Origin: an uncultured Allobosea sp.
GTDB taxonomy: Bacteria; Pseudomonadota; Alphaproteobacteria; Rhizobiales; Beijerinckiaceae
DNA: 64,000 nucleotides
Reading direction: 5' to 3'
NCBI RefSeq assembly: GCF_945956895.1
Contig: NZ_CAMFJF010000003.1
Coordinates: forward strand, 1 to 64,000
Shown here: piece by piece, positions 1 to 64,000 of the stretch
How positions within the stretch are numbered: the first letter of the stretch is position 1
How the letters are laid out: each line of letters begins with the position of its first letter
Program-made: the position numbers and the translations under genes
The notes under the pieces: generated by a model
What the model was told of the DNA's origin: nothing
Seen by the model: the letters and a program-made list of their open reading frames with translations, nothing else
Database searches by the model: none

Positions 1-1318
1 CGAGGCCGAAGCCGACGAAGAGCGTATCGATGCCGAGCGTGCGCTTGAAATCGCCACCGACGGGGATCGAGCCGCCGCTGCCGATCGAGACGACGCGACC
101 GCCCCATTCCTCGGCGAGCGCGACGCGAGCCTTCTGGAGCACCGGCGAATCCACCGGCACGGCCAGCGCCGGGGAGCCGGAATGACTGATGAACTCGGCG
201 GTCACGTCCTCGGGCAGGCGCTCGCGGATGAACTGGTGGAAGGCAGTGGCGATCTTCGCCGGGTCCTGGTCGCCGACGAGCCGGAACGAGACCTTGGCAG
301 AGGCTTTACCCGGAATGACCGTCTTGCTGCCCTCGCCGGTATAGCCACCCCAGATGCCGTTGACGTCGCATGTCGGGCGCGACTGAATCTGCTCGATCAG
401 CATCCGCCCCTTCTCGCCGATGGAGTGCTTGAGCCCGATCTGGCCGAGGAAATCCTTTTCCGTCAGGTTCAGGTCGGCCCATTCGGCCTTCTGGGCATTG
501 GTCGGCTCGTGCACGCCCTCGTAGAAGCCGGGGATGGTGATGCGGCCGGTCTCGTCATGGATCTCGCCGAGGATGCGCGCGAGGAGATGGATCGGGTTGG
601 CGGCCGCGCCGCCGAACAGGCCGGAATGCAGGTCGCGATCGGCCGCCGTCAGCGTCACCTCCTGATAGACCATGCCGCGCAGGGTCGAGGTGATCAGCGG
701 CGTCTCGCGGTCCCACATGCCGGTGTCGCAGACCAGCGCGTAATCGGCCTTCAGCTCCGCCGCATTGGCCTTGATGTAGCCGGGCAGGTTGACCGAGCCG
801 GATTCCTCCTCGCCCTCGACCAGGATGGTCAGGCCGATCGGCAGGTCACCGGTCTCGGCCAGCGTCGCGCGCAGCGCCTCGATGAAGGTCATCACCTGGC
901 CCTTGTCGTCGCAGGCGCCGCGCGCCGAGATGATCTTGCGGCCAGGCTCCAGTTCGCGGACGGCCGGCTTGAACGGATCGGTATCCCAGAGGCTGACGGG
1001 ATCGACCGGCTGGACGTCGTAGTGGCCGTAGAACAGCGCATGCGAGGCGCCAGGCTTGGGACGGTGGGCAAGAACGACGGGGTGCCCGCCGGTTTCGCGC
1101 AGCTCCGCCTTGAAGCCGAGCCCCTCCAGATCAGCCCGCAGCCACTCCGCAGCAGCACGCGTTTGCGCATTGAAAGCCGGGTCGGTGCCGATCGAGGGGA
1201 TCTCGAGCCAGGCGGAGAGACGGTCGAGAGAGGCGTCGAGCCCATCGTCGAGGCGAGCGAGAATGGCGGGAAGCTTGGTCATGTCGGCCATCGGATGCGA
1301 TTCAGGTGACGGCATCAT
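1..1318 (-). CDS. M20-family metallopeptidase/dipeptidase (3' end cut by window)
   Basis: I translated this gene by hand from the reverse strand, because it runs off the left edge. It is an M20 (ArgE/DapE/carnosinase-type) zinc peptidase. Visible motifs are YGHYDVQP (metal His99 and catalytic Asp101), GACDDKG (bridging Asp) and EGEEESGS (general-base and metal Glu), followed by a dimerisation-domain stretch with LHSGLFGG. These proteins are cytoplasmic and hydrolyse dipeptides or N-acyl amino acids; the substrate cannot be read from sequence. Two adjacent ATG codons open the frame at 1318 and 1315. An internal ATG at 1291 is possible, but none has a strong ribosome-binding site. About 439 codons are present and only the C-terminal tail appears to be missing. 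Confidence 0.9.
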   Translation of the reverse strand, partial: MMPSPESHPMADMTKLPAILARLDDGLDASLDRLSAWLEIPSIGTDPAFNAQTRAAAEWLRADLEGLGFKAELRETGGHPVVLAHRPKPGASHALFYGHYDVQPVDPVSLWDTDPFKPAVRELEPGRKIISARGACDDKGQVMTFIEALRATLAETGDLPIGLTILVEGEEESGSVNLPGYIKANAAELKADYALVCDTGMWDRETPLITSTLRGMVYQEVTLTAADRDLHSGLFGGAAANPIHLLARILGEIHDETGRITIPGFYEGVHEPTNAQKAEWADLNLTEKDFLGQIGLKHSIGEKGRMLIEQIQSRPTCDVNGIWGGYTGEGSKTVIPGKASAKVSFRLVGDQDPAKIATAFHQFIRERLPEDVTAEFISHSGSPALAVPVDSPVLQKARVALAEEWGGRVVSIGSGGSIPVGGDFKRTLGIDTLFVGFGL

Positions 1319-1391
1319 GGCAAGCCCCGCTGCGGGCGTCAGCTCCTATTCGCGCATGGCGGGCAGGCTCGCGCTTCTGCGCCCTGACGCT

Positions 1392-1421
1392 AATTGCCAA
1401 TCATTCGCAATTGCGTTGACA
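1392..1421 (+). promoter_or_regulatory. Putative mntH promoter and operator
   Basis: A perfect inverted repeat, AATTGC-N9-GCAATT (1392-1412), abuts a consensus -35 hexamer TTGACA (1416-1421); the best -10 candidate (around 1437-1442) is weak. A second TTGCA...TTGCA direct repeat lies at 1449-1464, between promoter and start codon. Rhizobial mntH/sit genes are normally repressed by Mur or MntR through AT-rich GCAA-containing palindromes, so this is a plausible manganese-responsive operator. Assignment to a specific regulator is inference. Confidence 0.4.
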
Positions 1422-1476
1422 GACCGACAACGAGCCGATACCCCTTATTGCAATCAAGTTGCAGCAAGGCCTCATC

Positions 1477-2820
1477 ATGTCGCAAAGCGCCCCCGAATCC
1501 TCGTCGATCTGGCTTCGATCGCGGGGCGAACCGTCCCTGACGGATGTCTTCCGCACCATCAAGGTCACGCCGAGCTCGTCGAGCTGGCGCAAGTTCCTCG
1601 CCTTCTTCGGGCCCGGCTATCTCGTCGCCGTCGGCTACATGGACCCCGGCAACTGGGCGACATCGCTCGCCGGCGGCGCCCAGTACGGCTACACGCTGCT
1701 CGTCGTCGCGCTGGTCTCGAACCTGATGGCGATCATCCTGCAATCGCTCTGCGCACGGCTTGCCATCGCGACGGGGCGCGACCTCGCCCAGGCCTGCCGC
1801 GATGCCTATCCGCCCTATATGGCCTGGCCGCTCTGGCTATTGGCGGAACTGGCGATCTGCGCCACCGACCTTGCCGAGGTGATCGGCACCGCGATCGGCC
1901 TCAACCTGCTCTTCGGCATCCCGCTCGAGATCGGCGTGCTGATCACCGCCTTCGACGTCTTCATCATCCTGTGGCTACAGACGCGCGGCTTCCGCTGGAT
2001 CGAAGCCTTCATCATCACGCTGCTCGGCGTCATCGCGCTGTGCTTCGGCATCCAGATCGCGCTCGCCGATCCGAACTGGGGCGAGGTCATCCGCGGCTTC
2101 GCGCCGACGACGGAGATCGTGACCAACCCGAACATGCTCTACATCGCGCTCGGCATCATCGGCGCGACGGTCATGCCTCATAACCTCTACCTGCATTCCG
2201 GCATCGTGCAGACCCGCGCTTATGGCGAGACGCTGCCGGAGAAGCGCGAGGCACTGAAATTCGCGACGATCGATTCCACCCTCGCGCTCTGCTTCGCGCT
2301 GCTGATCAACGCCTCGATCCTGATCCTCGCCGCCGCGACCTTCCACAAGGCCGGCCATACCGACGTCGCCGAGCTCGGCAAGGCGCAGGAACTGCTGCAG
2401 CCCCTGCTCGGCGCCTCGATCGCGCCCGCGCTCTTCGCCATCGCCCTGCTCTGCTGCGGCCTGAACTCGACGGTGACCGCGACCATGGCCGGGCAGATCG
2501 TGATGGAGGGCTTCCTGCGCATCCGCCTGCCGGCCTGGATGCGGCGGCTGGTGACGCGCCTCGTCGCCATCGTCCCGGCGATTGCGGTCACGCTGATCTA
2601 TGGCGAGAGCCAGACGGCGAAGCTCCTGATCCTGAGCCAGGTCGTTCTCAGCCTGCAACTACCCTTCGCGGTCGTGCCGCTGGTGATGTTCACCGCCTCG
2701 AAGGACAAGATGGGTGCGCTTGTCGCCCCGCGCTGGCTCAGCCTGACCGCAGGCATCGTCGCCGCGATCATCATCGTGCTGAACATCAAGCTGATCGTCG
2801 ATTTCGCGACCGGGGCTTGA
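1477..2820 (+). CDS. mntH: Nramp-family Mn2+/Fe2+ transporter
   Basis: This is a 447-residue polytopic membrane protein of the Nramp family, which imports Mn2+ (and Fe2+) by proton symport. The TM1 metal-binding motif DPGN is at residues 56-59 (GYMDPGNW), and the TM6 motif with Met-Pro-His occurs as [12 protein letters not shown]. About eleven hydrophobic segments follow, the usual Nramp number. The ATG at 1477 is preferred. A TTG at 1459 would add six residues (MQQGLI) but has no ribosome-binding site. The gene is monocistronic and faces a converging HerA-like gene across a palindromic repeat. A likely metal-responsive operator lies upstream. Confidence 0.92.
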
Positions 2821-2840
2821 GGGCAATAGCGCCCCCCGAC

Positions 2841-2951
2841 GCGCGTCATGCTCGGGCTTGACCCGAGCATCTACTGCCGACAGAGGCTCAGGCATCCTTT
2901 CCGGGCCGAGATTCTCGGGTCGAAGCTTCGCTTCGCCCGAGAATGACGCGC
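2841..2951. repeat. Palindromic intergenic repeat, family D copy 1
   Basis: A 111-bp element with GCGCGTCAT at the left end and ATGACGCGC at the right. It contains two nested hairpins: GCTCGGG-ttg-ACCCGAGC and a CTCGGG...CCCGAG stem around CGAAGCTTCG. It fills the gap between the convergent mntH and HerA-like genes and may end transcription from both sides. An inverted relative lies at 60531-60626. Confidence 0.8.
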
Positions 2952-2962
2952 TTAAGCAGCCC

Positions 2963-4504
2963 TCAGCGCTTCCCCGACATCGAGCCCAGAATACCGCGCA
3001 GGATGGCGGTGCCGACCTGCCGACCGATCGAGGTCGCGGCCGAACGGGCGGCGGAGGTGATGATCTTCTCGGCCATGCTCTGCGGCAGCGGACCGCCACG
3101 CGAGCCCGGCCCCGTCTTCGGGCGCTGCTGCGGAGCGCCGCCGAGCCAGCCGCCGATCGTGTCGAGGATGCCGCCGCCCCCGCCGCCATCCGCCGACGCT
3201 TCGATCGGCGAGCCGTCCGGATTCAGATTCTTGCGCTTCAGCAGCATTTCATAGGCCGACTCGCGGTCGACCATGGTGTCGTACTTGCCCTTCTCGGGCG
3301 ACATGTTGATCGCCTGCTGGCGCTGCTGTGGCGAACACGGGCCGACCTGCGCCATCGGCGGCGCGATCAGGGCACGCTCGACCATCTCGGGCGAGCCCTT
3401 GCCCTCGAGCATCGAGATCAGCGCCTCGCCGACGGCAAGCTGGCTGATCGCCTCCTCCGTGTTGATCTTCGGGTTCTGGCGGAAGGTCTCGGCAGCGGCG
3501 CGCACCGCCTTCTGGTCGCGCGGGGTGAAGGCGCGCAGCGCGTGCTGGACGCGGTTGCCGAGCTGTGCGAGCACCGTATCCGGGATATCGAGCGGGTTCT
3601 GCGTGACGAAATAGACGCCGACGCCCTTCGAGCGGATCAGGCGCACGACCTGCTCGACCGCCGTCAGCAGGGCCTTAGGGGCGCCGTTGAAGAGCAGATG
3701 CGCCTCGTCGAAGAAGAAGACGAGCTTCGGCTTATCGAGATCGCCGACTTCGGGAAGCTGCTCGAACAGCTCCGAGAGCAGCCAGAGCAGGAAGGTGGCG
3801 TAGAGCCGCGGATTGTTCATCAGCTGGTCGGCGGCGAGGATGTTGACGATGCCGCGGCCGTCGCGATCCGTCTTCATCAGGTCGTTGATGTCGAGCGCCG
3901 GCTCGCCGAAGAAGAGATCGCCCTTCTGGTTCTCCAGCACGAGCAAGGCACGCTGGATCGTTCCGACCGTCGCCGACGTGACGTTGCCGTATTTGGTGGT
4001 CAACTCCTGCGCATTCTCGGCGATGAAGGTCAGGATCGCGCGCAGGTCCTTGAGGTCGAGCAGCAGCAGCTTCTGCTCGTCGGCGATGCGGAAGGCGATG
4101 TTGAGCACACCTTCCTGCGTGTCGTTGAGATCGAGCAGGCGGGCCAGCAGCAGCGGGCCCATCTCGGAGATGGTGGCGCGGACCGGGTGGCCCTGCTCGC
4201 CGAACACATCCCAGAAGACGGTCGTGAACTGGTCCGGGTCATACTTGAGGCCAAGTTCCTTGGCCCGGTTGACGAAGGGCGGCTTCGAATCGCCGGGCGC
4301 GACAATGCCGGAGAGATCGCCCTTGATGTCGGCTGCGAAGACCGGGACGCCGTTGCGGGCGAAGCCCTCGGCCATCACTTGCAGGGTCACCGTCTTGCCG
4401 GTTCCGGTCGCGCCGGTCACCAGCCCATGGCGATTGGCGAGCTTGAGCAGAAGGTTTTCGGGCTTGCCGCTCTTGCCGATCAGAATCGCGCCGTCATTCG
4501 CCAT
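2963..4504 (-). CDS. HerA-like/DUF853 (YjgR-type) P-loop ATPase
   Basis: 513 residues. The Walker A motif is GATGTGKT at residues 31-38 and the Walker B is LVFFFDEAHLLF, in the arrangement of the HerA/FtsK-like DUF853 family. Family members are annotated as helicases or DNA-translocating ATPases, but the cellular role of YjgR-type proteins is not established. The C-terminal part contains a glycine-rich stretch (ADGGGGGG) and a basic tail. The ATG at 4504 begins close to the first beta strand (GAILIGKSG), so little N-terminal sequence precedes the ATPase core. It is divergent from the DUF2267 gene and monocistronic. Confidence 0.85.
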   Translation of the reverse strand: MANDGAILIGKSGKPENLLLKLANRHGLVTGATGTGKTVTLQVMAEGFARNGVPVFAADIKGDLSGIVAPGDSKPPFVNRAKELGLKYDPDQFTTVFWDVFGEQGHPVRATISEMGPLLLARLLDLNDTQEGVLNIAFRIADEQKLLLLDLKDLRAILTFIAENAQELTTKYGNVTSATVGTIQRALLVLENQKGDLFFGEPALDINDLMKTDRDGRGIVNILAADQLMNNPRLYATFLLWLLSELFEQLPEVGDLDKPKLVFFFDEAHLLFNGAPKALLTAVEQVVRLIRSKGVGVYFVTQNPLDIPDTVLAQLGNRVQHALRAFTPRDQKAVRAAAETFRQNPKINTEEAISQLAVGEALISMLEGKGSPEMVERALIAPPMAQVGPCSPQQRQQAINMSPEKGKYDTMVDRESAYEMLLKRKNLNPDGSPIEASADGGGGGGILDTIGGWLGGAPQQRPKTGPGSRGGPLPQSMAEKIITSAARSAATSIGRQVGTAILRGILGSMSGKR

Positions 4505-4662
4505 TGAAATTCGTCCATCAGGTTTCGCGCCGGTACGGCAAGGGTGTAACCAAACGACGCAGAAGGCGGAAGCCCGGGGCCGCTGGAAATCAGATCGTAA
4601 ATATGTAAACTATTTTTCGAAGACTTCGTGGCGAAGCCATTCTGGCAAGGGGTTTGGGTATC

Positions 4663-5049
4663 ATGGAAGAATTGCTCACGCGCGTGGCTGCGGCCGCCGG
4701 CATCAATGAAGAACTCGCCCGCAAGGGCGTCGGCATCATCCTTGCCTTCCTGCAGAAGGAAGGCCCCGCTGCCGAGATCGGCCAGTTGATGGCCGCGCTG
4801 CCGGGCGCGCAGGAACTGGCCGATGCCGAAGGCGGCGCCAAGGGCGGCATGCTCGGGGCGATCGGCGGGCTGATGGGCGGCGGCGGGGGCGTGATGGCGC
4901 TCGGCGGCCAGTTGATGGGTGCGGGCCTCTCGATGGGCCAGATCCAGAGCATCTCGAAGGAAATGTTCGCCGTCGGCCGCGAAAAGGCGGGCGAGGACGC
5001 GATGGGCGCCATCGTCGGCGCGATCCCGGGCCTCGGCCAGTTCGTCTGA
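4663..5049 (+). CDS. DUF2267-like small protein
   Basis: A 128-residue protein. Residues 1-45 form a helical stretch (EELLTRVAAAAG...LAFLQKEGP), followed by a very glycine-rich middle (GGLMGGGGGVM) and a conserved-looking end, VGAIPGLGQFV. This matches the pattern of DUF2267-type proteins common in alphaproteobacteria; the function is unknown. The ATG at 4663 follows AAGGGG at suitable spacing. A TTG at 4654 would add MGI and looks less likely. There is no signal peptide. A strong terminator follows immediately, so it is probably transcribed alone. Confidence 0.7.
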   Translation: MEELLTRVAAAAGINEELARKGVGIILAFLQKEGPAAEIGQLMAALPGAQELADAEGGAKGGMLGAIGGLMGGGGGVMALGGQLMGAGLSMGQIQSISKEMFAVGREKAGEDAMGAIVGAIPGLGQFV

Positions 5050-5070
5050 TTCCATCGAAATTCCCGGATC

Positions 5071-5108
5071 GCCGCGGCGCCGTCTCAGGATGGCTCCGCG
5101 GCATTTTT
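5071..5108 (+). terminator. Rho-independent terminator after the DUF2267 gene
   Basis: Perfect 7-bp stem GCCGCGG (5071-5077) with CCGCGGC (5096-5102), an inner GCC/GGC pairing, then ATTTTT at 5103-5108. It separates the DUF2267 gene from the mutase operon. Confidence 0.85.
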
Positions 5109-5216
5109 GCATTCCCGCACCTGCCTTGCGACGAAGTAGGGATGGCGGTGCGCGCGCACCCATGGCAATCAGCGCTCCACGGCTGCACATTGTGCGGAAG
5201 AGGAGCATAGGCGCGC

Positions 5217-7190
5217 ATGAACTCGGCTGCCCCATCCGACCTTCCCTATCTCGACGCTTTCGCGGCGCCGTCGCATGACGCGTGGCGCGTGGCGGTCGAC
5301 AAGGTCCTGAAGGGTGCCGATTTCGAGAAGAAGCTCGTAGGCCGGACCGCCGACGGGATCCGCATCGAGCCGCTCTACCCTGCGGCAACCGCATCGACAC
5401 GGGCATTGCGCGCCGAAACCGGGCGCTGGCATGTCGCGGCCCGTCTCGACCATCCGCAGCCGGACGAAGCGCGGGTTCTCGCTCTCGCCGATCTCGAAGG
5501 CGGCGCCGACACGCTGACCATCAGCTTTGCGGGCGCGCAGGCGGCGCACGGCTACGGACTCGCTGCCGACAACGTGGCAGCGTTCGATGCCGCACTCCAG
5601 GGGGCGATGCTGGACCTGATCCGGTTGCGGCTCGACCCGGCCCCACAGGCCCGCATCAATGCCCTGTTGCTGGCTGCCCTGATCCAGAAGCGCGGCCATG
5701 CGCCGAGCGAACTCTCCGTCTCCTTCGGCCTCGACCCGATCGGCGTCTTCGCCGGCCGTGGCTCGCTAGCAGCGCCCTGGCCCGAGCTTGGCCGCCGGCT
5801 TGCGGCAACGATCCGCACGCTGAAGGAGCGTGGCTTCGCCGGGCCGTTCATCGAGGTCGACAGCCGGCCTTATCATGAGGCCGGCGCCAGCGAGGCGCAG
5901 GAGCTCGGCGTGGTGCTTGCCACGTCGGTCGCCTATCTGCGCGCGATCGAGGCGCAGGGCATGACACTGTCCGAGGCGCGGGATGCCCTGGCCTTCACGC
6001 TGGTCGCGGATACCGACGAGTTCCTGACCGTGGCGAAGTTCCGCGCCGCGCGCCTGCTTTGGGATCGCATCCAGCAGGCTTGCGGCCTGACACCGAAGCC
6101 GGCCCGCATCCATGCCGAGACGGCATGGCGCTCGCTGACCAGGCGCGATCCCAACGTCAACCTGCTGCGCGGCACCGTCGCCGCCTTCGCGGCCGGCGTC
6201 GGCGGCGCCGACTCGATCGCCGTCCAGCCCTTCACGGCCGCGCTCGGCCTGCCTGACGCCTTCGCGCGCCGCGTCGCCCGCAACACCCAGCTCATCCTGC
6301 TCGAAGAGAGCAATCTCTGGCGCGTCGCCGACCCCGCCGCCGGCGCCGGCGGCTTCGAGACGCTGACGCAGACGCTCTGCGAGCAAGGCTGGCTGGCCTT
6401 TCAGGAGATCGAGCGGCAGCGCAGCGGGGATCTCGCCGGCATTGTCGCAGCCCTGGTCGACGGCCATCTCCAGAAGACGCTCGCCGAGCAGCGCGCCACC
6501 CGCGCCAAGGCCGTGGCGACCCGCCGCGAGCCGATCACCGGCACCAGCGAGTTCCCCAATATCCGCGAAGAGAAAGCGGCCGTGTTCGCCGTCGCGCCGG
6601 TCAAGCTCGACGGCAAGCGCGTGCAAGGCAGTCTTGCGGAGCGCAACCAGGGCGAGATCATCCGCTCCTTCGTCGACGGCGCCGGCCGGGCCGACGCTCT
6701 CGCGGCGCCTGCCGCGGGCCTGCGGGCGGAGCCCCTGCCCTCGCTCCGGCTGGCGGAGCCGTTCGAGGTGCTGCGCGACAAGGCCGACGCCCAGCCGAAG
6801 CGCCCCATCGTCTTCCTGGCGACGCTTGGCCCGATCGCCGATTTCACGGCGCGCGCCGGCTTCGCCCGCAACCTGTTCGAAGCCGGCGGTTTGGCGGCGG
6901 CCAGCGGCGATGGCTTCGCCAAGGATGGCGCGACCGATCTCGACGCGCTGATCGCCGCCTTCCACGCCTCGGGCGCGAAGCTCGCGTGCCTGTGCGGCTC
7001 GGATGCCGCCTATGCCGCTGAAGGTGCCGTCGCAGCCGAGGCGCTAGCCAAGGCTGGCGCAACCGTTTGGCTCGCCGGCCGGCCGGCCGAGACCGAAGCC
7101 TTGAACAAGGCCGGCGTGACCTCGTTCATCTATATGGGCTGCGACGTGGTCGAGACGCTCACACATGCTCAGGCCGTCGCAGGCGCCTGA
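5217..7190 (+). CDS. mutA: Methylmalonyl-CoA mutase small (beta) subunit
   Basis: 657 residues. This is the non-catalytic partner of MutB in adenosylcobalamin-dependent methylmalonyl-CoA mutase, which interconverts (R)-methylmalonyl-CoA and succinyl-CoA in propionate and branched-chain catabolism. It shows the mutase TIM-barrel fold (for example [15 protein letters not shown] and [19 protein letters not shown]). The C-terminal cobalamin-like domain (about 510-657) lacks the DxHxxG axial-ligand motif, as expected for the small subunit. The ATG at 5217 follows AGGAG at 5201. thiD starts 14 nt downstream and mutB follows, so the three appear to be one operon. Confidence 0.93.
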
Positions 7191-7204
7191 CCGGAGACAA
7201 GAGT

Positions 7205-8023
7205 TTGACTGCCATCGCCCTCACCATCGCCGGTTCGGATTCGAGCGGCGGCGCCGGCATCCAGGCCGATCTCAAGACCTTCGCGGCGCATCAGGTCTAT
7301 GGTGCCAGCGTCATCGTCGCGCTGACCGCACAGAACACCAGAGGCGTCAGCGCCATTCATGCCGTGCCGCGCGATTTCGTCGCCCAGCAGATGGACGCCG
7401 TGTTCGAGGATCTCGACGTCAATGCCGTCAAGATCGGCATGCTGGCGACGGCGGAGCTGATCGAGACGGTCGCGGCCGGGCTCAAGCGCCATGGCGCAAA
7501 GAATGTCGTGCTCGACCCCGTCATGATCGCGGCCTCCGGGGCGCGATTGCTGGAAAGCGCGGCGGTCGAGGCGATCCGGACCCATCTCTTCCCGCTCGCG
7601 ACGCTGATCACGCCGAACCTGCCTGAAGCCGCCGCGCTGCTCGGCATGGGCATGGCCGAGACCGATCAGGCCATGGACGAGCAGGCGGAGAAGCTGGCCG
7701 CGCTCGGCGCGGCCAATGTGCTGGTCAAGGGCGGCCACGGCACCGGCGAGATCAGCAGCGACCTCCTGCTGCTCGCAGGAGGTGCGCGCCAGCGCTTCAA
7801 CGCGCCGCGTCTCGCGACGCGCAACACGCATGGCACGGGCTGCACCCTGTCCTCAGCCATCACCGCCAACCTCGCCAAGGGGCTGGATCTGCCGGAGGCT
7901 GTCGGCCACGCCAAGACCTATATCTCGGCCGCCATCGCCGCGGCCGATCAGGTTGCAGTTGGCCACGGCCACGGACCGGTGCATCATTTCCATCATTGGT
8001 GGGACCAGGGGAGCCAGCCATGA
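7205..8023 (+). CDS. thiD: Hydroxymethylpyrimidine/phosphomethylpyrimidine kinase (TTG start)
   Basis: 272 residues. ThiD phosphorylates HMP and then HMP-P in thiamine biosynthesis, in the cytoplasm. Evidence includes the N-terminal [19 protein letters not shown] substrate/nucleotide motif, [16 protein letters not shown] and the C-terminal anion-hole motif [13 protein letters not shown] choose the TTG at 7205 because GGAG lies 8 nt upstream (7193-7196) and the encoded [11 protein letters not shown] is where ThiD proteins begin; reading further upstream only adds out-of-frame mutA sequence. The stop overlaps the mutB start as ATGA. No thiamine gene lies nearby, so its position between mutase subunits is unusual. 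Confidence 0.92.
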
Positions 8024-10185
8024 CCGCGATCCCGGATTTCACGAAGTTGTCCTTCGCCGCCGGGGCTCGCCCCGCTGCCAGCGCGTTGCCCACGGGCGAA
8101 GCCTGGCAGACGCCCGAGGATATCCCGGTCAAGCCGGTCTATACGGCAGCCGACCGCGACGGCCTGCCCTTCGTCGAGACGCTGCCGGGGATCGCGCCCT
8201 ATCTGCGCGGCCCCTACCCGACCATGTATGTCAACCAGCCCTGGACGATCCGGCAATATGCCGGCTTCTCCACGGCCGAGGATTCCAACGCCTTCTACAG
8301 GCGCAATCTCGCCGCAGGCCAGAAGGGGCTTTCAGTCGCTTTCGACCTCGCGACCCATCGCGGCTATGACAGCGACCATCCGCGCGTCGCCGGCGATGTC
8401 GGCATGGCCGGCGTCGCGATCGACTCGATCTACGACATGCGCACCCTGTTCTCCGGCATCCCGCTCGACCAGATGAGCGTGTCGATGACGATGAACGGCG
8501 CCGTCCTGCCGGTGCTGGCGCTCTATATTGTGGCGGCGGAAGAACAAGGCGTGCCGCAGGCCAAGCTCTCGGGGACCATCCAGAACGACATCCTCAAGGA
8601 GTTCATGGTCCGCAACACCTATATCTATCCGCCCTCGCCCTCGATGCGGATCATCGGCGACATCTTCGCCTTCACCTCGGCGAACATGCCGAAATTCAAC
8701 TCGATCTCGATCTCCGGCTATCACATGCAGGAGGCTGGCGCGACGCAGGACCTCGAGCTCGGCTACACGCTGGCCGACGGCGTCGAATATATCCGCGCCG
8801 GCCAGCGCGCGGGGCTTTCGGTCGATGTCTTCGCGCCGCGCCTGTCCTTCTTCTGGGCGATCGGCATGAACTTCTTTATGGAGGTCGCCAAGATGCGCGC
8901 CGCCCGGCTGATCTGGGCGAAGCTCGTCAAGGATTTCGGGGCGCAGAACGAGAAATCCCTGCCGCTGCGCACCCATTGCCAGACCTCCGGCTGGTCGCTG
9001 ACGGCCCAGGACGTGTTCAACAACGTGCCGCGCACGATGATCGAGGCGATGGCTGCGACGCAGGGCCATACCCAATCGCTGCATACCAACGCGCTCGACG
9101 AGGCCTTGGCGCTGCCGACCGATTTCTCCGCCCGCATCGCCCGCAACACCCAGATCCTGTTGCAACAGGAGAGCGGCACGACCCGGATCATCGATCCCTG
9201 GGGCGGCTCCTATTATGTCGAGCGGCTGACCGCCGAGCTCGCCGAGAAGGCCTGGGGCCATATCCAGGAGGTCGAGAAGCTCGGCGGCATGGCCAAGGCG
9301 ATCGAGGCCGGCATCCCGAAACTCCGCATCGAGGAAGCCGCCGCCAAGACGCAGGCCCGCATCGATGGCGGCCAGCAGGCGATCATCGGCGTCAACTGCT
9401 ACAAGCCCGACAACGAGGCGACGATCGACGTGCTCAAGGTCGACAATGCCGCCGTGCGCGCTCAGCAGCTCGACAAGCTCAAGCGCCTCAAGGCCGAGCG
9501 CAGCGAGACCGAGGTCGAGGCTGCCCTCACCGCGCTGACCAATGGCGCGGCCGGCAACGGCAACCTGCTCGATCTCGCGGTGAAGGCTGCCCGCGCCAAG
9601 GCGACGGTCGGCGAGATTTCCATGGCGATGGAGAAGGTCTTCGGGCGCCACCGCGCCGAGATCAAGGCGATCTCGGGCGTCTACAAGCGGGAGGTCGGCG
9701 AGATGAACCCAGCCGTGACGCGCGTCCAGTTGATGTGCGAAGCCTTCGAGGAGGCCGATGGGCGCCGCCCGCGCATCCTCGTCGCCAAGATGGGGCAGGA
9801 CGGCCACGATCGCGGCCAGAAGGTCATCGCCTCGGCCTTCGCCGATCTCGGTTTCGACGTCGATATCGGCCCGCTTTTCGCGACGCCCGACGAGGCGGCG
9901 CGACAGGCGGTCGAGAACGACGTCCATATCGTCGGCGTGTCGTCGCTGGCGGCCGGCCACCTGACTTTGGTGCCGGAGCTGAAGGCCGCGCTCGCCAAGG
10001 CCGGCCGGCCCGACATCATGATCGTGGTCGGCGGCGTCATCCCGCCGCAGGATTTCGACGCGCTGATCGAAGCCGGCGCCTCGGCGATCTTCCCGCCCGG
10101 TACCGTCATCGCCGATGCGGCGGAGAAGCTGCTGCAGGAACTGAACGAGCGCCTCGGCTACGCCCAGCGGACGGCGGCGGAATAA
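8020..10185 (+). CDS. mutB: Methylmalonyl-CoA mutase large (alpha) subunit
   Basis: 721 residues, the length usual for the catalytic subunit. The N-terminal TIM barrel carries [11 protein letters not shown] and [16 protein letters not shown]. The C-terminal B12 domain (about 585-715) has DGHDRG at 594-599, giving His596 as lower axial cobalt ligand, then SSLAAGH and [11 protein letters not shown]. The ATG at 8020 overlaps the thiD stop (ATGA) and follows CAGGGGAG, so translation is probably coupled. A frame extension to 7996 lacks merit. The partner GTPase MeaB is encoded 10.8 kb downstream. Confidence 0.96.
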
Positions 10186-10220
10186 AAGAAGGCGGGCGCT
10201 GCCAACCGACAGCGCCCGCC
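10181..10220 (-). terminator. Terminator for the small exported-protein gene (bidirectional stem)
   Basis: An 11-bp perfect stem, GGCGGGCGCTG (10191-10201) with CAGCGCCCGCC (10210-10220) and an 8-nt loop. Read on the minus strand it is followed by TTCTTTTATT (10190-10181), a good U-tract. It also lies 5 nt after the mutB stop and may stall transcription from that side. Confidence 0.8.
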
Positions 10221-10247
10221 CCATGATCACGACCGACGTGGCGACAC

Positions 10248-10520
10248 TTACCGCCAGCCGTAACCATAGCCGTAACGCGGCGGTGGCGGCCGCATGCCAT
10301 ATTCGTCGGAGTAGCGGTGCCAGCGGCGGTGCCCCCAGAAGCCGTAGACGGCGGGCGGCGCGGAGCGCCAGCCATAACCATAGGCCGGGCGATCATAGGA
10401 GCGCTCATAGCCACCGCCGAAGGCCCGGGCCTCGCCAGCCCCGGCGAATGTTGCCCCTGCGAGCACGGCACCACTGAGCGCGAGCGCTGCCAAACCGATC
10501 CGGGCGCGATTGCCAAACAT
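10248..10520 (-). CDS. Small exported Tyr/Gly/Arg-rich protein
   Basis: 90 residues. A clear Sec signal peptide (RARIGLAALALSGAVLAGATFAG) ends at an AxA site near GEARA-FGGG, leaving about 58 mature residues rich in Tyr, Gly, Arg and Trp (RSYDRPAYGYGWR, RYGYGYGWR at the end). Short proteins of this type are common in Rhizobiales and often carry the unhelpful label sulfur-globule-like. No function can be assigned. The ATG at 10520 is preferred to an upstream extension (to 10625) because the signal peptide starts there. It is monocistronic. Confidence 0.7.
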   Translation of the reverse strand: MFGNRARIGLAALALSGAVLAGATFAGAGEARAFGGGYERSYDRPAYGYGWRSAPPAVYGFWGHRRWHRYSDEYGMRPPPPRYGYGYGWR

Positions 10521-10634
10521 GGTCTCATGTCCTGTTCCGGCAGGGATCGCCCTGCCACGGATCGGACATTCGCAGGTTCTGGCTGAACGGGCTTTGAGGG
10601 CGCCGTTCAGCCCGTGTTTATCCAAGGAGCCATG

Positions 10635-10734
10635 CCGTCATTGCGAGGAGCGCAGCGACGAAGCAATCCAGGGGGACTGGGTTCAACGTCTCACCCAATC
10701 CCCCTGGATTGCTTCGCTGCGCTCGCAATGACGG
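10635..10734. repeat. Palindromic intergenic repeat, family C copy 1
   Basis: A 100-bp near-perfect palindrome with CCGTCATTGCGAGGAGCGCA on the left and its complement ending CGCTCGCAATGACGG on the right. The arms are about 40 bp and include CAATCCAGGGGGA / TCCCCCTGGATTG. It sits between the small exported protein and the end of the pot operon. A short relative is at 58726-58758. Confidence 0.85.
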
Positions 10735-10755
10735 ATAAATTCGACCCAAGGCAGC

Positions 10756-11544
10756 CTAGCTGCCGGAGAGCTGCTCGCGCTTGAGCAGGAGCGAAGCCGC
10801 GATCACCACGACGGCGACGGCGCCGATCATGATCGTGCAGGCGGCGTTGATCTCGGGCGAGACGCCGAGCTTGACCGCCGAATAGAGCCGCATCGGCAGC
10901 GTCGTCGCGCCGGGCCCGGTCGTGAAGCTCGCGATGACGAGGTCGTCGAGCGAGAGCGTGAAGGCCAGCATCCAGGCTGCCGCCACCGCCGGCCAGATCA
11001 AGGGCAGGGTCACGGTCCGGAAGGTGACGAAGGGCGTGGCGCCCAGATCCTGTGCCGCTTCCTCCAGCGAGCGGTCGAAGCCGGCCAGCCGCGATTGCAC
11101 GACGATGCAGGCGAAGCCGAGGCTGAAGGTCGCGTGCGCGATCGTGACCGTCCAGAAGCCGCGCTCGACATCGGCGGCGACGAAGAGCAGCAGCAGCGAC
11201 AGCCCCGTCACCACCTCGGGCATGACGAGCGGCGCCAGCACCATGCCTGAGAACAGCGTGCGCCCCATGAAACGGCCATGGCGCGCCAGAGCAAGTGCCG
11301 CCAGCGTACCGAGGATCGTCGCCAACGTCGCGGAGACGAAGCCGAGGCGGATCGAGAGCCAGGCAGCATCGAGCAGCGGCCCGTTCTGCATCAACGCGCC
11401 GTACCAATGCGTCGAGAAGCCGCCCCAGACCGTCACCAGCCGCGAGGCGTTGAAGGAGTAGGCGACGAGCGTCAGGATCGGCAGGTAGAGGAAGGCGAAG
11501 CCGACGATCAGCGCCAGGATCAATCCGGGACCGAGCCGGCTCAT
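10756..11544 (-). CDS. potI: Polyamine ABC transporter permease
   Basis: 262 residues with six hydrophobic segments and the binding-protein-dependent permease EAA loop (EEAAQDLGATPFVTFRTVTLPL). It forms the inner-membrane channel of a putrescine/spermidine importer with PotH and the ATPase PotG. The start ATG at 11544 overlaps the potH stop (ATGA), indicating translational coupling. It is the last gene of the potFGHI operon. The best match is the PotI/YdcV subfamily, based on operon order and the conserved LSLDDLVIASF segment. Confidence 0.9.
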   Translation of the reverse strand: MSRLGPGLILALIVGFAFLYLPILTLVAYSFNASRLVTVWGGFSTHWYGALMQNGPLLDAAWLSIRLGFVSATLATILGTLAALALARHGRFMGRTLFSGMVLAPLVMPEVVTGLSLLLLFVAADVERGFWTVTIAHATFSLGFACIVVQSRLAGFDRSLEEAAQDLGATPFVTFRTVTLPLIWPAVAAAWMLAFTLSLDDLVIASFTTGPGATTLPMRLYSAVKLGVSPEINAACTIMIGAVAVVVIAASLLLKREQLSGS

Positions 11545-12443
11545 GCCGCCAGCTCCCGCCGCAGCCGTGCCCGCTGGGCGAGGACGAGCGGCAGCACCAG
11601 CGCGACGAGCAGCACCACCGCCACGGCCGAGGCCAGCGGCCAGTCGCGGTTCGAGAAGAACTCGTTCCAGAGCACTTTGCCGATCATCACCGTATCGGGG
11701 CCGCCGAGCAGGTCCGGGATGACGAATTCGCCCACAGCCGGGATGAAGACCAGAGCGGAACCGGCGAGGATGCCGGGCAGCGATAGCGGCAGCGTCACCG
11801 TCAGGAAGGCCGTGATCGGTGTGGCGCCGAGATCGGCCGCCGCCTCGAGCAGGCCGCGATCGAGCTTCTCCAGCGTCGCGAAGAGCGGCAGCACCATGAA
11901 GGGCAAGTAGGAATAGACCATGCCGAGAAGCACCGCCGTCTCGGTGTTGAGCAGACGTAGCGGCTCGGCCTCGAAGCCGAGGAAGGCGAGCGCGGCGTCG
12001 AGCAGCCCTTCCGGCCGCAGGATGCCGATCCAGGCGTAGACGCGGATCAGGAAGGAGGTCCAGAATGGCAGGATGACGAAGACGAGCAGGATTCCGCGCC
12101 AACGCGCGGGCGCCGATGCCATGGCGTAGGCGAGCGGATAGCCGATCGCGAGCGCGAAGATCGTGGTCAGCGCCGCAATGCGTAGGGAATAGAGATAGCT
12201 CTGCCAGTAGAGCGGATCGTCGCCGAGCAGGCTGAAATTCGCGATATCGAGCTGCGAGAGGAATTCGCCGAGCTGGGCGAAGCCTTCCCAATGCGGGGCA
12301 TAGGGCGGCAGGGCCGTCGCAGCTTGCGAGAAGGCCATGCGCAGCACGATGGCGAAGGGAGCGAGGAAGAACAGCGCCAGCCAGAGATAAGGCACGGCCA
12401 CCACGAGGCGGCGTAGGCGCTGCAACGAGGCGGCCGCGCTCAT
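11541..12443 (-). CDS. potH: Polyamine ABC transporter permease
   Basis: 300 residues with about six membrane segments. The EAA motif is EAAADLGATPITAFLTVTLPLS, and PAVGEFVIPDLLGG is characteristic of PotB/PotH. The ATG at 12443 overlaps the potG stop (ATGA) and gives MSAAASLQRLRRLVV. A frame extension to 12476 would overlap potG coding sequence and is rejected. It pairs with PotI in the membrane. Confidence 0.9.
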   Translation of the reverse strand: MSAAASLQRLRRLVVAVPYLWLALFFLAPFAIVLRMAFSQAATALPPYAPHWEGFAQLGEFLSQLDIANFSLLGDDPLYWQSYLYSLRIAALTTIFALAIGYPLAYAMASAPARWRGILLVFVILPFWTSFLIRVYAWIGILRPEGLLDAALAFLGFEAEPLRLLNTETAVLLGMVYSYLPFMVLPLFATLEKLDRGLLEAAADLGATPITAFLTVTLPLSLPGILAGSALVFIPAVGEFVIPDLLGGPDTVMIGKVLWNEFFSNRDWPLASAVAVVLLVALVLPLVLAQRARLRRELAA

Positions 12444-13606
12444 GGCGGCAACACCATGCCGGCCTCGACATCCCAAGAGAGCCAGACCTTGTCGTCCCAG
12501 GCGAAGGGCCGGGCCATCCGGCGCGTCCGGTTGGCCAGAGCGACCTTGACGAGCTGGCCGCCCTGCCCCTCGTCGCCCTGGCCCAGCATTACCTGGATCA
12601 TGGTGAAGTCGCCGAGATAGCCGATATCCCAGATCTCGCCCGCGACCTTGTTGACGGCCTGCAACGGCTCGTCATGAGCGATCTCGATCTTCTCCGGCCG
12701 GATGCCGACGATGAGGGGCTCGCCCGGCTTCAGCGCCGGCGCCTCCTCGTCGAGCTCGACGGTGCCGACGATCGGCACGTCCGCACGCACGAGTTCGCCT
12801 TCAACGGCCGCGATCCTGCCCTCGAAGATGTTGATGTCGCCGACGAACTCCGCGACGTGCCGATTGGCCGGTGCCTCGTAGATCACGTCGGGCGGGCCGA
12901 TCTGGACGAGCTTGCCATGGTCCATCACCGCCATGCGGTCGGCCATGGTCATCGCCTCGTCCTGGTCGTGGGTGACGACCATGAAGGTCAGGCCAAGCTC
13001 GCTCTGCAGATCCATCAGCTCGAATTGGGTCTGTTCGCGCAGCTTCTTGTCGAGCGCCGCCATCGGCTCGTCGAGCAGAAGCAGCTTCGGCCGCTTGGCC
13101 AGCGAGCGGGCGAGCGCGACGCGCTGGCGCTGGCCGCCGGAGAGCTGATGCGGCTTGCGCCCACCAAGACCGGAGAGCTTGACCAGCGCCAGCATCTCCT
13201 CGACGCGCCGGTCGATCTCGGCGCGCGGCAGCCCCTCGCGCTTCAGCCCATAGGCGATGTTGCCGGCCACGCTGAGATGCGGGAACAGCGCATAGGACTG
13301 GAACATCATGTTGATCGGCCGCAGATGCGGCGGGATGCCGGTGATGTCCTGCCCGTCGAGCAGGATCGTGCCGGCATCCGGCGTCTCGAAACCGGCGAGC
13401 ATGCGCATCAGCGTGGTCTTGCCGCAGCCGGAGGGGCCGAGCAGCGCGAAGAACTCGCGCGGGTAGAGCGCGAGCGAGAGATCGCCCACCGCGGTGACGT
13501 CGCCGAAGCGTTTGGTCACGCCCCGGAACTCGACCAGCGGCTTCGCCGCCGGGTCGTTCCAGGGCTGGAAGGCCCGGCGCACGCTGCCGGGCGAGGTCTT
13601 CTTCAT
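12440..13606 (-). CDS. potG: Polyamine ABC transporter ATP-binding protein
   Basis: 388 residues. The Walker A motif is GPSGCGKT (57-64), the ABC signature HQLSGGQRQRVALARSL, the Walker B LLLLDEP, the switch His is in VVTHDQDEA, and a C-terminal TOBE-type regulatory domain contains VGIRPEKIEI. It energises putrescine/spermidine import. The segment LRPINMMFQSYALFPH is typical of PotA/PotG. I place the start at the ATG at 13606. A GTG at 13636 overlapping the potF stop (GTGA) would add ten residues and cannot be excluded. Confidence 0.92.
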   Translation of the reverse strand: MKKTSPGSVRRAFQPWNDPAAKPLVEFRGVTKRFGDVTAVGDLSLALYPREFFALLGPSGCGKTTLMRMLAGFETPDAGTILLDGQDITGIPPHLRPINMMFQSYALFPHLSVAGNIAYGLKREGLPRAEIDRRVEEMLALVKLSGLGGRKPHQLSGGQRQRVALARSLAKRPKLLLLDEPMAALDKKLREQTQFELMDLQSELGLTFMVVTHDQDEAMTMADRMAVMDHGKLVQIGPPDVIYEAPANRHVAEFVGDINIFEGRIAAVEGELVRADVPIVGTVELDEEAPALKPGEPLIVGIRPEKIEIAHDEPLQAVNKVAGEIWDIGYLGDFTMIQVMLGQGDEGQGGQLVKVALANRTRRMARPFAWDDKVWLSWDVEAGMVLPP

Positions 13607-13632
13607 GGTGCTCGCGACCTGTCCGGAGCCGG

Positions 13633-14745
13633 TCACTTGCCGGTCTTGACGCGGGTCCAGAGCCGGTTCACCAGCCGCTGGGACTTCTGGTCATAGGGCG
13701 TGATCGTGTAGAGCCGCCCCATCACTTCGTCCGACGGGTAGATGCCGGGATTGTCGCGCACCGCCGCCGACAGGAACGGCTTCGAGGCGAGGTTGCCGTT
13801 GGCATACTGGATGAAGTCCGAGTTCTTCGCCGCCATCTCGGGCCGGTTGACGAAGTCGATGAACTTCATGGCAGCCTCGACATTGCCGGCATCCTTCGGG
13901 ATCACCAGGGAGTCGAACCACATCAGCGCGCCCTCCTTCGGGATCGAATAGGCGATCTGGACGCCGTTCTTGGCCTCCTCCGCGCGCTTCTTGGCCTGGA
14001 GGATGTCGCCGGAATAGCCGACGGCCAGGCAGATATCGCCGTTCGCCAGCGCGTTGATGTATTCCGAGGAGTGGAACTTCTGGATATGCGGGCGGATCTT
14101 GCGCAGAAGCTCGCCGGCCCTGTTGAGATCGGCCTCGTTCTTGGAATCGGGATCAAGTCCGAGATAACGCAAAGCCGCGGGGAACATCTCCTCGACCGCA
14201 TCGAGCACATGCACGCCGCAATTCGACAGCTTCTTGAGCTGATCCGGTTCGAAGACGATCTTCCAGCTATCGATCACCGCATCCGGGCCGAGCCGCTCCT
14301 TCACCTTCGCGGTATTGTAGCCGATCCCGGTCGTGCCCCACATGTAGTTCACGGCGTATTTGTTACCGGGATCGTACTTGCCGAGCCGCGTCTGAATCTC
14401 GGGCCAGATATTCTTGAGATTCGGCGCCTTGTCCTTGTCGACCGGCTGGTAGATGCCCAGCGGGATATGGCGCGGCAGGAAGGATGCGGTGACGACGATC
14501 AGGTCGTAGCCGGTCTTGCCGGCGAGAAGCTTGGTCTCGACCGTCTCCATCTGGTCGAAGGTATCGTAGACGACGGTGATACCGGTTTCCTTCTTGAAGG
14601 CGTCAAGCACCTCCGGATCGACATAATCAGACCAGTTGAAGATGCGCAGTTGCTTGTCCTGCGCGGCCACTGGTGCGGCCAGAAGTCCCAATCCGATCGC
14701 GCAAGCTGCAATCGCCTCGGTCAGTCGCTTCGTCGTCCTACCCAA
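13633..14745 (-). CDS. potF: Periplasmic putrescine/spermidine-binding protein (TTG start)
   Basis: 370 residues, the same length as E. coli PotF. A Sec signal peptide (LTEAIAACAIGLGLLAAPVAAQ) is followed by LRIFNWSDYVDPEVL, the signature opening of PotD/PotF. Further family features are YDLIVVTASFLPRHI and YMWGTTGIGYN. The TTG at 14745 is chosen because GGAGGG lies 5 nt upstream (14756-14751). A GTG at 14775 gives an unnatural N-terminal extension. It is the first gene of potFGHI and delivers polyamine to PotGHI. Confidence 0.92.
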   Translation of the reverse strand: MGRTTKRLTEAIAACAIGLGLLAAPVAAQDKQLRIFNWSDYVDPEVLDAFKKETGITVVYDTFDQMETVETKLLAGKTGYDLIVVTASFLPRHIPLGIYQPVDKDKAPNLKNIWPEIQTRLGKYDPGNKYAVNYMWGTTGIGYNTAKVKERLGPDAVIDSWKIVFEPDQLKKLSNCGVHVLDAVEEMFPAALRYLGLDPDSKNEADLNRAGELLRKIRPHIQKFHSSEYINALANGDICLAVGYSGDILQAKKRAEEAKNGVQIAYSIPKEGALMWFDSLVIPKDAGNVEAAMKFIDFVNRPEMAAKNSDFIQYANGNLASKPFLSAAVRDNPGIYPSDEVMGRLYTITPYDQKSQRLVNRLWTRVKTGK

Positions 14746-14891
14746 TCCGCCCCTCCATCGTGTTGGCGCGCGCACGCTACCAGCTTTCCCCCCGGCATCA
14801 ACCGCGATCGGGCGCGAGCGAACGCCCGCGCACAGGCAAGCTGCGCCTGACGCAAGCGTGATGCGCCGGGTTCTTGCCGGCCCGCGCCGTC

Positions 14892-15647
14892 ATGCACATA
14901 CCGTACCGCATGCGCCTTCTCCGCCGCTTCCTGCTGTTCTTCGCGATCGCCTTCCTGCTGCCGCTCGCGAGCCATGCGGGCTGGTGGATCTGGCAGACGC
15001 ATGCGCCGGACTGGCAGCGCGCCGACTGGACGAGCGCGAAGCTCCTGCCGGCGGCTTCGGTCGAGCCTGAAGCCACGGTACATGTTTTCGCCGCGCGCGT
15101 CGGGCGCTGGCGCGGCATCTTCGCGCATCATTCCTGGGTGGTGGTGAAGGAGCGGGGTGCGAGCGCCTATACCCGCTTCGATGTCGTCGGCTGGGGTGCG
15201 CCGGTCCGGGTCAACCATCGCGATGCCGATGGCCGCTGGTTCGGCAACATGCCGGAGCCGGTCGCCGAGCTTCGCGGCGAGGCAGCGGAGCGGCTGATCC
15301 CGCGCATCCGTGCGGCGGTCGCGAGCTATGCGTATTCCAGCCCCGGCAGCTATCTCGCATGGCCGGGGCCGAACTCGAACAGCTTCGTCCAGCACGTGCT
15401 GGCGGAGGTGCCCGAGCTGCATCAGGCGCTGCCGCCGACAGCGCTCGGCAAGGACTGGCGCGCCGACGGGCTCTTCGCGGGGCTTACCGCCAGCCGCACC
15501 GGTATCCAGGCCTCGCTCTACGGGCTTGCCGGCGTGACCGTGGGCTGGGTCGAGGGCATCGAGATCAATCTGCTCAGCCTCGTCGCCGGGCTCGACCTGC
15601 GCAGCCCGGCGCTGAAGCTGCCGGGCTGGGGACGGGTCGGAGTTTAA
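14892..15647 (+). CDS. DUF3750 membrane-anchored protein
   Basis: 251 residues. One N-terminal hydrophobic segment (RFLLFFAIAFLLPLASHAG) precedes a soluble domain with HVFAARVGRWRGIFAHHSWVV and PGPNSNSFVQHVL. The pattern matches DUF3750, a family of unknown function; the conserved Trp, His, Asn and Ser residues hint at a hydrolase-like pocket, but that is speculation. ATG codons at 14892 and 14910 are both plausible and neither has a good ribosome-binding site. It is divergent from potF and convergent with the PLP enzyme gene. Confidence 0.75.
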   Translation: MHIPYRMRLLRRFLLFFAIAFLLPLASHAGWWIWQTHAPDWQRADWTSAKLLPAASVEPEATVHVFAARVGRWRGIFAHHSWVVVKERGASAYTRFDVVGWGAPVRVNHRDADGRWFGNMPEPVAELRGEAAERLIPRIRAAVASYAYSSPGSYLAWPGPNSNSFVQHVLAEVPELHQALPPTALGKDWRADGLFAGLTASRTGIQASLYGLAGVTVGWVEGIEINLLSLVAGLDLRSPALKLPGWGRVGV

Positions 15648-15650
15648 GGT

Positions 15651-15675
15651 TTCGAGGCGGTCAAACCGCCTCGAA
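15651..15675. terminator. Bidirectional hairpin overlapping the 3' end of the PLP-enzyme gene
   Basis: Perfect 10-bp stem TTCGAGGCGG (15651-15660) with CCGCCTCGAA (15666-15675) and a 5-nt loop, TCAAA. The loop contains the stop codon of the minus-strand gene and one arm encodes its last residues. It lies between two convergent genes. No strong T-run follows on either strand. Confidence 0.6.
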
Positions 15676-16944
15676 GGCCTGCGCCAGATCCGAGATCAGG
15701 TCCTCGATATTCTCGATGCCGACGGAGATGCGGATCAGCGCGTCGGTCAGGCCGATCTCTTCGCGCAATTCGCGGGCGACACCGGAATGGGTCATCGCGG
15801 CGGGATGCGAGACCAGCGTCTCGGTGCCGCCGAGGCTGACCGCGAGCTTCATGATCTGGAGGTTGTCGAGCAGCGCGAAGGCCTCCTTCTCGCCGCCCTT
15901 GACGTCGAAGGCGAAGGTCGAGCCCGCCGCCGTGCACTGGCGGTCGAAGACGGCCTTGCGCGGATCGCTCTCCTTGAGATTGCCGAGATAGTGGACCCGG
16001 GCGACCTTGGGATGGCTTTCGAGGTATTCCGCGACGAGCTTGGCGTTCTCGTTGGCGCGGCTCATGCGGATGTCGAGCGTCTCCAGCGAGCGCATCAGCA
16101 TCCAGCAGGAATTGGGATCGAGCTGCGTGCCGAGCGAACCGCGCCAGCCCTTGACCTGCCGCACCAGCGCCTCCGAACCGCTGATCGAGCCGCCGACGAG
16201 GTCGGAATGGCCGCCGACATATTTGGTCAGAGAGAGCAGCGAGAGGTCGGCGCCCTGCTTCAGCGGCTTCTGGTATTTCGGGCCGAGCATGGTGTTGTCG
16301 ACCACGACGGGCGGGCGATGGCCCTGCGACTTCTCCAGCTCGTCGGCGATCGCCTTACAGGCGGCGAGGTCGACGAGGCCGTTGGTCGGGTTGGCCGGGG
16401 TCTCGACCAGGATCATCGCGACGCGGCCCTTGGCGGCGGCCGCCTTGGCGACGTCACGCATCTGCGCGATGTCGAGCCCGTCGGTGAAGCCGAAGGGCGT
16501 GACGCCGAAGGCGCCCATCTGGTTCTTCAGCAGCGTCTCGGTGCCGCCATAGAGCGGGCGCGAATGCAGGATCGTGTCGCCGGGCCGCAGGAAGGCGAAG
16601 CAGGTCGTTGCGATCGCCGCCATGCCCGAGGCGAAGACAGCGCATTTCTCGGCCTCGTCCCAGATCGCCAGGCGATCCTCGAGGATCTCCATGTTCGGGT
16701 GATTGAAGCGCGAATAGACCAGGCCGGGCTTCTCGCCGGGCTTGGGTTGGCGCCGGCCGGAGGTGAAGTCGAAGAAATCCTTGCCCTGCTGGGCGTTCTC
16801 GAAAACGAAGGTCGAGGTCAGGAAGACCGGCGGCTTGAGCGAGCCCTCCGACATGGCCGGCGAGTAGCCGAAGCCCATCATCAGCGTCTCGGGATGGAGC
16901 TTGCGGTTGGCGATCCGGTCCTTGTGGTAGTTGTCTTCGCTCAT
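15661..16944 (-). CDS. Cys/Met-metabolism PLP enzyme (cystathionine gamma-synthase / methionine gamma-lyase family)
   Basis: 427 residues, fold-type I PLP enzyme. Lys241 in SLTKYVGGHSD is the Schiff-base lysine and Asp216 in VVVDNTM contacts the pyridine nitrogen; YSRFNHPN and SLGGTETLVSHPA are further family motifs. Members perform gamma-elimination or gamma-replacement on homoserine- or cysteine-derived substrates, and sequence reading alone does not settle which. The start at 16944 follows AGGGAGAC. A longer frame to 16989 is rejected. A divergent Lrp-type gene points to amino-acid-responsive control, as commonly seen for methionine gamma-lyases. Confidence 0.85.
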   Translation of the reverse strand: MSEDNYHKDRIANRKLHPETLMMGFGYSPAMSEGSLKPPVFLTSTFVFENAQQGKDFFDFTSGRRQPKPGEKPGLVYSRFNHPNMEILEDRLAIWDEAEKCAVFASGMAAIATTCFAFLRPGDTILHSRPLYGGTETLLKNQMGAFGVTPFGFTDGLDIAQMRDVAKAAAAKGRVAMILVETPANPTNGLVDLAACKAIADELEKSQGHRPPVVVDNTMLGPKYQKPLKQGADLSLLSLTKYVGGHSDLVGGSISGSEALVRQVKGWRGSLGTQLDPNSCWMLMRSLETLDIRMSRANENAKLVAEYLESHPKVARVHYLGNLKESDPRKAVFDRQCTAAGSTFAFDVKGGEKEAFALLDNLQIMKLAVSLGGTETLVSHPAAMTHSGVARELREEIGLTDALIRISVGIENIEDLISDLAQAFEAV

Positions 16945-17049
16945 GGCCGTCTCCCTTGCGATCCTGCTGCGCAGGCCGGTTTCTGCCACCAGATTATTCC
17001 TATCGGCGCGCCATTGCTTGGCCGATCAGCATCATCCTAATGTGCAATA

Positions 17050-17063
17050 AGCAGCTTTCTGCT
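17050..17063. promoter_or_regulatory. Possible Lrp operator in the divergent promoter
   Basis: Inverted repeat AGCAG-CTTT-CTGCT, flanked by AT-rich GTGCAATA on the left and CAATTTTGATT on the right, lies 27 nt before the Lrp start. AT-rich imperfect dyads are typical Lrp/AsnC targets. The assignment is contextual. Confidence 0.35.
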
Positions 17064-17089
17064 CAATTTTGATTTAGATGGAGCATATC

Positions 17090-17548
17090 ATGCTCGACAG
17101 CATCGACCGCCGGATTCTCGCCGTACTGCGTGAGGACGGGCGTATCACCAACCAGGACCTGTCGCAGCGCGTCGGGCTTTCGCCGACGCCCTGCCTTCGC
17201 CGCCTCAAGCGGCTGGAAGAGACCGGTGTCATCCAGGGCTATACGGCCGTCGTCGACCCCAAGGCCTATGGCCTGCCCTTCAGCGTCTTCGTCTCGGTGC
17301 GGCTGACCCAGCAGAACCAGGAGCAGATCGCCGAATTCGAGAAAGCGGTCGAAAGCTGGAGCGAGGTGGCCGAGTGCTATCTCATGACCGGCTCGCAGGA
17401 CTATCTGCTGCGCGTCGTCACCGACGGCATCGAGGGCTATGAACGCTTCCTGAAGCAGAAGGCGACGCGATTGAAATGCATCCAGTCGGTCGAATCCAAT
17501 TTCGCTTTGGCGACGATCAAGAAGCGCTCCGGCCTGCCGCCGATCTAG
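17090..17548 (+). CDS. Lrp/AsnC-family transcriptional regulator
   Basis: 152 residues. An N-terminal winged helix-turn-helix (residues 1-50; LDSIDRRILAVLREDGRIT, QRVGLSPTPCLRRLKRLEE) is followed by a C-terminal RAM ligand-binding domain (about 65-145; YLMTGSQDYLLRV). It likely binds an amino acid and controls the divergent PLP enzyme gene and itself. The ATG at 17090 is preferred to 17078 because GGAG lies 7 nt before it. The stop is 6 nt from the convergent hydrolase stop. Confidence 0.9.
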   Translation: MLDSIDRRILAVLREDGRITNQDLSQRVGLSPTPCLRRLKRLEETGVIQGYTAVVDPKAYGLPFSVFVSVRLTQQNQEQIAEFEKAVESWSEVAECYLMTGSQDYLLRVVTDGIEGYERFLKQKATRLKCIQSVESNFALATIKKRSGLPPI

Positions 17549-17554
17549 CGTCGT

Positions 17555-18448
17555 TCAACGAGAGCCGAACAGCTCCGCCGCCGCGGCCTTGGCCATGCCG
17601 CTCTGCTGATGCGCCACGCCCGGCACGTCGACCTCGCGCCAGCGGAGCGCCACGCCGAGACGGCGCGCCTCGTCCGTGGCTGTGGCCATGAAATGCTGCC
17701 CGCGTGCGAAGCGGGTCGGCCCCTGATCCTCCGCGCCGCGGGATTTGTTGAGTTGGTGGTGATTGGGGTCGATGTCCTGATCGCCGAGCATGACCAGCAT
17801 CGGCTTGGCGAGGGCGCGAGCCAGCGTCGCATCGGCGGCAGGCGTCCCCTTGAGCGAATAGGGATAGGCGCGCGCCCCGCTCTCGCCGGTCAGCGCGGGC
17901 AACGTGTAGTAGCCGGCATTCGCCACCGCGGCCGTCGCGATGCGCGCCTCCGGCATGAGCATCACCATGCGGTGCACGAACTGGGCACCGGCCGAATGAC
18001 CGAAGATCGTGTAGCTGTTGCCGGCGACGCGGCCGCGGGCGCGGGCGGTGTCGAACAGCCTTTCGATCAGGCCGAAGGTCCATTTCGCCTTGTCCGGCTC
18101 GCCGCGTACCCCACCCTGCTGGAACAGGCGGCTCGGAAACTGGTCATTGTCGAAACGCGGGGCCAGAACGAGGAAGCCCGCCTGATCGGCCGCAGCCTTC
18201 CAGGCGTCGCGCGCGCCCTTCGCGTTGCGGCCCATGCCATGGATCGCGATCAGCAACGGGCAGGGCTTGGCCGCGCAGGCCGGCGGCGCATAGCTCGAAA
18301 CCTCGATGGTGGCCGGCAGCGGATCGGCGTAGCTGCTCTCGGCCGGTCCAATCTGAGCGAAGAGTGCCGGTGTCTCGGCCGATGCGGCGCTGAGGCCAAG
18401 GCCCAGCGCCAACACAACGACCGTCAATCCCCTGCCCAGCCGCTTCAT
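17555..18448 (-). CDS. Exported alpha/beta hydrolase (esterase/PHB-depolymerase-like)
   Basis: 297 residues. The signal peptide is GLTVVVLALGLGLSAASAE. The alpha/beta hydrolase core has IAIHGMGRNAKG (oxyanion region), the nucleophile elbow GHSAGA, an acid candidate in LGDQDIDPNHH and a late His in VPGVAHQQ. Secreted polyester or esterase families fit best; the substrate is unknown. Start 18448 follows a GAGAGGG stretch. It lies upstream of nothing co-oriented and is the third hydrolase in a row with the two lipoproteins on the same strand. Confidence 0.75.
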   Translation of the reverse strand: MKRLGRGLTVVVLALGLGLSAASAETPALFAQIGPAESSYADPLPATIEVSSYAPPACAAKPCPLLIAIHGMGRNAKGARDAWKAAADQAGFLVLAPRFDNDQFPSRLFQQGGVRGEPDKAKWTFGLIERLFDTARARGRVAGNSYTIFGHSAGAQFVHRMVMLMPEARIATAAVANAGYYTLPALTGESGARAYPYSLKGTPAADATLARALAKPMLVMLGDQDIDPNHHQLNKSRGAEDQGPTRFARGQHFMATATDEARRLGVALRWREVDVPGVAHQQSGMAKAAAAELFGSR

Positions 18449-18518
18449 TCCGCCCGCCCTCTCGTGCATCGGCCCCAGAGGCAGATAGCACCTTTCGGCG
18501 GAATCCGCGCGCGGCGAC

Positions 18519-19535
18519 CTAGCCGCTGCGATCCATGGCGCGGCGCACGACCTGCGTGACCTCGCTATTGGACAGGAAGAGGTCGTGGCGCAGCATGCTC
18601 CAGCCCCGGCCGGATGTATCCGCGACCCTGACGCCCAAAGCCTCCAGCCGCGAGCGATCCGCCGCTCCGGCCCGCGCGACGCCACCCGCGATGCGGGCGG
18701 AGACCGCCAGCGCGCGATCGCCGGGATCGATGATCACGGTCATGCGCTGAGCCAGGGGCCCGAGCTTCTTCACCGTCTGCTCGAAGGCGTCGATATCGAC
18801 ATCGGGCGAGGCCAGCACGACCGAACCGATCCGGGCGTAGAGCTCCTGGGAATCGCGCAGCTCGCGCAGGCCTTCTAATGTCAGGAAGGTGCCCATGGAG
18901 TGAGCGACGATATGGATGCGGCCGACAGTCGGATTGGCGACGAGCGCCTGCAGCGCCTGGACGAAGCCATCGCGCGACCAGAGCGCGCTCTCCCGATCAT
19001 AGGCATAGTCGAAGAACTTGCCGCCGGAGGGCCAGGTAAACAGCGCGGTGCGACCCTGGAATTCCAGCGAATGCGAGAGCTGGCCGGCGCTGCGCGCGGC
19101 GGTCTCGAAGGTCTCGTTGAAGCCGTGAATGTAGAGCAGCACGTCGCGCCCGTTCACGGAATCCGAGAAGGCGCGCGCCGCGTCCCTCGTCGTCTCCTTG
19201 GAAATCCCGAGCACAGCCCAGTCGCCGCTCACCGCCGAGGAGACCCGGCCTGCGATACCGCGCCCCGGCGGCGCCAGCCGCGCCTCGGCAAAGGTCAGTT
19301 GGCCGCGATCGGTGCTGAAATAGGGCGTGGCGTTGCCGGTCGACTGGCGCGTCGTCATGACGAGCAATCGCGGGTCCTTGCCAAGCGCCGACGTATCGGC
19401 CCGCTCAGGCTCCGAGAAGGGCGAGACGCTGGCCTCACTCTGCGCACAGGCGGTCAGGCCGAGCGGCAGGAACGCCGCAAGGGCCAGCGAACGGCATGAA
19501 AAGGCGCGCCTTGTAACGGGCATGGGGACAGGCAT
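18519..19535 (-). CDS. Lipoprotein alpha/beta hydrolase (DUF900 type), paralogue 1
   Basis: 338 residues. The lipobox LTAC ends at Cys30, so the protein should be lipidated and membrane-anchored. The DUF900-type hydrolase core contains VLLYIHGFNETF, LFTWPSGGKFFDYAYDRESA and the nucleophile elbow IVAHSMGTFLTLE (Ser213). It shares this architecture with the next gene upstream, so the pair is a tandem duplication. DUF900 proteins are presumed esterases or thioesterases of unknown substrate. A weak ribosome-binding site leaves the ATG at 19523 as an alternative start. Confidence 0.8.
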   Translation of the reverse strand: MPVPMPVTRRAFSCRSLALAAFLPLGLTACAQSEASVSPFSEPERADTSALGKDPRLLVMTTRQSTGNATPYFSTDRGQLTFAEARLAPPGRGIAGRVSSAVSGDWAVLGISKETTRDAARAFSDSVNGRDVLLYIHGFNETFETAARSAGQLSHSLEFQGRTALFTWPSGGKFFDYAYDRESALWSRDGFVQALQALVANPTVGRIHIVAHSMGTFLTLEGLRELRDSQELYARIGSVVLASPDVDIDAFEQTVKKLGPLAQRMTVIIDPGDRALAVSARIAGGVARAGAADRSRLEALGVRVADTSGRGWSMLRHDLFLSNSEVTQVVRRAMDRSG

Positions 19536-19657
19536 CCGATCAGAATTTGAGAGGCCGATCTGACGGCCGAACCTCTAAAGGCAGGCCAACGCGGCCATAA
19601 TGGGGCAAGAGCGCCGCCTCTCGATGAAGCGACGGCTGGCGTTGCGCCGGGGCGACA

Positions 19658-20824
19658 TCACCGCGTCGCGCCCGAGATAATGGTGATCGGCGCGGTGACG
19701 ACGAGCCCGACCGTCGAACCAACCGTCCCCATGACCCCGCCGGCGATATCACCGACCCTGTCGCCGAATTGCGGCCCGGCAAAGCCGATGCCCTTGTCCT
19801 GCTGCAGCCTTTGGCCGATGAGCTGCACCACTTTCGGCGAAGACGCGAATTTCGCGTGGTTCAGGCTGTCGCTGGAGGAAACCTCGGAGATGTCGATCAG
19901 CTTCACGCCGAGCTTTTCCAGCTCCGCAATCGTTTCGGTGTCCTTGCTCGACACCGCGCCCAATCGCTTTTTGTCGCCGGCGAAGCGCCGGGAGAAGTCG
20001 AGCGCGCGGTCGTCGGCCGAGACGAAGACCGTCACCGGCCGCCGGATCTCGCGCATCTGCGTCTTGAAGACGTCGAGATCGACATCCGGCGCCGCGAGCA
20101 TGACGTCGCGCAACTTGCCGCCAAAGGTGCCGTCACCACGGATCGCGGCCTGGCGCAAGGTCTCCAGCGTCAGCAGCGTGCCCATGGAATGGGCGAGGAT
20201 ATCCATGCGCGAGGTGCCAAGGTCGCGGGCGATGGCACGCAGGTTCAGCTCGAGGAAATCACGGGAGTAGAAGGCGCTTTCACGGTCGTAAGGGTAGGCC
20301 AGGAGTTGCCCCCGTGAAGGCCAGGTGAACAGCACCGGCACGCCCTTGAAGCCGGAATCATGGACGATCTGGGCGAAGCGATAGACCGCATCGGCGAAAT
20401 TCGTGTTGTAGCCGTGGACGAAGACCAACACGTCGCGCTGGGACGCCGGCCGCCGTTGCAATTCCTTGCGCACGTCGGAGACGACCGGCGCGAGATCGAG
20501 CTTCTGGATATAGGTCGCGGTGAAATGCTTGGCAGGATCGCCCGGCCCCGAATCGGGCAGCTCCAGGTCGCCGGTCTTGTGGTTGCGCGGTACGGTGATG
20601 TCGAGACGGGCGAAGGAGAGCTTCGGTCCGCGCTCGCCGCTGAAATAGACCGGCTGCGCCGAGATTTCGCGGGTCGTTGCGACATAGATCTGAACGGTCC
20701 CGGCGATGTCCGCCTTCGGTGCCTCGCTCAGTTCCAGCACGCGCGGCGTGCCACAGGCCGCGAGCGCCAACGGGAGCAGCAGGACCAACAGGAAAACACG
20801 AAGCCGCAGCGCCACGCACATCAT
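19658..20824 (-). CDS. Lipoprotein alpha/beta hydrolase (DUF900 type), paralogue 2
   Basis: 388 residues. The lipobox LAAC ends at Cys24. Motifs parallel those of the neighbouring gene: VLVFVHGYNTNF, LFTWPSRGQLLAYPYDRESA, ILAHSMGTLLTLE and APDVDLDVF. It differs by a longer C-terminal tail ending in a hydrophobic Gly/Val-rich stretch (GGVMGTVGSTVGLVV) that could be membrane-associated. Start is one of two adjacent ATGs at 20824 and 20821. It is divergent from meaB with 117 nt between. Function is unknown beyond the hydrolase fold. Confidence 0.8.
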   Translation of the reverse strand: MMCVALRLRVFLLVLLLPLALAACGTPRVLELSEAPKADIAGTVQIYVATTREISAQPVYFSGERGPKLSFARLDITVPRNHKTGDLELPDSGPGDPAKHFTATYIQKLDLAPVVSDVRKELQRRPASQRDVLVFVHGYNTNFADAVYRFAQIVHDSGFKGVPVLFTWPSRGQLLAYPYDRESAFYSRDFLELNLRAIARDLGTSRMDILAHSMGTLLTLETLRQAAIRGDGTFGGKLRDVMLAAPDVDLDVFKTQMREIRRPVTVFVSADDRALDFSRRFAGDKKRLGAVSSKDTETIAELEKLGVKLIDISEVSSSDSLNHAKFASSPKVVQLIGQRLQQDKGIGFAGPQFGDRVGDIAGGVMGTVGSTVGLVVTAPITIISGATR

Positions 20825-20941
20825 CGCCAAGTCGTCTCATTGCCACGGCGGATTCACAAGATGCGCACATGACACAGTGATGAAGGAAGTGAAGCGCGAG
20901 GACGCCTTGTCGGCCATGCCAGCAGCTTGCTAACTGGCGAG

Positions 20942-21928
20942 ATGGTCGACAGCAGCTCTCCAGCCGATCCGCTCGGCGACGCCATCCTCGCCGGCGATCG
21001 TGCAGCTCTGGCCCGCGCGATCACGCTTGCGGAATCGCGCCGGGCCGACCACCGCGAGCAGGCACAGGCCCTGATCCAGCAGCTTTTGCCCCATACCGGA
21101 CGGGCGATGCGGGTCGGCATCACCGGCGTGCCCGGCGTCGGCAAATCGACGACGATCGATGCGCTCGGCTCCTATCTCACCGGCAAAGGCCATAAGGTCG
21201 CGGTGCTCGCGGTCGACCCCTCCTCGACCCGCACCGGCGGCTCGATCCTCGGCGACAAGACGCGGATGGCCCGGCTCGCGGTCGACAGCCAAGCCTATAT
21301 CCGCCCCTCCCCCTCCTCGGGCACGCTCGGCGGCGTCGCAGCCAAGACGCGCGAGACCATGCTGCTCTGTGAGGCCGCAGGCTTCGACGTCATCCTCGTC
21401 GAGACGGTCGGGGTCGGCCAATCGGAGACGGCGGTGGCCGACCTCACCGATTTCTTCCTCGTGCTGATGCTGCCCAATGCCGGCGACGAATTGCAGGGCA
21501 TCAAAAAGGGCATCATCGAGCTCGCCGACATGATCGCGGTGAACAAGGCCGATGGCGACGGCGCCATCGCCGCACGCGCTGCCGCCGCACAATACAAGGC
21601 AGCCCTCCACATCCTGGCGCCGGCCTCGTCGCTGTGGAGCACGCCGGTCCTGACGATCTCGGGGCTGACCGGGCTCGGCCTCGATGCCCTCTGGTCCAAG
21701 GTCGAGGACCATCATGCCCGGTTCGAGGCCAAGGGCCTGATCGCCGAAAAGCGCCGCCGGCAGGACGTGAAATGGATGTGGGCGATGGTGCAGGACCGAT
21801 TGCAGGCGAAGCTGCGGCACGATCCCGCCCTGAAAGCCCGCACTCCGGAGCTAGAAGCCGCCGTCGCGGCCGGTCGCCTGCCGCCGACGGCAGCTGCCGA
21901 CGAGATCGCCCGGGCGCTGGGATTGTGA
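20942..21928 (+). CDS. meaB: Methylmalonyl-CoA mutase-associated GTPase
   Basis: 328 residues. This is a G3E-family GTPase of the MeaB/ArgK type that gates cobalamin loading and protects or reactivates methylmalonyl-CoA mutase. The Walker A motif is GVPGVGKS (62-69), the G2/G3 region contains [19 protein letters not shown] and ETVGVGQSE, and the base-specificity motif is VNKAD. The ATG at 20942 begins MVDSSSP; the upstream TTG extension is unlikely. Its client subunits mutA and mutB lie at 5.2-10.2 kb in the same window but not in the same operon. Confidence 0.94.
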
Positions 21929-22013
21929 ACCGACCGCCGGGAGCCGCGGTTCCGGATCGGTACAGGTGAAGCTGGCACGCGGCTTGATCGGCACCGGTCG
22001 AGCAGGAGTTTCC

Positions 22014-23384
22014 ATGGTTCTTTCCCGACGCAGCGTACTGGCGATGGGCCTTTTCGGCACGGTCTCGCCCGTTCTGCCCGCTCAGGCCCAGTCGCGCGGC
22101 GCGGCAGCCGGCCCGCTCGGCCATCTCGGGCTCGATGCGGGCCAGTTCGGATTGCGCCCGGGCGCGGCCGAGGATCAGTCACGGCAGTTGCAGGCAGCCT
22201 TGAAGCAGGCGGCCACGCGCGGCGCGCCGCTCCTGCTGCCGCCCGGCCGCTATCGGATCGGTGGCGTCACCCTGCCCGAGAACGCCCGGATCATCGGCGT
22301 GCCCGGCGAAACCCATCTCGTCACGGCGAATGGCCAGCCCCTGCTCATCGCCCGCGATATCGGCCGCGCCGCGCTTTCCGGCCTAAGCTTCGACGGGCTC
22401 GACATTCCCGCCACCCAGCGCAGTGGCCTGCTTGCCGCAGGAAATGTTGGCGAGATCACGGTCTTCGAATGCGCCTTCGCCAAGGCCGGCTCGGTCGGGC
22501 TGACGCTCGACCGCTGCGGCGGGCGCATCACGGCGAGCCGGTTTCGAGGGATGCGGGATGCAGCGCTGTTCTCGATCGATTCGAAAGCTCTCACCATCGA
22601 GCAGAACCGGGTCGAGGATTGCGGCAATAACGGCATCCAGATCTGGCGCAGCGAGCTGGGCGACGACGGCTCGATCGTCCGCGGCAACCATGTCATGCGC
22701 ATCCGCGCCGAGGGCGGCGGCAGCGGCCAGAACGGCAACGGCATCAGCACCTTCCGCGCCGGCGGCGTCCTCATCGAGGGCAACCAGCTGCGCGATTGCG
22801 CGATGACCTTCATCCGCAACAATTCCGGCTCGGGCGTGCAGATGCTCGGCAATCAGGGGCGGCGCTGCGGCGAGGTCGGCCTCTACAGCGAATTCGCCTT
22901 CGAGGGTGCGATCATCGCCAACAACCTCGTCGAGGACTGCGCGGCGGGCGCGACCATGACCAATCTCGACCATGGCGGGCGCGTCGCGGTCTGCGCCAAC
23001 AACATCATCCGCAGGGCAAAGCGGGTCAGCATGCCGTACACCAAGGACCCGGTCGGCGGATTCGGTGTCCATGTCGAGGCGGAAGCCACTGTGACCGGCA
23101 ATGTCATCGAGGATGTGAGCGATGCCGGCATTGCGCTCGGCTGGTCCTGGGGCATGCGTAACCTCGCCGCCACCGGCAACGTCATCAGAAAAACCGGCAT
23201 CGGCATCTCGGTCTCACTCGTGCCGAAGGAACGCAATGCGCTGATCGCGAACAACGTCATCGCGGAAGCGCGCGACGGCGCCGTGATCGGCACCGAATAC
23301 GGCAAGCCCGTTACCGGCGACCTCACGAAGGCTCCCGACGCCAAGGCGTCGGGGATCGTGATCGCGAACAACGCGGTGCGTTGA
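22014..23384 (+). CDS. Tat-exported right-handed beta-helix repeat protein (TIGR03808-like)
   Basis: 456 residues. The Tat signal is SRRSVLAM followed by a hydrophobic stretch ending AQAQS. The rest has the rhythm of a parallel beta helix: repeated coils with N-N/G-N turns such as VEDCGNNGIQIW, GNQLRDCAMTFIRNN, ANNLVEDCAAG, CANNIIRRA, TGNVIEDVSDAGI and ANNVIAEARDG. It matches the twin-arginine-translocated repeat family TIGR03808, whose function is unknown; pectate-lyase-fold proteins often bind or cleave polysaccharides. The start is supported by AGGAG at 22003, 6 nt upstream. Confidence 0.82.
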   Translation: MVLSRRSVLAMGLFGTVSPVLPAQAQSRGAAAGPLGHLGLDAGQFGLRPGAAEDQSRQLQAALKQAATRGAPLLLPPGRYRIGGVTLPENARIIGVPGETHLVTANGQPLLIARDIGRAALSGLSFDGLDIPATQRSGLLAAGNVGEITVFECAFAKAGSVGLTLDRCGGRITASRFRGMRDAALFSIDSKALTIEQNRVEDCGNNGIQIWRSELGDDGSIVRGNHVMRIRAEGGGSGQNGNGISTFRAGGVLIEGNQLRDCAMTFIRNNSGSGVQMLGNQGRRCGEVGLYSEFAFEGAIIANNLVEDCAAGATMTNLDHGGRVAVCANNIIRRAKRVSMPYTKDPVGGFGVHVEAEATVTGNVIEDVSDAGIALGWSWGMRNLAATGNVIRKTGIGISVSLVPKERNALIANNVIAEARDGAVIGTEYGKPVTGDLTKAPDAKASGIVIANNAVR

Positions 23385-23397
23385 ACTCGGTCCATCC

Positions 23398-23525
23398 CCG
23401 AGCCCTCATCCTGAGGAGCCGCGCCAGCGGCGTCTCGAAGGATGCTCCAGGAGGTTCCCCAGGCATCTGAAGCATCCTTCGAGACGCCATTTCCAAGGAA
23501 ATGGCTCCTCAGGATGAGGGCTCGG
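23398..23525. repeat. Palindromic intergenic repeat, family B copy 1
   Basis: A 128-bp element with perfect 22-nt terminal arms, beginning CCGAGCCCTCATCCTGAGG and ending with its complement. Internal GGCGTCTCGAAGGATGCT / AGCATCCTTCGAGACGCC arms surround ATGCTCCAGGAGGTTCC. It fills the gap between convergent genes. Copy 2 is at 25817-25937. Confidence 0.9.
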
Positions 23526-23543
23526 ACAGTTGCTGCCCCCGGC

Positions 23544-24542
23544 TCAGGCGACCGGCGCGCGGATGCGGCCGACCTCGATGCCGTTCCAGTTCTTCAGCAC
23601 GGTCTCGCGCAGCGGCGCGAAGGCTACCTGCGTGGCATCGTCCATCGGCAGGAAGCGTGCGATCAGGGCGCCGAGCGCGATCTCCGCGGCGCGACCGGCG
23701 CCGTCATCGCATTTCAGGGCGATGCCATAACCGAGTTCCGGCAGCGCGGCGCAATAGACGCCCTCGGCACCGGTCTTGGTGAAGGCGCGCGCGCCGAGCA
23801 GGCCCATCAACCGGGTATCGTAGCGGCCGGTGCCGGCGACCATGAAGGGATGGGCCGCCGCGGCAGCCCGGATGCGCGCCGCCGCCTTCGCCCGCTCCGG
23901 CCCGAAGCCCCGGCCGGTGCCGAGCCGCGCAAAACCCAGCGCCAGCGCTGAAAGCGGCACGGCGTAGGACGGGATCGAGCAGCCGTCGATGCCCATCCGG
24001 TCGGCACTGTGCGCGGCGCCGGTCACGGCTTCCAGCGCACCGCGCACCGCCTGCTGCACGGGATGGCTCGCCTTCACATAGCCCTTGGGATCCTCGTCCA
24101 TGTTGCAGGACAGGCAGACGAAGCCGGCGTGCTTGCCGGAGCAGTTGTTGTTGAGGGCGCTCGGCTCGGCGCCCGACTTCGCCAGGGCGCGCGAGACCAG
24201 TTCGTTCGACGGCCAATGCGCGCCGCATTCGAGGCAGCCGGCGTCGCGCCCGGCCTTGCGCAGCATCGACAGCGAGGTCTCGGCATGGAGCGGCTCGCCG
24301 GAATGCGAAGAGACGGCGAGCGCGATCTCGGCCTCGGTCAGCCCATAGCGATCAGCAGCGCCGCTCTCGATCAGCGGCAGGCCCTGAATCGCCTTGACGG
24401 CCGAGCGCGGGAAGACCGGGCGCTCGACATCGCCGGCGGAAAATACCACGCCGCCATCGGCATCGACGACGATCGCAGCGCCGCGATGGCGCGATTCGAC
24501 GACATTGCCGCGCGTGACCTCGGCGAGAACAGGGTTTTCCAT
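23544..24542 (-). CDS. L-asparaginase, rhizobial class 3 (metal-dependent) type
   Basis: 332 residues. It resembles the Rhizobium etli inducible asparaginase (ReAV) class, which is unrelated to bacterial type I/II asparaginases. The SxxK pair is visible as FPRSAVK (Ser47, Lys50), and putative zinc ligands are Cys134 and Lys137 in NNNCSGKHAGF and Cys188 in GIDGCSIPSY, each offset by one from the ReAV numbering. SSHSGEP is another conserved motif. The ATG at 24542 is chosen because GGAGG overlaps an upstream ATG at 24554 and stands 6 nt before it. No signal peptide; cytoplasmic. Confidence 0.87.
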   Translation of the reverse strand: MENPVLAEVTRGNVVESRHRGAAIVVDADGGVVFSAGDVERPVFPRSAVKAIQGLPLIESGAADRYGLTEAEIALAVSSHSGEPLHAETSLSMLRKAGRDAGCLECGAHWPSNELVSRALAKSGAEPSALNNNCSGKHAGFVCLSCNMDEDPKGYVKASHPVQQAVRGALEAVTGAAHSADRMGIDGCSIPSYAVPLSALALGFARLGTGRGFGPERAKAAARIRAAAAAHPFMVAGTGRYDTRLMGLLGARAFTKTGAEGVYCAALPELGYGIALKCDDGAGRAAEIALGALIARFLPMDDATQVAFAPLRETVLKNWNGIEVGRIRAPVA

Positions 24543-24682
24543 GGCGACCTCCATTGCCCATTCGTGTGGGCTTGCCGCCTTTTGGCGCCGACCCGGGGTC
24601 CTGTCAAAAGCGCTGGCGCGAAGCGCGCCGGGCTGCCACGGTGCGGCCCAGCAAACCTGCGCCCTTCAGCGATGGACGATCG

Positions 24683-25507
24683 ATGTCGCCTGACTACGAG
24701 ACCGAGTACAACAACCGCGCCCGCGTGCCGGAACACCCCGGCATCATCGCCAGCTGGCAGACCGATGCCGCCGCCTATCGCAGCGAGGCCCTGTGCGAGC
24801 TGGACGTCTCCTATGGCGAAGGCGCTCGCCAAGCCTACGACCTCTTCAAGCCCGATGCGATCCGGGGCAATGCGCTGGTGATGTTCATCCATGGCGGCTA
24901 CTGGCAGGCGCTGGACCGCAGCTATTTCTCGCATATGGCGCGCGGGCTGAACCGGCTCGGCCTGCCGGTCGCGGTCGTCGGCTATGACCTCTGCCCGCAG
25001 GTCCATCTTGGCCATATCGTCTGGGAACTGCAGCAGGCGGCGGCGGCGCTCTGGCGGCGCTTCGGCCTGCCGGTTGTTGCGACCGGCCATTCCGCCGGCG
25101 GCCATCTCAGTGCTTGCGCGCTCGCGACCAACTGGAAGAATGTCGACCCGAATCTGCCGGACCAGCTCGTGCCGGCCGCCTATGGGATCTCCGGCCTCTA
25201 CAACCTGAAGCCGCTGACCGAGACCAGCATCAACAAGGCGCTGGGCCTCGACATGGAGGCAGCCGAGCGCGAAAGCCCGCTGTTCTGGCCGGCGCCGTCG
25301 CGCTTGACGATGGATGCCGTGGTCGGAGGCACCGAGAGCGACGAATATCACAAGCAGAGCCGCCGGCTCGTCGACGTCTGGGGGCTGGAAGGCGTGGCGA
25401 CGCGCTACGAGGAGATCCCCGGCGCCAACCATTTCACCGTGATCGCCGGGCTGAGCGATCCCGAAAATGCGATGACACGACGGATCGCCGCGCTCGCCGG
25501 CGCTTGA
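24683..25507 (+). CDS. Kynurenine formamidase-like alpha/beta hydrolase
   Basis: 274 residues. It has HGGYW (70-74), the HGGxW hallmark of arylformamidase-like hydrolases, and the nucleophile elbow GHSAGG (Ser137), with a late His in PGANHFTVI. Family members hydrolyse N-formylkynurenine or related amides and esters. No other tryptophan-catabolism gene is present, so the substrate is uncertain. The ATG at 24683 starts MSPDYETEYN; an earlier in-frame start at 24554 overlaps the asparaginase gene and is rejected. A small Lrp-domain gene follows after 53 nt. Confidence 0.8.
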   Translation: MSPDYETEYNNRARVPEHPGIIASWQTDAAAYRSEALCELDVSYGEGARQAYDLFKPDAIRGNALVMFIHGGYWQALDRSYFSHMARGLNRLGLPVAVVGYDLCPQVHLGHIVWELQQAAAALWRRFGLPVVATGHSAGGHLSACALATNWKNVDPNLPDQLVPAAYGISGLYNLKPLTETSINKALGLDMEAAERESPLFWPAPSRLTMDAVVGGTESDEYHKQSRRLVDVWGLEGVATRYEEIPGANHFTVIAGLSDPENAMTRRIAALAGA

Positions 25508-25560
25508 TCTCCCCCCATCCAGGATTCTATCCAGACGGCATCAGAGTTTCGGAGTGCGCG

Positions 25561-25797
25561 ATGCAGACCTTCTTCGTCGAGATCAAATGCAAGCTCGGCA
25601 AGACCTACGAGGTCGCCAGCGAACTGGCCGATCGCGAGATCGCCTCCGAGATCTACTCGACCGCCGGCAATTACGACATCCTGGCCAAGTTCCATGTCGG
25701 GGCCGATGTCGATATCGGCCATTTCGTCGCGCAGAAGGTGCAGTCGATCCCCGAGATCGCCGACACGCACACGATCATCACCTTCAAAGCGTTCTGA
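25561..25797 (+). CDS. Stand-alone Lrp/AsnC ligand-binding (RAM) domain protein
   Basis: 78 residues, only the RAM-type effector domain (TFFVEIKCKLGKTYEVASEL...GNYDILAKFHV...VQSIPEIADTHTIITF) without any DNA-binding helix-turn-helix. Such single-domain proteins form decameric rings that bind amino acids and may modulate full-length Lrp relatives, but their physiological role is poorly known. The ATG at 25561 follows CGGAG. A longer frame to 25114 overlaps the preceding hydrolase in another frame and is a shadow. Confidence 0.85.
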   Translation: MQTFFVEIKCKLGKTYEVASELADREIASEIYSTAGNYDILAKFHVGADVDIGHFVAQKVQSIPEIADTHTIITFKAF

Positions 25798-25816
25798 GCG
25801 CGCGACACGTTACCTC

Positions 25817-25937
25817 AGCCCTCATCCTGAGGAGCCATTCCGCGAGGAATGGCGTCTCGAAGGATGCTCCAGGAGGTTCGGAAGTCCACCGGAACATCCT
25901 TCGAGACGCGCCTGCGGCGCTCCTCAGGATGAGGGCT
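25817..25937. repeat. Palindromic intergenic repeat, family B copy 2
   Basis: Terminal arms AGCCCTCATCCTGAGGAGC (25817-25835) and the exact complement (25919-25937). The inner part shares GGCGTCTCGAAGGATGCTCC and AGGAGGTTC with copy 1 at 23398-23525, while the stem tips differ. Confidence 0.9.
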
Positions 25938-26162
25938 CACATATTCAACTCGGCTTCCCCGGCGCCGGGGATTTGTCGAATCGTTTCCGGCGCTTGCGTG
26001 CGACTTCTCGCATGCCGATTCAGCATCTTGCCAAATTGATTCAAGTTCGCGCCTGAGCCATCCTTTCCGCCCCGGCGAAACTGCTAGCGGTGCCGATGGC
26101 TTGACGGCATGGGGGCTTTCGCGCGACCAGCAACATTCCGACTGCGGGGATGAAGGCGCGCG
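25938..26162. other. Non-coding leader region upstream of maeB
   Basis: 225 nt between a family B repeat and the malic enzyme gene. I see no gene, clear promoter hexamers or strong dyad here. The final bases before the ATG contain GGGGATGAAGGCGCGCG, a weak ribosome-binding region. The region presumably carries the maeB promoter. Confidence 0.5.
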
Positions 26163-28463
26163 ATGAAAAGCACTCTCTCGAACGATCTGCGCTCGGGCGC
26201 GCTCGTCTATCACCGCCAGCCCCGCCCCGGTAAGCTCGAGATCCAGGCGACCAAGCCGCTCGGCAACCAGCGCGACCTCGCGCTCGCCTATTCGCCTGGC
26301 GTCGCCGCCGCCTGCGAGGCGATCGTCGACGATCCCTCCGAGGCGGCCGAACTCACCTCCCGCCAGAACCTCGTCGCCGTCATCACCAACGGCACGGCCG
26401 TGCTCGGCCTCGGCGATATCGGCCCGCTCGCTTCCAAGCCGGTGATGGAGGGCAAGGCGGTCCTCTTCAAGAAATTCGCCGGCATCGACTGCTTCGACAT
26501 CGAGGTCGAGCAGAAGAACATCGAGAAATTCGTCGAGGTCGTCGCAGCGCTGGAGCCGACCTTCGGCGGCATCAATCTCGAGGATATCAAGGGGCCGGAA
26601 TGCTTCGAGATCGAGGAGCAGCTCAAGGCCCGGATGAACATCCCGGTCTTCCATGACGACCAGCACGGCACGGCGATCATCGTCTCGGCCGCCGTCCTGA
26701 ACGGGCTCGACCTCGCGGGCAAGAAGATCGCCGACGTCAAGATCGTCGTCTCCGGCGCGGGCGCCGCCGCGCTCGCCTGCACCAACCTGCTGGTCGAGCT
26801 CGGCGCGCAGCGCAAGAACATCTGGGTCACCGATATCGACGGCGTGGTCTACAAGGGCCGCAACACGCTGATGGACCGCTGGAAGGAGGTCTACGCGCAG
26901 GAGACCGACGCCCGGACGCTCAATGACGTCATCGGCGGCGCCGACATCTTCCTCGGCCTGTCCGCCGCCGGCGTGCTCAAGCCCGAGATGGCCAAGCAGA
27001 TGGCACCGAAGCCGCTGATCCTGGCGCTCGCCAACCCCAATCCCGAGATCACGCCGGAGGACGCGCTCAGCGTTCGCCCCGACGCGATGATCTGCACCGG
27101 CCGCTCGGACTATCCGAACCAGGTCAACAACGTCCTCTGCTTCCCCTATATCTTCCGCGGCGCGCTCGACGTGCAGGCGACCACGATCAACGAGGCGATG
27201 AAGCTCGCCGCCGTGCGCGCCATCGCCGCGCTCGCCCGCGAAGCGACCTCCGACATCGCGGCGCGCGCCTATGGCGGCGAGGCCTCGACCTTCGGCGCGA
27301 CCTCGCTGATCCCGAACCCATTCGATCCGCGCCTGATCATGCGCATCGCGCCGGCCGTCGCGGAGGCTGCGATGGCGACCGGCGTCGCCCGCAAGCCGCT
27401 GGTCGACGTCGAGGCCTATCGCGAGCAGCTCTCGCGCTTCGTCTTCCGCTCCGGCTTCCTGATGAAGCCGCTCTTCCAGAAGGCCAAGGCCGATCCCAAA
27501 CGCGTGATCTATGCCGAGGGCGAGGACGAGCGCGTGCTGCGCGCCGCCCAGGTCGCGCTGGAGGAAGGGCTTGCGGTTCCGATCCTGATCGGCCGCCCGA
27601 GCGTGATCGAGACGCGCATCCAGCGTTTCGGCCTGTCGCTGAAGCCCGGCGTCGATTTCGAGGTGGTGAATCCCGAGGACGACCCGCGCTATCGCGACTA
27701 TGTCCAGACCTATCTCGACATCGCCGGTCGGCGCGGCATCACGCCCGAGGCGGCGCGCGCGCTGGTGCGCACCAACAACACCGTGATCGCGGCGCTTGCC
27801 GTGGCACGCGGCGAGGCGGACGCCATGATCTCGGGTCTCGAAGGCCGGTTCATGTCGCGGCTGCGGCATATCAAGGACATCATCGGCATGGCGCCGGGCG
27901 TCTGCGATCTCGCGGCGATGACCCTGATCATCACCAACAAGGGCGCCTTCTTCCTGTTGGACACCCATGTGAAGCACGATCCGACGGCGGAGGAGATCGC
28001 CGACATGACCGTGCTCGCCGCCGACCATGTCCAACGCTTCGGCATCGATCCGAAGATCGCGCTCTTGTCGCATTCCGATTTCGGCGCAGCCGACACGCCC
28101 TCCTCGCTCAAGATGCGCAAGGCGCTGAAGCTGATCCGCGAGCGGGCGCCGCATCTCGAATGCGACGGCGAGATGGAGGTCGATACCGCCCTCGTGCCGC
28201 TGATCCGGGAGCGCGTCCTGCCCTCCTCGACGCTGAAAGGGATGGCGAACGTCCTGATCTTCCCCAATCTCGACGCCGCCAACATCTCCTACCAGTTCGC
28301 CAAGGTGATGGCCGACGCGCTGCCGGTCGGGCCGATCCTGATCGGCACGGCCAAGCCCGCGCATATCCTCACCGGCTCGGTGACGGCGCGCGGCGTGGTC
28401 AACATGACCGCTGTCGCCGTGGTCGAGGCGCAGGAGAGCGCAGCCGCTGCGGCCGGGCGCTGA
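26163..28463 (+). CDS. maeB: NADP-type malic enzyme with C-terminal phosphotransacetylase-like domain
   Basis: 766 residues, the normal length for MaeB. The N-terminal malic domain (about 15-160; LALAYSPGVAAACEAI) and NAD(P)-binding domain (about 165-410; VVSGAGAAALACTNLLV, ALANPNPEI, GRSDYPNQVNNVL) catalyse oxidative decarboxylation of malate to pyruvate. The C-terminal 330 residues resemble phosphate acetyltransferase (PTA), thought to be regulatory and bind acetyl-CoA. It links the TCA cycle to gluconeogenesis and NADPH supply. It is monocistronic and is followed by a long hairpin. Confidence 0.95.
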   Translation: MKSTLSNDLRSGALVYHRQPRPGKLEIQATKPLGNQRDLALAYSPGVAAACEAIVDDPSEAAELTSRQNLVAVITNGTAVLGLGDIGPLASKPVMEGKAVLFKKFAGIDCFDIEVEQKNIEKFVEVVAALEPTFGGINLEDIKGPECFEIEEQLKARMNIPVFHDDQHGTAIIVSAAVLNGLDLAGKKIADVKIVVSGAGAAALACTNLLVELGAQRKNIWVTDIDGVVYKGRNTLMDRWKEVYAQETDARTLNDVIGGADIFLGLSAAGVLKPEMAKQMAPKPLILALANPNPEITPEDALSVRPDAMICTGRSDYPNQVNNVLCFPYIFRGALDVQATTINEAMKLAAVRAIAALAREATSDIAARAYGGEASTFGATSLIPNPFDPRLIMRIAPAVAEAAMATGVARKPLVDVEAYREQLSRFVFRSGFLMKPLFQKAKADPKRVIYAEGEDERVLRAAQVALEEGLAVPILIGRPSVIETRIQRFGLSLKPGVDFEVVNPEDDPRYRDYVQTYLDIAGRRGITPEAARALVRTNNTVIAALAVARGEADAMISGLEGRFMSRLRHIKDIIGMAPGVCDLAAMTLIITNKGAFFLLDTHVKHDPTAEEIADMTVLAADHVQRFGIDPKIALLSHSDFGAADTPSSLKMRKALKLIRERAPHLECDGEMEVDTALVPLIRERVLPSSTLKGMANVLIFPNLDAANISYQFAKVMADALPVGPILIGTAKPAHILTGSVTARGVVNMTAVAVVEAQESAAAAAGR

Positions 28464-28486
28464 GCCTGTAGCCAGCTCCTGACAAC

Positions 28487-28529
28487 CAAAGCGCGAAAAC
28501 CACGGCCCGGCCGTCGTTTTCGCGCTTGG
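28487..28529 (+). terminator. Long hairpin after maeB
   Basis: AAGCGCGAAAAC (28489-28500) pairs perfectly with GTTTTCGCGCTT (28516-28527), with an inner ACGG/CCGT pairing and outer CCA/TGG-type extension with one bulge. No T-run follows, so it may be a factor-assisted terminator or mRNA 3' stabiliser. Confidence 0.6.
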
Positions 28530-28606
28530 CAGACTCGATCCGACAGGGTCTACTTCCCTGAAGTCGGGCATCGCTCGCAACGACGCCCGCTTCGAGGGAG
28601 GTTGCC

Positions 28607-30205
28607 ATGCTCGACGTCACGCGCCGTCACGCGCCCTTGGCGTTCGCCGCCATCCTGGCCGCGACCCGCACCGCAGGCTCCCAGGGCCGGATCGTCTTCC
28701 ATCGCGGCAATGACGGCGATCCCGAAACGCTCGATCCACACAAGACCTCCACCGTCGCGGAAGCGCATCTGCTGCGCGACCTGCGCGAGGGCCTCGTCAT
28801 CCACAATATGAAGGGCGAGGTCGTGCCCGGCGTCGCCGAAAGCTGGACGATGAGTCCGGACGGCAGGAGCTGGCGCTTCAAGCTGCGCGGCAACGCAAAA
28901 TGGTCGAATGGCGATCCGGTCAGGGCCTCGGACTTCGTCTATTCCTTCCGGCGCATCATCAACCCGGAAACCGGCGCGAAATACGCCAACCTGCTCTTTC
29001 CGATCCGCAATGCCGCGGCGATCCACAAGGCGACCGCCGGCACCTCGCTCGAAGCGCTCGGCGTCACCGCTCCCGACGAGAGCACGCTGGAGATCGCGCT
29101 GGAGCAGCCGACGCCCTATCTGCTCGAACTCCTGACCCACCAGAGCGCCCTGCCCGTGCATGCGGCCAGCGTAGCCAAGGCAGCACAGGAGCCCGCGAAA
29201 CCTGAGAACTGGGTCACCAACGGCCCCTACATGCTCAAGGAGCTGGCGCCGAACTCGCATATCCGGCTCGACCGCAACCCGCACTTCCACGCAGCCAGCG
29301 AGGTGAAGATCGATACCGTGATCTTCTACCCGGCCTCGGACCTCGCGGCGGCGGCGCGGCGCTTCCAGATTGGCGAACTGCATCTCACCACCGACATACC
29401 GGCCGACCAATTCAAGAGCCTGAAGGACAAGCTCGGAGAGCAGGTCCGGATCGGCCCCTATCTCGCGACCTATTTCCTGATCATCAACAGCGCCAAGCCG
29501 CCCTTCGACGACGAGCGCGTCAGGCGGGCACTCTCGTTGCAGATCGACCGCGAGTTCATCGCCGACCGGGTCTGGGGCGGCACGATGCTGCCGGCCTATG
29601 GTGTGATACCGCCGCGTATCGGCAATTACGGCGAGCGCGCCGAGCTCGATTTCCGCCATGCCTCCGTGCTGGAGCGCGAGGACGAGGCGAAACGGCTGCT
29701 CGCCTCGGCCGGGTTCGGCAGCGTGCCGCTCCAGGTCGAATTCCGCTTCAACACCACCGACAACAACCGCCACACGGCGGAGGCGATCGCCGAGCAGTGG
29801 CGCGCCATCGGCGTCGAGACCCGCTTCGTCGAGGCCGATTTCCGCACGCATTTCGCCTATCTGCGCGATGGCGGCGATTTCGACGTCGCCCGCTATGGCT
29901 GGATCGGCGATTATTCCGACCCGCAGAACTTCCTCTTCCTGTTCGAGAGCGACAATGCCGGCTTCAACATCGGCAAGTACCGGAACCCGCAATTCGACGC
30001 GCTGATGAAGCTCGCGACCGAGGAACTCGACATCGCCCGGCGTGCCGCGATCTTGCGCGAGGCCGACAGCATCGTCATCCGCGAGGAGCCCTGGATTCCG
30101 GTGCTGCACTACTCGACCAAGAACCTGGTCTCGCCCAAGCTCGCCGGCTTCGAGCCGAACCTGCGCGGCGCGATCCCGACACGGTTCCTAAGCTTGAAGG
30201 CGTAG
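28607..30205 (+). CDS. Peptide/oligopeptide ABC transporter substrate-binding protein (SBP family 5), orphan
   Basis: 532 residues. It has the OppA/DppA fold, with early HRGNDGDPETLDPHKTSTV, AESWTMSPDGRSWRFKLR, a central GPYMLKELAPNSHIRLDRNP and NPQFDALMKLATEE near the end. The N-terminus (VTRRHAPLAFAAILAATRTAG) has a double Arg and a short, weakly hydrophobic stretch, so export is likely but the signal is atypical. Start ATG 28607 follows GAGGGAGG at 6-nt spacing. No cognate permease or ATPase genes lie beside it, so it must work with a transporter encoded elsewhere. Confidence 0.88.
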   Translation: MLDVTRRHAPLAFAAILAATRTAGSQGRIVFHRGNDGDPETLDPHKTSTVAEAHLLRDLREGLVIHNMKGEVVPGVAESWTMSPDGRSWRFKLRGNAKWSNGDPVRASDFVYSFRRIINPETGAKYANLLFPIRNAAAIHKATAGTSLEALGVTAPDESTLEIALEQPTPYLLELLTHQSALPVHAASVAKAAQEPAKPENWVTNGPYMLKELAPNSHIRLDRNPHFHAASEVKIDTVIFYPASDLAAAARRFQIGELHLTTDIPADQFKSLKDKLGEQVRIGPYLATYFLIINSAKPPFDDERVRRALSLQIDREFIADRVWGGTMLPAYGVIPPRIGNYGERAELDFRHASVLEREDEAKRLLASAGFGSVPLQVEFRFNTTDNNRHTAEAIAEQWRAIGVETRFVEADFRTHFAYLRDGGDFDVARYGWIGDYSDPQNFLFLFESDNAGFNIGKYRNPQFDALMKLATEELDIARRAAILREADSIVIREEPWIPVLHYSTKNLVSPKLAGFEPNLRGAIPTRFLSLKA

Positions 30206-30227
30206 TTTTCTGGGCCGCTCTTCCAGA

Positions 30228-30333
30228 ATCATCCCGGACGGAGCGTAGCGCAGATCCGGGATCCATGCCTGGACCTCTATCGAACAAGCTTCCGGCATGG
30301 ATCCCGGGTCTCCCTCCGGTCGCCCGGGATGAC
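30228..30333. repeat. Palindromic intergenic repeat, family A copy 1
   Basis: Begins ATCATCCCGGACGGAGCG and ends CGCCCGGGATGAC, with an inner GATCCGGGATCCATGCC / GGCATGGATCCCGGGTC dyad. The right flank CCGCGTGTTTCCATTGAA is complementary to the left flank of copy 4 (52729-52745), so the element extends beyond its core arms. Confidence 0.88.
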
Positions 30334-30482
30334 CCGCGTGTTTCCATTGAAAGCCGTCGTGTCGGCTCGACAACCGGCCCTGCGCCAGACGCCGGGCTGT
30401 TTCCCCGCCTTGAGGCTCGCAACCGGCGCCAAGCTTCGCTAGGAAGGGCCGGCGTTCCCTTCCAATCAGCGAGTCCGCATCG

Positions 30483-31340
30483 ATGAGCCGCATCGTCTAC
30501 GTCAATGGCGCCTATCTTCCCGAGGAAGAGGCCAAGATTTCCGTTTTCGACCGCGGCTTCATCTTCGGCGACGGCATCTACGAAGTTTCGGCAGTGATCG
30601 GCGGCAAGCTCGTCGATTGCGAGGCGCATCTGGCTCGCCTCGAGCGCTCCTGCGGGGAAATCCGCCTCGGCCTCCCCTGGTCCAAGGCCGAGCTCGTCGC
30701 GATCCATCAGGAGCTGATCAAGCGCAACAATCTCGACGAGGGCGGCATCTACCTGCAGGTCTCGCGCGGCGCTTCCGACCGCGACTTCCCCTTCCCGAAG
30801 GATGTCGCGCCCACGCTGGTGATGTTCACCCAGGCCCGCAACTTCGTGAATGCGCCGACGGCGAAGACCGGCATCAAGGTCGTCTCGACCCCGGACCTGC
30901 GCTGGGCCCGCCGCGACATCAAGAGCGTCAACCTGCTCGCCCCCGTGCTCGCCAAGCAGTTCGCGCTGGAAAGCGGCGCGCAGGAGGCCTGGCTCACCGA
31001 GGACGGTGTGGTGACGGAGGGCGCCTCCTCCACCGCCTGGATCGTCAAGGGCAAGACGCTGATCTCGCGCCCGCTCTCGAACAAGGTGCTGCCGGGCATC
31101 ACCCGCAAGGCCGTTCTGGCCTATCTCGCGGAATCCGGCTTCAGCTTCGAGGAACGCGAGTTCACGCTGGCAGAGGCGCTCGACGCCGAGGAGGCCTTCA
31201 TCACCTCCGCGACCAGCCTCGTGATGCCGGTGACCACGATCGACGGCCACACGATCCATAACGGCGCCCCTGGCCCGACCGCGCTGCGCCTGCGCGAGAT
31301 CTATATCGACTACGCCCGCAAGGGCGGCGTGCTGGGCTGA
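30483..31340 (+). CDS. dat: D-amino-acid transaminase (fold-type IV PLP enzyme)
   Basis: 285 residues. This is a class IV aminotransferase in which Lys147 (RRDIKSVNLL) is the PLP lysine. FDRGFIFGDGIYEV, YLQVSRGASDRDF, EASSTAW-like EGASSTAWIV and TSATSLVMPV match D-alanine transaminases rather than BCAT or ADC lyase. It makes D-amino acids such as D-Glu from D-Ala and 2-oxoglutarate, in the cytoplasm. Start 30483 is the only sensible ATG. It is flanked by family A repeats on both sides and is monocistronic. Confidence 0.88.
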   Translation: MSRIVYVNGAYLPEEEAKISVFDRGFIFGDGIYEVSAVIGGKLVDCEAHLARLERSCGEIRLGLPWSKAELVAIHQELIKRNNLDEGGIYLQVSRGASDRDFPFPKDVAPTLVMFTQARNFVNAPTAKTGIKVVSTPDLRWARRDIKSVNLLAPVLAKQFALESGAQEAWLTEDGVVTEGASSTAWIVKGKTLISRPLSNKVLPGITRKAVLAYLAESGFSFEEREFTLAEALDAEEAFITSATSLVMPVTTIDGHTIHNGAPGPTALRLREIYIDYARKGGVLG

Positions 31341-31352
31341 GCCTCAACGCGG

Positions 31353-31452
31353 GTCATCCCGGACAAGCGGCGCAGCCGCGCCGATCCGGGATCCATGCCT
31401 GAACCGTTCCGGAATGGATCCCGGGTCTCCGCTTCGCTGCGCCCGGGATGAC
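31353..31452. repeat. Palindromic intergenic repeat, family A copy 2
   Basis: GTCATCCCGG at 31353-31362 and CCGGGATGAC at 31443-31452, with an internal CCGGGATCCATGCC / GGAATGGATCCCGGGTC dyad. It lies between convergent dat and guaD and probably marks the end of both transcripts. Confidence 0.9.
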
Positions 31453-31472
31453 TCCAGGTGATGGAGAGGGCG

Positions 31473-32795
31473 CTACAGGACCACCCGCTCCCCCATCACA
31501 TAGGTCGCGGCGACATTGCGCTCGTCGCCGAGCGTGACGAGGACGAACAGCTCCTCCACCAGATCGCGCGCCGTCTCCATGCGGTGCGCCATCGCCCGCG
31601 TCGCACTCGTGTCGAGCACGACGACATCGGCCTCGCGGCCGAGCTCGAACGAGCCGATGAGATGATCCAGACCGAGCGCCACCGCATTGCCGCGCGTGAC
31701 CGCGTGCAGGGCTTCCAAAGCCGACAGGCTTTGCCCTTGAAGCTGCAGCACCTTGTAAGCCTCGGCCATGGTCCTGAGCATCGAATAGGATGTGCCGCCG
31801 CCGATATCGGTGGCGACGGCGACCTTCACGCCGCGCTGCCTTGCATGAGCCCAGTCGAAGAGGCCTGAACCGAGGAACAGGTTCGAGGTCGGGCAGAACA
31901 CCGCGACCGCCTCTGTCTCCGCAAAGGCCTGCCATTCGTTATGGGTCATGTGGATGCAGTGACCCATCAGGCTTTTCGGGCCGAGCAGGCCGTAGCGGCG
32001 ATAGATGTCCGCATAATCGGTCGCTTCCGGGAAAAGCTCGCGGGCGAAGGCGATCTCGGCGCAGTTCTCGTCGATATGGGTCTGGACATGGCAGTCGGGA
32101 TGCTCGGCCGCCAGCTTGCCCGCTGCGGCCATCTGCTCCGGCGTCGAGGTGATCGCGAAGCGCGGCGTGATCGCATAGAGCTGCCGGCCCTTGCCGTGCC
32201 AGCGCGCGATCAGCGCTTTGGTGTCGCGATAGCTGCTCTCGGCGGTGTCGGTCAGCGCTTCCGGCGCGTTGCGATCCATCATCACCTTGCCGGCGATCAT
32301 GCGGGTGTTGCGGCGCTGCGATTCCGTGAAGAAGGCCTCGGCCGATTGCGGATGGACTGAAGCATAGACCGCCGCCGTGGTGGTGCCGTTGGCCAGCAAT
32401 TCATCAAGGAAAAAGCGCGAGAGCTTCTCGGCATGGCCCTGCTGCGCCAGCTTCTGCTCCTCGACGAAAGTATATTTGTTCAGCCACTCCATGAGCTGAG
32501 CACCGTAGGAAGCGATGACCTGCGTCTGCGGCATGTGGATATGGGCGTCGATGAAGCCCGGCATGATCAGATGCGGGCGGTGATCGACGATCTCCGCCTC
32601 GGCCGGCAGCATTCGCAGCAGTTCCCCCGCCTCGCCCGCCGCCTTGACCAGCCCGTTCTCGATGACGAGCAAACCGTCCGCGACATAGCGATGCGCCGTC
32701 TCGCCGGCGCTCTGCGGGTCATCGACGAACCAGAGCAGGCGGCCACGCAAAGCGCGCAAGGAGGTGGATGCGATCACGGCGGGCAGCTCCGGCAC
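31473..32795 (-). CDS. guaD: Guanine deaminase
   Basis: 440 residues, amidohydrolase superfamily, converting guanine to xanthine. The metal motif is PGFIDAHIHMPQ, with later HIDEN, MGHCIHM (His ligand) and the Asp ligand in VATDIGGGTSYSM. Starts at a GTG (32795) with a weak ribosome-binding region, encoding a peptide that begins PELPAVIAS; a second GTG lies six codons later at 32777. It is divergent from xdhABC across a 99-nt gap with a perfect palindrome. Its product xanthine is the substrate of the divergent enzyme. Confidence 0.93.
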   Translation of the reverse strand: MPELPAVIASTSLRALRGRLLWFVDDPQSAGETAHRYVADGLLVIENGLVKAAGEAGELLRMLPAEAEIVDHRPHLIMPGFIDAHIHMPQTQVIASYGAQLMEWLNKYTFVEEQKLAQQGHAEKLSRFFLDELLANGTTTAAVYASVHPQSAEAFFTESQRRNTRMIAGKVMMDRNAPEALTDTAESSYRDTKALIARWHGKGRQLYAITPRFAITSTPEQMAAAGKLAAEHPDCHVQTHIDENCAEIAFARELFPEATDYADIYRRYGLLGPKSLMGHCIHMTHNEWQAFAETEAVAVFCPTSNLFLGSGLFDWAHARQRGVKVAVATDIGGGTSYSMLRTMAEAYKVLQLQGQSLSALEALHAVTRGNAVALGLDHLIGSFELGREADVVVLDTSATRAMAHRMETARDLVEELFVLVTLGDERNVAATYVMGERVVL

Positions 32796-32843
32796 AATTC
32801 CACATCACATCTGCACCAAATCGAAGCTTCCGGCCAAGCGCGG

Positions 32844-32868
32844 ATCATGCCTAATCTGCAGGCATGAT
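32844..32868. promoter_or_regulatory. 25-bp palindrome in the guaD-xdhA divergent promoter
   Basis: ATCATGCCT (32844-32852) and AGGCATGAT (32860-32868) are perfectly complementary with a 7-nt spacer. It ends 26 nt before the xdhA ATG and lies 48 nt before guaD. The symmetry and spacing suit a dimeric repressor operator for purine catabolism. The regulator is not encoded in this window. Confidence 0.6.
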
Positions 32869-32894
32869 TTGGCTTTGCGAATGGAGCGGGCAGG

Positions 32895-34385
32895 ATGCGT
32901 GAAAGCTTGCGCTTCCTGCTCGGCGACAGGCTGGTCGAGATCGACCGCTGCGATCCGACGCTCACCGTGCTCGACTGGTTGCGCCTCGACCAGCGCATGA
33001 CCGGCACCAAGGAAGGCTGCGCCGAAGGCGATTGCGGCGCCTGCACGATCGTCGTCGGACGGCTCGACCGTGGCAATCTGCGATACGAAGCGATCAACGC
33101 CTGCATCCGCTTCCTGCCGACGCTGGACGGCTGCCAGCTCCTCACCGTCGAGCATTTGAAGGGCGCGGATGGCAGTCTGCATCCGGTCCAGCAGGCGATG
33201 GTCGAGTGCCACGGCGCGCAATGCGGCTTCTGCACGCCGGGCTTCGTGATGTCGCTGCTGGCGCTCCGGCTGAACGAGGCGGAGCCAAGCGTCGGCCGCA
33301 TCGAAGATGCACTCGCTGGCAATCTCTGCCGCTGCACCGGCTATGAGCCGATCATCGCCGCAGGCCGCCGCATGGACGCGATCGCGCCGCGCGAGGCTGA
33401 TCCCTTCCTGCGGGAGCGCGAGGCCGTAGCGGCGCGGCTTGCAGCGCTGAACGATACCGAGACGCTCGCCCTGCAAGGCGAAGGCGGGCGTTTCTACGCT
33501 CCCGCGACCACCGAAGCGCTGGCGGGGCTCGTCGCTGCGCACCCTCAAGCGACACTCGTCGCTGGCGCAACCGACGTTGGGCTCTGGGTCACCAAGGCAA
33601 TGAAGCGGCTCGATCCGGTGATCTATCTCGGGCGGATCGAAGCCCTGCGGACCATTAGCGACGATGGCGATCATCTGCGCGTCGGCGCTATGGCCTGCCA
33701 TATCGATGTCCGTAACGCTCTGGCCGCTCTTTCGCCGCAGCTCGACGAACTGATGCGCCGTTTCGGCGGTGAGCAGGTGCGCAATGCCGGCACGATCGGC
33801 GGCAACATAGCCAATGGCTCGCCGATCGGCGATCTGCCACCGGCGCTGATCGCGCTCGATGCGACGCTGGTGCTGGCTCGGCGCTCCGAGACCGCAATCG
33901 AGCGCCGCTCGATCCCGCTCGAAAGCTTCTTCATCGAATACCGCAAGCAGGACCGGCGCCACGGCGAATTCGTCGAGGCCGTGCTGGTGCCGAAGCTGGC
34001 TGGCAGCATGCTGTTCCACGCTTCCAAGGTCTCGAAGCGCTTTGATGAAGACATTTCCGCCGTCTGCGGTGCCTTCCGACTGACACTCGGGAGCGAAGGG
34101 CGCATCAGCGAAGCCCGCCTCGCCTATGGCGGCATGGCCGGCATTCCCAAGCGTGCAGCAGCGGCTGAAGCTGCCCTCGTCGGCCAGATATGGAACGAGA
34201 CGGCCGTCACGGCCGCGATTGCAGCCCTCCCGCAGGATTTCACGCCGCTCGACGACATGCGCGCCTCGGCGCATTATCGGCTCAAGATCGCCGGCAACCT
34301 GCTGCGGCGCTTCCTGATCGAGACGACGCAAGGCGCGACGGAAACGCGGGTCGCCGGCCTGCTGGCGGAGGCCGGCCATGGCTGA
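32895..34385 (+). CDS. xdhA: Xanthine dehydrogenase small subunit (2Fe-2S + FAD)
   Basis: 496 residues. The N-terminal ferredoxin-like domain has cluster cysteines Cys42, 47, 50 and 70 (GCAEGDCGACTIV). The second cluster uses Cys110, 113, 145 and 147 (CGFC, NLCRCTGY). The FAD-binding domain spans about 190-370 (LVAGATDVGLWVTK, GTIGGNIANGSPIGD). It passes electrons from the molybdenum centre in XdhB to NAD+. Its stop overlaps xdhB by 8 nt. The ATG at 32895 follows GGAGCGGGCAGG. Confidence 0.95.
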   Translation: MRESLRFLLGDRLVEIDRCDPTLTVLDWLRLDQRMTGTKEGCAEGDCGACTIVVGRLDRGNLRYEAINACIRFLPTLDGCQLLTVEHLKGADGSLHPVQQAMVECHGAQCGFCTPGFVMSLLALRLNEAEPSVGRIEDALAGNLCRCTGYEPIIAAGRRMDAIAPREADPFLREREAVAARLAALNDTETLALQGEGGRFYAPATTEALAGLVAAHPQATLVAGATDVGLWVTKAMKRLDPVIYLGRIEALRTISDDGDHLRVGAMACHIDVRNALAALSPQLDELMRRFGGEQVRNAGTIGGNIANGSPIGDLPPALIALDATLVLARRSETAIERRSIPLESFFIEYRKQDRRHGEFVEAVLVPKLAGSMLFHASKVSKRFDEDISAVCGAFRLTLGSEGRISEARLAYGGMAGIPKRAAAAEAALVGQIWNETAVTAAIAALPQDFTPLDDMRASAHYRLKIAGNLLRRFLIETTQGATETRVAGLLAEAGHG

Positions 34386-36720
34386 TGCACGTCGCAAGCT
34401 CGATATCGGTCTGGAGAGCGGCCCGGTCGGCAGCTCCCGCATCCACGATTCCGCGCCCAAGCATGTCGCAGGCGAGGCGCTCTATATCGACGACATCGCC
34501 GCGCCCGAAGGCCTGCTGCACGCCTATCTCGGCACGAGCCAAATCGCCCATGGCAAGCTGATGTCGCTCGATCTCGCGGCGGTCCGCGCCGCGCCGGGCG
34601 TCGTCGCCCTGTTGACGGCGGCGGATATCCCCGGCGCCAACGACATCTCCTCGACGCATCTGCATGACGAGCCGGTCTTCGCGACCGATGCCATCCTGTT
34701 CCACGGCCAGCCGCTGTTTGCGGTGGTGGCCGAAACGCGCGAGCAGGCGCGCCATGCCGCGGCGCTGGCTAAGGCCGAATATCTTGAAGAATCGCCGCTG
34801 ATCGACATCGCCGCCGCCCGCAAGGCCGGCGGCAAGCTGGTCACTGCGCCGCTCAAGCTGGAGCGCGGCGATGTCGCGGCGACATTGGCAGCGAGCCCGC
34901 GCCGGCTGAAAGGCTCGATGGCGATCGGGGGCCAAGAGCATTTCTACCTCGAAAGCCAGATCGCGCTCGCAATCCCCGGCGAGGACGAGGACATGGCCGT
35001 GCTGATCTCGACCCAGCACCCGAGCGAGGTCCAGCACATGGTCGCGGCCGTGCTCGGCGTCGGCTCGCATGCGGTCACGGTCGAAGTCCGGCGCATGGGC
35101 GGCGGCTTCGGCGGCAAGGAGACACAGGCCAATCTCTTCGCCTGCGTGGCGGCCATCGCAGCCCGCAAGCTGAAGCGGCCGGTCAAGCTCAGGCCCGATC
35201 GCGACGACGACATGGCGATCACCGGAAAACGCCACGATTTCGTCTGCGATTACGAGATCGGCTTCGATGACGAAGGCCGCATCCATGCGCTCGATGCGGT
35301 CTATGCGGCGCGCTGCGGTTGGAATGCCGATCTGTCGGGGCCGGTGACGGACCGCGCGCTGTTCCACATGGACAATTGCTATTTCTACCCGGCGGTGCGC
35401 GCCCGCTCGGAGCCGCTCTTCACCAATACCTGCTCCAACACCGCCTTCCGCGGCTTCGGCGGGCCGCAAGGCATGGTCGGGGCCGAGCGCTTCATCGAGG
35501 AGGTCGCCTATGCGACCGGGCTCGACCCGTTGGAGGTGCGGCGACGCAATCTCTATGGCGGCGCCGGCCGAGACGTCACGCCCTATCACCAGACGGTCGA
35601 GGACAATATCGCGGCCGACGTCATCGCCGAGCTGGAGCGGCGCTCAGACTACCAGGCGCGCAAGGCGGCGATCCGCGAGGCCAACAAGGGGAGTCCGATC
35701 GTCAAGCGCGGCATCGCACTGACGCCGGTGAAGTTCGGCATCTCCTTCACCGCGACATGGTTCAATCAGGCGGGTGCGCTGGTGCATGTCTATACCGACG
35801 GCACGGTCGCGCTGAACCATGGCGGCACCGAGATGGGGCAAGGGCTCTACATCAAGGTCGCGCAAGTGGTGGCCCATGCCTTCGGGATCGGGCTCGATCA
35901 GGTCAAGATCACCGCGACGACCACCGGCAAGGTGCCGAACACCTCGGCGACCGCCGCCTCCTCCGGCTCCGATCTCAACGGCATGGCGGCGCTCGATGCC
36001 TGCGAGACGATCACGAAGCGATTGACCGAATTCGCCGCGAAACATTGGCAGGTCGAGGCGGAGGATATCACCTTTCTGCCCGGACGCGTGAAGGTCGGCG
36101 CTCGCGAGATCGCCTTCAAGGAGTTGATCGCAGCAGCCTATATGGCCCGCATCCAGCTTTCGGCGACCGGCTTCTATACGACGCCGAAAATTCACTGGGA
36201 CCGCAAGGCCGGGCGCGGCCATCCGTTCTATTATTTCGCCTATGGTGCGGCGGCGGCAGAGGTCGCGATCGATACGCTGACCGGCGAGTACAAGGTCGAG
36301 CGTGTCGATATCCTCCACGATTGCGGGCAGTCGCTGAACCCGGCGATCGACAAGGGCCAGATCGAAGGCGGCTTCGTGCAGGGCATGGGCTGGCTGACGA
36401 CCGAAGAGCTGGTCTGGGACAGGAAGGGGCGTCTCTGGACCCACGCGCCCTCGACCTACAAGATCCCCGTCGCCTCCGACCGGCCGCGCATCTTCAACGT
36501 GTACCTGCTGGAAAATGCGCCGAACCGCGAGCCGACGATCCACCGTTCCAAGGCGGTGGGCGAGCCGCCCTTGATGCTCGCGATCTCAGTGCTCCACGCG
36601 TTGTCGGATGCGGTGGCGAGCGTCGGCGATCATCGCATCTGCCCACGCCTCGATGCGCCGGCGACGCCGGAGCGCGTGCTGGACGCGGTCGAGCGGGTCA
36701 GGGCGGAGATGGGGCGGTGA
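34378..36720 (+). CDS. xdhB: Xanthine dehydrogenase large subunit (molybdopterin)
   Basis: 780 residues. This is the molybdopterin-binding catalytic subunit oxidising hypoxanthine and xanthine to urate. Motifs include GGGFGGKE, AFRGFGGPQGM (substrate/Mo region), GGTEMGQGLYIKV, GSDLNGMAALDAC and the C-terminal KAVGEPPLML with the presumed catalytic Glu. It overlaps xdhA by 8 nt and precedes xdhC by 46 nt. Confidence 0.96.
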   Translation: MADARRKLDIGLESGPVGSSRIHDSAPKHVAGEALYIDDIAAPEGLLHAYLGTSQIAHGKLMSLDLAAVRAAPGVVALLTAADIPGANDISSTHLHDEPVFATDAILFHGQPLFAVVAETREQARHAAALAKAEYLEESPLIDIAAARKAGGKLVTAPLKLERGDVAATLAASPRRLKGSMAIGGQEHFYLESQIALAIPGEDEDMAVLISTQHPSEVQHMVAAVLGVGSHAVTVEVRRMGGGFGGKETQANLFACVAAIAARKLKRPVKLRPDRDDDMAITGKRHDFVCDYEIGFDDEGRIHALDAVYAARCGWNADLSGPVTDRALFHMDNCYFYPAVRARSEPLFTNTCSNTAFRGFGGPQGMVGAERFIEEVAYATGLDPLEVRRRNLYGGAGRDVTPYHQTVEDNIAADVIAELERRSDYQARKAAIREANKGSPIVKRGIALTPVKFGISFTATWFNQAGALVHVYTDGTVALNHGGTEMGQGLYIKVAQVVAHAFGIGLDQVKITATTTGKVPNTSATAASSGSDLNGMAALDACETITKRLTEFAAKHWQVEAEDITFLPGRVKVGAREIAFKELIAAAYMARIQLSATGFYTTPKIHWDRKAGRGHPFYYFAYGAAAAEVAIDTLTGEYKVERVDILHDCGQSLNPAIDKGQIEGGFVQGMGWLTTEELVWDRKGRLWTHAPSTYKIPVASDRPRIFNVYLLENAPNREPTIHRSKAVGEPPLMLAISVLHALSDAVASVGDHRICPRLDAPATPERVLDAVERVRAEMGR

Positions 36721-36766
36721 GAAGGCTTCGCCACACCCTTCACCGAAACAGGCGCGGGAGGGCGCT

Positions 36767-37609
36767 ATGATCCTCGCCGCCTTCCTCACCGCCCTTCAAC
36801 GCGACGGCATCGTTCTCGTCCGCATTGAAGCCGCAGAAGGCTCGACGCCGCGCGAGGCCGGCGCCTGCATGGCGGTCAGCCCGAATGCCATCGCGGGAAC
36901 CATCGGCGGCGGGCAGCTCGAATTCCACTGCATCGACATCGCCCGGCACATGCTCAGCGAGGGCGCCGAGGACCAGCTGCTCGACATTCCGCTCGGCCCG
37001 CAGATGGGCCAGTGCTGCGGCGGGCGGGTGCGTGTCTCGCTGCGCCATGCCGGCGCGGCCGAGATCGCCCTGTTCAGCGCCCGCGAGAAGGCGGAAGCCG
37101 CGGCGCGGCCACCGGTCCTGATCTTCGGCGCCGGCCATACCGGCCGGGCACTGGCCCATGCACTCGCCCCACTGCCCTTCTCCGTCTCGCTGATCGACGA
37201 CCGCGACGATGTCATGAGCGGGCTGCCAGCGACCATGACCTGCATCCGCATGGCCGACCCCGTCGATGCGGTCGCGAACGCGCCTGCAAGAGCCGCCTTC
37301 GTTGTGCTCTCGCACAGCCACGCCCTCGACTACCGACTGGCGGAGGCGGCGCTGGCCCGCGGCGATGCCGCCTATATCGGCATGATCGGCTCGGCCACCA
37401 AGCGTGCCCGTTTCGAGGCGAGCTTCCTGCGCAGCGGCGGGCGGCGCGAGGCGCTCACGCGTTTGACCTGCCCGATCGGCGGTTCGGATGTGGACGACAA
37501 GCGCCCGGAGGTGATCGCGGCCTTGACGGCAGCCGAGCTGGTGCGTTGCTTGCTTGGCCGCCGGGAGCCGGCGAAAGGGAGACGTTCGCGACATGAATCA
37601 GCCGCGTGA
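36767..37609 (+). CDS. xdhC: Xanthine dehydrogenase accessory protein (Moco insertion)
   Basis: 280 residues. XdhC binds molybdenum cofactor and promotes its sulfuration and insertion into XdhB. It shows the N-terminal EGSTPREAGACM, GTIGGGQLE and MGQCCGGRV (conserved Cys pair), followed by a Rossmann-like domain with LIFGAGHTGRALAHAL and IGMIGSATKRARFE. ATG 36767 follows GGGAGGG. The last 17 nt overlap the ABC ATPase gene, evidence for one transcription unit linking the enzyme and transporter. Confidence 0.93.
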   Translation: MILAAFLTALQRDGIVLVRIEAAEGSTPREAGACMAVSPNAIAGTIGGGQLEFHCIDIARHMLSEGAEDQLLDIPLGPQMGQCCGGRVRVSLRHAGAAEIALFSAREKAEAAARPPVLIFGAGHTGRALAHALAPLPFSVSLIDDRDDVMSGLPATMTCIRMADPVDAVANAPARAAFVVLSHSHALDYRLAEAALARGDAAYIGMIGSATKRARFEASFLRSGGRREALTRLTCPIGGSDVDDKRPEVIAALTAAELVRCLLGRREPAKGRRSRHESAA

Positions 37610-39137
37610 GCAGGAAGTGCCGCCGCGGCTGGCGCTCGCCCATATCTCGAAGAGCTTTCCCGGCGTCAAAGCCAATGACGACATCAGCCTGAGCGTCAAA
37701 CCCGGCGAGATTCACGCTCTGCTTGGCGAGAACGGCGCCGGCAAGTCGACGCTGGTCAAGATCATCTACGGCGTGCAGCAGGCCGACGAAGGCACCATTC
37801 ACTGGAATGGCGAGGCGGTCGCGGTCCCCTCGCCCAAGGCCGCGCGCAGGCTCGGCATCGGCATGGTCTTCCAGCATTTCTCGCTGTTCGACGCGATGAC
37901 GGTGATCGAAAACATCGCGCTCGGGCTCGACGAGGCTGTCGATCGCGAGGAGCTGAAGAGCCAAGTCGCCGCCATCCTGCAATCCTATTCGCTGCCGCTC
38001 GATCCCGAACGGGAGGTGCATACGCTCTCGGTCGGCGAGCGGCAGCGCATCGAGATCGTGCGCTGCCTGCTGCAGAAGCCGAAGCTCCTGATCATGGACG
38101 AGCCAACCTCCGTACTGACGCCGCAGGAGGTCGAACGCCTGTTCGCGACGCTGCGCCAGATCGCGACTGACGGCTGCTCGATCCTCTACATCTCGCACAA
38201 GCTCCACGAGATCAAAGCGCTCTGCGACAGTGCCACCATCCTGCGCGGCGGCCGCGTCGTCGCGACCTGCGATCCCCGGGTCGAGACGACCAAGCGGATG
38301 GCCGAGCTGATGATCGGCGCCGAGTTGCGCAAGATCGAGCACGGCAAAACGGCGAGTACTGGTGCTGTCCGGCTGGAGGTCAAAGGCCTGTCGCTCCCCG
38401 GCGAACCGCCCTTCGGCACCGATCTGGAGAGCGTTTCCTTCGAGGCGCGAGCTGGCGAGATCCTCGGCATCGCCGGTGTCGCCGGCAACGGGCAGGCCGA
38501 ACTCCTGACCGCGCTCTCGGGCGAGCAGCTCGCCGCCGGCGCCGAGGCGATCAAACTCGACGGCAAGGCGGTCGGCCTGGAAGGCGCAGGCGCCCGCCGG
38601 GCGCTCGGCCTCGCCTGCGTACCCGAGGAGCGCAACGGGCATGCCGCCGTGCCGGATTTCTCGCTCGCCGACAACGGCATCCTGACGGCGCGCCACCGCC
38701 TGCCGCTGGCGCCGCATGGCTTTATCAGCCGCGGCAGCGTGAAGCGCTTCGCCGATGGTGTCATCAAGCTCTTCGACGTCCGCACCACCGGCAATGCCGC
38801 GCTCGCGCGCTCGCTCTCGGGCGGCAATCTGCAGAAATTCATCATGGGCCGTGAGATCGGCCAGCAACCGGCCGTGCTCGTCGTCTCCCAACCGACCTGG
38901 GGCGTCGATGCCGGCGCCGCGGCGGCGATCCGGCAGGAGCTCGTTGACCTCGCCGCCAAGGGCTCGGCGGTGGTCGTGATCTCGCAGGATCTCGACGAAT
39001 TGCTCGAGCTTGCCGACCGGCTCTGCGTCATTAACGAAGGGCGGTTATCGGCGCCGCGCCCGGTTGCCAGCCTCGGCATCGACGAGATCGGCCTGATGAT
39101 GGGCGGTGTCCACGGCGCGGAGGCGGCCCATGCTTGA
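37593..39137 (+). CDS. Nucleoside/purine ABC transporter ATP-binding protein (BMP-type, duplicated NBD)
   Basis: 514 residues with two fused nucleotide-binding domains. The first has Walker A GENGAGKS (45-52), signature LSVGERQRIEIVRCL and Walker B LLIMDEPTS. The second has a degenerate P-loop (AGVAGNGQAEL), signature SLSGGNLQKFIMGR and QPTWGVD instead of DEPTxGLD. That layout fits YufO/NupA-type ATPases of BMP-family importers. Start 37593 follows GGGAG and lies inside the end of xdhC. It works with the two permeases and the BMP binding protein downstream. Confidence 0.92.
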   Translation: MNQPREQEVPPRLALAHISKSFPGVKANDDISLSVKPGEIHALLGENGAGKSTLVKIIYGVQQADEGTIHWNGEAVAVPSPKAARRLGIGMVFQHFSLFDAMTVIENIALGLDEAVDREELKSQVAAILQSYSLPLDPEREVHTLSVGERQRIEIVRCLLQKPKLLIMDEPTSVLTPQEVERLFATLRQIATDGCSILYISHKLHEIKALCDSATILRGGRVVATCDPRVETTKRMAELMIGAELRKIEHGKTASTGAVRLEVKGLSLPGEPPFGTDLESVSFEARAGEILGIAGVAGNGQAELLTALSGEQLAAGAEAIKLDGKAVGLEGAGARRALGLACVPEERNGHAAVPDFSLADNGILTARHRLPLAPHGFISRGSVKRFADGVIKLFDVRTTGNAALARSLSGGNLQKFIMGREIGQQPAVLVVSQPTWGVDAGAAAAIRQELVDLAAKGSAVVVISQDLDELLELADRLCVINEGRLSAPRPVASLGIDEIGLMMGGVHGAEAAHA

Positions 39138-40194
39138 ATGGCGCCGCCGCCGCGAACCCAGCACGCTGATGCTGCTCTCGAGCCCGCTGATCGCGATCGG
39201 GCTCACCATGCTCATCGGCATGATCGTCTTCACCGCCATGGGCTATGACGGCTTCCACGCCGTCGAGAGCATCTTCCTGACGCCCTTCCTGGAGCCGCAG
39301 CGCTGGGGCGATATCGGGGTCAAGGGCGCCCCACTCGTCATGATCGCGCTCGGCCTTGCCGTCGGTTTCCGGGCCAATGTCTGGAATATCGGCGCCGAAG
39401 GGCAGTACATCATGGGCGCGATCGCCGGCACCGGCGTCGCGCTCCTGACCTACGACATGACGGGATGGTGGATCCTGCCCGCCATGGTCCTGGCCGGCAT
39501 CCTCGGCGGCATGGCCTGGGCCGCGATCCCCGCCTTCCTGCGCGTCAAATTGCAGGTCAGCGAAATCCTGACCAGCCTGATGCTGACCTATGTCGCGGTG
39601 CAGGTCCTGTATTTCCTGGTGCGCGGCCCATGGAAGGATCCGGGCGGCTTCAACTTCCCACAGACACGGATGTTCACCGCCGACCAGACGCTGCCGACCG
39701 TACTCGAAGGGACGCTCGTCCATCTCGGCATTCCCGCCGCGCTCGTGCTTGCGGTCATCGCCTGGCTGCTGATGGAGAAGACGACGGCGGGCTATGCGAT
39801 CAAGGTCGTCGGCCTCGCGCCGGCCGCAGCGCGCCATGGCGGGTTCAGCGCCGCGCGCACCACCTGGGCGACGATGCTGGTCAGCGGCGCGCTCGCCGGG
39901 CTTGCCGGGCTGTTCGAGGCGGCCGGCCCGTTCGGACAGCTCACGCCGCAATTCCCGGTCGGCTACGGCTTCACCGCGATCATCGTCGCCTTTCTCGGCC
40001 GGCTGAACCCGCTTGGCATCGTCTTCGGCGGCATCGTGCTGGCGGGAACCTATGTCGGCGGCGAGATCGCCCAATCGACCGTCCGGCTGCCGCAGGCCGC
40101 GACCGGGCTGTTCCAGGCGACGCTGCTGTTCATGCTGCTGGCGACCGACGTGCTGGTGAGGTGGCGGCTCGTCTTGAAGCGGAGGGCGGCATGA
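39130..40194 (+). CDS. Nucleoside ABC transporter permease 1
   Basis: 354 residues, with about eight to ten hydrophobic segments of the BPD_transp_2 (LivH/RbsC-like) family. NVWNIGAEGQYIMGAIAG is the conserved loop of BMP-transporter permeases (YufP type). It overlaps the ATPase gene by 8 nt and the next permease by 4 nt (ATGA), so the three genes are translationally coupled. The ATG at 39130 is preferred to the extended frame at 39106, which would overlap the ATPase gene further. Confidence 0.92.
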   Translation: MLEWRRRREPSTLMLLSSPLIAIGLTMLIGMIVFTAMGYDGFHAVESIFLTPFLEPQRWGDIGVKGAPLVMIALGLAVGFRANVWNIGAEGQYIMGAIAGTGVALLTYDMTGWWILPAMVLAGILGGMAWAAIPAFLRVKLQVSEILTSLMLTYVAVQVLYFLVRGPWKDPGGFNFPQTRMFTADQTLPTVLEGTLVHLGIPAALVLAVIAWLLMEKTTAGYAIKVVGLAPAAARHGGFSAARTTWATMLVSGALAGLAGLFEAAGPFGQLTPQFPVGYGFTAIIVAFLGRLNPLGIVFGGIVLAGTYVGGEIAQSTVRLPQAATGLFQATLLFMLLATDVLVRWRLVLKRRAA

Positions 40195-41114
40195 CCTCTG
40201 CCATGCTCGTCTCCATCCTGATGACGCTGATCGCGGCTTCGACGCCGTTGTTGCTGGCTTCCCTGGGCGAGCTCGTCGCAGAGAGGGCTGGCGTGCTCAA
40301 TCTCGGCGTCGAGGGCATGATGCTCTGCGGCGCGGTCGCGGGCTTCGCCGTCGCCTTCTCGACCGGCAGCACCGGCGTCGGCCTCATCGCGGCGATGCTG
40401 GCCGGAATCGCAGCTTCGATGATCTTCGCCGTGCTCGCGCTCTCGCTGATGGCCAATCAGGTCGCGACGGGGTTGGCGCTGACGATCTTCGGCATCGGCG
40501 CCTCCTCGCTGATTGGCGCCGGCTTCGTCGGGCGCACCGTGACGCGGCTGCAGCCAGTATTCCCGGCGGCGCTCTCCGAGCACCCGCTGCTGCGGGTGAT
40601 CTTCGGTCACGACATCCTCGTCTATCTCTCGCTCGCGCTCGTTGCAGGTGTCAGCTGGTTCCTGCGCCGGACGCGGCCGGGGCTGATCCTGCGCGCCGTC
40701 GGCGAGAACGATGCCTCGGCCCATGCCATCGGCTATCCGGTCGTTGCCATCCGCTATGCCGCCGTCGCCTTCGGTGGCGCGCTGGCCGGGCTCGGCGGCG
40801 CCTATTTCTCGCTGGCGCTGACGCCGATGTGGGCGGACCGCCTGACCGCCGGCCGCGGCTGGATCGCGCTCGCCCTCGTCGTGTTCTCGGCCTGGAAGCC
40901 GGGGCGCCTGCTGCTCGGGGCCTATCTCTTCGGCGCCGTGATGACGCTGGAATTGCAGCTCAAGGCAGCCGGCGTCACCTGGCTCGCGCCAGAGGTGCTG
41001 GCGATGGCCCCCTACCTTGCGACGATTGCAGTTCTGACCATGATGTCGCTAGGACGAAAGACCGGCCGGCTCGACGCGCCCGCCTGCCTCGGCAAACCCT
41101 TCTCGGCGTCGTGA
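40191..41114 (+). CDS. Nucleoside ABC transporter permease 2
   Basis: 307 residues, a second BPD_transp_2 permease with ERAGVLNLGVEGMMLCGAVAG, the signature loop of YufQ-type permeases. It should pair as a heterodimer with the preceding permease. Start 40191 overlaps the upstream stop (ATGA) with GGAGGG 6 nt before. A long upstream frame to 39465 is a shadow of permease 1. The binding-protein gene starts 32 nt downstream. Confidence 0.92.
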   Translation: MTSAMLVSILMTLIAASTPLLLASLGELVAERAGVLNLGVEGMMLCGAVAGFAVAFSTGSTGVGLIAAMLAGIAASMIFAVLALSLMANQVATGLALTIFGIGASSLIGAGFVGRTVTRLQPVFPAALSEHPLLRVIFGHDILVYLSLALVAGVSWFLRRTRPGLILRAVGENDASAHAIGYPVVAIRYAAVAFGGALAGLGGAYFSLALTPMWADRLTAGRGWIALALVVFSAWKPGRLLLGAYLFGAVMTLELQLKAAGVTWLAPEVLAMAPYLATIAVLTMMSLGRKTGRLDAPACLGKPFSAS

Positions 41115-41146
41115 CGCCGCAACTCACAACGGGGAGTTTTTAGGAT

Positions 41147-42226
41147 ATGACCAGCATCATCACCCGCCGCCGGCTGACCTTCGGCGCGGCCGCCGCCTCC
41201 ACCCTGCCGATCCTCGGCCGCGGCGCCTCGGCGCAGGCGCCGCTCGGCGTCGGCTTCGTCTATGTCGGCCCGATCGGCGATCACGGCTATACCTGGACGC
41301 ATGACCAGGGCCGGCTCGCGCTGGAGAAGGAATACGGCGCGAAGATCAAGACCAGCTTCATCGAGAACGTCGCGGAAGGGCCGGACGCCGCCCGCGCCAT
41401 CCGCCAGCTCGCCCAGGCCGGCAACCAGCTGATCTTCGCAACCTCCTTCGGCTTCATGAACCCGACGATCCAGGTCGCCAAGCAGTTCCCGAAGCTGCAT
41501 TTCGAACACGCGACCGGCTATATGCGCGCCGAGAACGTCGCCACCTACAATGCGCGCTTCTACGAGGGCCGCGCGGTGCTCGGCACCATCGCCGGCCACA
41601 TGTCGAAGTCCGGCCAGGCGGGCTATGTCGCCTCCTTCCCGATCCCGGAAGTGGTGATGGGCATCAACGCCTTCCACCTCGCCGCCCGCAAGGTGAACCC
41701 GAACTTCAAGACCAAGGTCGTCTGGGCCTCGACCTGGTACGACCCCGCCAAGGAAGCCGACGCCGCCAAGGCGCTGATCGACCAGGGCGCCGACATGATC
41801 ACCCAGCACACCGATTCCGCCGCCCCGCTCCAGGCGGCAGAGCAGCGCGGCGTCTTCGCCTTCGGCCAGGCCTCCGACATGAAGGCCTTCGCGCCGAAGG
41901 CCCATCTCACCGCCATCGTCGACGACTGGTCGGGCTACTACATCAAGCGCGTCAAGGACGTCATGGACGGCACCTGGAAGACCGGCGACGTCTGGGGCGG
42001 CCTCAAGGCCGGCATGGTCAGGATCGCGCCCTATAACGACGCTGTCACGCCCGCAGCCCGCGCGGCCGCCGACGAGGTGATCAAGGGCATCACGGCCGGC
42101 ACGCTCCACCCCTTCACCGGCGAACTGAAGGACCAGAAGGGCGAGGTTCGCCTCAAGGCCGGCGAGACGGCCAGCGACGAGATGCTCTCGAAGATGGACT
42201 GGTACGTCGACGGCATCCAGGCCTGA
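41147..42226 (+). CDS. BMP-family (PnrA-like) purine nucleoside binding protein
   Basis: 359 residues. The Tat-like signal is TRRRLTFGAAAASTLPILGRG with cleavage near ASAQA. The mature part is a BMP/PnrA-type fold: GFVYVGPIGDHGYTWTHDQG, FATSFGFMNPTIQVAKQFP, GIIAGHMS-like GTIAGHMSKSGQAGYVAS and DDWSGYYIKRVKDVMDG. BMP proteins bind purine nucleosides, and here the link is strengthened by guaD and xdhABC upstream. Last gene of the locus, followed by a GC-rich hairpin. Confidence 0.92.
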   Translation: MTSIITRRRLTFGAAAASTLPILGRGASAQAPLGVGFVYVGPIGDHGYTWTHDQGRLALEKEYGAKIKTSFIENVAEGPDAARAIRQLAQAGNQLIFATSFGFMNPTIQVAKQFPKLHFEHATGYMRAENVATYNARFYEGRAVLGTIAGHMSKSGQAGYVASFPIPEVVMGINAFHLAARKVNPNFKTKVVWASTWYDPAKEADAAKALIDQGADMITQHTDSAAPLQAAEQRGVFAFGQASDMKAFAPKAHLTAIVDDWSGYYIKRVKDVMDGTWKTGDVWGGLKAGMVRIAPYNDAVTPAARAAADEVIKGITAGTLHPFTGELKDQKGEVRLKAGETASDEMLSKMDWYVDGIQA

Positions 42227-42240
42227 GCCTGACACCTTCA

Positions 42241-42270
42241 CTGCGGCAGCGGCTCGCACCGCCGCCGCAG
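42241..42270 (+). terminator. GC-rich hairpin after the purine transporter operon
   Basis: CTGCGGC (42241-42247) pairs with GCCGCAG (42264-42270), and inside it GCGG pairs with CCGC around a 6-nt loop. It starts 15 nt after the stop codon. There is no U-tract, so efficiency is uncertain. Confidence 0.55.
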
Positions 42271-42549
42271 CGATTCGCCGGCTCCGGCGCCTGACGAATG
42301 GTCAATCCGGCCGCCAAAGCCCGTTCTGGCTCTAAATGGGCTTGCTCCTGCCCCGAAACGGACGGAACGAAGCCGTTTCCTGTGCGTATCCACCGCCGCG
42401 GGCATCGTCTTTCCGCGGTAACCGTGGCAACTGCGTGAGTTGCGCGCCGCGAATGGCATCCATGTGTCGCGGTCGCTCGTGTCGGAAACGAGCATGAACG
42501 GCCGTCATCCAGCACGCGACGCCTGAACCACCTTCTCAAGGAGGAATTC
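42271..42549. other. Long non-coding leader upstream of the HU gene
   Basis: About 280 nt without a convincing ORF. It contains three inverted repeats: AAGCCC-N15-GGGCTT (42317-42343), GAAACGG-N11-CCGTTTC (42355-42379) and GCAACT-GCGTG-AGTTGC (42427-42443). HU genes are often highly and growth-phase regulated, so one or more of these may be regulatory or form a structured 5' UTR. I cannot place the promoter confidently. The region ends with an AAGGAGG ribosome-binding site. Confidence 0.5.
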
Positions 42550-42822
42550 ATGACCAAGAACGAACTGATCGCCGCCATCGCCGAAGAGACCGGCAAGACC
42601 AAGGCCGACGTCTCGGCCATCCTGGCCTCTCTCGGCACGACCGTCGCCAAGACCCTGAAGAAGGGCGACGACGTCACGCTCGGCGGCATCGGTAAGCTCT
42701 CCGCTGCCAAGCGCGAGGCCCGCGAGGCCCGCAACCCGTCCACCGGCGCGACCATCAAGGTTCCGGCCAAGACCGTCGTGAAGTTCAAGGTCACCAAGGA
42801 CCTCGCCGACGCGGTGGCGTAA
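42550..42822 (+). CDS. hupB: HU-family DNA-binding protein
   Basis: 90 residues, the standard HU length. It begins TKNELIAAIAEETGKTKADV, and the DNA-intercalating beta-arm tip is REARNPSTGATIKV with the conserved Arg-Asn-Pro. It is a nucleoid protein that bends DNA non-specifically. The ribosome-binding site AAGGAGG lies about 7 nt upstream of the ATG, suggesting strong translation. It is monocistronic and followed by a hairpin. Confidence 0.96.
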   Translation: MTKNELIAAIAEETGKTKADVSAILASLGTTVAKTLKKGDDVTLGGIGKLSAAKREAREARNPSTGATIKVPAKTVVKFKVTKDLADAVA

Positions 42823-42841
42823 CAGCCAACGTTCGGGTTCG

Positions 42842-42874
42842 AGCAGCGTCTGCACATGAAGCGCGGACGCTGCT
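42842..42874 (+). terminator. Hairpin after hupB
   Basis: AGCAGCGTC (42842-42850) pairs perfectly with GACGCTGCT (42866-42874), with a 15-nt loop. Only TTGACCC follows, so this is a probable but imperfect terminator. Confidence 0.5.
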
Positions 42875-42907
42875 TGACCCAGCGCACCATGCCCTCACAT
42901 TAGCGGC

Positions 42908-44083
42908 ATGTTCCTTCGCCTCTTCACCGATCTGCGCGCCGCCAAGGTCCCTGTGACCCTGCGCGAATACCTGACGCTGCTCGAAGGGGTGGAGGCCGAT
43001 CTCGCCGAGCATCGCGTCGACGAGTTCTACTATCTCGCCCGCGCCACGCTGGTGAAGGACGAGCGCCATCTCGACAAGTTCGACCGCGTCTTCGCCCAGG
43101 TCTTCAAAGGCATGGAGACACTGCAGCAGGCGATCGAGGAAGCCGGCATTCCCGAGGAATGGCTGCGCAAGCTCGCCGAGAAATTCCTGACCGACGAGGA
43201 AAAGGCCCAGATCGATGCGATGGGCTGGGAGAAGCTCTGGGAGACGCTGAAACAGCGGCTCGAGGAGCAGAAGGGCCGCCATCAGGGCGGCAACAAGTGG
43301 ATCGGCACCGCCGGCACCTCGCCCTATGGCGCCTATGGCTACAATCCCGAAGGCATCCGCATCGGCCAGGACAAGAACCGCAATTTCCGGGCGGTGAAGG
43401 TCTGGGACAAGCGCGAATTCAAGGATTTCGACGACACGCGCGAGCTCGGGGTGCGCAACATGCGGATCGCGCTCCGGCGCCTGCGCCGCTTCGCCCGCAC
43501 CGGCGCGGCCGAGGAGCTCGATCTCGACAACACGATCTCCGAAACGGCCCGCCACGGCTACCTCGACGTGAAACTGCGCCCCGAACGCCGCAACGCGGTC
43601 AAGGTGTTACTCTTCCTCGATGTCGGCGGCTCGATGGACTGGCATATCGAGCTGGCCGAGGAGCTGTTCTCGGCGGCACGGGCCGAGTTCAAGCATTTCG
43701 AGCATTTCTACTTCCACAACTGCCCCTATGAGCGGGTCTGGAAGGAGAACCGCCGGCGCCACGACCAGCAGATCGCGACCTGGGACGTGCTTCGGACCTA
43801 CCCGTCCGACTATCGCCTCGTCTTCGTCGGCGACGCCTCGATGAGCCCCTATGAGATCGCCATGCCCGGCGGCTCGGTCGAGCACTGGAACGAGGAGGCC
43901 GGCGAGGTCTGGATGGAACGACTGGCGGCCAAGTTCCCGAAATCGGTCTGGCTCAATCCGGTGCAGCAGAATCTCTGGAACTACACCCAGTCGATCCGCC
44001 AGATCGGTGGCCTGATGGGCGGGCGCATGTTCCCGCTGACGCTCGACGGGCTCGATGGCGCGATGAAGGTTCTGGCGCGGTGA
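42908..44083 (+). CDS. CoxE-like VWA-domain protein
   Basis: 391 residues. The C-terminal half is a von Willebrand A domain with MIDAS residues in FLDVGGSMDW (Asp238, Gly, Ser) and a later FVGDASMSPYE. The N-terminal part is a helical DUF with REYLTLLEGVEADLAEH. CoxE/YehP-type proteins usually act with a MoxR-type AAA+ ATPase as metal-dependent chaperones. I see no MoxR gene within the window, so its partner must be encoded elsewhere. ATG 42908 lies 33 nt after the HU hairpin. Confidence 0.83.
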   Translation: MFLRLFTDLRAAKVPVTLREYLTLLEGVEADLAEHRVDEFYYLARATLVKDERHLDKFDRVFAQVFKGMETLQQAIEEAGIPEEWLRKLAEKFLTDEEKAQIDAMGWEKLWETLKQRLEEQKGRHQGGNKWIGTAGTSPYGAYGYNPEGIRIGQDKNRNFRAVKVWDKREFKDFDDTRELGVRNMRIALRRLRRFARTGAAEELDLDNTISETARHGYLDVKLRPERRNAVKVLLFLDVGGSMDWHIELAEELFSAARAEFKHFEHFYFHNCPYERVWKENRRRHDQQIATWDVLRTYPSDYRLVFVGDASMSPYEIAMPGGSVEHWNEEAGEVWMERLAAKFPKSVWLNPVQQNLWNYTQSIRQIGGLMGGRMFPLTLDGLDGAMKVLAR

Positions 44084-44099
44084 GGCCTCTTTCCCATGG

Positions 44100-44211
44100 G
44101 TCATCCCGGCCAAGCCGGGTCGCAGCGCCGAGCCGGGATCCATGCCTGAACCTCTATCGGAAATGCTCCGGCATGGATCCCGGGCCTACGTTTCGCTTCG
44201 CCCGAGATGAC
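44100..44211. repeat. Palindromic intergenic repeat, family A copy 3
   Basis: GTCATCCCGG at 44100 and CCGAGATGAC at the right end (one mismatch to the family consensus). The inner dyad is GCCGGGATCCATGCC / CGGCATGGATCCCGGGC. It shares TGAACCTCTATCGG with copy 1 in the loop. Confidence 0.88.
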
Positions 44212-44245
44212 ATCAAACCAACCGAAATTGCCCTAGAAATCCGCG

Positions 44246-44839
44246 ATGCATAACGACGACGACGCCCCTGCCCCAAGCTGGCGCCAACGGCCCAAGCCTG
44301 TCGGCTTCGAGATCGCCTACAAGCTCGACGGCGACACGCTGGAAGTCGACAGGACGCGCCGGGTCGACAGCATCCGCTTGAGCGCGGTCGAGCAGGTGCG
44401 CTTCGTCTACGCGCCCGGCAATATCTCATCGAAGGGCTACAAGACGCAGCTCAGGCTCAGCGACGGCCGGACCGTGACCTTCGGCAACCTGTCCTGGCGC
44501 TCGCTGACCGATCTCGACCGCGACGATCCACGCTATCACCGCTTCGTCACGGCGCTGGCGGCCGCCATTGCAAAGGCCAATCCGCGCGCCCGCTTCGTCG
44601 CCGGGCGGCCGAAGCCGATCTGGCTCGGCGTCACCGTCGTCGGCGCATTGTCGCTGCTGATGCTCGCGGCCTTCACGCTGCGTGCCTTCCAACAGGGCGC
44701 GACCAACGCCGGTCTGCTCGGCGTCCTGCTGACAGCCGCCTCGTTCTGGCAGGTCTGGCCGCTCGTCAAGCTCAACCGGCCGCGCGAACTCGCGACCGGA
44801 GAGGTGCCTGACAGCCTCGTCCCGGGCGGGACGGGTTGA
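44246..44839 (+). CDS. Conserved membrane protein of unknown function
   Basis: 197 residues. A soluble N-terminal domain (about 1-125; ELDGDTLEVDRTRR-like, with a PH-domain-like beta pattern and LRLSDGRTVTFGNLSWRSL) is followed by two transmembrane segments (about 128-148, LGVTVVGALSLLMLAAFTL, and about 155-172). I do not recognise the family. The ATG at 44246 is the only suitable start. The stop is 3 nt from the end of the convergent universal-stress gene. Confidence 0.65.
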   Translation: MHNDDDAPAPSWRQRPKPVGFEIAYKLDGDTLEVDRTRRVDSIRLSAVEQVRFVYAPGNISSKGYKTQLRLSDGRTVTFGNLSWRSLTDLDRDDPRYHRFVTALAAAIAKANPRARFVAGRPKPIWLGVTVVGALSLLMLAAFTLRAFQQGATNAGLLGVLLTAASFWQVWPLVKLNRPRELATGEVPDSLVPGGTG

Positions 44840-44842
44840 CGT

Positions 44843-45265
44843 TCAGCGAACCACCAGCACCGAGCACTTCGCCCGGCGTACGATCGCCGAAGCGTTCGAG
44901 CCGATGACATAGGCGAGCATGCCCGGCTCATGCGAGCCGATGACGATGAGGTCGATCCCGCCCGCGTCCGCCTCGGCCAGCACCTCGCCATGGACGGAGC
45001 CGATCAATACCTTAGCGGAAACCTGCTCGGCCGGGAGATCGACCTTCGCCGCGATCTCGGCGAGCTTGGCCTCGGCATCCTCCTGCTGTTCGGAATCGAA
45101 ATCGGCCGGCACGAATTCCATATAGGTGACCGGGATAAGCGAGCGGACATAGACCAGCCGCACGCGCCCGCCCGAAATCTTGGCGAAGGATACGGCTGCC
45201 GCGATCGCCGGCTTTGCCAGCTCGGCCTCGGCGAGATCTACGGGGACCATGATCGATCTGTACAT
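44843..45265 (-). CDS. Universal stress protein (UspA family)
   Basis: 140 residues, a single Usp domain with MVPVDLAEAELAKPAI at the N-terminus and the ATP-binding loop GSHEPGMLAYVIGSNASAIV followed by CSVLVVR at the end, where the G-x2-G-x9-G(S) spacing is recognisable. The start at 45265 is preferred because GGAGG overlaps an upstream ATG at 45277. Usp proteins bind ATP and are induced by stress or growth arrest; a specific role cannot be inferred. Confidence 0.92.
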   Translation of the reverse strand: MYRSIMVPVDLAEAELAKPAIAAAVSFAKISGGRVRLVYVRSLIPVTYMEFVPADFDSEQQEDAEAKLAEIAAKVDLPAEQVSAKVLIGSVHGEVLAEADAGGIDLIVIGSHEPGMLAYVIGSNASAIVRRAKCSVLVVR

Positions 45266-45469
45266 CGTATCCTCCATGGCATCGGGCCGAAAAACGAATG
45301 CCGTCTTTCGGATGTCCCGACGATATCACAAATGATGCTTAGATCGCTGTTGCGGCGCCCGGCAGGGCGCGGCGATCTCAGCCGGTCGTGCAACCATCAT
45401 GGAGTTTGCCAGCACCCGCGCCATGATCCAGCGCAAAATGCGGGATGCGGCGCAGCGCCGCGCGCGGGA

Positions 45470-45790
45470 CTAACCCTGGCGTTCGGGTGTGCGGACGACG
45501 AGGCCGTCGAGATCGGCACGGATGCGGATCTGGCAGGAGAGGCGCGAATTCGGACGGACGTCGAAGGCGAAGTCCAGCATGTCCTCCTCCATCGGCTCGG
45601 CATGGCCGACAGCGGCAGTCCAGGCATCGTCGACATAGACATGGCAGGTGGCGCAGGCGCAGGCGCCGCCGCATTCCGCCTCAATGCCGGGCACCGCATT
45701 GCGGATCGCCGTCTCCATCACGGTCGAGCCGATTTCGGCCTCGACGGTGCGGCTCTCTCCATGAGCGTCGATGAAGGTGATGTTCGGCAT
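45470..45790 (-). CDS. 2Fe-2S ferredoxin (adrenodoxin type)
   Basis: 106 residues. The ligands Cys40, Cys46, Cys49 ([14 protein letters not shown]) and Cys86 (SRLSCQI) give the C-x5-C-x2-C...C arrangement of vertebrate-type/FdxB ferredoxins. It is a cytoplasmic electron carrier for P450s, Fe-S assembly or ring hydroxylases. No obvious redox partner is adjacent. The ATG at 45790 follows GGAG and removes an extra [10 protein letters not shown] found in the longer frame. Confidence 0.92.
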
Positions 45791-45875
45791 GGGGAACTCC
45801 GGCGGCGCGATCTCCGGCACCGCTTAGAGCATTTCAAAGCGGCACGGAACGGGATTTCGTGCCGCAGCCGCCTGC

Positions 45876-46214
45876 TCAGGCGGCACAATCGAAGCGGGCG
45901 ATGACCGCCCTCGCCTCGGCTGCAGCAAGGGCCAGCGCATCGAGCGCGGTTTCGCTCGCCTGCTGCTCCGGTCCGGCGAGACTCTCCTCGATGCGGTCGG
46001 CTGCCTCCGCGACCTGCCAGGCGCCGACAGCACGGGCTGCGCCCTTCAGCGTATGGGCCGCATCCATCCGCGCCTGCCGGTCGGCGCTGCCGTGGATCGC
46101 GCGCAGGTGGACGACGCATTGCTGGGCGAAGAGCGCGAGCAATTCGCGCAAAAGCTCGTGGTCGCCGGCGGTCTGGCGGGAGAGATAGGCGAAATCGATG
46201 ACCTTCTCAGTCAT
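45876..46214 (-). CDS. Stand-alone Hpt phosphotransfer protein
   Basis: 112 residues, an all-helical Hpt domain with the phospho-acceptor His54 in DAAHTLKGAARAVG. It has no kinase or receiver domain fused, so it would relay phosphate between a hybrid kinase and a receiver. It is divergent from the growth-pole-ring gene across 263 nt. Start 46214 has a weak AAGAG ribosome-binding site; the longer frame (to 46253) is less likely. Its partners are unknown. Confidence 0.87.
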   Translation of the reverse strand: MTEKVIDFAYLSRQTAGDHELLRELLALFAQQCVVHLRAIHGSADRQARMDAAHTLKGAARAVGAWQVAEAADRIEESLAGPEQQASETALDALALAAAEARAVIARFDCAA

Positions 46215-46291
46215 GTCGGGAACTCTTGGGCAATCGTCATCGAATGGCCGCATGGGCCAGCCTCATGCCCTTTCAGGAAGCGCCCTGATGG

Positions 46292-46306
46292 TAAACGAGG
46301 CGTTAA
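46292..46306 (-). promoter_or_regulatory. CtrA-like box between hpt and the growth-pole-ring gene
   Basis: On the minus strand the sequence reads TTAACGCCTCGTTTA, that is TTAA-N7-TTTA, one mismatch from the CtrA consensus TTAA-N7-TTAA. It lies in the 263-nt divergent intergenic region, 78 nt before hpt and 172 nt before the giant gene. Functional assignment is inference. Confidence 0.4.
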
Positions 46307-46477
46307 CGACGTTTGTGAATCGTGCGGTCAAATGGGTTTCCAAGGGTCCTGGGGTCCACTACCCTTCCAATTGGTAAATGATGGGCGCAGTGTCTCCGTT
46401 CACCCGGCCAGAGGCGGCATGGGGCGACGGAGATCACCGTACGCGCCCATGTTCAGTAGCGTGGCGAGGCGGCAACG

Positions 46478-49400
46478 ATGAATCGGCCCAAGAAGCTCCA
46501 GGACCCCACTGAAGCTGCGATGTCGGCGATCGAAGAGGCGCTTCGCCTTGACCAGCCCAAGGACAGCACCGAGACGCCGGTCGAGACGGAGCCGCGGCTG
46601 CCCACGACCAGCGAGAACGACCTGAAGCTCGAGCTGCCGCGCGTCGAGCCGGCCCCGGCTTCACCCGCGTCAGCACCTGCCGCCCCCGCCCCTCAGCAGC
46701 CGGCGCCGCCACGCGCCGCGATCGCGCCTGATACCAGCCGCGTCGCCAACGACGATCGCCGGGATTCGAGCTCGCTGGTCCAGGCCTTCGCCGTGCGCCC
46801 GTCCAGCAAGCCCTATTGGTTCGCAGCGTTGGCCTCGCTCGCCTGGCTCGGAGGCGCCGCCTTCGTCCTGCTCGGCCGCTACGGTTCGTTCAGCAACGGC
46901 CTGCCTGAGCCCGTCGCCAGCTTCGGCATCGGCGAATGGACACTGCTCGCGCTCTCGATTGGCGCGCCGGTCGTATTCTTCTTCGTGCTGGCAGCACTCT
47001 ATCGCCGCACGCAGGAAATGCGCCTGATCTCGCGTGCCATGACCGAGGTCGCGCTGCGCCTCGCCGAGCCTGAGGTCGCCGGCGCCGATTCCGTGCTGTC
47101 GCTCAGCCAGACCATCCGCCGCGAGGTCGCCGCCATGGGCGACGGCATCGAGCGCGCCGTGGCGCGCGCCGGCGAGCTTGAAACCATCGTCCGCGGCGAG
47201 ATCTCGACGCTGGAGCGCGCCTATGCCGACAACGAAATCCGCCTACGCTCGCTGATCGACGAGCTCGTCACCCAGCGCGAGGCCGTGGTCGGCAATGCCG
47301 AGCGCGTCAAGCTCGCCATCAGCGGCGCCCATGACGGGCTCGCCAAGGACCTCGACAGCGCCAGCCGCACCATTGCGGAAGCCGTCTCGCAGGCCGGCGA
47401 CCGCGTCACCGGCTCGCTCGGCGCCAAGGGCGACCAGATCACCCAGGCCCTCGGCCGCGCCGGCGAGAAGATGATCGAGGAGATCAGCGGCCGCAGCCAC
47501 GACCTCGTCGAGCGCCTGCAGATCACCTCGGGCGAGGTGTCCGAGCGCCTGGCCGGCGCCAGCGGCAACCTGTCCGACATGCTCGACGGCCGCGCCAAGG
47601 AGATCGCGAGTTCGCTGGAGCGCACTGGCGCGGTCCTCACCGAGGGCCTGACCGCAGGCGCCCAGGATGTCACCCGCGCCATCAGCGAAACCGGCACGCA
47701 GGTCGCCGAGACGCTCACCGGCCGCGTCGAGACCGTCAACGAACTGCTGAAAAATACAGGCGAGACCCTCGCCCGCGACATCTCGGCGCGCGGCACGGAA
47801 GCGGCCGAGCGCTTCGAGGTCAGCAGCCGCAGCATGGTCGCGCTGATCGAGAGCCAGAGCGAGGCCTTGCAGGCGCGACTGGCGGAATCCGGCGAGGCGC
47901 TGCGCAACATCCTTTCCGACGAAGGCGAGAGCGTCACGACGCGCCTCGCCGAGGTCGGGCGCGGGGTCAACAGCCTGCTCGTCCGCCAGAACGAGGCCAT
48001 CGCCAACCGGCTCACCGAAGTCGGCGAGAGCGTCCATGGCCTGATCGGCACGCATGGCGACACGCTGGTCAGCCGCCTCAACGAGACCGCCCGCACCGTC
48101 GACGACGTGCTGCGCGAGCGTAGCGAAGCGATCATCCTGCGCGTCAGCGATGTCAGCCAGTCCCTCGGCGAATCCGTCGCGCAGCATGGCGACGCGCTCA
48201 CCGGCCGCATCTCCGACGTGGCGGGCCAGGTGAACGGCCTGTTCACCGATCAAGGCAGCAAGCTCGTCGACCGCCTGAACGAAACCGGCCAGACTGTCCA
48301 TACCCTGCTCGACCAGCAGGCAGAAAGACTTGTCGGCCGCGTCTCCAGCGCCGGCAGCGAACTCGCCGATCTGGTCGGCCAGCAGAGCGACGGCGTCGTC
48401 AATCGCGTTGCCGAAGCCGGCCGCAGCCTCGCCAGCCTGATGGGCGAGCACAGCGACGCCACCGTCGCGCGCGTCTCGAATGCTGGCGCCGATGTCGCCA
48501 AGCTGCTGTCGGAGCGCAGCGAGGCGCTGGTTTCCAGCGTCTCGGGCGCCGTCAACTCCGTCGAGACGCGCCTGCGCGACGAGAGCGAACTGCTCGTCAA
48601 CCGCCTGACCCAGGCCGGCCAGGACGTCAGCGCCGTCGTCGGCAACGAGAGCGAGCGCCTGATCACCGGTCTCTCCGAGACCGGCATGCGCGTCAGCGCC
48701 CTGCTCGAGGAGCAGGCCGGCGCGATGACCGTGAAGGTTTCGCAGGCCGGGCTCGAGATCAAGGACCTGCTCGGCAACGAGAGCCAGGCGCTGGCCAGCC
48801 GCGTCGCCGATGTCGGCCGCTCGGTGCACGGTATCCTGGCGGAGCGCTCGAACGCGCTGATTACTCGCCTCGCCGAGACCGGCGCCAGCATCGACCAGCA
48901 GCTCGACGAGCGCGGCGAGACGCTGGCCGCCCGCGTCACCGGCAGCATCGAAGCGGCGAGAAGCGCCCTCGAACAGCAGCAGACCGGCTTCCTCGCCAGC
49001 GTCAGTGAGACCGGCGAGAAGGTCGGCGCCCTGCTCGGCGAGCAGCGAGAGGCCATGGTGCGCGATCTCGTCAGCACCGGCCGTGAGGTCCACACCCTGC
49101 TCGGCGAGCAGAGCGAGGATCTGGCGCGCCGCATGACCGATGCGACCCGCACCCTCACCGAGACCATCAATGTCGATGGCCGCCATGTCGCCGACCGCGT
49201 CTCCGAGGCGACGCAAGGGTTGCGCGACACCTTCACCGTCCATGCCGAGGACGCCCGCACCATGCTCGCCGGCACCGGCCGCGAGATCGTCATGGCGCTG
49301 ACCCAGCAAGGCGGACGCGTCAACGAGGCACTCTCGGCCAACGCCGAGTCGATGCTGCGCTCGGTCGAGGGCCGCGCCCAGGCGCTGAACGAAGCGCTGG

Positions 49401-52400
49401 CGCTGCGCCACGACGCCTTGACCAAGCTCTTCGACGAGCGCGGGCATGAGATCGAGGCCGCGCTCGGCGGACGCCTCGCCGCGTTCTCGGCGCTGTTCGA
49501 TACGCAGGGCCGCGACGTCGAGAACGCGCTCGCCGCGCGTCTCGGCGCCTTCGAGGACCTCATCGTCAACCAGGGCGGCACGCTGACCGCCAAGATCTCC
49601 GGCGACGCGCAGCAGCTCACCGCCGCGCTCCATGCCGGCATCGCCCAGGTCGAGAAGCTGATCTCCGAGGACAGCGTCGTGCTGGCCGACAAGGCCGGCG
49701 CCCGCGCACTGGAAGCCGCCGAGATGCTCGCCAACCGCACCCGCGAGGCGGCCGACGCGATGGAGAGCCAGATCAAGCTGTTCGAGGACCGCTCGGGCGC
49801 CAAGAGCGCCGAGATCGCCGGCACGCTCGACAGCCTGATCGCGCGCATCGACGGCAGCCTCGGCTCGCGCGCCACCGCCCTCAACGAGGCGCTGGTCGAG
49901 CGCACGGTCGATATCGCCCGCGTGCTGGCCGAAGGCGGGCGCGACGTCACCCGCGCGCTCGCGGCCAAGGCCGACGAGATCGGCGAGGTCGTCACCTCGA
50001 AGAGCGAGTCGCTCACCCGCACGCTCAGCGACAAGGCTGACACGATCAATGCGACGCTGGGCGGCCGCGCCCTCCAGATCGCCGATACGCTCGACCAGAG
50101 CGTCGCGCGCTTCGAGGAGCGCGTCGTCGGCCGGCTCGACACCGTCTCGCACACGCTCGACACCCGCGGCGACGAGATCGCCGTCACGCTGCAGGGCCGT
50201 TCGGACGCCATCGCCTCGGCTCTCGCCGAGCGGGCGCAGGAGCTGCGCGCGCTGTTCGACGACCAGGGCGGCGGCATGGTCTCGGCGCTCGCCGGCCAGA
50301 GCGAGGCGATCGCGGCTGCGCTCACCGAGCGCGCGGAGCAGCTGCGCACCCTGTTCGACGATCGCGGGCTCGGCATCGTCGCCGCGCTCGGCCGTCGTGG
50401 CGACGCCATCTCGGGCGCGCTCGACCAGCGCGCCGAGCAATTGCGCGCGATCTTTGAGGGCCAGGGCGCCGGCATCGTCACCGCGCTGGAGCGCCAGGGC
50501 ACGGCGATCGCCAACTCGCTGGACGAGCGGACGGACGCCATGCGCGCCGCCTTCGACGCCAAGGGCCACGGGCTCGTCGAATTGCTCGGCCGCCAGGGCG
50601 ATACGATCACCCAGTCGCTCGACGAGCGCATGGAAGCGCTGCGCGCCGTGTTCGACGCCAAGGGCAGCGGCCTCGTCGCGGCTCTCGGCGAGCAGGGCGC
50701 GACCTTCACCCAGTCGGTCGACGAACGTGTCGAGGCTCTGCGCGCCGTGTTCGACGCCAGGAGCAACGGCGCCGTCGAAGCCCTGAACGAGCGCGGCGAA
50801 GCGCTTGCCAACGAGTTCGCCTCGGTCGGCGAGACGGTGGTGCGTGCGCTGGAAAGCCGCGGCAACGCCATCGTCGCCGGCCTGCGCGATCGTGGCGCGG
50901 CCATCGCCAACGCCGTCGAGGCCTCGTCCAACGCGCTCCGCGAGACGCTCGAATCCGGCTCGCGCCAGTCGATCGATGCGCTGGTCGGCACCAACGAGCA
51001 GCTGCGCGAGGAGCTCGGCGGCATGCTGGGGCGCCTCGGCGAGGCCAACAAGCTGATGCAGCAGATCGTCAACGGCGCGAACAAGAACCTCGCCGCCGTC
51101 GAGAACAGCCTGTCGACCCGCGTCGGCGAATTGCAGACCGTGATCGGAACGGTGATGGCGGAGGCCGGCTCGGCCTCGCAGCAGGTCACCTCGCAGATCG
51201 CCGAGCTGAAGAGCTTCTCGGAAGGCACGCTGCGCGAGACTGCGGCACTGATCGGCCAGCTCGACGACCGCGGCACCTCGCTGAACGACGTGACGCAGGC
51301 CAGCAGCGCGGCGCTCAACGCCGTCGCCGGCCGGCTGGAGCAGATCGAGGGCCGCGTCGGCAAGGCCCTCTCCGAGCGCCGCGAGGCGCTGGAGCAGCTG
51401 CACGGGCTGATCGCCAACCGGACCGACGATGTCGAGTCGATCACCCGTTCCTTCGCCTCGCTGATCGACGAGTCGCTCAGCACGGCCGAGGCACGCGCCC
51501 GCCAGATCGGCACGGTCCTGTCCGACTCGGCGGAATCGACCACGAACGCGATCGCCCAGCAGTTCGAGACGATCCGCTCGGCCACCGGCCAGGAGCGCGA
51601 GCGCACGGCGGAAGCCCTGCGCGCGGCCTATGCTCAGGTCTCGACCGAGATCAGTGGCGAGATCGCCAAGGTGACCGAGCGCTTCCAGAAGGCGGCGCAG
51701 GACATGCGCGGCATCACCGGCGACATCCAGCGCGAGCTGGAAGCAACCCGCGCCGAACTGAAGCGCGGCGTGCTCGAACTGCCGGCCGAGGCCCAGGAAT
51801 CGACCTCGGCCATGCGCCGGGTCGTCGCCGAGCAGATCAAGGCGCTGAACGATCTCACCGAGATCGTGACGCGCGCCGGCCGCCGTGGCGACGTCTCGCT
51901 GCCGATCGACCACGTCGCCAGCCGGCGCCCGGTCGCGGCTGCCGCCGCCCCTGCCCCGGCGGCTCCGGCCCCGGCCGCTCCCACCCGGCCTGCCCAGGCG
52001 TTCACGCCTGCGCCGCAGCCCGCGCCCGCCGCGGAGGAGCCGCTGCTGCGGCCGTCCATCGATGCGGCGAGCGAGCCCGCGCAGCCTGCCGCGCTGCGTC
52101 CCAACGTCCGCATCGAGACCGCGACCGCGCCGACTCGTCCCACCCCCGTGCAGGAGGCGCCACGCCGCCAGCCGGAGCCGGCTCAGCAGCAGCCGGCCAA
52201 GGCGGGCTGGCTCTCGGACCTGCTGACCCGCGCTTCGCGCGAGGACAAGCAGCCGGAGCCAAGCAAGCCGACGTCGCATTCGATCGAGAAGCTCGACTCG
52301 CTCTCCGTCGACATCGCGCGGATGATCGACCATGACGCGGCCGTGGAGTTGTGGGACCGCTACAAGCGCGGCGAGCGCAACGTCTTCACCCGCCGGCTCT

Positions 52401-52621
52401 ACACGCTGCAGGGCCAGCAGACCTTCGACGAGATGCGTCGCAAGTACCGCCGCGACGCCGAGTTCAAGGACACGGTCGACCGCTATATCGACGAGTTCGA
52501 GCGCCTGCTCGGCGAAGCCGCCAAGGACGACCGCGACTCGATGGTAGCCAAGACCTACCTGACCTCGGAAACCGGCAAGGTCTACACGATGCTGGCCCAT
52601 GCCAGCGGGCGCTTCGAGTAA
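46478..52621 (+). CDS. rgsE: Giant polar growth-pole-ring (GPR/RgsE-type) protein with apolipoprotein-like repeats
   Basis: 2047 residues. An acidic and Pro/Ala-rich N-terminus (1-108) is followed by two transmembrane helices (about 113-133 and 153-175). The body is helical and, from residue 286 to 1517, keeps an unbroken 22-residue (2 x 11) register. A second helical region runs to about 1810, then a Pro/Ala-rich linker (about 1815-1925) and a C-terminal domain (about 1935-2047; MIDHDAAVELWDRYKRGERN). Agrobacterium GPR (about 2115 residues, apolipoprotein-like) and Sinorhizobium RgsE share this architecture; they form a ring at the growing pole and are needed for polar growth. I infer the same role from architecture, not from alignment. 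A clear terminator follows. Confidence 0.85.
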   Translation: MNRPKKLQDPTEAAMSAIEEALRLDQPKDSTETPVETEPRLPTTSENDLKLELPRVEPAPASPASAPAAPAPQQPAPPRAAIAPDTSRVANDDRRDSSSLVQAFAVRPSSKPYWFAALASLAWLGGAAFVLLGRYGSFSNGLPEPVASFGIGEWTLLALSIGAPVVFFFVLAALYRRTQEMRLISRAMTEVALRLAEPEVAGADSVLSLSQTIRREVAAMGDGIERAVARAGELETIVRGEISTLERAYADNEIRLRSLIDELVTQREAVVGNAERVKLAISGAHDGLAKDLDSASRTIAEAVSQAGDRVTGSLGAKGDQITQALGRAGEKMIEEISGRSHDLVERLQITSGEVSERLAGASGNLSDMLDGRAKEIASSLERTGAVLTEGLTAGAQDVTRAISETGTQVAETLTGRVETVNELLKNTGETLARDISARGTEAAERFEVSSRSMVALIESQSEALQARLAESGEALRNILSDEGESVTTRLAEVGRGVNSLLVRQNEAIANRLTEVGESVHGLIGTHGDTLVSRLNETARTVDDVLRERSEAIILRVSDVSQSLGESVAQHGDALTGRISDVAGQVNGLFTDQGSKLVDRLNETGQTVHTLLDQQAERLVGRVSSAGSELADLVGQQSDGVVNRVAEAGRSLASLMGEHSDATVARVSNAGADVAKLLSERSEALVSSVSGAVNSVETRLRDESELLVNRLTQAGQDVSAVVGNESERLITGLSETGMRVSALLEEQAGAMTVKVSQAGLEIKDLLGNESQALASRVADVGRSVHGILAERSNALITRLAETGASIDQQLDERGETLAARVTGSIEAARSALEQQQTGFLASVSETGEKVGALLGEQREAMVRDLVSTGREVHTLLGEQSEDLARRMTDATRTLTETINVDGRHVADRVSEATQGLRDTFTVHAEDARTMLAGTGREIVMALTQQGGRVNEALSANAESMLRSVEGRAQALNEALALRHDALTKLFDERGHEIEAALGGRLAAFSALFDTQGRDVENALAARLGAFEDLIVNQGGTLTAKISGDAQQLTAALHAGIAQVEKLISEDSVVLADKAGARALEAAEMLANRTREAADAMESQIKLFEDRSGAKSAEIAGTLDSLIARIDGSLGSRATALNEALVERTVDIARVLAEGGRDVTRALAAKADEIGEVVTSKSESLTRTLSDKADTINATLGGRALQIADTLDQSVARFEERVVGRLDTVSHTLDTRGDEIAVTLQGRSDAIASALAERAQELRALFDDQGGGMVSALAGQSEAIAAALTERAEQLRTLFDDRGLGIVAALGRRGDAISGALDQRAEQLRAIFEGQGAGIVTALERQGTAIANSLDERTDAMRAAFDAKGHGLVELLGRQGDTITQSLDERMEALRAVFDAKGSGLVAALGEQGATFTQSVDERVEALRAVFDARSNGAVEALNERGEALANEFASVGETVVRALESRGNAIVAGLRDRGAAIANAVEASSNALRETLESGSRQSIDALVGTNEQLREELGGMLGRLGEANKLMQQIVNGANKNLAAVENSLSTRVGELQTVIGTVMAEAGSASQQVTSQIAELKSFSEGTLRETAALIGQLDDRGTSLNDVTQASSAALNAVAGRLEQIEGRVGKALSERREALEQLHGLIANRTDDVESITRSFASLIDESLSTAEARARQIGTVLSDSAESTTNAIAQQFETIRSATGQERERTAEALRAAYAQVSTEISGEIAKVTERFQKAAQDMRGITGDIQRELEATRAELKRGVLELPAEAQESTSAMRRVVAEQIKALNDLTEIVTRAGRRGDVSLPIDHVASRRPVAAAAAPAPAAPAPAAPTRPAQAFTPAPQPAPAAEEPLLRPSIDAASEPAQPAALRPNVRIETATAPTRPTPVQEAPRRQPEPAQQQPAKAGWLSDLLTRASREDKQPEPSKPTSHSIEKLDSLSVDIARMIDHDAAVELWDRYKRGERNVFTRRLYTLQGQQTFDEMRRKYRRDAEFKDTVDRYIDEFERLLGEAAKDDRDSMVAKTYLTSETGKVYTMLAHASGRFE
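47333..51028 (+). repeat. 56 tandem 66-bp coding units (22-residue apolipoprotein-like repeat)
   Basis: I split the translation by hand from residue 286. All 56 consecutive 22-mers (to residue 1517) keep phase with no insertion or deletion, with a loose pattern of acidic residue, hydrophobic pair, Arg, Leu, Gly/Ala, then hydrophobic pairs (for example ESVTTRLAEVGRGVNSLL). Between about 50206 and 50800 a 99-bp superperiod dominates; for example CTGCGCGCCGTGTTCGACGC recurs at 50639 and 50738. Confidence 0.85.
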
Positions 52622-52649
52622 GCGCGCAGCTCCAGCAACCGAAATGCGC

Positions 52650-52682
52650 AAGGCCGCCCTGACGGGCGGCCTTTCCATTTTG
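52650..52682 (+). terminator. Rho-independent terminator after the growth-pole-ring gene
   Basis: Perfect 10-bp stem AAGGCCGCCC (52650-52659) with GGGCGGCCTT (52664-52673) and a 4-nt TGAC loop, followed by TCCATTTT. Confidence 0.88.
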
Positions 52683-52742
52683 GGCTGTTCCGCAAAGGCC
52701 TGCCGCGCGCCTGGGACGCACAGACCTTCAATGGAAACGCGG

Positions 52743-52838
52743 GTCATCCCGGCCGGAGCGATGCGAAGAGCCGGGATCCATGCCTGAACCTTGATCGGAA
52801 GCGTTCCGGAATGGATCCCGGGTCAAGCCCGGGATGAC
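52743..52838. repeat. Palindromic intergenic repeat, family A copy 4
   Basis: GTCATCCCGG (52743-52752) and CCGGGATGAC (52829-52838), with the inner GCCGGGATCCATGCC / GGAATGGATCCCGGGTC dyad. The flanks GGAAACGC on the left and GCGTGTTTCC on the right extend the palindrome outward. Confidence 0.9.
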
Positions 52839-52866
52839 GGCGTGTTTCCGGGTGAAATCGGCAGGT

Positions 52867-53580
52867 TTAAGCCGCCGCGCGGAAACGCGCCTCGCCTCGG
52901 TTCACGAAGCAGGTCTTGTCGAACAGGGCGAGGTCCAGCGGATTGGGCAGCCGGACATCCACGATCTCGGGGAATGGCCGGCTCGAGCCCTCATAGGAGC
53001 GGTCGATCTGCGAGAGGAAGACGAGGATCAGGCCCCTCTCCCGCGCGAATGCCTTCAGCATGCTCACTTGAAGCGCCAGCTCCGGCGTATCACGGCGCTG
53101 GTCGAGCAATTGCAGGTAATCGATCACCGCCACCGTGCCGCGCGGCGCTTCCGCCAGTCTCGCAACGATGTAGTCGGCGCTGATCGCATCGGAGCAGTCG
53201 CAGTCGAACAGGCCGGCAAATTCACCCGGCTCGATCTTGATCGCGCGCAACCGGGAGAGCACATCGGCCGGCGTGTATTCGAGCGTGAGGAACAGGCCGC
53301 GACGCCCGGACCGCATCGCTTCCGCGAGCAAAGCGAGGCTCGCCAGCGTCTTGCCCTGCCTCGGCCGCCCCGCCATCAGGACGAGATCGCCCGGCTCCAG
53401 CAGGGGCCAGAGCGCGCGAACCGAAGTCATTCCCGGCTGCTTCGCCGCAAGCAAGCTCCAGCTGCGATAGCCCTCCTCGCCCGCGATGCGGTCGAGCGCG
53501 GTGTGGAGCGGTATGCGCTCGGCCCGGCTCAGGAGCCTCGCCTTGCGCTTCAATTGATGGATCGGGGCCGACAAATTCAT
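52867..53580 (-). CDS. Orphan DnaB-C-like RecA-fold ATPase
   Basis: 237 residues. It resembles the C-terminal ATPase domain of replicative helicase DnaB alone: Walker A GRPRQGKT (71-78), LFLTLEYTPADVLSRL with catalytic Glu101, Walker B VAVIDYLQLLD (Asp154) and the sensor-like VFLSQIDR. The DnaB N-terminal domain is replaced by about 55 basic residues. It may be a non-replicative ATPase or a DNA-processing factor; I cannot say. ATG 53580 follows AGGAGG. No replication genes are adjacent. Confidence 0.75.
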   Translation of the reverse strand: MNLSAPIHQLKRKARLLSRAERIPLHTALDRIAGEEGYRSWSLLAAKQPGMTSVRALWPLLEPGDLVLMAGRPRQGKTLASLALLAEAMRSGRRGLFLTLEYTPADVLSRLRAIKIEPGEFAGLFDCDCSDAISADYIVARLAEAPRGTVAVIDYLQLLDQRRDTPELALQVSMLKAFARERGLILVFLSQIDRSYEGSSRPFPEIVDVRLPNPLDLALFDKTCFVNRGEARFRAAA

Positions 53581-53797
53581 GGCGTGAACCTCCTATCGCG
53601 AGCAGCTGGCGCAATCCCTCCTTATGCGTGATGCCCGGACAGACGGTCGGATCGTCGGAAATGCCCTGCATGACGATGCTTCCCCGGCTGGAGGGGGGAG
53701 GCTCGGGCCGAGCCGGAATCACAGCCTAGCGCAGCCGGCCCCGGAAGGGAATCGGCTGCGATCGCCCTGGGAAACTATGGGCGCTGCGAAGGCGCGC

Positions 53798-54403
53798 TCA
53801 GCGCGCCCAGCGCACGATCTCGACCAGAACCTGCGACAATGCCTTGTCGAGCGCCTGGGCCGCGCCCGGTCCGTCGACCGCGCCGGCCGGCACGCGCGCC
53901 GCGAAGAGCCGCGCCCGCTGGATCTGCCCGGTCCTGTCACCGACGATGCGGGCGGTGATCTCGACCACCGCCATGCCCGTCGCGGCATCGATGTTGAAGC
54001 TGCGGATATTGGTGTTGAGCTGGACATCGGGCGAGATGCGCTGGCCCGGCCCCGAGACCGAGCCGACGCGGCCGGCATTCTCGAAGGTCTGGATCAGGCG
54101 CGCCTGCACCAGGGCGGGAACCCGGTCCGCCCATTGCGCCCCACCGACGAAGGAGAGCGCGCCGCTCGAATCCCTGACGATGACGCGATCGGAGTCGAGC
54201 GCCTGCACCGCCGTCGGCTCGGCCACGACCATGATCGCCCGCGAGCCTCCGACCTTGCCGAAACCACCGGGAGCCGAAAGGTCGAAGGTGGTCGGCGTCG
54301 CCCCGCCGCCGCAGCCTGCGAGCAGTGCAGCCGCAGCCACGACCAGCGCCGGAAGGAGGCGATGAGCCCGGCGGGCCGCAGGAAGCTGAACCTCGATCGT
54401 CAT
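53798..54403 (-). CDS. ABC-type transport auxiliary lipoprotein (PqiC/DUF330-like) of the Mla operon
   Basis: 201 residues. The signal peptide ends in lipobox LLAGC, so it is an outer- or inner-membrane lipoprotein. The mature part fits the ABC_trans_aux (LptE/PqiC-like) family: AVQALDSDRVIVRDSSG, QWADRVPALVQARLIQTFENA. It is the last gene of the mlaEFD-lipoprotein operon, only 4 nt after mlaD, and probably assists lipid transfer across the periplasm. ATG 54403 is supported by the lipoprotein signal. Confidence 0.88.
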   Translation of the reverse strand: MTIEVQLPAARRAHRLLPALVVAAAALLAGCGGGATPTTFDLSAPGGFGKVGGSRAIMVVAEPTAVQALDSDRVIVRDSSGALSFVGGAQWADRVPALVQARLIQTFENAGRVGSVSGPGQRISPDVQLNTNIRSFNIDAATGMAVVEITARIVGDRTGQIQRARLFAARVPAGAVDGPGAAQALDKALSQVLVEIVRWAR

Positions 54404-54407
54404 GGGG

Positions 54408-55550
54408 CTAGCGGGATCCGTTGTACTGGGGGAGCGGCGGTTTGCCGCCGAATATGAACTGCTGCGGGTTGCGTTCGAAATTCCGCAAGGTGCGGTTGAG
54501 TTCCGTGAGCGTCCGTTTGCCGTCCGAGGCCAGCGTCTCGACATCGCGCAGACCCGGCCCGGTGAAGCGGCTGATGCCGGCGGTGATCTCAGCGGTGCGC
54601 TTGTCGAGATTGTCGGCGAGCGTGCGGATCGACTTGGCGGCATCCGCGACCTCCTGGAAGGCGCTGCGGCCATCGGGCCCCGACCCGGATTCAAGGAAGC
54701 CCTTCGCCGCCTTGAGCACGCCCTCGACCTGATCGGCCGCGCGGTCGAGCTTGGCCGAGAGCGAGGCCGCGTCCTTGACGACCTTGGCGACATCGGCGCT
54801 GGAGCCGCCGAGCGCGCCAGTGAACTTGTCGACATTATCGACGATGCTGGCGATCCGGTTGCGATCGACCGAGCGCACCACCGCCGTCAGTTCCTCGCTG
54901 AGCGATTGCAGCTTCTGCGACAGCGGCTGGATCGTCTCGGCGATGTTGCCGAAGCCGGCCATCAGCTTGTCGAGCCCGTCGGCATTGTTGCCGAGCGCCT
55001 GAGAGAACTTCTCGACATTGCGGACGGTGTTGTTGATCGGCGTGGCGTTCTGCTTGATCAGCCCGTCGAGCGAGGTCAGCATGCCATCGGCCTTCTGAGC
55101 GACGTTGCGCACGGTCTCGATGATGTCCTGCAGCTCCGAACGCTCGGCGATGATCGTCGGCATCGGCTCGCCGGGCTTGGCCTTCAGGACCGGCGCGGAG
55201 GGATCGCCGCCGATGAGCTGCAACGCGACCACGCCGGCCAGCCCTTGCGCCTCGATGCGCGCACGCGTGTCCTCGCGCAGAGGCGTGGTGTTGGCGACCT
55301 GGATCACGGCATAGATGCGTCGCGGATCGTCCGGCTGGAGCTCGATATTGGTGACCTCGCCGACGCGCAGGCCGTTGAAGAGCACGCTCGATCCGCGCCC
55401 GAGCCCGGTCACTGTGCCAGTGAAGATGACGCGGATGCTCTCCTTGCGCCCGGCCCCGCCACTGTTGAACCAGTAGACGAAGCCGAAAGCCGCCGCGAGG
55501 ACCGCGAGCGTGAACAGGCCGACGAGTGCGTAATTGGCGCGCGATTCCAT
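54408..55550 (-). CDS. mlaD: MlaD-family MCE-domain lipid-binding protein
   Basis: 380 residues. One N-terminal membrane anchor (YALVGLFTLAVLAAAFGFVYW) precedes an MCE domain (about 38-116; IRVIFTGTVTGLGRGSSVLFNGLRVGEV). The rest is a long helical region of about 240 residues, longer than E. coli MlaD and similar to other alphaproteobacterial versions. It binds phospholipid on the periplasmic side of the MlaEF complex. Start 55550 lies 3 nt after the ATPase stop. Confidence 0.92.
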   Translation of the reverse strand: MESRANYALVGLFTLAVLAAAFGFVYWFNSGGAGRKESIRVIFTGTVTGLGRGSSVLFNGLRVGEVTNIELQPDDPRRIYAVIQVANTTPLREDTRARIEAQGLAGVVALQLIGGDPSAPVLKAKPGEPMPTIIAERSELQDIIETVRNVAQKADGMLTSLDGLIKQNATPINNTVRNVEKFSQALGNNADGLDKLMAGFGNIAETIQPLSQKLQSLSEELTAVVRSVDRNRIASIVDNVDKFTGALGGSSADVAKVVKDAASLSAKLDRAADQVEGVLKAAKGFLESGSGPDGRSAFQEVADAAKSIRTLADNLDKRTAEITAGISRFTGPGLRDVETLASDGKRTLTELNRTLRNFERNPQQFIFGGKPPLPQYNGSR

Positions 55551-55553
55551 CGT

Positions 55554-56384
55554 CTAGAGGCTCTGTCCCTGCTCTCCCGCCGGCAGCCTGGCCATGGCGC
55601 GCTCCCCGCCGAAATAGGCCTTCAACCATTGATGGTCGGACGCCAGCATCGTCGCCAGCGGCCCAACCGCGATCACCTTCTTGTCCGCCAGGGCGGCGAT
55701 TCGGTCGCAGGCATGATACAGGCTGTCGAGGTCGTGGGTTACCATGAAGACGGTGAGACCCAGAGTCTGCTTCAAGGTCATGATCAGGTCGTCGAATTCG
55801 GCGGCGCCGATCGGGTCCAGCCCCGATGTCGGCTCGTCCAGGAAGACGATCTCGGGATCGAGCGCGAGTGCCCGGGCCAAAGCCGCGCGCTTGATCATGC
55901 CGCCCGAGAGTTCGGAAGGCGCCTTGTCGGCGGCATCGCGCGGCAGGCCGACGAGATCGAGCTTCACCATCGCCAGTTCGTCGAGCAGATCGGGCGAGAG
56001 CTGAAGGTACTCGCGCATCGGCACCTGGATGTTCTGCTTGACCGAGAGCGCCGAGAACAGCGCGCCCTGCTGGAACATCACGCCGAAGCGCCGCTCGAGC
56101 ACGCGGCGCTGTTGCAAGTTGAGGTCGTCGACATCCTCCCCGAAGACCTCGATGGTCCCGCGCGCCTTGCGGACGAGGCCGAGGATGGTGCGGGTCAGCA
56201 CCGACTTGCCCTGGCCAGAGCCGCCGACGAAGCCGAGGATCTCGCCGCGCAACACGTCGAGATTGAGCCCGTCCATGATCACCTTGTCACCGAAGGCAAC
56301 CTTGAGATCGCGGACGCGGATCACCGCTTCAGGCGCGCCAGGAGCCTGCGTCGGATGGGGGTGGGAAGCATCTTGCCGCGCCAT
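55554..56384 (-). CDS. mlaF: MlaF-type ABC ATP-binding protein
   Basis: 276 residues. The Walker A motif is GGSGQGKS (54-61), the Q-loop is MFQQGALFSALSV, the signature is SELSGGMIKRAALARAL, the Walker B is IVFLDEPTSGLDP and the switch His is in VTHDLDSLY. FQQGALFSALSV is typical of MlaF/Ttg2A. It powers the retrograde or anterograde phospholipid shuttle. It is separated from mlaE by 2 nt. Confidence 0.94.
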   Translation of the reverse strand: MARQDASHPHPTQAPGAPEAVIRVRDLKVAFGDKVIMDGLNLDVLRGEILGFVGGSGQGKSVLTRTILGLVRKARGTIEVFGEDVDDLNLQQRRVLERRFGVMFQQGALFSALSVKQNIQVPMREYLQLSPDLLDELAMVKLDLVGLPRDAADKAPSELSGGMIKRAALARALALDPEIVFLDEPTSGLDPIGAAEFDDLIMTLKQTLGLTVFMVTHDLDSLYHACDRIAALADKKVIAVGPLATMLASDHQWLKAYFGGERAMARLPAGEQGQSL

Positions 56385-56386
56385 CG

Positions 56387-57532
56387 TCAGAACTCGATCG
56401 AAGCGAAGAACATGGCGAAGAGCCCGTCGACGACGATGACCATGAAGATCGCCTTCACCACCGAGGCCGTGACCTGACGGCCGAGCGATTCCGCCGAGCC
56501 CTTGACCGCGAACCCTTCGATCGAAGCGATCAGGCCGATGACGAAGGCCATGAACGGCGCCTTGATCAGGCCGACCGCGAAATGCTTCCAGGTGATGACC
56601 GATTGCAAGCGGGCGAGGAAGGTGTCGACGCCGATGCCGCCATAGAGCCAGGAGACCAGCCCGGCGCCGACCAGGCCGGCCATCGCGGAGATGAAGGTCA
56701 GGATCGGCAGCGAGATGATCAGCGCCAGGATGCGCGGCACGACCAGAACCTCGATCGGGTCCAGCCCCATGACGCGCAAGGCATCGATCTCCTCGCGCAT
56801 CTTCATCGAGCCGATCTCGGCGGTGAAGGCCGAGCCCGAGCGGCCGGCGATCATGATCGAGGTCAGCAGCACCGCGAGTTCGCGCAGGATCAGGATGCCG
56901 GTGAGGTTCACGACAAAGGCGGAAGCGCCGAACTGCTGGAGCTGGAAGATGCCCTGCTGGGCGACGATGCAGCCGACGAGGAACGAGATCAGCATGATGA
57001 TCGGCGCGCCGTTGAAGGCGATCAGCTCGACCTGGTTGACCAGCGACGGCCCCCGGAACTTGCGCGGACCGAGGACGACGCTGGCCGAGCCGACCACGAC
57101 CTCGCCAAGAAACATGGCGCCGCCGACCATGTCGCGCCCGAAGCGCACGACGCCCTCGCCGATATCGACGAGGATATCGACGACGCCGACATGCCGGTGC
57201 AACTTCGGCGGATCCTCGTCATGAACCTGGACCTCAGCGAGCAGGATGCCGTGCTCGGGCTTGCTGCTGACGAGCTCGAGCGCGACGCCCTTTCTCTCCT
57301 CGCGTGCCTTCAGGCGGTTGAGGACATAGGCACCAAGCGTGTCGAGCCTGGTCACGTCCGAAAGGTCGATCCGGGCTCCCGTCTCCGCAGGCAGGCGCTC
57401 GGTGATCTCGCCGATCAGTTCTTCGATGCGGGGGGCGCGGTCGGCGCTCCAGGAGCCCGAAAGCGCCACCGCCAGCCTGCCCGCATCATCGCGGAGGATC
57501 ACCTGCGGTTCGGCGGTATCGAGGCTCGCCAT
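56387..57532 (-). CDS. mlaE: MlaE-family permease with N-terminal STAS domain
   Basis: 381 residues. Residues about 10-95 form a STAS domain (IDLSDVTRLDTLGAYVLNRL), followed by about five to six membrane helices of the MlaE family (MLISFLVGCIVAQQGIFQLQQFGA, IAGRSGSAFTAEIGSMKMREEIDAL, the conserved coupling motif). E. coli instead supplies the STAS function as separate MlaB; here it is fused. ATG 57532 precedes the STAS domain. A longer frame to 57775 is unlikely. First gene of the operon. Confidence 0.9.
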   Translation of the reverse strand: MASLDTAEPQVILRDDAGRLAVALSGSWSADRAPRIEELIGEITERLPAETGARIDLSDVTRLDTLGAYVLNRLKAREERKGVALELVSSKPEHGILLAEVQVHDEDPPKLHRHVGVVDILVDIGEGVVRFGRDMVGGAMFLGEVVVGSASVVLGPRKFRGPSLVNQVELIAFNGAPIIMLISFLVGCIVAQQGIFQLQQFGASAFVVNLTGILILRELAVLLTSIMIAGRSGSAFTAEIGSMKMREEIDALRVMGLDPIEVLVVPRILALIISLPILTFISAMAGLVGAGLVSWLYGGIGVDTFLARLQSVITWKHFAVGLIKAPFMAFVIGLIASIEGFAVKGSAESLGRQVTASVVKAIFMVIVVDGLFAMFFASIEF

Positions 57533-57844
57533 GTTGCCGTGAGGTCCTTGTCCCCTGGCCGGAACGGCCGTGAGGCGCCGCGCGGCCGCGCGGTGCCGGC
57601 CACACCAACCTCCACCCCCTGCCCTGTATTGCCGCGCCGTGCGCGCTTGGCAAGCATCGAGCCGACCGAGGCCCTCGGCCGGGCAGGGAAGCCTTCCGAG
57701 AACGCGGGAACCGCGGCTTTGCCGGCTGTTTGTTCCAATTCGGGGCGAAGGCAGCAATTCCTTAAGAAATCGCAAGGCAGGCTCGGAAACGTAACGTCAC
57801 GACCGCCCTCCTGATTCGGCCGGTCCTTCGAAGGCAGATCCGTC
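57533..57844. other. 312-nt divergent region between mlaE and the CheZ-like gene
   Basis: No gene is supported here; frames that cross it are extensions or shadows. It is GC-rich except for TTCCTTAAGAAATCGCAAG around 57758-57777, which could hold a promoter. I see no strong dyad. Promoters for both the mla operon and the plus-strand gene must lie here. Confidence 0.5.
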
Positions 57845-58702
57845 ATGGGCGACGTCCGCTCGCTGACACCGCTGAGCCAGGCCGACTACGAGGCGATCGA
57901 AGCCGCGGTGATGGAGACGGCGCGCGGCCGCTGGTTCATGGTGGAATACGCCAAGCGCAACCGGCAGGCGGACACGCTGCAATTGCTCGGCGCCATCCAG
58001 CGGATCGAACGGGTCGTCGGCCTTGGCGTGCACGAGACCAGCCGGGAAACCAATCTGATTGAGGCAGCCGCGCTGATCAGCGACCTGCGCACCGATCTCG
58101 AGCGGATCAGCGGCAAGGCCGAGGCGCGTTCATCCGGGCTTGCCGCGCAGATCGAGAAGGCCGCCGGTTCCGTGCTCGCCGCGGCCGAGAGCATCCAGGA
58201 GACGGCCTGGAGCCTGCGCGAGACCGGAGCGGACGCGGAAGCCTGCGACGCGCTCGACCGGAACGCCTCCGAAATCTCGACGGCGATCGGCATCGTCGAC
58301 AGCGTGGTCCAGCGCATCGACAAGATCGCCGACACGATCGCGATGCTGGATTCCAGCTTGCGGGCCTTTGGTGAAGTCTCGCGCGAGTCGAGCGTGAGCT
58401 TCGAGGCGATGGCGGCCTCCGCAGAGGCGATGACGGTGCCCGCTCCCTCCGCCGCGCCGCGCCACTACGCCGATATCGAGATCGCGACCGATGGCCAAGA
58501 GCCCGTCCCGCTGGAGCGCAGCGACCGCCCGGCGGACGAAGCGCGCTTAAGCACCGTCCAGTTGCTCGACGACGACATCGTCTTCAGCGATCAAGCCGAC
58601 ACGCCACCGGCGGCCGCGCGTCTGACGGCGGCGCAGTCGGAAACCGCGCTGCGCGAGATCGACGCGATGCCGGCCGAGCGCAAGCTCGCCTATTTCGTCT
58701 AG
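57845..58702 (+). CDS. CheZ-like alphaproteobacterial protein
   Basis: 285 residues. The N-terminal half contains EAIEAAVMETARGRWFMVEY (residues 17-36) and is predicted helical through about 195, ending in VVQRIDKIADTIAMLDSS. This pattern occurs in proteins often labelled protein phosphatase CheZ in Rhizobiales, but I do not see the classic CheZ catalytic Gln segment, so phosphatase activity is uncertain. The C-terminal third is acidic and low in structure. ATG 57845 is the only early start. It is divergent from the mla operon. Confidence 0.6.
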   Translation: MGDVRSLTPLSQADYEAIEAAVMETARGRWFMVEYAKRNRQADTLQLLGAIQRIERVVGLGVHETSRETNLIEAAALISDLRTDLERISGKAEARSSGLAAQIEKAAGSVLAAAESIQETAWSLRETGADAEACDALDRNASEISTAIGIVDSVVQRIDKIADTIAMLDSSLRAFGEVSRESSVSFEAMAASAEAMTVPAPSAAPRHYADIEIATDGQEPVPLERSDRPADEARLSTVQLLDDDIVFSDQADTPPAAARLTAAQSETALREIDAMPAERKLAYFV

Positions 58703-58725
58703 ATCGGTTTTCGCCTTGACTGAAG

Positions 58726-58758
58726 CGTCATTGCCAGGAGCGCAGCGAAGCAATGACG
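58726..58758. repeat. Short palindromic repeat, family C half-copy
   Basis: CGTCATTG...CAATGACG with a GCAGCG core, 33 bp. It matches the outer ends of the full element at 10635-10734 (CGTCATTGC-AGGAGCGCAGCG) but lacks the central CAATCCAGGGGG portion, as if internally deleted. Confidence 0.75.
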
Positions 58759-58809
58759 GCCTGACGGTTCAATCAGCTCTAAAATTGCTCTAGCTTCCTC
58801 GCCAGCCGC

Positions 58810-59685
58810 TCAGTTCTCGCGGCGGATGGCGCTTTCGTGCCAGCGGTGCAGCAGCAGGTACGAGATCAGGCTGGTCGCGAGGAAGATCGCGATACCCGAG
58901 AGCGAGATCATCACCAGCGCTGCGAAGACGCGCGGGATCTTGAGCTGGTAGCCTGCCTCCAGGATGCGATAGGCGAGACCCGAGGCGCTGCCGCCGGTGC
59001 CCGCGACGAACTCGGCGACGACGGCTCCGATCAGCGCAAGCCCACCGGAAATCTTCAGCCCCGCCAGGAAATAGGGCAATGCCGCCGGCAATTTGAGATA
59101 GCGCATCGTCTGCCAGCGCGAGGCGCCGTAGAGCTCGAACAGGTTGACGAGGTTATGGTCGGCCGAGTTCAGTCCGAGGATCGTGTTCGACAGGATCGGG
59201 AAGAAGGCGACGATCCAGGCGCAGATCAGGAGCGAGAGGTCGATATCATTGGCCCAGATGATGATCAGCGGGGCGATCGCGACGATCGGCGTGACCTGCA
59301 GGATGACCGCATAAGGCAAGAGCGCCATCTCCAGCCATTTCGACTGGCTGAACAGCACGGCGAGCGTCACGCCGACGACGACCGCGGCAGCGAGCGCCAT
59401 GAAGGTGATCTTCAAGGTGACCCAGAGCGAGCCGGAGAGCGTACCCCAGTCGGCGACCAGCGTCTGCCCGACCAGGATCGGCCCGGGCAGCACATAGTGC
59501 GGGATATCGTTCCAGCGGACCGCGAACTCCCAGAGTGCCAGCACGATGACGCCGATCACCAGCGGCGCGAGGATGCGCGGCCAGACGCTGGCGGGCACGC
59601 CGAGGATACGGGTCTCGGCCATCGCGACGGGCAGCGCTTGCGCGTCGGTGCCATCGGAGCTGAGCGTTTCGGCGGGTGAGCTCAT
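58810..59685 (-). CDS. ABC transporter permease (TauC/SsuC/ThiX type)
   Basis: 291 residues with about six membrane segments. The BPD_transp_1 EAA loop is LFELYGASRWQTMRYLKLPAALPY. The family also covers taurine, alkanesulfonate and formylaminopyrimidine importers. ATG 59685 overlaps the ATPase stop (ATGA) with GGAGGCGATC upstream. It works with the ATPase and the periplasmic NMT1-like protein encoded just upstream in the operon. Confidence 0.9.
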   Translation of the reverse strand: MSSPAETLSSDGTDAQALPVAMAETRILGVPASVWPRILAPLVIGVIVLALWEFAVRWNDIPHYVLPGPILVGQTLVADWGTLSGSLWVTLKITFMALAAAVVVGVTLAVLFSQSKWLEMALLPYAVILQVTPIVAIAPLIIIWANDIDLSLLICAWIVAFFPILSNTILGLNSADHNLVNLFELYGASRWQTMRYLKLPAALPYFLAGLKISGGLALIGAVVAEFVAGTGGSASGLAYRILEAGYQLKIPRVFAALVMISLSGIAIFLATSLISYLLLHRWHESAIRREN

Positions 59686-60536
59686 CGGCCGATCGCCTCC
59701 TTCAGCGTATTGGAGGCGACGCGGCAAAGATGGGCGTATTCGCCGGAGGTCCGGAACAGTTCGTCGCGCGGATAGGCGGCGTCGACCGAAAGATCGGCCA
59801 TGACCCGGCCGGGCCGGGCCGCCATCACCACGATGCGCTGCGAAAGATAGACGGATTCGAAGACCGAGTGGGTGACGAAGACGGCGGTGAAGCGCTCGCG
59901 CTCCCACAGCGCGAGCAGGTCATCGTTGAGGCGATGACGGGTGATTTCGTCCAACGCCGCGAAGGGCTCGTCCATTAGCAAGATCTTGGGCCGCATCACC
60001 AGCGCGCGTGCAATCGAGACGCGCATCTTCATGCCGCCCGACAATTCGCGCGGATAGGACTTCTCGAAGCCCTTGAGGCCGACCAGAGCGAGCATCTCGG
60101 CGGCGCGTGCCTCGGCCTCGGCGCGGGCTACGCCCCTGAGCTTGAGCGGCAGCATGACGTTGGTCAGCGCGTTGGCCCAGGGCATCAGCGTCGGGTCCTG
60201 GAAGACGAAACCGAGATCGCGGGCGCCATGACCGGTGCTGCCTTGCGCCTCGCCGGTCTCGCCTGGCCAGGTGATCGTGCCGGCCGTCGGCGCGCCGAGG
60301 CCCGCGATCATGCGCAGCAGCGTCGACTTCCCGCAGCCCGACGGGCCGAGCAGACTGATGAACTGCCCTGCCCCCAGTTCGAGATCGACGTCGCGAACGG
60401 CGAGCGTGCCGTTGGCGAAGCGCTTCGAGACGTGCCGGACCGCCACCAGCGGCGTGCTGGCGCTCTCGTTGCCCGGAGGTGTGCTTAGATAGGCCGTGTC
60501 CAAAGCCTGATGATCCGATCTACGAAATGCCGTCAT
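59682..60536 (-). CDS. ABC transporter ATP-binding protein (TauB/SsuB/ThiZ type)
   Basis: 284 residues. The Walker A motif is GPSGCGKS (64-71), the Q-loop FVFQDPTLMPW, the signature RELSGGMKMRVSIARAL, the Walker B ILLMDEPFAALD and the switch His in FVTHSVFES. The predicted ATG (60536) lies exactly in the end of a family D intergenic repeat, without a good ribosome-binding site, and the first 25 residues are not conserved-looking, so the true start may be internal. It pairs with the downstream permease. Confidence 0.87.
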   Translation of the reverse strand: MTAFRRSDHQALDTAYLSTPPGNESASTPLVAVRHVSKRFANGTLAVRDVDLELGAGQFISLLGPSGCGKSTLLRMIAGLGAPTAGTITWPGETGEAQGSTGHGARDLGFVFQDPTLMPWANALTNVMLPLKLRGVARAEAEARAAEMLALVGLKGFEKSYPRELSGGMKMRVSIARALVMRPKILLMDEPFAALDEITRHRLNDDLLALWERERFTAVFVTHSVFESVYLSQRIVVMAARPGRVMADLSVDAAYPRDELFRTSGEYAHLCRVASNTLKEAIGR

Positions 60537-60626
60537 TCTCGGGCGAAGCGAAGCTTCGACCCGAGAACCTCATGACGAGAAGGCACTGGTTTCCGAGATG
60601 CTCAGGGCTCAAACCCGAGCACGACG
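60531..60626. repeat. Palindromic intergenic repeat, family D copy 2 (inverted)
   Basis: Begins CGTCATTCTCGGGCGAAGCG and ends CGAGCACGACG. It matches copy 1 (2841-2951) in reverse orientation. It separates the ATPase gene from the binding-protein gene within one operon, and its left end supplies the annotated start codon of the ATPase. Confidence 0.85.
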
Positions 60627-60633
60627 TTCCTTC

Positions 60634-61665
60634 TCAGCCCTTGCCGATGCCCTTGTTGACGAAGTCGAGGCTGTAGGCCTTCTTCACGTCGACTCCGGCC
60701 GGAACCACGCCCGCCTCGCTCATCGTCTTGTAGAAGCTTGCCCAGCGCGCATCGGTCATGGCGCCGATGCCGAGCGTCTTGGCGTCGCCGGAGACGACGA
60801 TGCCGCGATCATTCATCACCTTGAGCGCGTAGTCGATCTTCTCCTGATCCATGTCGGGATTGTCCTTCAGGATCCGGGCATTGGCGGCCTCGTTGCCGGC
60901 GCCGCCCTTCATGTACTCGGCCCAGCCTTCCAGCGTCGCATCGGTGAAGCGCTGCACCAGCTCCTTCTTCTCCTGGACCATCTTCCGGGAGAGCGTGATC
61001 GTGGTGTTGTAGTTCTCGAACCCGGCATCGGCGAGCAGATGCACGACCGGATCGACACCCGCCTTGCGGATGACGAAGGGCTCGGAGGAGAGGAAACCCT
61101 GCTGCGTCAGCTTCTTGTCGGCCAGGAACGGCGCCATGTTGAAGGTGTAGGGGCGAATCTGCTCGTCCTGGAAGCCGAACTTCAGCTTCAGGAAGGGCCA
61201 GAAGCCGACGCGGGCCTGCGCCGCGATCAGGATCGGCTTGCCCTTGAGGTCCGCGAGCGTGTCGTTGCCCTGGCCGGGATGCGAGATCAGGACCTGCGGG
61301 TCCTTCTGGAAGATCGAGGCGATGCAGAGGAAGGGCAGGTTCTCATGCGCGAAGCTCAGCGCCTCCAGCGAGTTGCCCATGATCATGTCGACACGGCCAC
61401 CGAGCAGGAGCTGGGTCGGGTTCTGCTGCGGGCCGCCGGGGCGGATATCCACGTCGAGCCCGTATTTCTTGTAGATGCCGTTGGCGGCGGCGAGGTAGAA
61501 GCCGCCATGCTCGGTCTGGGCGCGCCAGTTGGTCTGGTAGCTGACCTTGTCGAGCGTCTGTGCGTTGACCCGCGCGCCCGGCACGGGGATCAGCAGGGAA
61601 GCGGTGGAGCCGCCGATCAACCCGAGCGCGGCACGCCGGTTCACGCGATATTTCATCGTCGTCAT
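60634..61665 (-). CDS. NMT1/ThiY-like ABC substrate-binding protein
   Basis: 343 residues. A Tat-like signal (NRRAALGLIGGSTASLLIPV) is followed by SYQTNWRAQTEHGGFYLAAANGIYKKYGLDV, the opening of the NMT1/THI5-like family that binds pyrimidines, sulfonates, riboflavin or related small ligands. The ligand is unknown. ATG 61665 follows GGGGAGAGAG. First gene of the operon with the ATPase and permease. It is divergent from a creatininase-family enzyme across a perfect operator-like palindrome. Confidence 0.88.
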   Translation of the reverse strand: MTTMKYRVNRRAALGLIGGSTASLLIPVPGARVNAQTLDKVSYQTNWRAQTEHGGFYLAAANGIYKKYGLDVDIRPGGPQQNPTQLLLGGRVDMIMGNSLEALSFAHENLPFLCIASIFQKDPQVLISHPGQGNDTLADLKGKPILIAAQARVGFWPFLKLKFGFQDEQIRPYTFNMAPFLADKKLTQQGFLSSEPFVIRKAGVDPVVHLLADAGFENYNTTITLSRKMVQEKKELVQRFTDATLEGWAEYMKGGAGNEAANARILKDNPDMDQEKIDYALKVMNDRGIVVSGDAKTLGIGAMTDARWASFYKTMSEAGVVPAGVDVKKAYSLDFVNKGIGKG

Positions 61666-61764
61666 CTTGCTCTCTCCCCTCACGCTGCGGCCGGGCCAAG
61701 CCACTGGCCCGTCTCCTTATCCCATGCGATAGGACGACGGGACAATGCAACGCCGTGCGGCCGG

Positions 61765-61780
61765 GTTTCTGCACAGAAAC
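61765..61780. promoter_or_regulatory. 16-bp perfect palindrome between ABC operon and creatininase gene
   Basis: GTTTCTGCACAGAAAC: arms GTTTCTG and CAGAAAC around a 2-bp centre. It lies 35 nt before the creatininase ATG and about 100 nt before the divergent binding-protein gene. A dimeric repressor would fit. The regulator is not in the window. Confidence 0.6.
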
Positions 61781-61814
61781 AAGGCGATCGCATCGGCTCC
61801 TGACAGGCCTGATC

Positions 61815-62615
61815 ATGACCGCACGTTTCTGGGGCGACCTGAAGAGCTCCGACTTCGCCACACTTTCACCTGACCGCACCGTCGCCGTGCTGCCACTAGC
61901 TGCCATCGAGCAGCACGGCCCGCATCTGCCTGTTTCGGTCGATACCACCGTGATGAACGGGATGCTGGCCGAGGCGATGCCGCTGGTGCCTGATGATCTC
62001 GACGTGCTCGTCCTGCCGACGCAGGCCGTCTGCAAGTCGAACGAGCACCTGCATTCGCCCGGCACGGTCACCATCGGCTGGGAGAGCGCGATCCGTTCCT
62101 GGATCGAGATCGGCGAGAGCGTGAAGCGGGCGGGCCTGCGCAAGCTCGTGCTGATCACCTCGCATGGCGGCAATGTCGACCCGATGAAGATCGTGGCGCG
62201 GGAGCTGCGCGTCGATCACGGCATGCTCGCCATCTGCACGGCCTGGATGTCCTTCGGCCTGCCAGAGGGGCTCTTTGGCGAGCTCGATATCCGCCACGGC
62301 ATCCATGGCGGTGATGTCGAGACCTCGCTGATGCTGCATTTCCGGCCCGACCTCGTCGACATGGGCAAAGCCGCACTGTTCAAGCCGCATACCGTGACGA
62401 TGGCCGAAGAAGGCTACACTCATCTGCGCCCGACCGGCCCGCATGCCTTCGCCTGGATGGCGCAGGATGTTAACCGCGCGGGTGCCGCGGGCAATGCCAG
62501 TCTCGCGACCGCCGCGAAGGGCAAGGCGACGGCAGCGTTGCAGGCGCGGGGCTTCGCCAAGTTGATGGCCGACGTCGCGCGGATGCCGCTCGATACGCTC
62601 TACAAGGCGGGCTGA
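61815..62615 (+). CDS. Creatininase-family amidohydrolase
   Basis: 266 residues. The metal-ligand motifs are IEQHGPHLPVSVDT (Glu32, His34, Asp43), ITSHGGN (His117) and GGDVETSLML (a Glu). Creatininase-family enzymes hydrolyse cyclic or amide substrates, including creatinine, formylaminopyrimidines (ArfB) and MftE-type peptides. With the divergent NMT1-type importer, a shared small nitrogenous substrate is plausible but unproven. ATG 61815 is chosen; the frame extends to 61755 without a convincing start. Confidence 0.87.
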   Translation: MTARFWGDLKSSDFATLSPDRTVAVLPLAAIEQHGPHLPVSVDTTVMNGMLAEAMPLVPDDLDVLVLPTQAVCKSNEHLHSPGTVTIGWESAIRSWIEIGESVKRAGLRKLVLITSHGGNVDPMKIVARELRVDHGMLAICTAWMSFGLPEGLFGELDIRHGIHGGDVETSLMLHFRPDLVDMGKAALFKPHTVTMAEEGYTHLRPTGPHAFAWMAQDVNRAGAAGNASLATAAKGKATAALQARGFAKLMADVARMPLDTLYKAG

Positions 62616-62618
62616 GCC

Positions 62619-63074
62619 TCACTCGGGATCGAGGAGGCGCGGCCCCGGCCCCTCCTCGGCCAGGCGATCGAGCGGGTTGTGCAACGGGCAATCCCGTACC
62701 GAGAGGCAACCGCAGCCGATGCAGCCGTTCAGATGATCGCGCAATCGCGTCAGCCGGTCGATGCGGCGTTCCAGTTCCTGCTTCCAGGCGGATGAAAGCC
62801 GCGTCCAATCCGCGACGGTCGGGGTGCGTTCCTGTGGCAAGGCCTTGAAGGCCTCGCGGATGGTCTTCAGCGGGATGCCGGCGCGCTGCGCCACCTTGAT
62901 GATCGCGACCCGGCGCAGCACCTCGCGGGCATAGCGGCGCTGGTTGCCCCGCGTCCGATGGCTGCGGATCAGCCCTTCCGCCTCGTAGAAATGCAATGCC
63001 GAGACCGCGAGCCCGCTGCGGCGGGCGACGTCGCCGACGCTGAGCTCGCCCGGCAAACGCGCCTGCTGGGACAT
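62619..63074 (-). CDS. soxR: Redox-sensitive transcriptional activator SoxR
   Basis: 151 residues. This is a MerR-family activator with an N-terminal winged helix ([25 protein letters not shown]), a dimerisation helix and the 2Fe-2S loop [12 protein letters not shown] (Cys118, 121, 123, 129), one residue offset from E. coli SoxR. It senses redox-active compounds and activates promoters with a 19-bp spacer, one of which lies immediately upstream (63087-63117). ATG 63074. Confidence 0.95.
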
Positions 63075-63086
63075 TGGGAACGCCTC

Positions 63087-63117
63087 TTGACCTGAACCTT
63101 ACTTGAGGTTCTATAAG
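63087..63117 (+). promoter_or_regulatory. SoxR-type promoter with 19-bp spacer
   Basis: The -35 is TTGACC (63087-63092) and the -10 is TATAAG (63112-63117), separated by exactly 19 bp. Inside the spacer lies GAACCTTACTTGAGGTTC (63094-63111), a GAACCT/AGGTTC dyad resembling the E. coli SoxR box. It should drive the plus-strand FMN reductase gene. MerR-family activators require such an over-long spacer. Confidence 0.85.
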
Positions 63118-63150
63118 CCGCGCTCCCGTGATGCAAACCGGAGCGTTTCC

Positions 63151-63744
63151 ATGCACCAGAAGGTCGATACACGGATCAGGCTCGCCCTGATCTACGGCAG
63201 CAACCGCGAAGGCCGCTTCTGCGACAAGGTCGCTGGCTGGGCGATCTCGCAGATCGCGGGCGACGGCCCGTTCGACCTTGCGATCGTCGATCCCGGCGAG
63301 ATCGACCTGCCGCCGCGCCATGTCAGCGGCAAGCACCCTGCCCTCGAAGAACTGCGGCAGGTCATCGGCTGGGCCGACGGCTTCGTCGTGGTGACGCCGG
63401 AATACAATCGCGGCTATCCGGCGATCCTGAAGTTCCTGATCGACGCGGTCGGGCCGGAATGGCGCGGCAAGCCGGTCGGCTTCGTCTCCTATGGCGGCAT
63501 CTCGGGCGGCCTGCGTGCCGTCGAGCAATTGCGCCTCGTCTTCGGGGAGCTGCATGCCGCGCCGATCCGTGATGGCGTCGCCTTCGCCGATATCTGGAGC
63601 CGCTTCGACGCGGAAGGCGCCCTGCTCAATGCCGACCGCGCCGAGCAGGCGATGGCAACGATGCTGGCGCAATTGCACTGGTGGGCGAGCGCGCTGCGCA
63701 AGGCGCGCGAGGAGGTGCCTTACGGCCAGTTCGCGGCAGCCTGA
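63151..63744 (+). CDS. NADPH-dependent FMN reductase (SoxR target)
   Basis: 197 residues, flavodoxin-like fold with IYGSNREGRFCDKV (phosphate loop) and TPEYNRGYPAILKFLID, both hallmarks of the NADPH-dependent FMN reductase/ArsH-like family. It would reduce FMN or quinones or detoxify redox-cycling compounds, consistent with its SoxR promoter. The ATG at 63151 follows GGAG at 63140-63143; the longer frame to 63103 lies inside the promoter and is impossible. Confidence 0.9.
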   Translation: MHQKVDTRIRLALIYGSNREGRFCDKVAGWAISQIAGDGPFDLAIVDPGEIDLPPRHVSGKHPALEELRQVIGWADGFVVVTPEYNRGYPAILKFLIDAVGPEWRGKPVGFVSYGGISGGLRAVEQLRLVFGELHAAPIRDGVAFADIWSRFDAEGALLNADRAEQAMATMLAQLHWWASALRKAREEVPYGQFAAA

Positions 63745-63827
63745 TACGTCACGCGAACGTGGAAAGAGCTTCACAAATCCGAACTGGTCTCCTGGTGGCG
63801 GGATGCGGAACAATGTCCGTCCCGAGA

Positions 63828-63928
63828 CTAGATCGTCGTGCGTCCTGGCGGATGCAAAGCGACGATCTAGCTCTTTGTCATCGCATCGGATTCTTCCGAA
63901 AAGTGGTCCCCACTTTTCGGTCCGATGC
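63828..63928. repeat. Compound palindromic repeat, family E
   Basis: Two stems: CTAGATCGTCG (63828-63838) with CGACGATCTAG (63860-63870), and a nested one in which GCATCGGA (63883-63890) pairs with TCCGATGC (63921-63928) around CCGAAAAGTGG / CCACTTTTCGG (63896-63906, 63910-63920). The GTGG...CCAC core is typical of a widespread Rhizobiales intergenic palindrome. Confidence 0.82.
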
Positions 63929-63945
63929 AGGAGGAGCCGACGGAT

Positions 63946-64000
63946 ATGAAGCTCAAACTTCTCCGCAACGCGACGCTGAAGCTCATATACGGCGGCAGGA
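63946..64000 (+). CDS. Probable metallo-beta-lactamase-fold protein, 5' end only
   Basis: The ATG at 63946 follows AGGAGGAG (63929-63936). The 18 readable residues, starting MKLKLLRNATLKLIYGG, resemble the opening beta-hairpin of MBL-fold hydrolases (commonly MKLTLLRNATLxLxYxG). The metal-binding motifs lie beyond the window, so the assignment is tentative. Confidence 0.4.
   Translation, partial: MKLKLLRNATLKLIYGGR

Follow-up and report, generated by a model that had tools for sequence, protein, structure and literature searches.

Unipolar growth in the Rhizobiales involves proteins of the GPR/RgsE type, which are important or essential for it and for which the working model leans on a likeness to apolipoproteins. 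According to the published descriptions (PMC8262873, PMC7327166), homologues occur in every Rhizobiales family. In S. meliloti Rm2011 a mutant with rgsE deleted is viable (PMC7327166). GPR (Atu1348, Agrobacterium tumefaciens) has 2115 aa and RgsE (SMc00190, Sinorhizobium meliloti) 2089 aa; GPR uses two N-terminal transmembrane (TM) domains as its membrane anchor, and both proteins have a long helical middle matching the apolipoprotein family PF01442, with a Pro-rich region ahead of the C terminus.

Long arrays of 11-residue units are known from other proteins as well. Apolipoproteins A1, A4 and E (PF01442) have an 11/22-residue amphipathic period, with repeat units punctuated by Pro, and Scy acts in polar growth. 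By the account in PMC9858780, Streptomyces Scy is a rod of more than 1000 residues made almost wholly of 11-residue units (hendecads), and in Scy and FilP heptads were gradually expanded by hendecads. Human perilipin 4 is described as carrying 29 33-mers without indels (PMC5889406). Given the long precedents of Scy and perilipin 4, an initial annotation of the present locus was only partly right in calling its geometry little described.

A single-copy gene resembling GPR and RgsE

The window, by which we mean the whole 64,000-nt stretch of DNA analysed here, carries an open frame of 2047 aa at 46478..52621 on the + strand, as are all its parts given below. Hydropathy predicts two N-terminal TM helices, likewise as in GPR, at residues 115-133 (46820..46876; model helix 111-135) and 156-174 (46943..46999; model helix 151-196). 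They are followed by a non-hendecad helix at residues 177-266 (47006..47275), with a period of ~3.58 in the sliding spectrum and many invariant alignment columns, and then by a hendecad tract at residues 267-1515 (47276..51022). Beyond the tract lie a mixed helical region with a spectral period of ~3.56-3.66 (residues 1516-1800, 51023..51877), a Pro/Ala-rich linker evident from the sequence (residues ~1813-1925, 51914..52252) and a conserved C-terminal helical domain (residues 1938-2047, 52289..52618), seen in an alignment and in a model with a mean pLDDT of 78. This last domain matches no Pfam or NCBIfam family at E 0.1, and a Foldseek comparison of its fold with the PDB returned nothing usable (best E 0.47).

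The size, the predicted TM pair, the long helical, presumably cytoplasmic part and the PF01442 matches all agree with the initial assignment to the GPR/RgsE type. So does copy number, counted through the C-terminal domain: all 31 genomes of one set, that of the window among them, have exactly one, and it is present in 146 of 150 genomes from the order and in 119 of 121 from one family, one of which has a second, partial match. A scan of genome contigs found at least 80 loci; Agrobacterium and Sinorhizobium were not among the matches listed, and GPR and RgsE were compared through their published descriptions. The best explanation of these sequence features is that the gene is a putative Bosea member of the GPR/RgsE-type family of polar-growth scaffolds.

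Other assignments were rejected. An antisense ORF at 47243-52747 has no Pfam family and is open because TTA, CTA and TCA account for only 3 of 2048 sense codons in this 70.6% GC gene. Membership of the anti-phage ZorA family was discarded at 26.6 bits against an NCBIfam cut-off of 250, over residues 1366-1624 only, and a literature search on ZorA tail geometry gave one paper, which judging by its listing concerns another subject. The SpiroCoCo score likewise fell under its cut-off.

An unbroken hendecad tract

Re-cutting the translation confirmed 56 consecutive 22-residue units from residue 286 without an indel, as initially annotated. Columns 3, 7, 14 and 18 hold hydrophobic residues, and columns 11 and 22 Gly, Ser or Ala. 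The expected periodicity was borne out at 11/3 residues (hydrophobicity power 150; maximum of 500 shuffles, 7.7) and at 11 residues (45; shuffle maximum 9.5), both far above controls, and failed at 22 residues, where a power of 0.6 amounts to no signal. No 88-residue window from 265 to 1540 has a hydrophobicity phase outside the range of -96 to -141 degrees; beyond 1540 the phase is lost. An 11-state Viterbi model, whose emissions were taken from the window protein and which for that protein sets boundaries only, returned a single run of 1249 residues, or 113.5 hendecads.

The indel-free register thus stands, but its quantum is 11 residues rather than 22, and the tract has 113.5 hendecads rather than 112. 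Local self-identity places a 22-residue super-period mainly at residues ~465-959 (47870..49354) and a 33-residue one at ~1158-1454 (49949..50839; self-identity up to 0.53 at 33), the latter with 99-bp tandem DNA repeats at 50204-50781. Because hydrophobicity has no power at 22 residues, a 33-residue super-period occupies part of the tract and the offsets among relatives include odd multiples of 11 besides even ones, we reject a strict 22-residue unit.

Composition follows the same register. LIVMF residues occupy 93% and 98% of core positions d and h, and Gly, Ala or Ser 79% of position a; on a helical wheel, the Leu-rich h sits between d and the small a. Dimers are disfavoured, by a rule quoted in PMC9858780, where a bulky residue points towards the axis. 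Pro, Trp, Cys and Tyr are absent from all 1249 residues, whereas Gly, unusual for a stable helix, accounts for 122. Among 17 aligned same-genus proteins, pairwise identity is highest at a, d and h (0.81-0.83), also high at the flanking positions k, e and g (0.74-0.78), and 0.48-0.63 at b, c, f, i and j. An 11/3 period, a core at a, d and h and a lack of prolines are the features of a hendecad coiled coil.

Length varies while register is kept

Tract length is not fixed. In the window protein and 16 same-genus orthologues it ranges from 1062 to 1436 aa (96.5-130.5 hendecads), the shortest tract, in L043, corresponding to ~160 nm, and the closely related L033, though 94% identical to the window protein, has a tract differing by 22 residues. 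Across 150 proteins, hendecad residues range from 0 to 2380, with no hendecad run in some relatives (L060, L158 and L164). Heptads are numerous among the hendecads of named Mesorhizobium, Phyllobacterium and Brucella relatives, in contrast to Bosea, which has almost none.

We compared the distance between anchors on either side of the tract, an alignment-free test controlled by two flanking distances, which span all eleven remainders. In 26 of 28 distinct Bosea-type proteins the anchor distances are equal modulo 11, and the other two are short by exactly 4 residues; these two losses are separate, and every other net change in the 28 tracts is a multiple of 11. The linkers of the same proteins carry indels of 1-17 residues.

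A similar pattern appears within the tracts of 150 distinct complete proteins, where we scored phase jumps between neighbouring runs, each 22 residues or longer, leaving out runs parted by unassigned stretches. Heptads replacing hendecads account for 193 of 198 jumps (+4, 147; +8, 27; +1, 18; +5, 1); the remaining five, all +7, do not fit such substitution, and jumps of 2, 3, 6, 9 or 10 do not occur. Counting only context-distinct jumps leaves 107 (+4, 81; +8, 18; +7, 5; +1, 2; +5, 1). The jump prior alters the count and not the pattern (113, 78 and 21 jumps under three priors in 93 proteins, with 72, 51 and 14 of +4), and simulated jumps of all ten sizes were recovered about equally, with zero false jumps. 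Changes in length are almost all by steps that leave the core seam intact, and the strong constraint on phase suggested in the initial annotation is supported by anchor distances and phase jumps alike.

A candidate scaffold and its alternatives

We favour, with a probability of roughly 0.68, a hendecad coiled coil that is locked in phase but plastic in length and would act as a scaffold at the growth pole, not as a fixed ruler. The tract would form a nearly straight, parallel, homo-oligomeric coiled coil ~187 nm long and would serve as an extended scaffold at the pole. One end would be anchored in the inner membrane, and from the other a flexible linker would present the C-terminal domain. Selection would hold the register, since a slip would disrupt the core seam along the whole rod, while length could change freely, in whole steps of 11 residues (1.65 nm) or by a hendecad-to-heptad swap. 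It looks like a rod in which registration matters and exact length does not. The frequent Gly, the bulky h, the five +7 jumps, the relatives that have no hendecad run and the helix break in the weak structural model described below weigh against this reading.

An unlikely alternative is that the tract lies along the inner membrane or some lipid surface as a giant amphipathic 3-11 helix, in the style of perilipin 4 or the apolipoproteins, its constant phase keeping the apolar face on the membrane. The 11-residue period is the same, and the perilipin 4 array is, like the Bosea tract, long and free of indels (PMC5889406). The PF01442 score is 220 bits against a gathering cut-off of 90, as a sum of repeated matches of which the best single-site one reaches 52 bits. 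This similarity persists, however, after position-preserving shuffles: a real segment of 616 aa scored 123.9 bits and four column shuffles of it 131.5, 88.0, 142.1 and 116.7, with no match to one full shuffle, and apoA-IV is likewise matched by a column shuffle. An 11-residue amphipathic period plus composition accounts for the similarity, which does not speak for common descent; we reject apolipoprotein homology as unproven. The tract also lacks prolines between units, unlike apolipoproteins.

Gene neighbourhood lends a membrane-lying helix some support. A convergent, mpcEFDA-like cluster of MlaE, MlaF, MlaD and PqiC-like lipoprotein genes (53798..57775, - strand; Pfam) lies downstream; 22 of 40 other genomes likewise have MlaE and MlaF no more than 9 kb downstream. 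Upstream, a divergent gene for an Hpt-domain protein (45876..46253, - strand; PF01627, E 4e-10) recurs in 16 of 20 other genomes. The neighbourhood is widely conserved, but a special link to lipid transport is weakened because the Hpt neighbour, an upstream control, is equally conserved. Several properties of the tract argue against the membrane surface: a narrow Leu/Ile/Val seam, conserved flanks and a net charge of -66 over 1249 residues, which we take as a poor fit to an acidic membrane. For the perilipin 4 repeats, in contrast, PMC5889406 describes low hydrophobicity and a net charge of +1 in each 33-mer. Moreover, a loss or a gain of 4 residues would each turn an apolar face by ~33 degrees, yet losses are far commoner than gains, which are the +7 jumps: 147 against five among all 198 jumps, and 81 against five among the 107 that are context-distinct.

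It is quite improbable that the long helix doubles back on itself to give compact bundles of apolipoprotein-like modules, the arrangement put forward for GPR. Folding was argued to be necessary since GPR foci are 50 nm wide (PMC8262873), and our AlphaFold2 model of residues 100-560, itself weak (pLDDT 70, pTM 0.23), breaks the helix at 350-354. The published argument, as stated, takes 600 nm for 1,700 residues, whereas 0.15 nm per residue gives 255 nm, and GFP in the GPR deletion constructs marks the N terminus only; a GFP fusion to the C terminus is described as interfering in A. tumefaciens (PMC8262873). Both Pro and phase breaks are absent across the 1249 residues.

Slightly less probable again is that whole-unit unequal recombination alone kept the phase, without selection on register. 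The 11-residue steps and 99-bp repeats fit repeat recombination, but it leaves unexplained the two separate 4-residue losses, the predominance of heptad substitutions and the absence of the other jump sizes, and linkers in the same proteins carry indels of many sizes. Very improbable, too, is a molecular ruler that sets a ~200-nm ring by a fixed number of units: 1249 x 0.15 = 187 nm comes close, as did the ~185 nm of the initial annotation, but variation in unit number among orthologues contradicts it and leaves the match unsupported.

Implications for polar growth

The phase-locked rod is, on our best reading, most like Streptomyces Scy, by convergence. Scy and FilP share with the Bosea tract very long hendecad rods and are described as DivIVA-like and cytoskeletal, with an Ala-rich core, whereas the Bosea core has Gly/Ser/Ala at a and Leu/Ile/Val at d and h; the passages on Scy make no mention of a TM hairpin, which is predicted here (PMC9858780). 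The N-terminal DivIVA motif of Scy and FilP is not found in residues 1-285 of the Bosea protein, which match neither DivIVA nor any other Pfam family at E 0.1. We tentatively suggest, at a little under even odds, that two unrelated polar-growing lineages, one with the Rhizobiales GPR/RgsE type and the other with Streptomyces Scy, each arrived at hendecad rods of more than 1000 residues by expanding an older coiled coil rich in heptads, the alphaproteobacterial rod being phase-locked and length-plastic in 1.65-nm steps.

The published deletions, as described, take out ~20 aa in some cases and whole domains in others (263 and 346 aa, going by the limits stated). They were picked from apoA-IV similarity and PCOILS, and effects of length, sequence and register are therefore mixed. 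The register rule sorts tract deletions into those that keep register (11, 22 or a 4-residue loss) and those that break it (2, 3, 5 or 6), and the family offers natural arrays for coiled-coil work in which lengths and slips can be read like mutagenesis. The shuffle control strips PF01442 similarity of its value as evidence of homology. If our suggestion is true, the lipid-sorting model of GPR, built on apolipoproteins, would be left without support from sequence, and scaffolding of the pole would need a continuous, torsion-neutral rod of no set length.

Hendecad array and register

The gpr-type ORF (46478-52621, + strand) encodes a 2047-aa protein whose translation divides from residue 286, as the initial annotation had claimed, into 56 units of 22 residues without an indel. 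At a period of 11/3 residues the hydrophobicity power is 150, whereas none of 500 shuffles exceeded 7.7. The unbroken phase therefore stands, but there is no hydrophobicity power at 22, and the true unit is the hendecad (11 residues, positions a-k). Phase is constant from approximately residue 265 to 1540, and an 11-state Viterbi model, with emissions taken from the window protein itself, returned a single run at residues 267-1515 (the tract), which was abolished in 5/5 shuffles of residues 286-1517. Within the tract, position a (a-d-h notation) is 79% Gly/Ala/Ser (Gly in 47 of 112), whereas Leu/Ile/Val/Met/Phe make up 93% of position d and 98% of position h. Pro, Trp, Cys and Tyr are absent, and the net charge is -66. 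An antisense ORF of 1834 aa (47243-52747, - strand) is open because TTA, CTA and TCA codons are almost absent; part of its translation resembles the sense repeat (E 7e-5).

Among relatives, tract length varies and register does not. Eighteen same-genus genomes yielded 16 complete genes, the other two being cut at contig ends, and all 17 proteins (window included) carry one unbroken main tract of 1062-1436 aa. When these proteins were aligned with MAFFT, net indels inside the tract were multiples of 11 in all cases, with three pairs of equal gains and losses cancelling inside it (13 and 13 twice, 3 and 3 once); indels in the linker ranged from 1 to 17 aa. An alignment-free test drew on 28 complete Bosea-type proteins, all distinct: these 17 and 11 named loci (two labelled only Boseaceae/Rhizobiales). 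In each we measured how far apart two conserved flanking motifs lie. This distance is equal modulo 11 in 26/28, and is 4 residues short in the remaining loci, L061 and L069, which lack them at different places. Two control distances in the identical 28 proteins take all eleven remainders. A second hendecad run of 108 residues lies beyond the main tract in L036 (1841-1948), L069 (1799-1906) and L072 (1838-1945).

Phase jumps across the family

To 80 named loci (11 truncated ORFs dropped), 28 relatives and the window we added 60 further loci of the order Rhizobiales (3 truncated dropped), keeping 150 distinct complete proteins with 0 to 2380 hendecad residues each (median 938). Shifts of register were scored only where two runs of 22 residues or more adjoin with no unassigned stretch between them. 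This gave 198 phase jumps: 147 of +4, 27 of +8, 18 of +1, five of +7 and one of +5, with none of size 2, 3, 6, 9 or 10. A hendecad minus four residues is a heptad, and therefore +4, +8, +1 and +5 correspond to one, two, three and four heptads. Common descent lies behind many jumps; clustering by sequence context left 107 (+4, 81; +8, 18; +7, 5; +1, 2; +5, 1). The count depends on the prior (113, 78 or 21 jumps in 93 of the proteins), with +4 the commonest at each. Simulated uniform jumps were recovered about equally at all sizes, and jump-free simulations gave zero false jumps. Steps of 40 residues (three hendecads and one heptad) occur within the array in L136, L156 and L200, from other families, and steps of 80 residues in L106.

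Apolipoprotein similarity and the nature of the helix

The full-length protein matches the apolipoprotein family PF01442 at 220 bits, and the lipid-organising model in PMC8262873 leans partly on this family and on apoA-IV similarity. We permuted residues only among equivalent positions of the hendecad, so that period and composition are preserved but the order of residues is lost. Four such column shuffles, the first of a real 616-aa segment and the other three of all 1232 residues, scored 131.5, 88.0, 142.1 and 116.7 bits (3/4 above the 90-bit cut-off); the real 616 aa scored 123.9, and one full shuffle gave no PF01442 match. Likewise, apoA-IV in the PDB was matched by a column shuffle at E 9e-6 and by the full-length real protein at 4e-7. 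PF01442 signals below the cut-off occurred in 7/14 control genomes, and above it in 0/14. Because column shuffles match as the real sequence does, we reject the similarity as evidence of common ancestry; the tract may still bind lipid.

Conservation is highest at positions a, d and h; k, e and g come next, and the outer positions are freer. Together with the narrowness of the seam, the acidic charge and a rule by which slips run one way, this pattern favours a coiled coil over a lipid helix, as judged from sequence. The hydrophobic moment points to 24 degrees, between d (0) and h (33); the small residue sits at a, whereas the Leu-rich h is central on the helical wheel. According to PMC9858780, hendecads require either a small residue in the core or a higher oligomer; the paper also describes Scy, a rod of >1000 residues that is nearly all hendecads. 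A structural model of residues 100-560 is largely helix, but weak, with a break at 350-354.

The main text of PMC8262873 reports two 21-aa coiled coils found with PCOILS and does not contain the words "repeat", "hendecad" or "amphipathic". Citing its reference 13, it holds that folding is needed, since 1,700 helical residues would span 600 nm against foci of 50 nm. At 0.15 nm per residue, 1,700 residues come to 255 nm, and GFP is at the N terminus in the deletion constructs it describes; small foci therefore do not rule out a rod.

Gene neighbourhood

Genes for MlaE, MlaF, MlaD and a PqiC-like lipoprotein (53798-57775, - strand) lie convergent and 3′ of the gpr-type gene, resembling mpcEFDA of Brucella (PMC12436622). 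MlaE and MlaF are downstream in 19/19 Bosea-type loci. Of the 61 other named loci, 49 have 6.5 kb of sequence or more, and in 41 of these both genes are again downstream. In other genera both fall within 9 kb downstream in 22/40 genomes (20 convergent; two, L246 and L249, co-directional), including 3 of the 6 genomes from outside the order. An intervening RepA/DnaB-C-like ATPase gene (52867-53580, - strand) is present in only 6/19 Bosea-type loci. Divergent from the gpr-type gene is that of a single-domain Hpt protein (45876-46253, - strand), a possible regulatory partner. In a same-genome control of 20 other genomes, Hpt was kept upstream in 16 and MlaE downstream in 14 (upstream instead in one, L285), with VWA in 8 and USP in 2. 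Because the whole block is conserved, a link to lipid transport is suggestive only; among the literature matches listed, we found no paper covering both the gpr-type gene and lipid-transport genes.

Family identity and origin of the array

In the window protein two TM segments are predicted, and a Pro-rich linker precedes a conserved C-terminal domain; this architecture matches GPR and RgsE as described in PMC8262873 and PMC7327166. The C-terminal domain (52289-52618, + strand) is conserved in alignment A1 of this region, and its model has a mean pLDDT of 78. It matched no family in Pfam or NCBIfam, and its model gave no usable fold match in the PDB; we regard it as a candidate new domain family. 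It occurs once per genome in 31/31 genomes (the window's own included), in 146/150 genomes of the order, in 119/121 of one family, taken to be Rhizobiaceae (one genome having a second, partial match), and in 50/115 of a class sample that counts the window's genome and one other of its family. Among the best 80 of at least 594 relatives, the nearest named loci are from Bosea, then Microvirga, Pseudolabrys and others. L118 is recorded as Bosea sp. 117, yet its C-terminal domain is just 66% identical and its tract 808 residues; the record name may be wrong, and we counted it among non-Bosea loci.

The initial annotation considered the geometry not widely described. The GPR/RgsE-type family and long hendecad rods are already known, but arrays that run unbroken for up to 1645 residues (L051), together with the register rule, appear to be new in this family: judged by their listing, the open-licence literature matches listed included no report of hendecads in GPR/RgsE. 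The 20 relatives examined from outside the order retain the C-terminal domain and, at the N terminus, one or two TM segments. Their spacers mostly have a period of ~3.57, resembling the window protein's own pre-tract helix, and a few have stretches at 3.60-3.68. We infer that the older state was probably a mixed heptad/hendecad coil, and that the pure hendecad array would be a later expansion.
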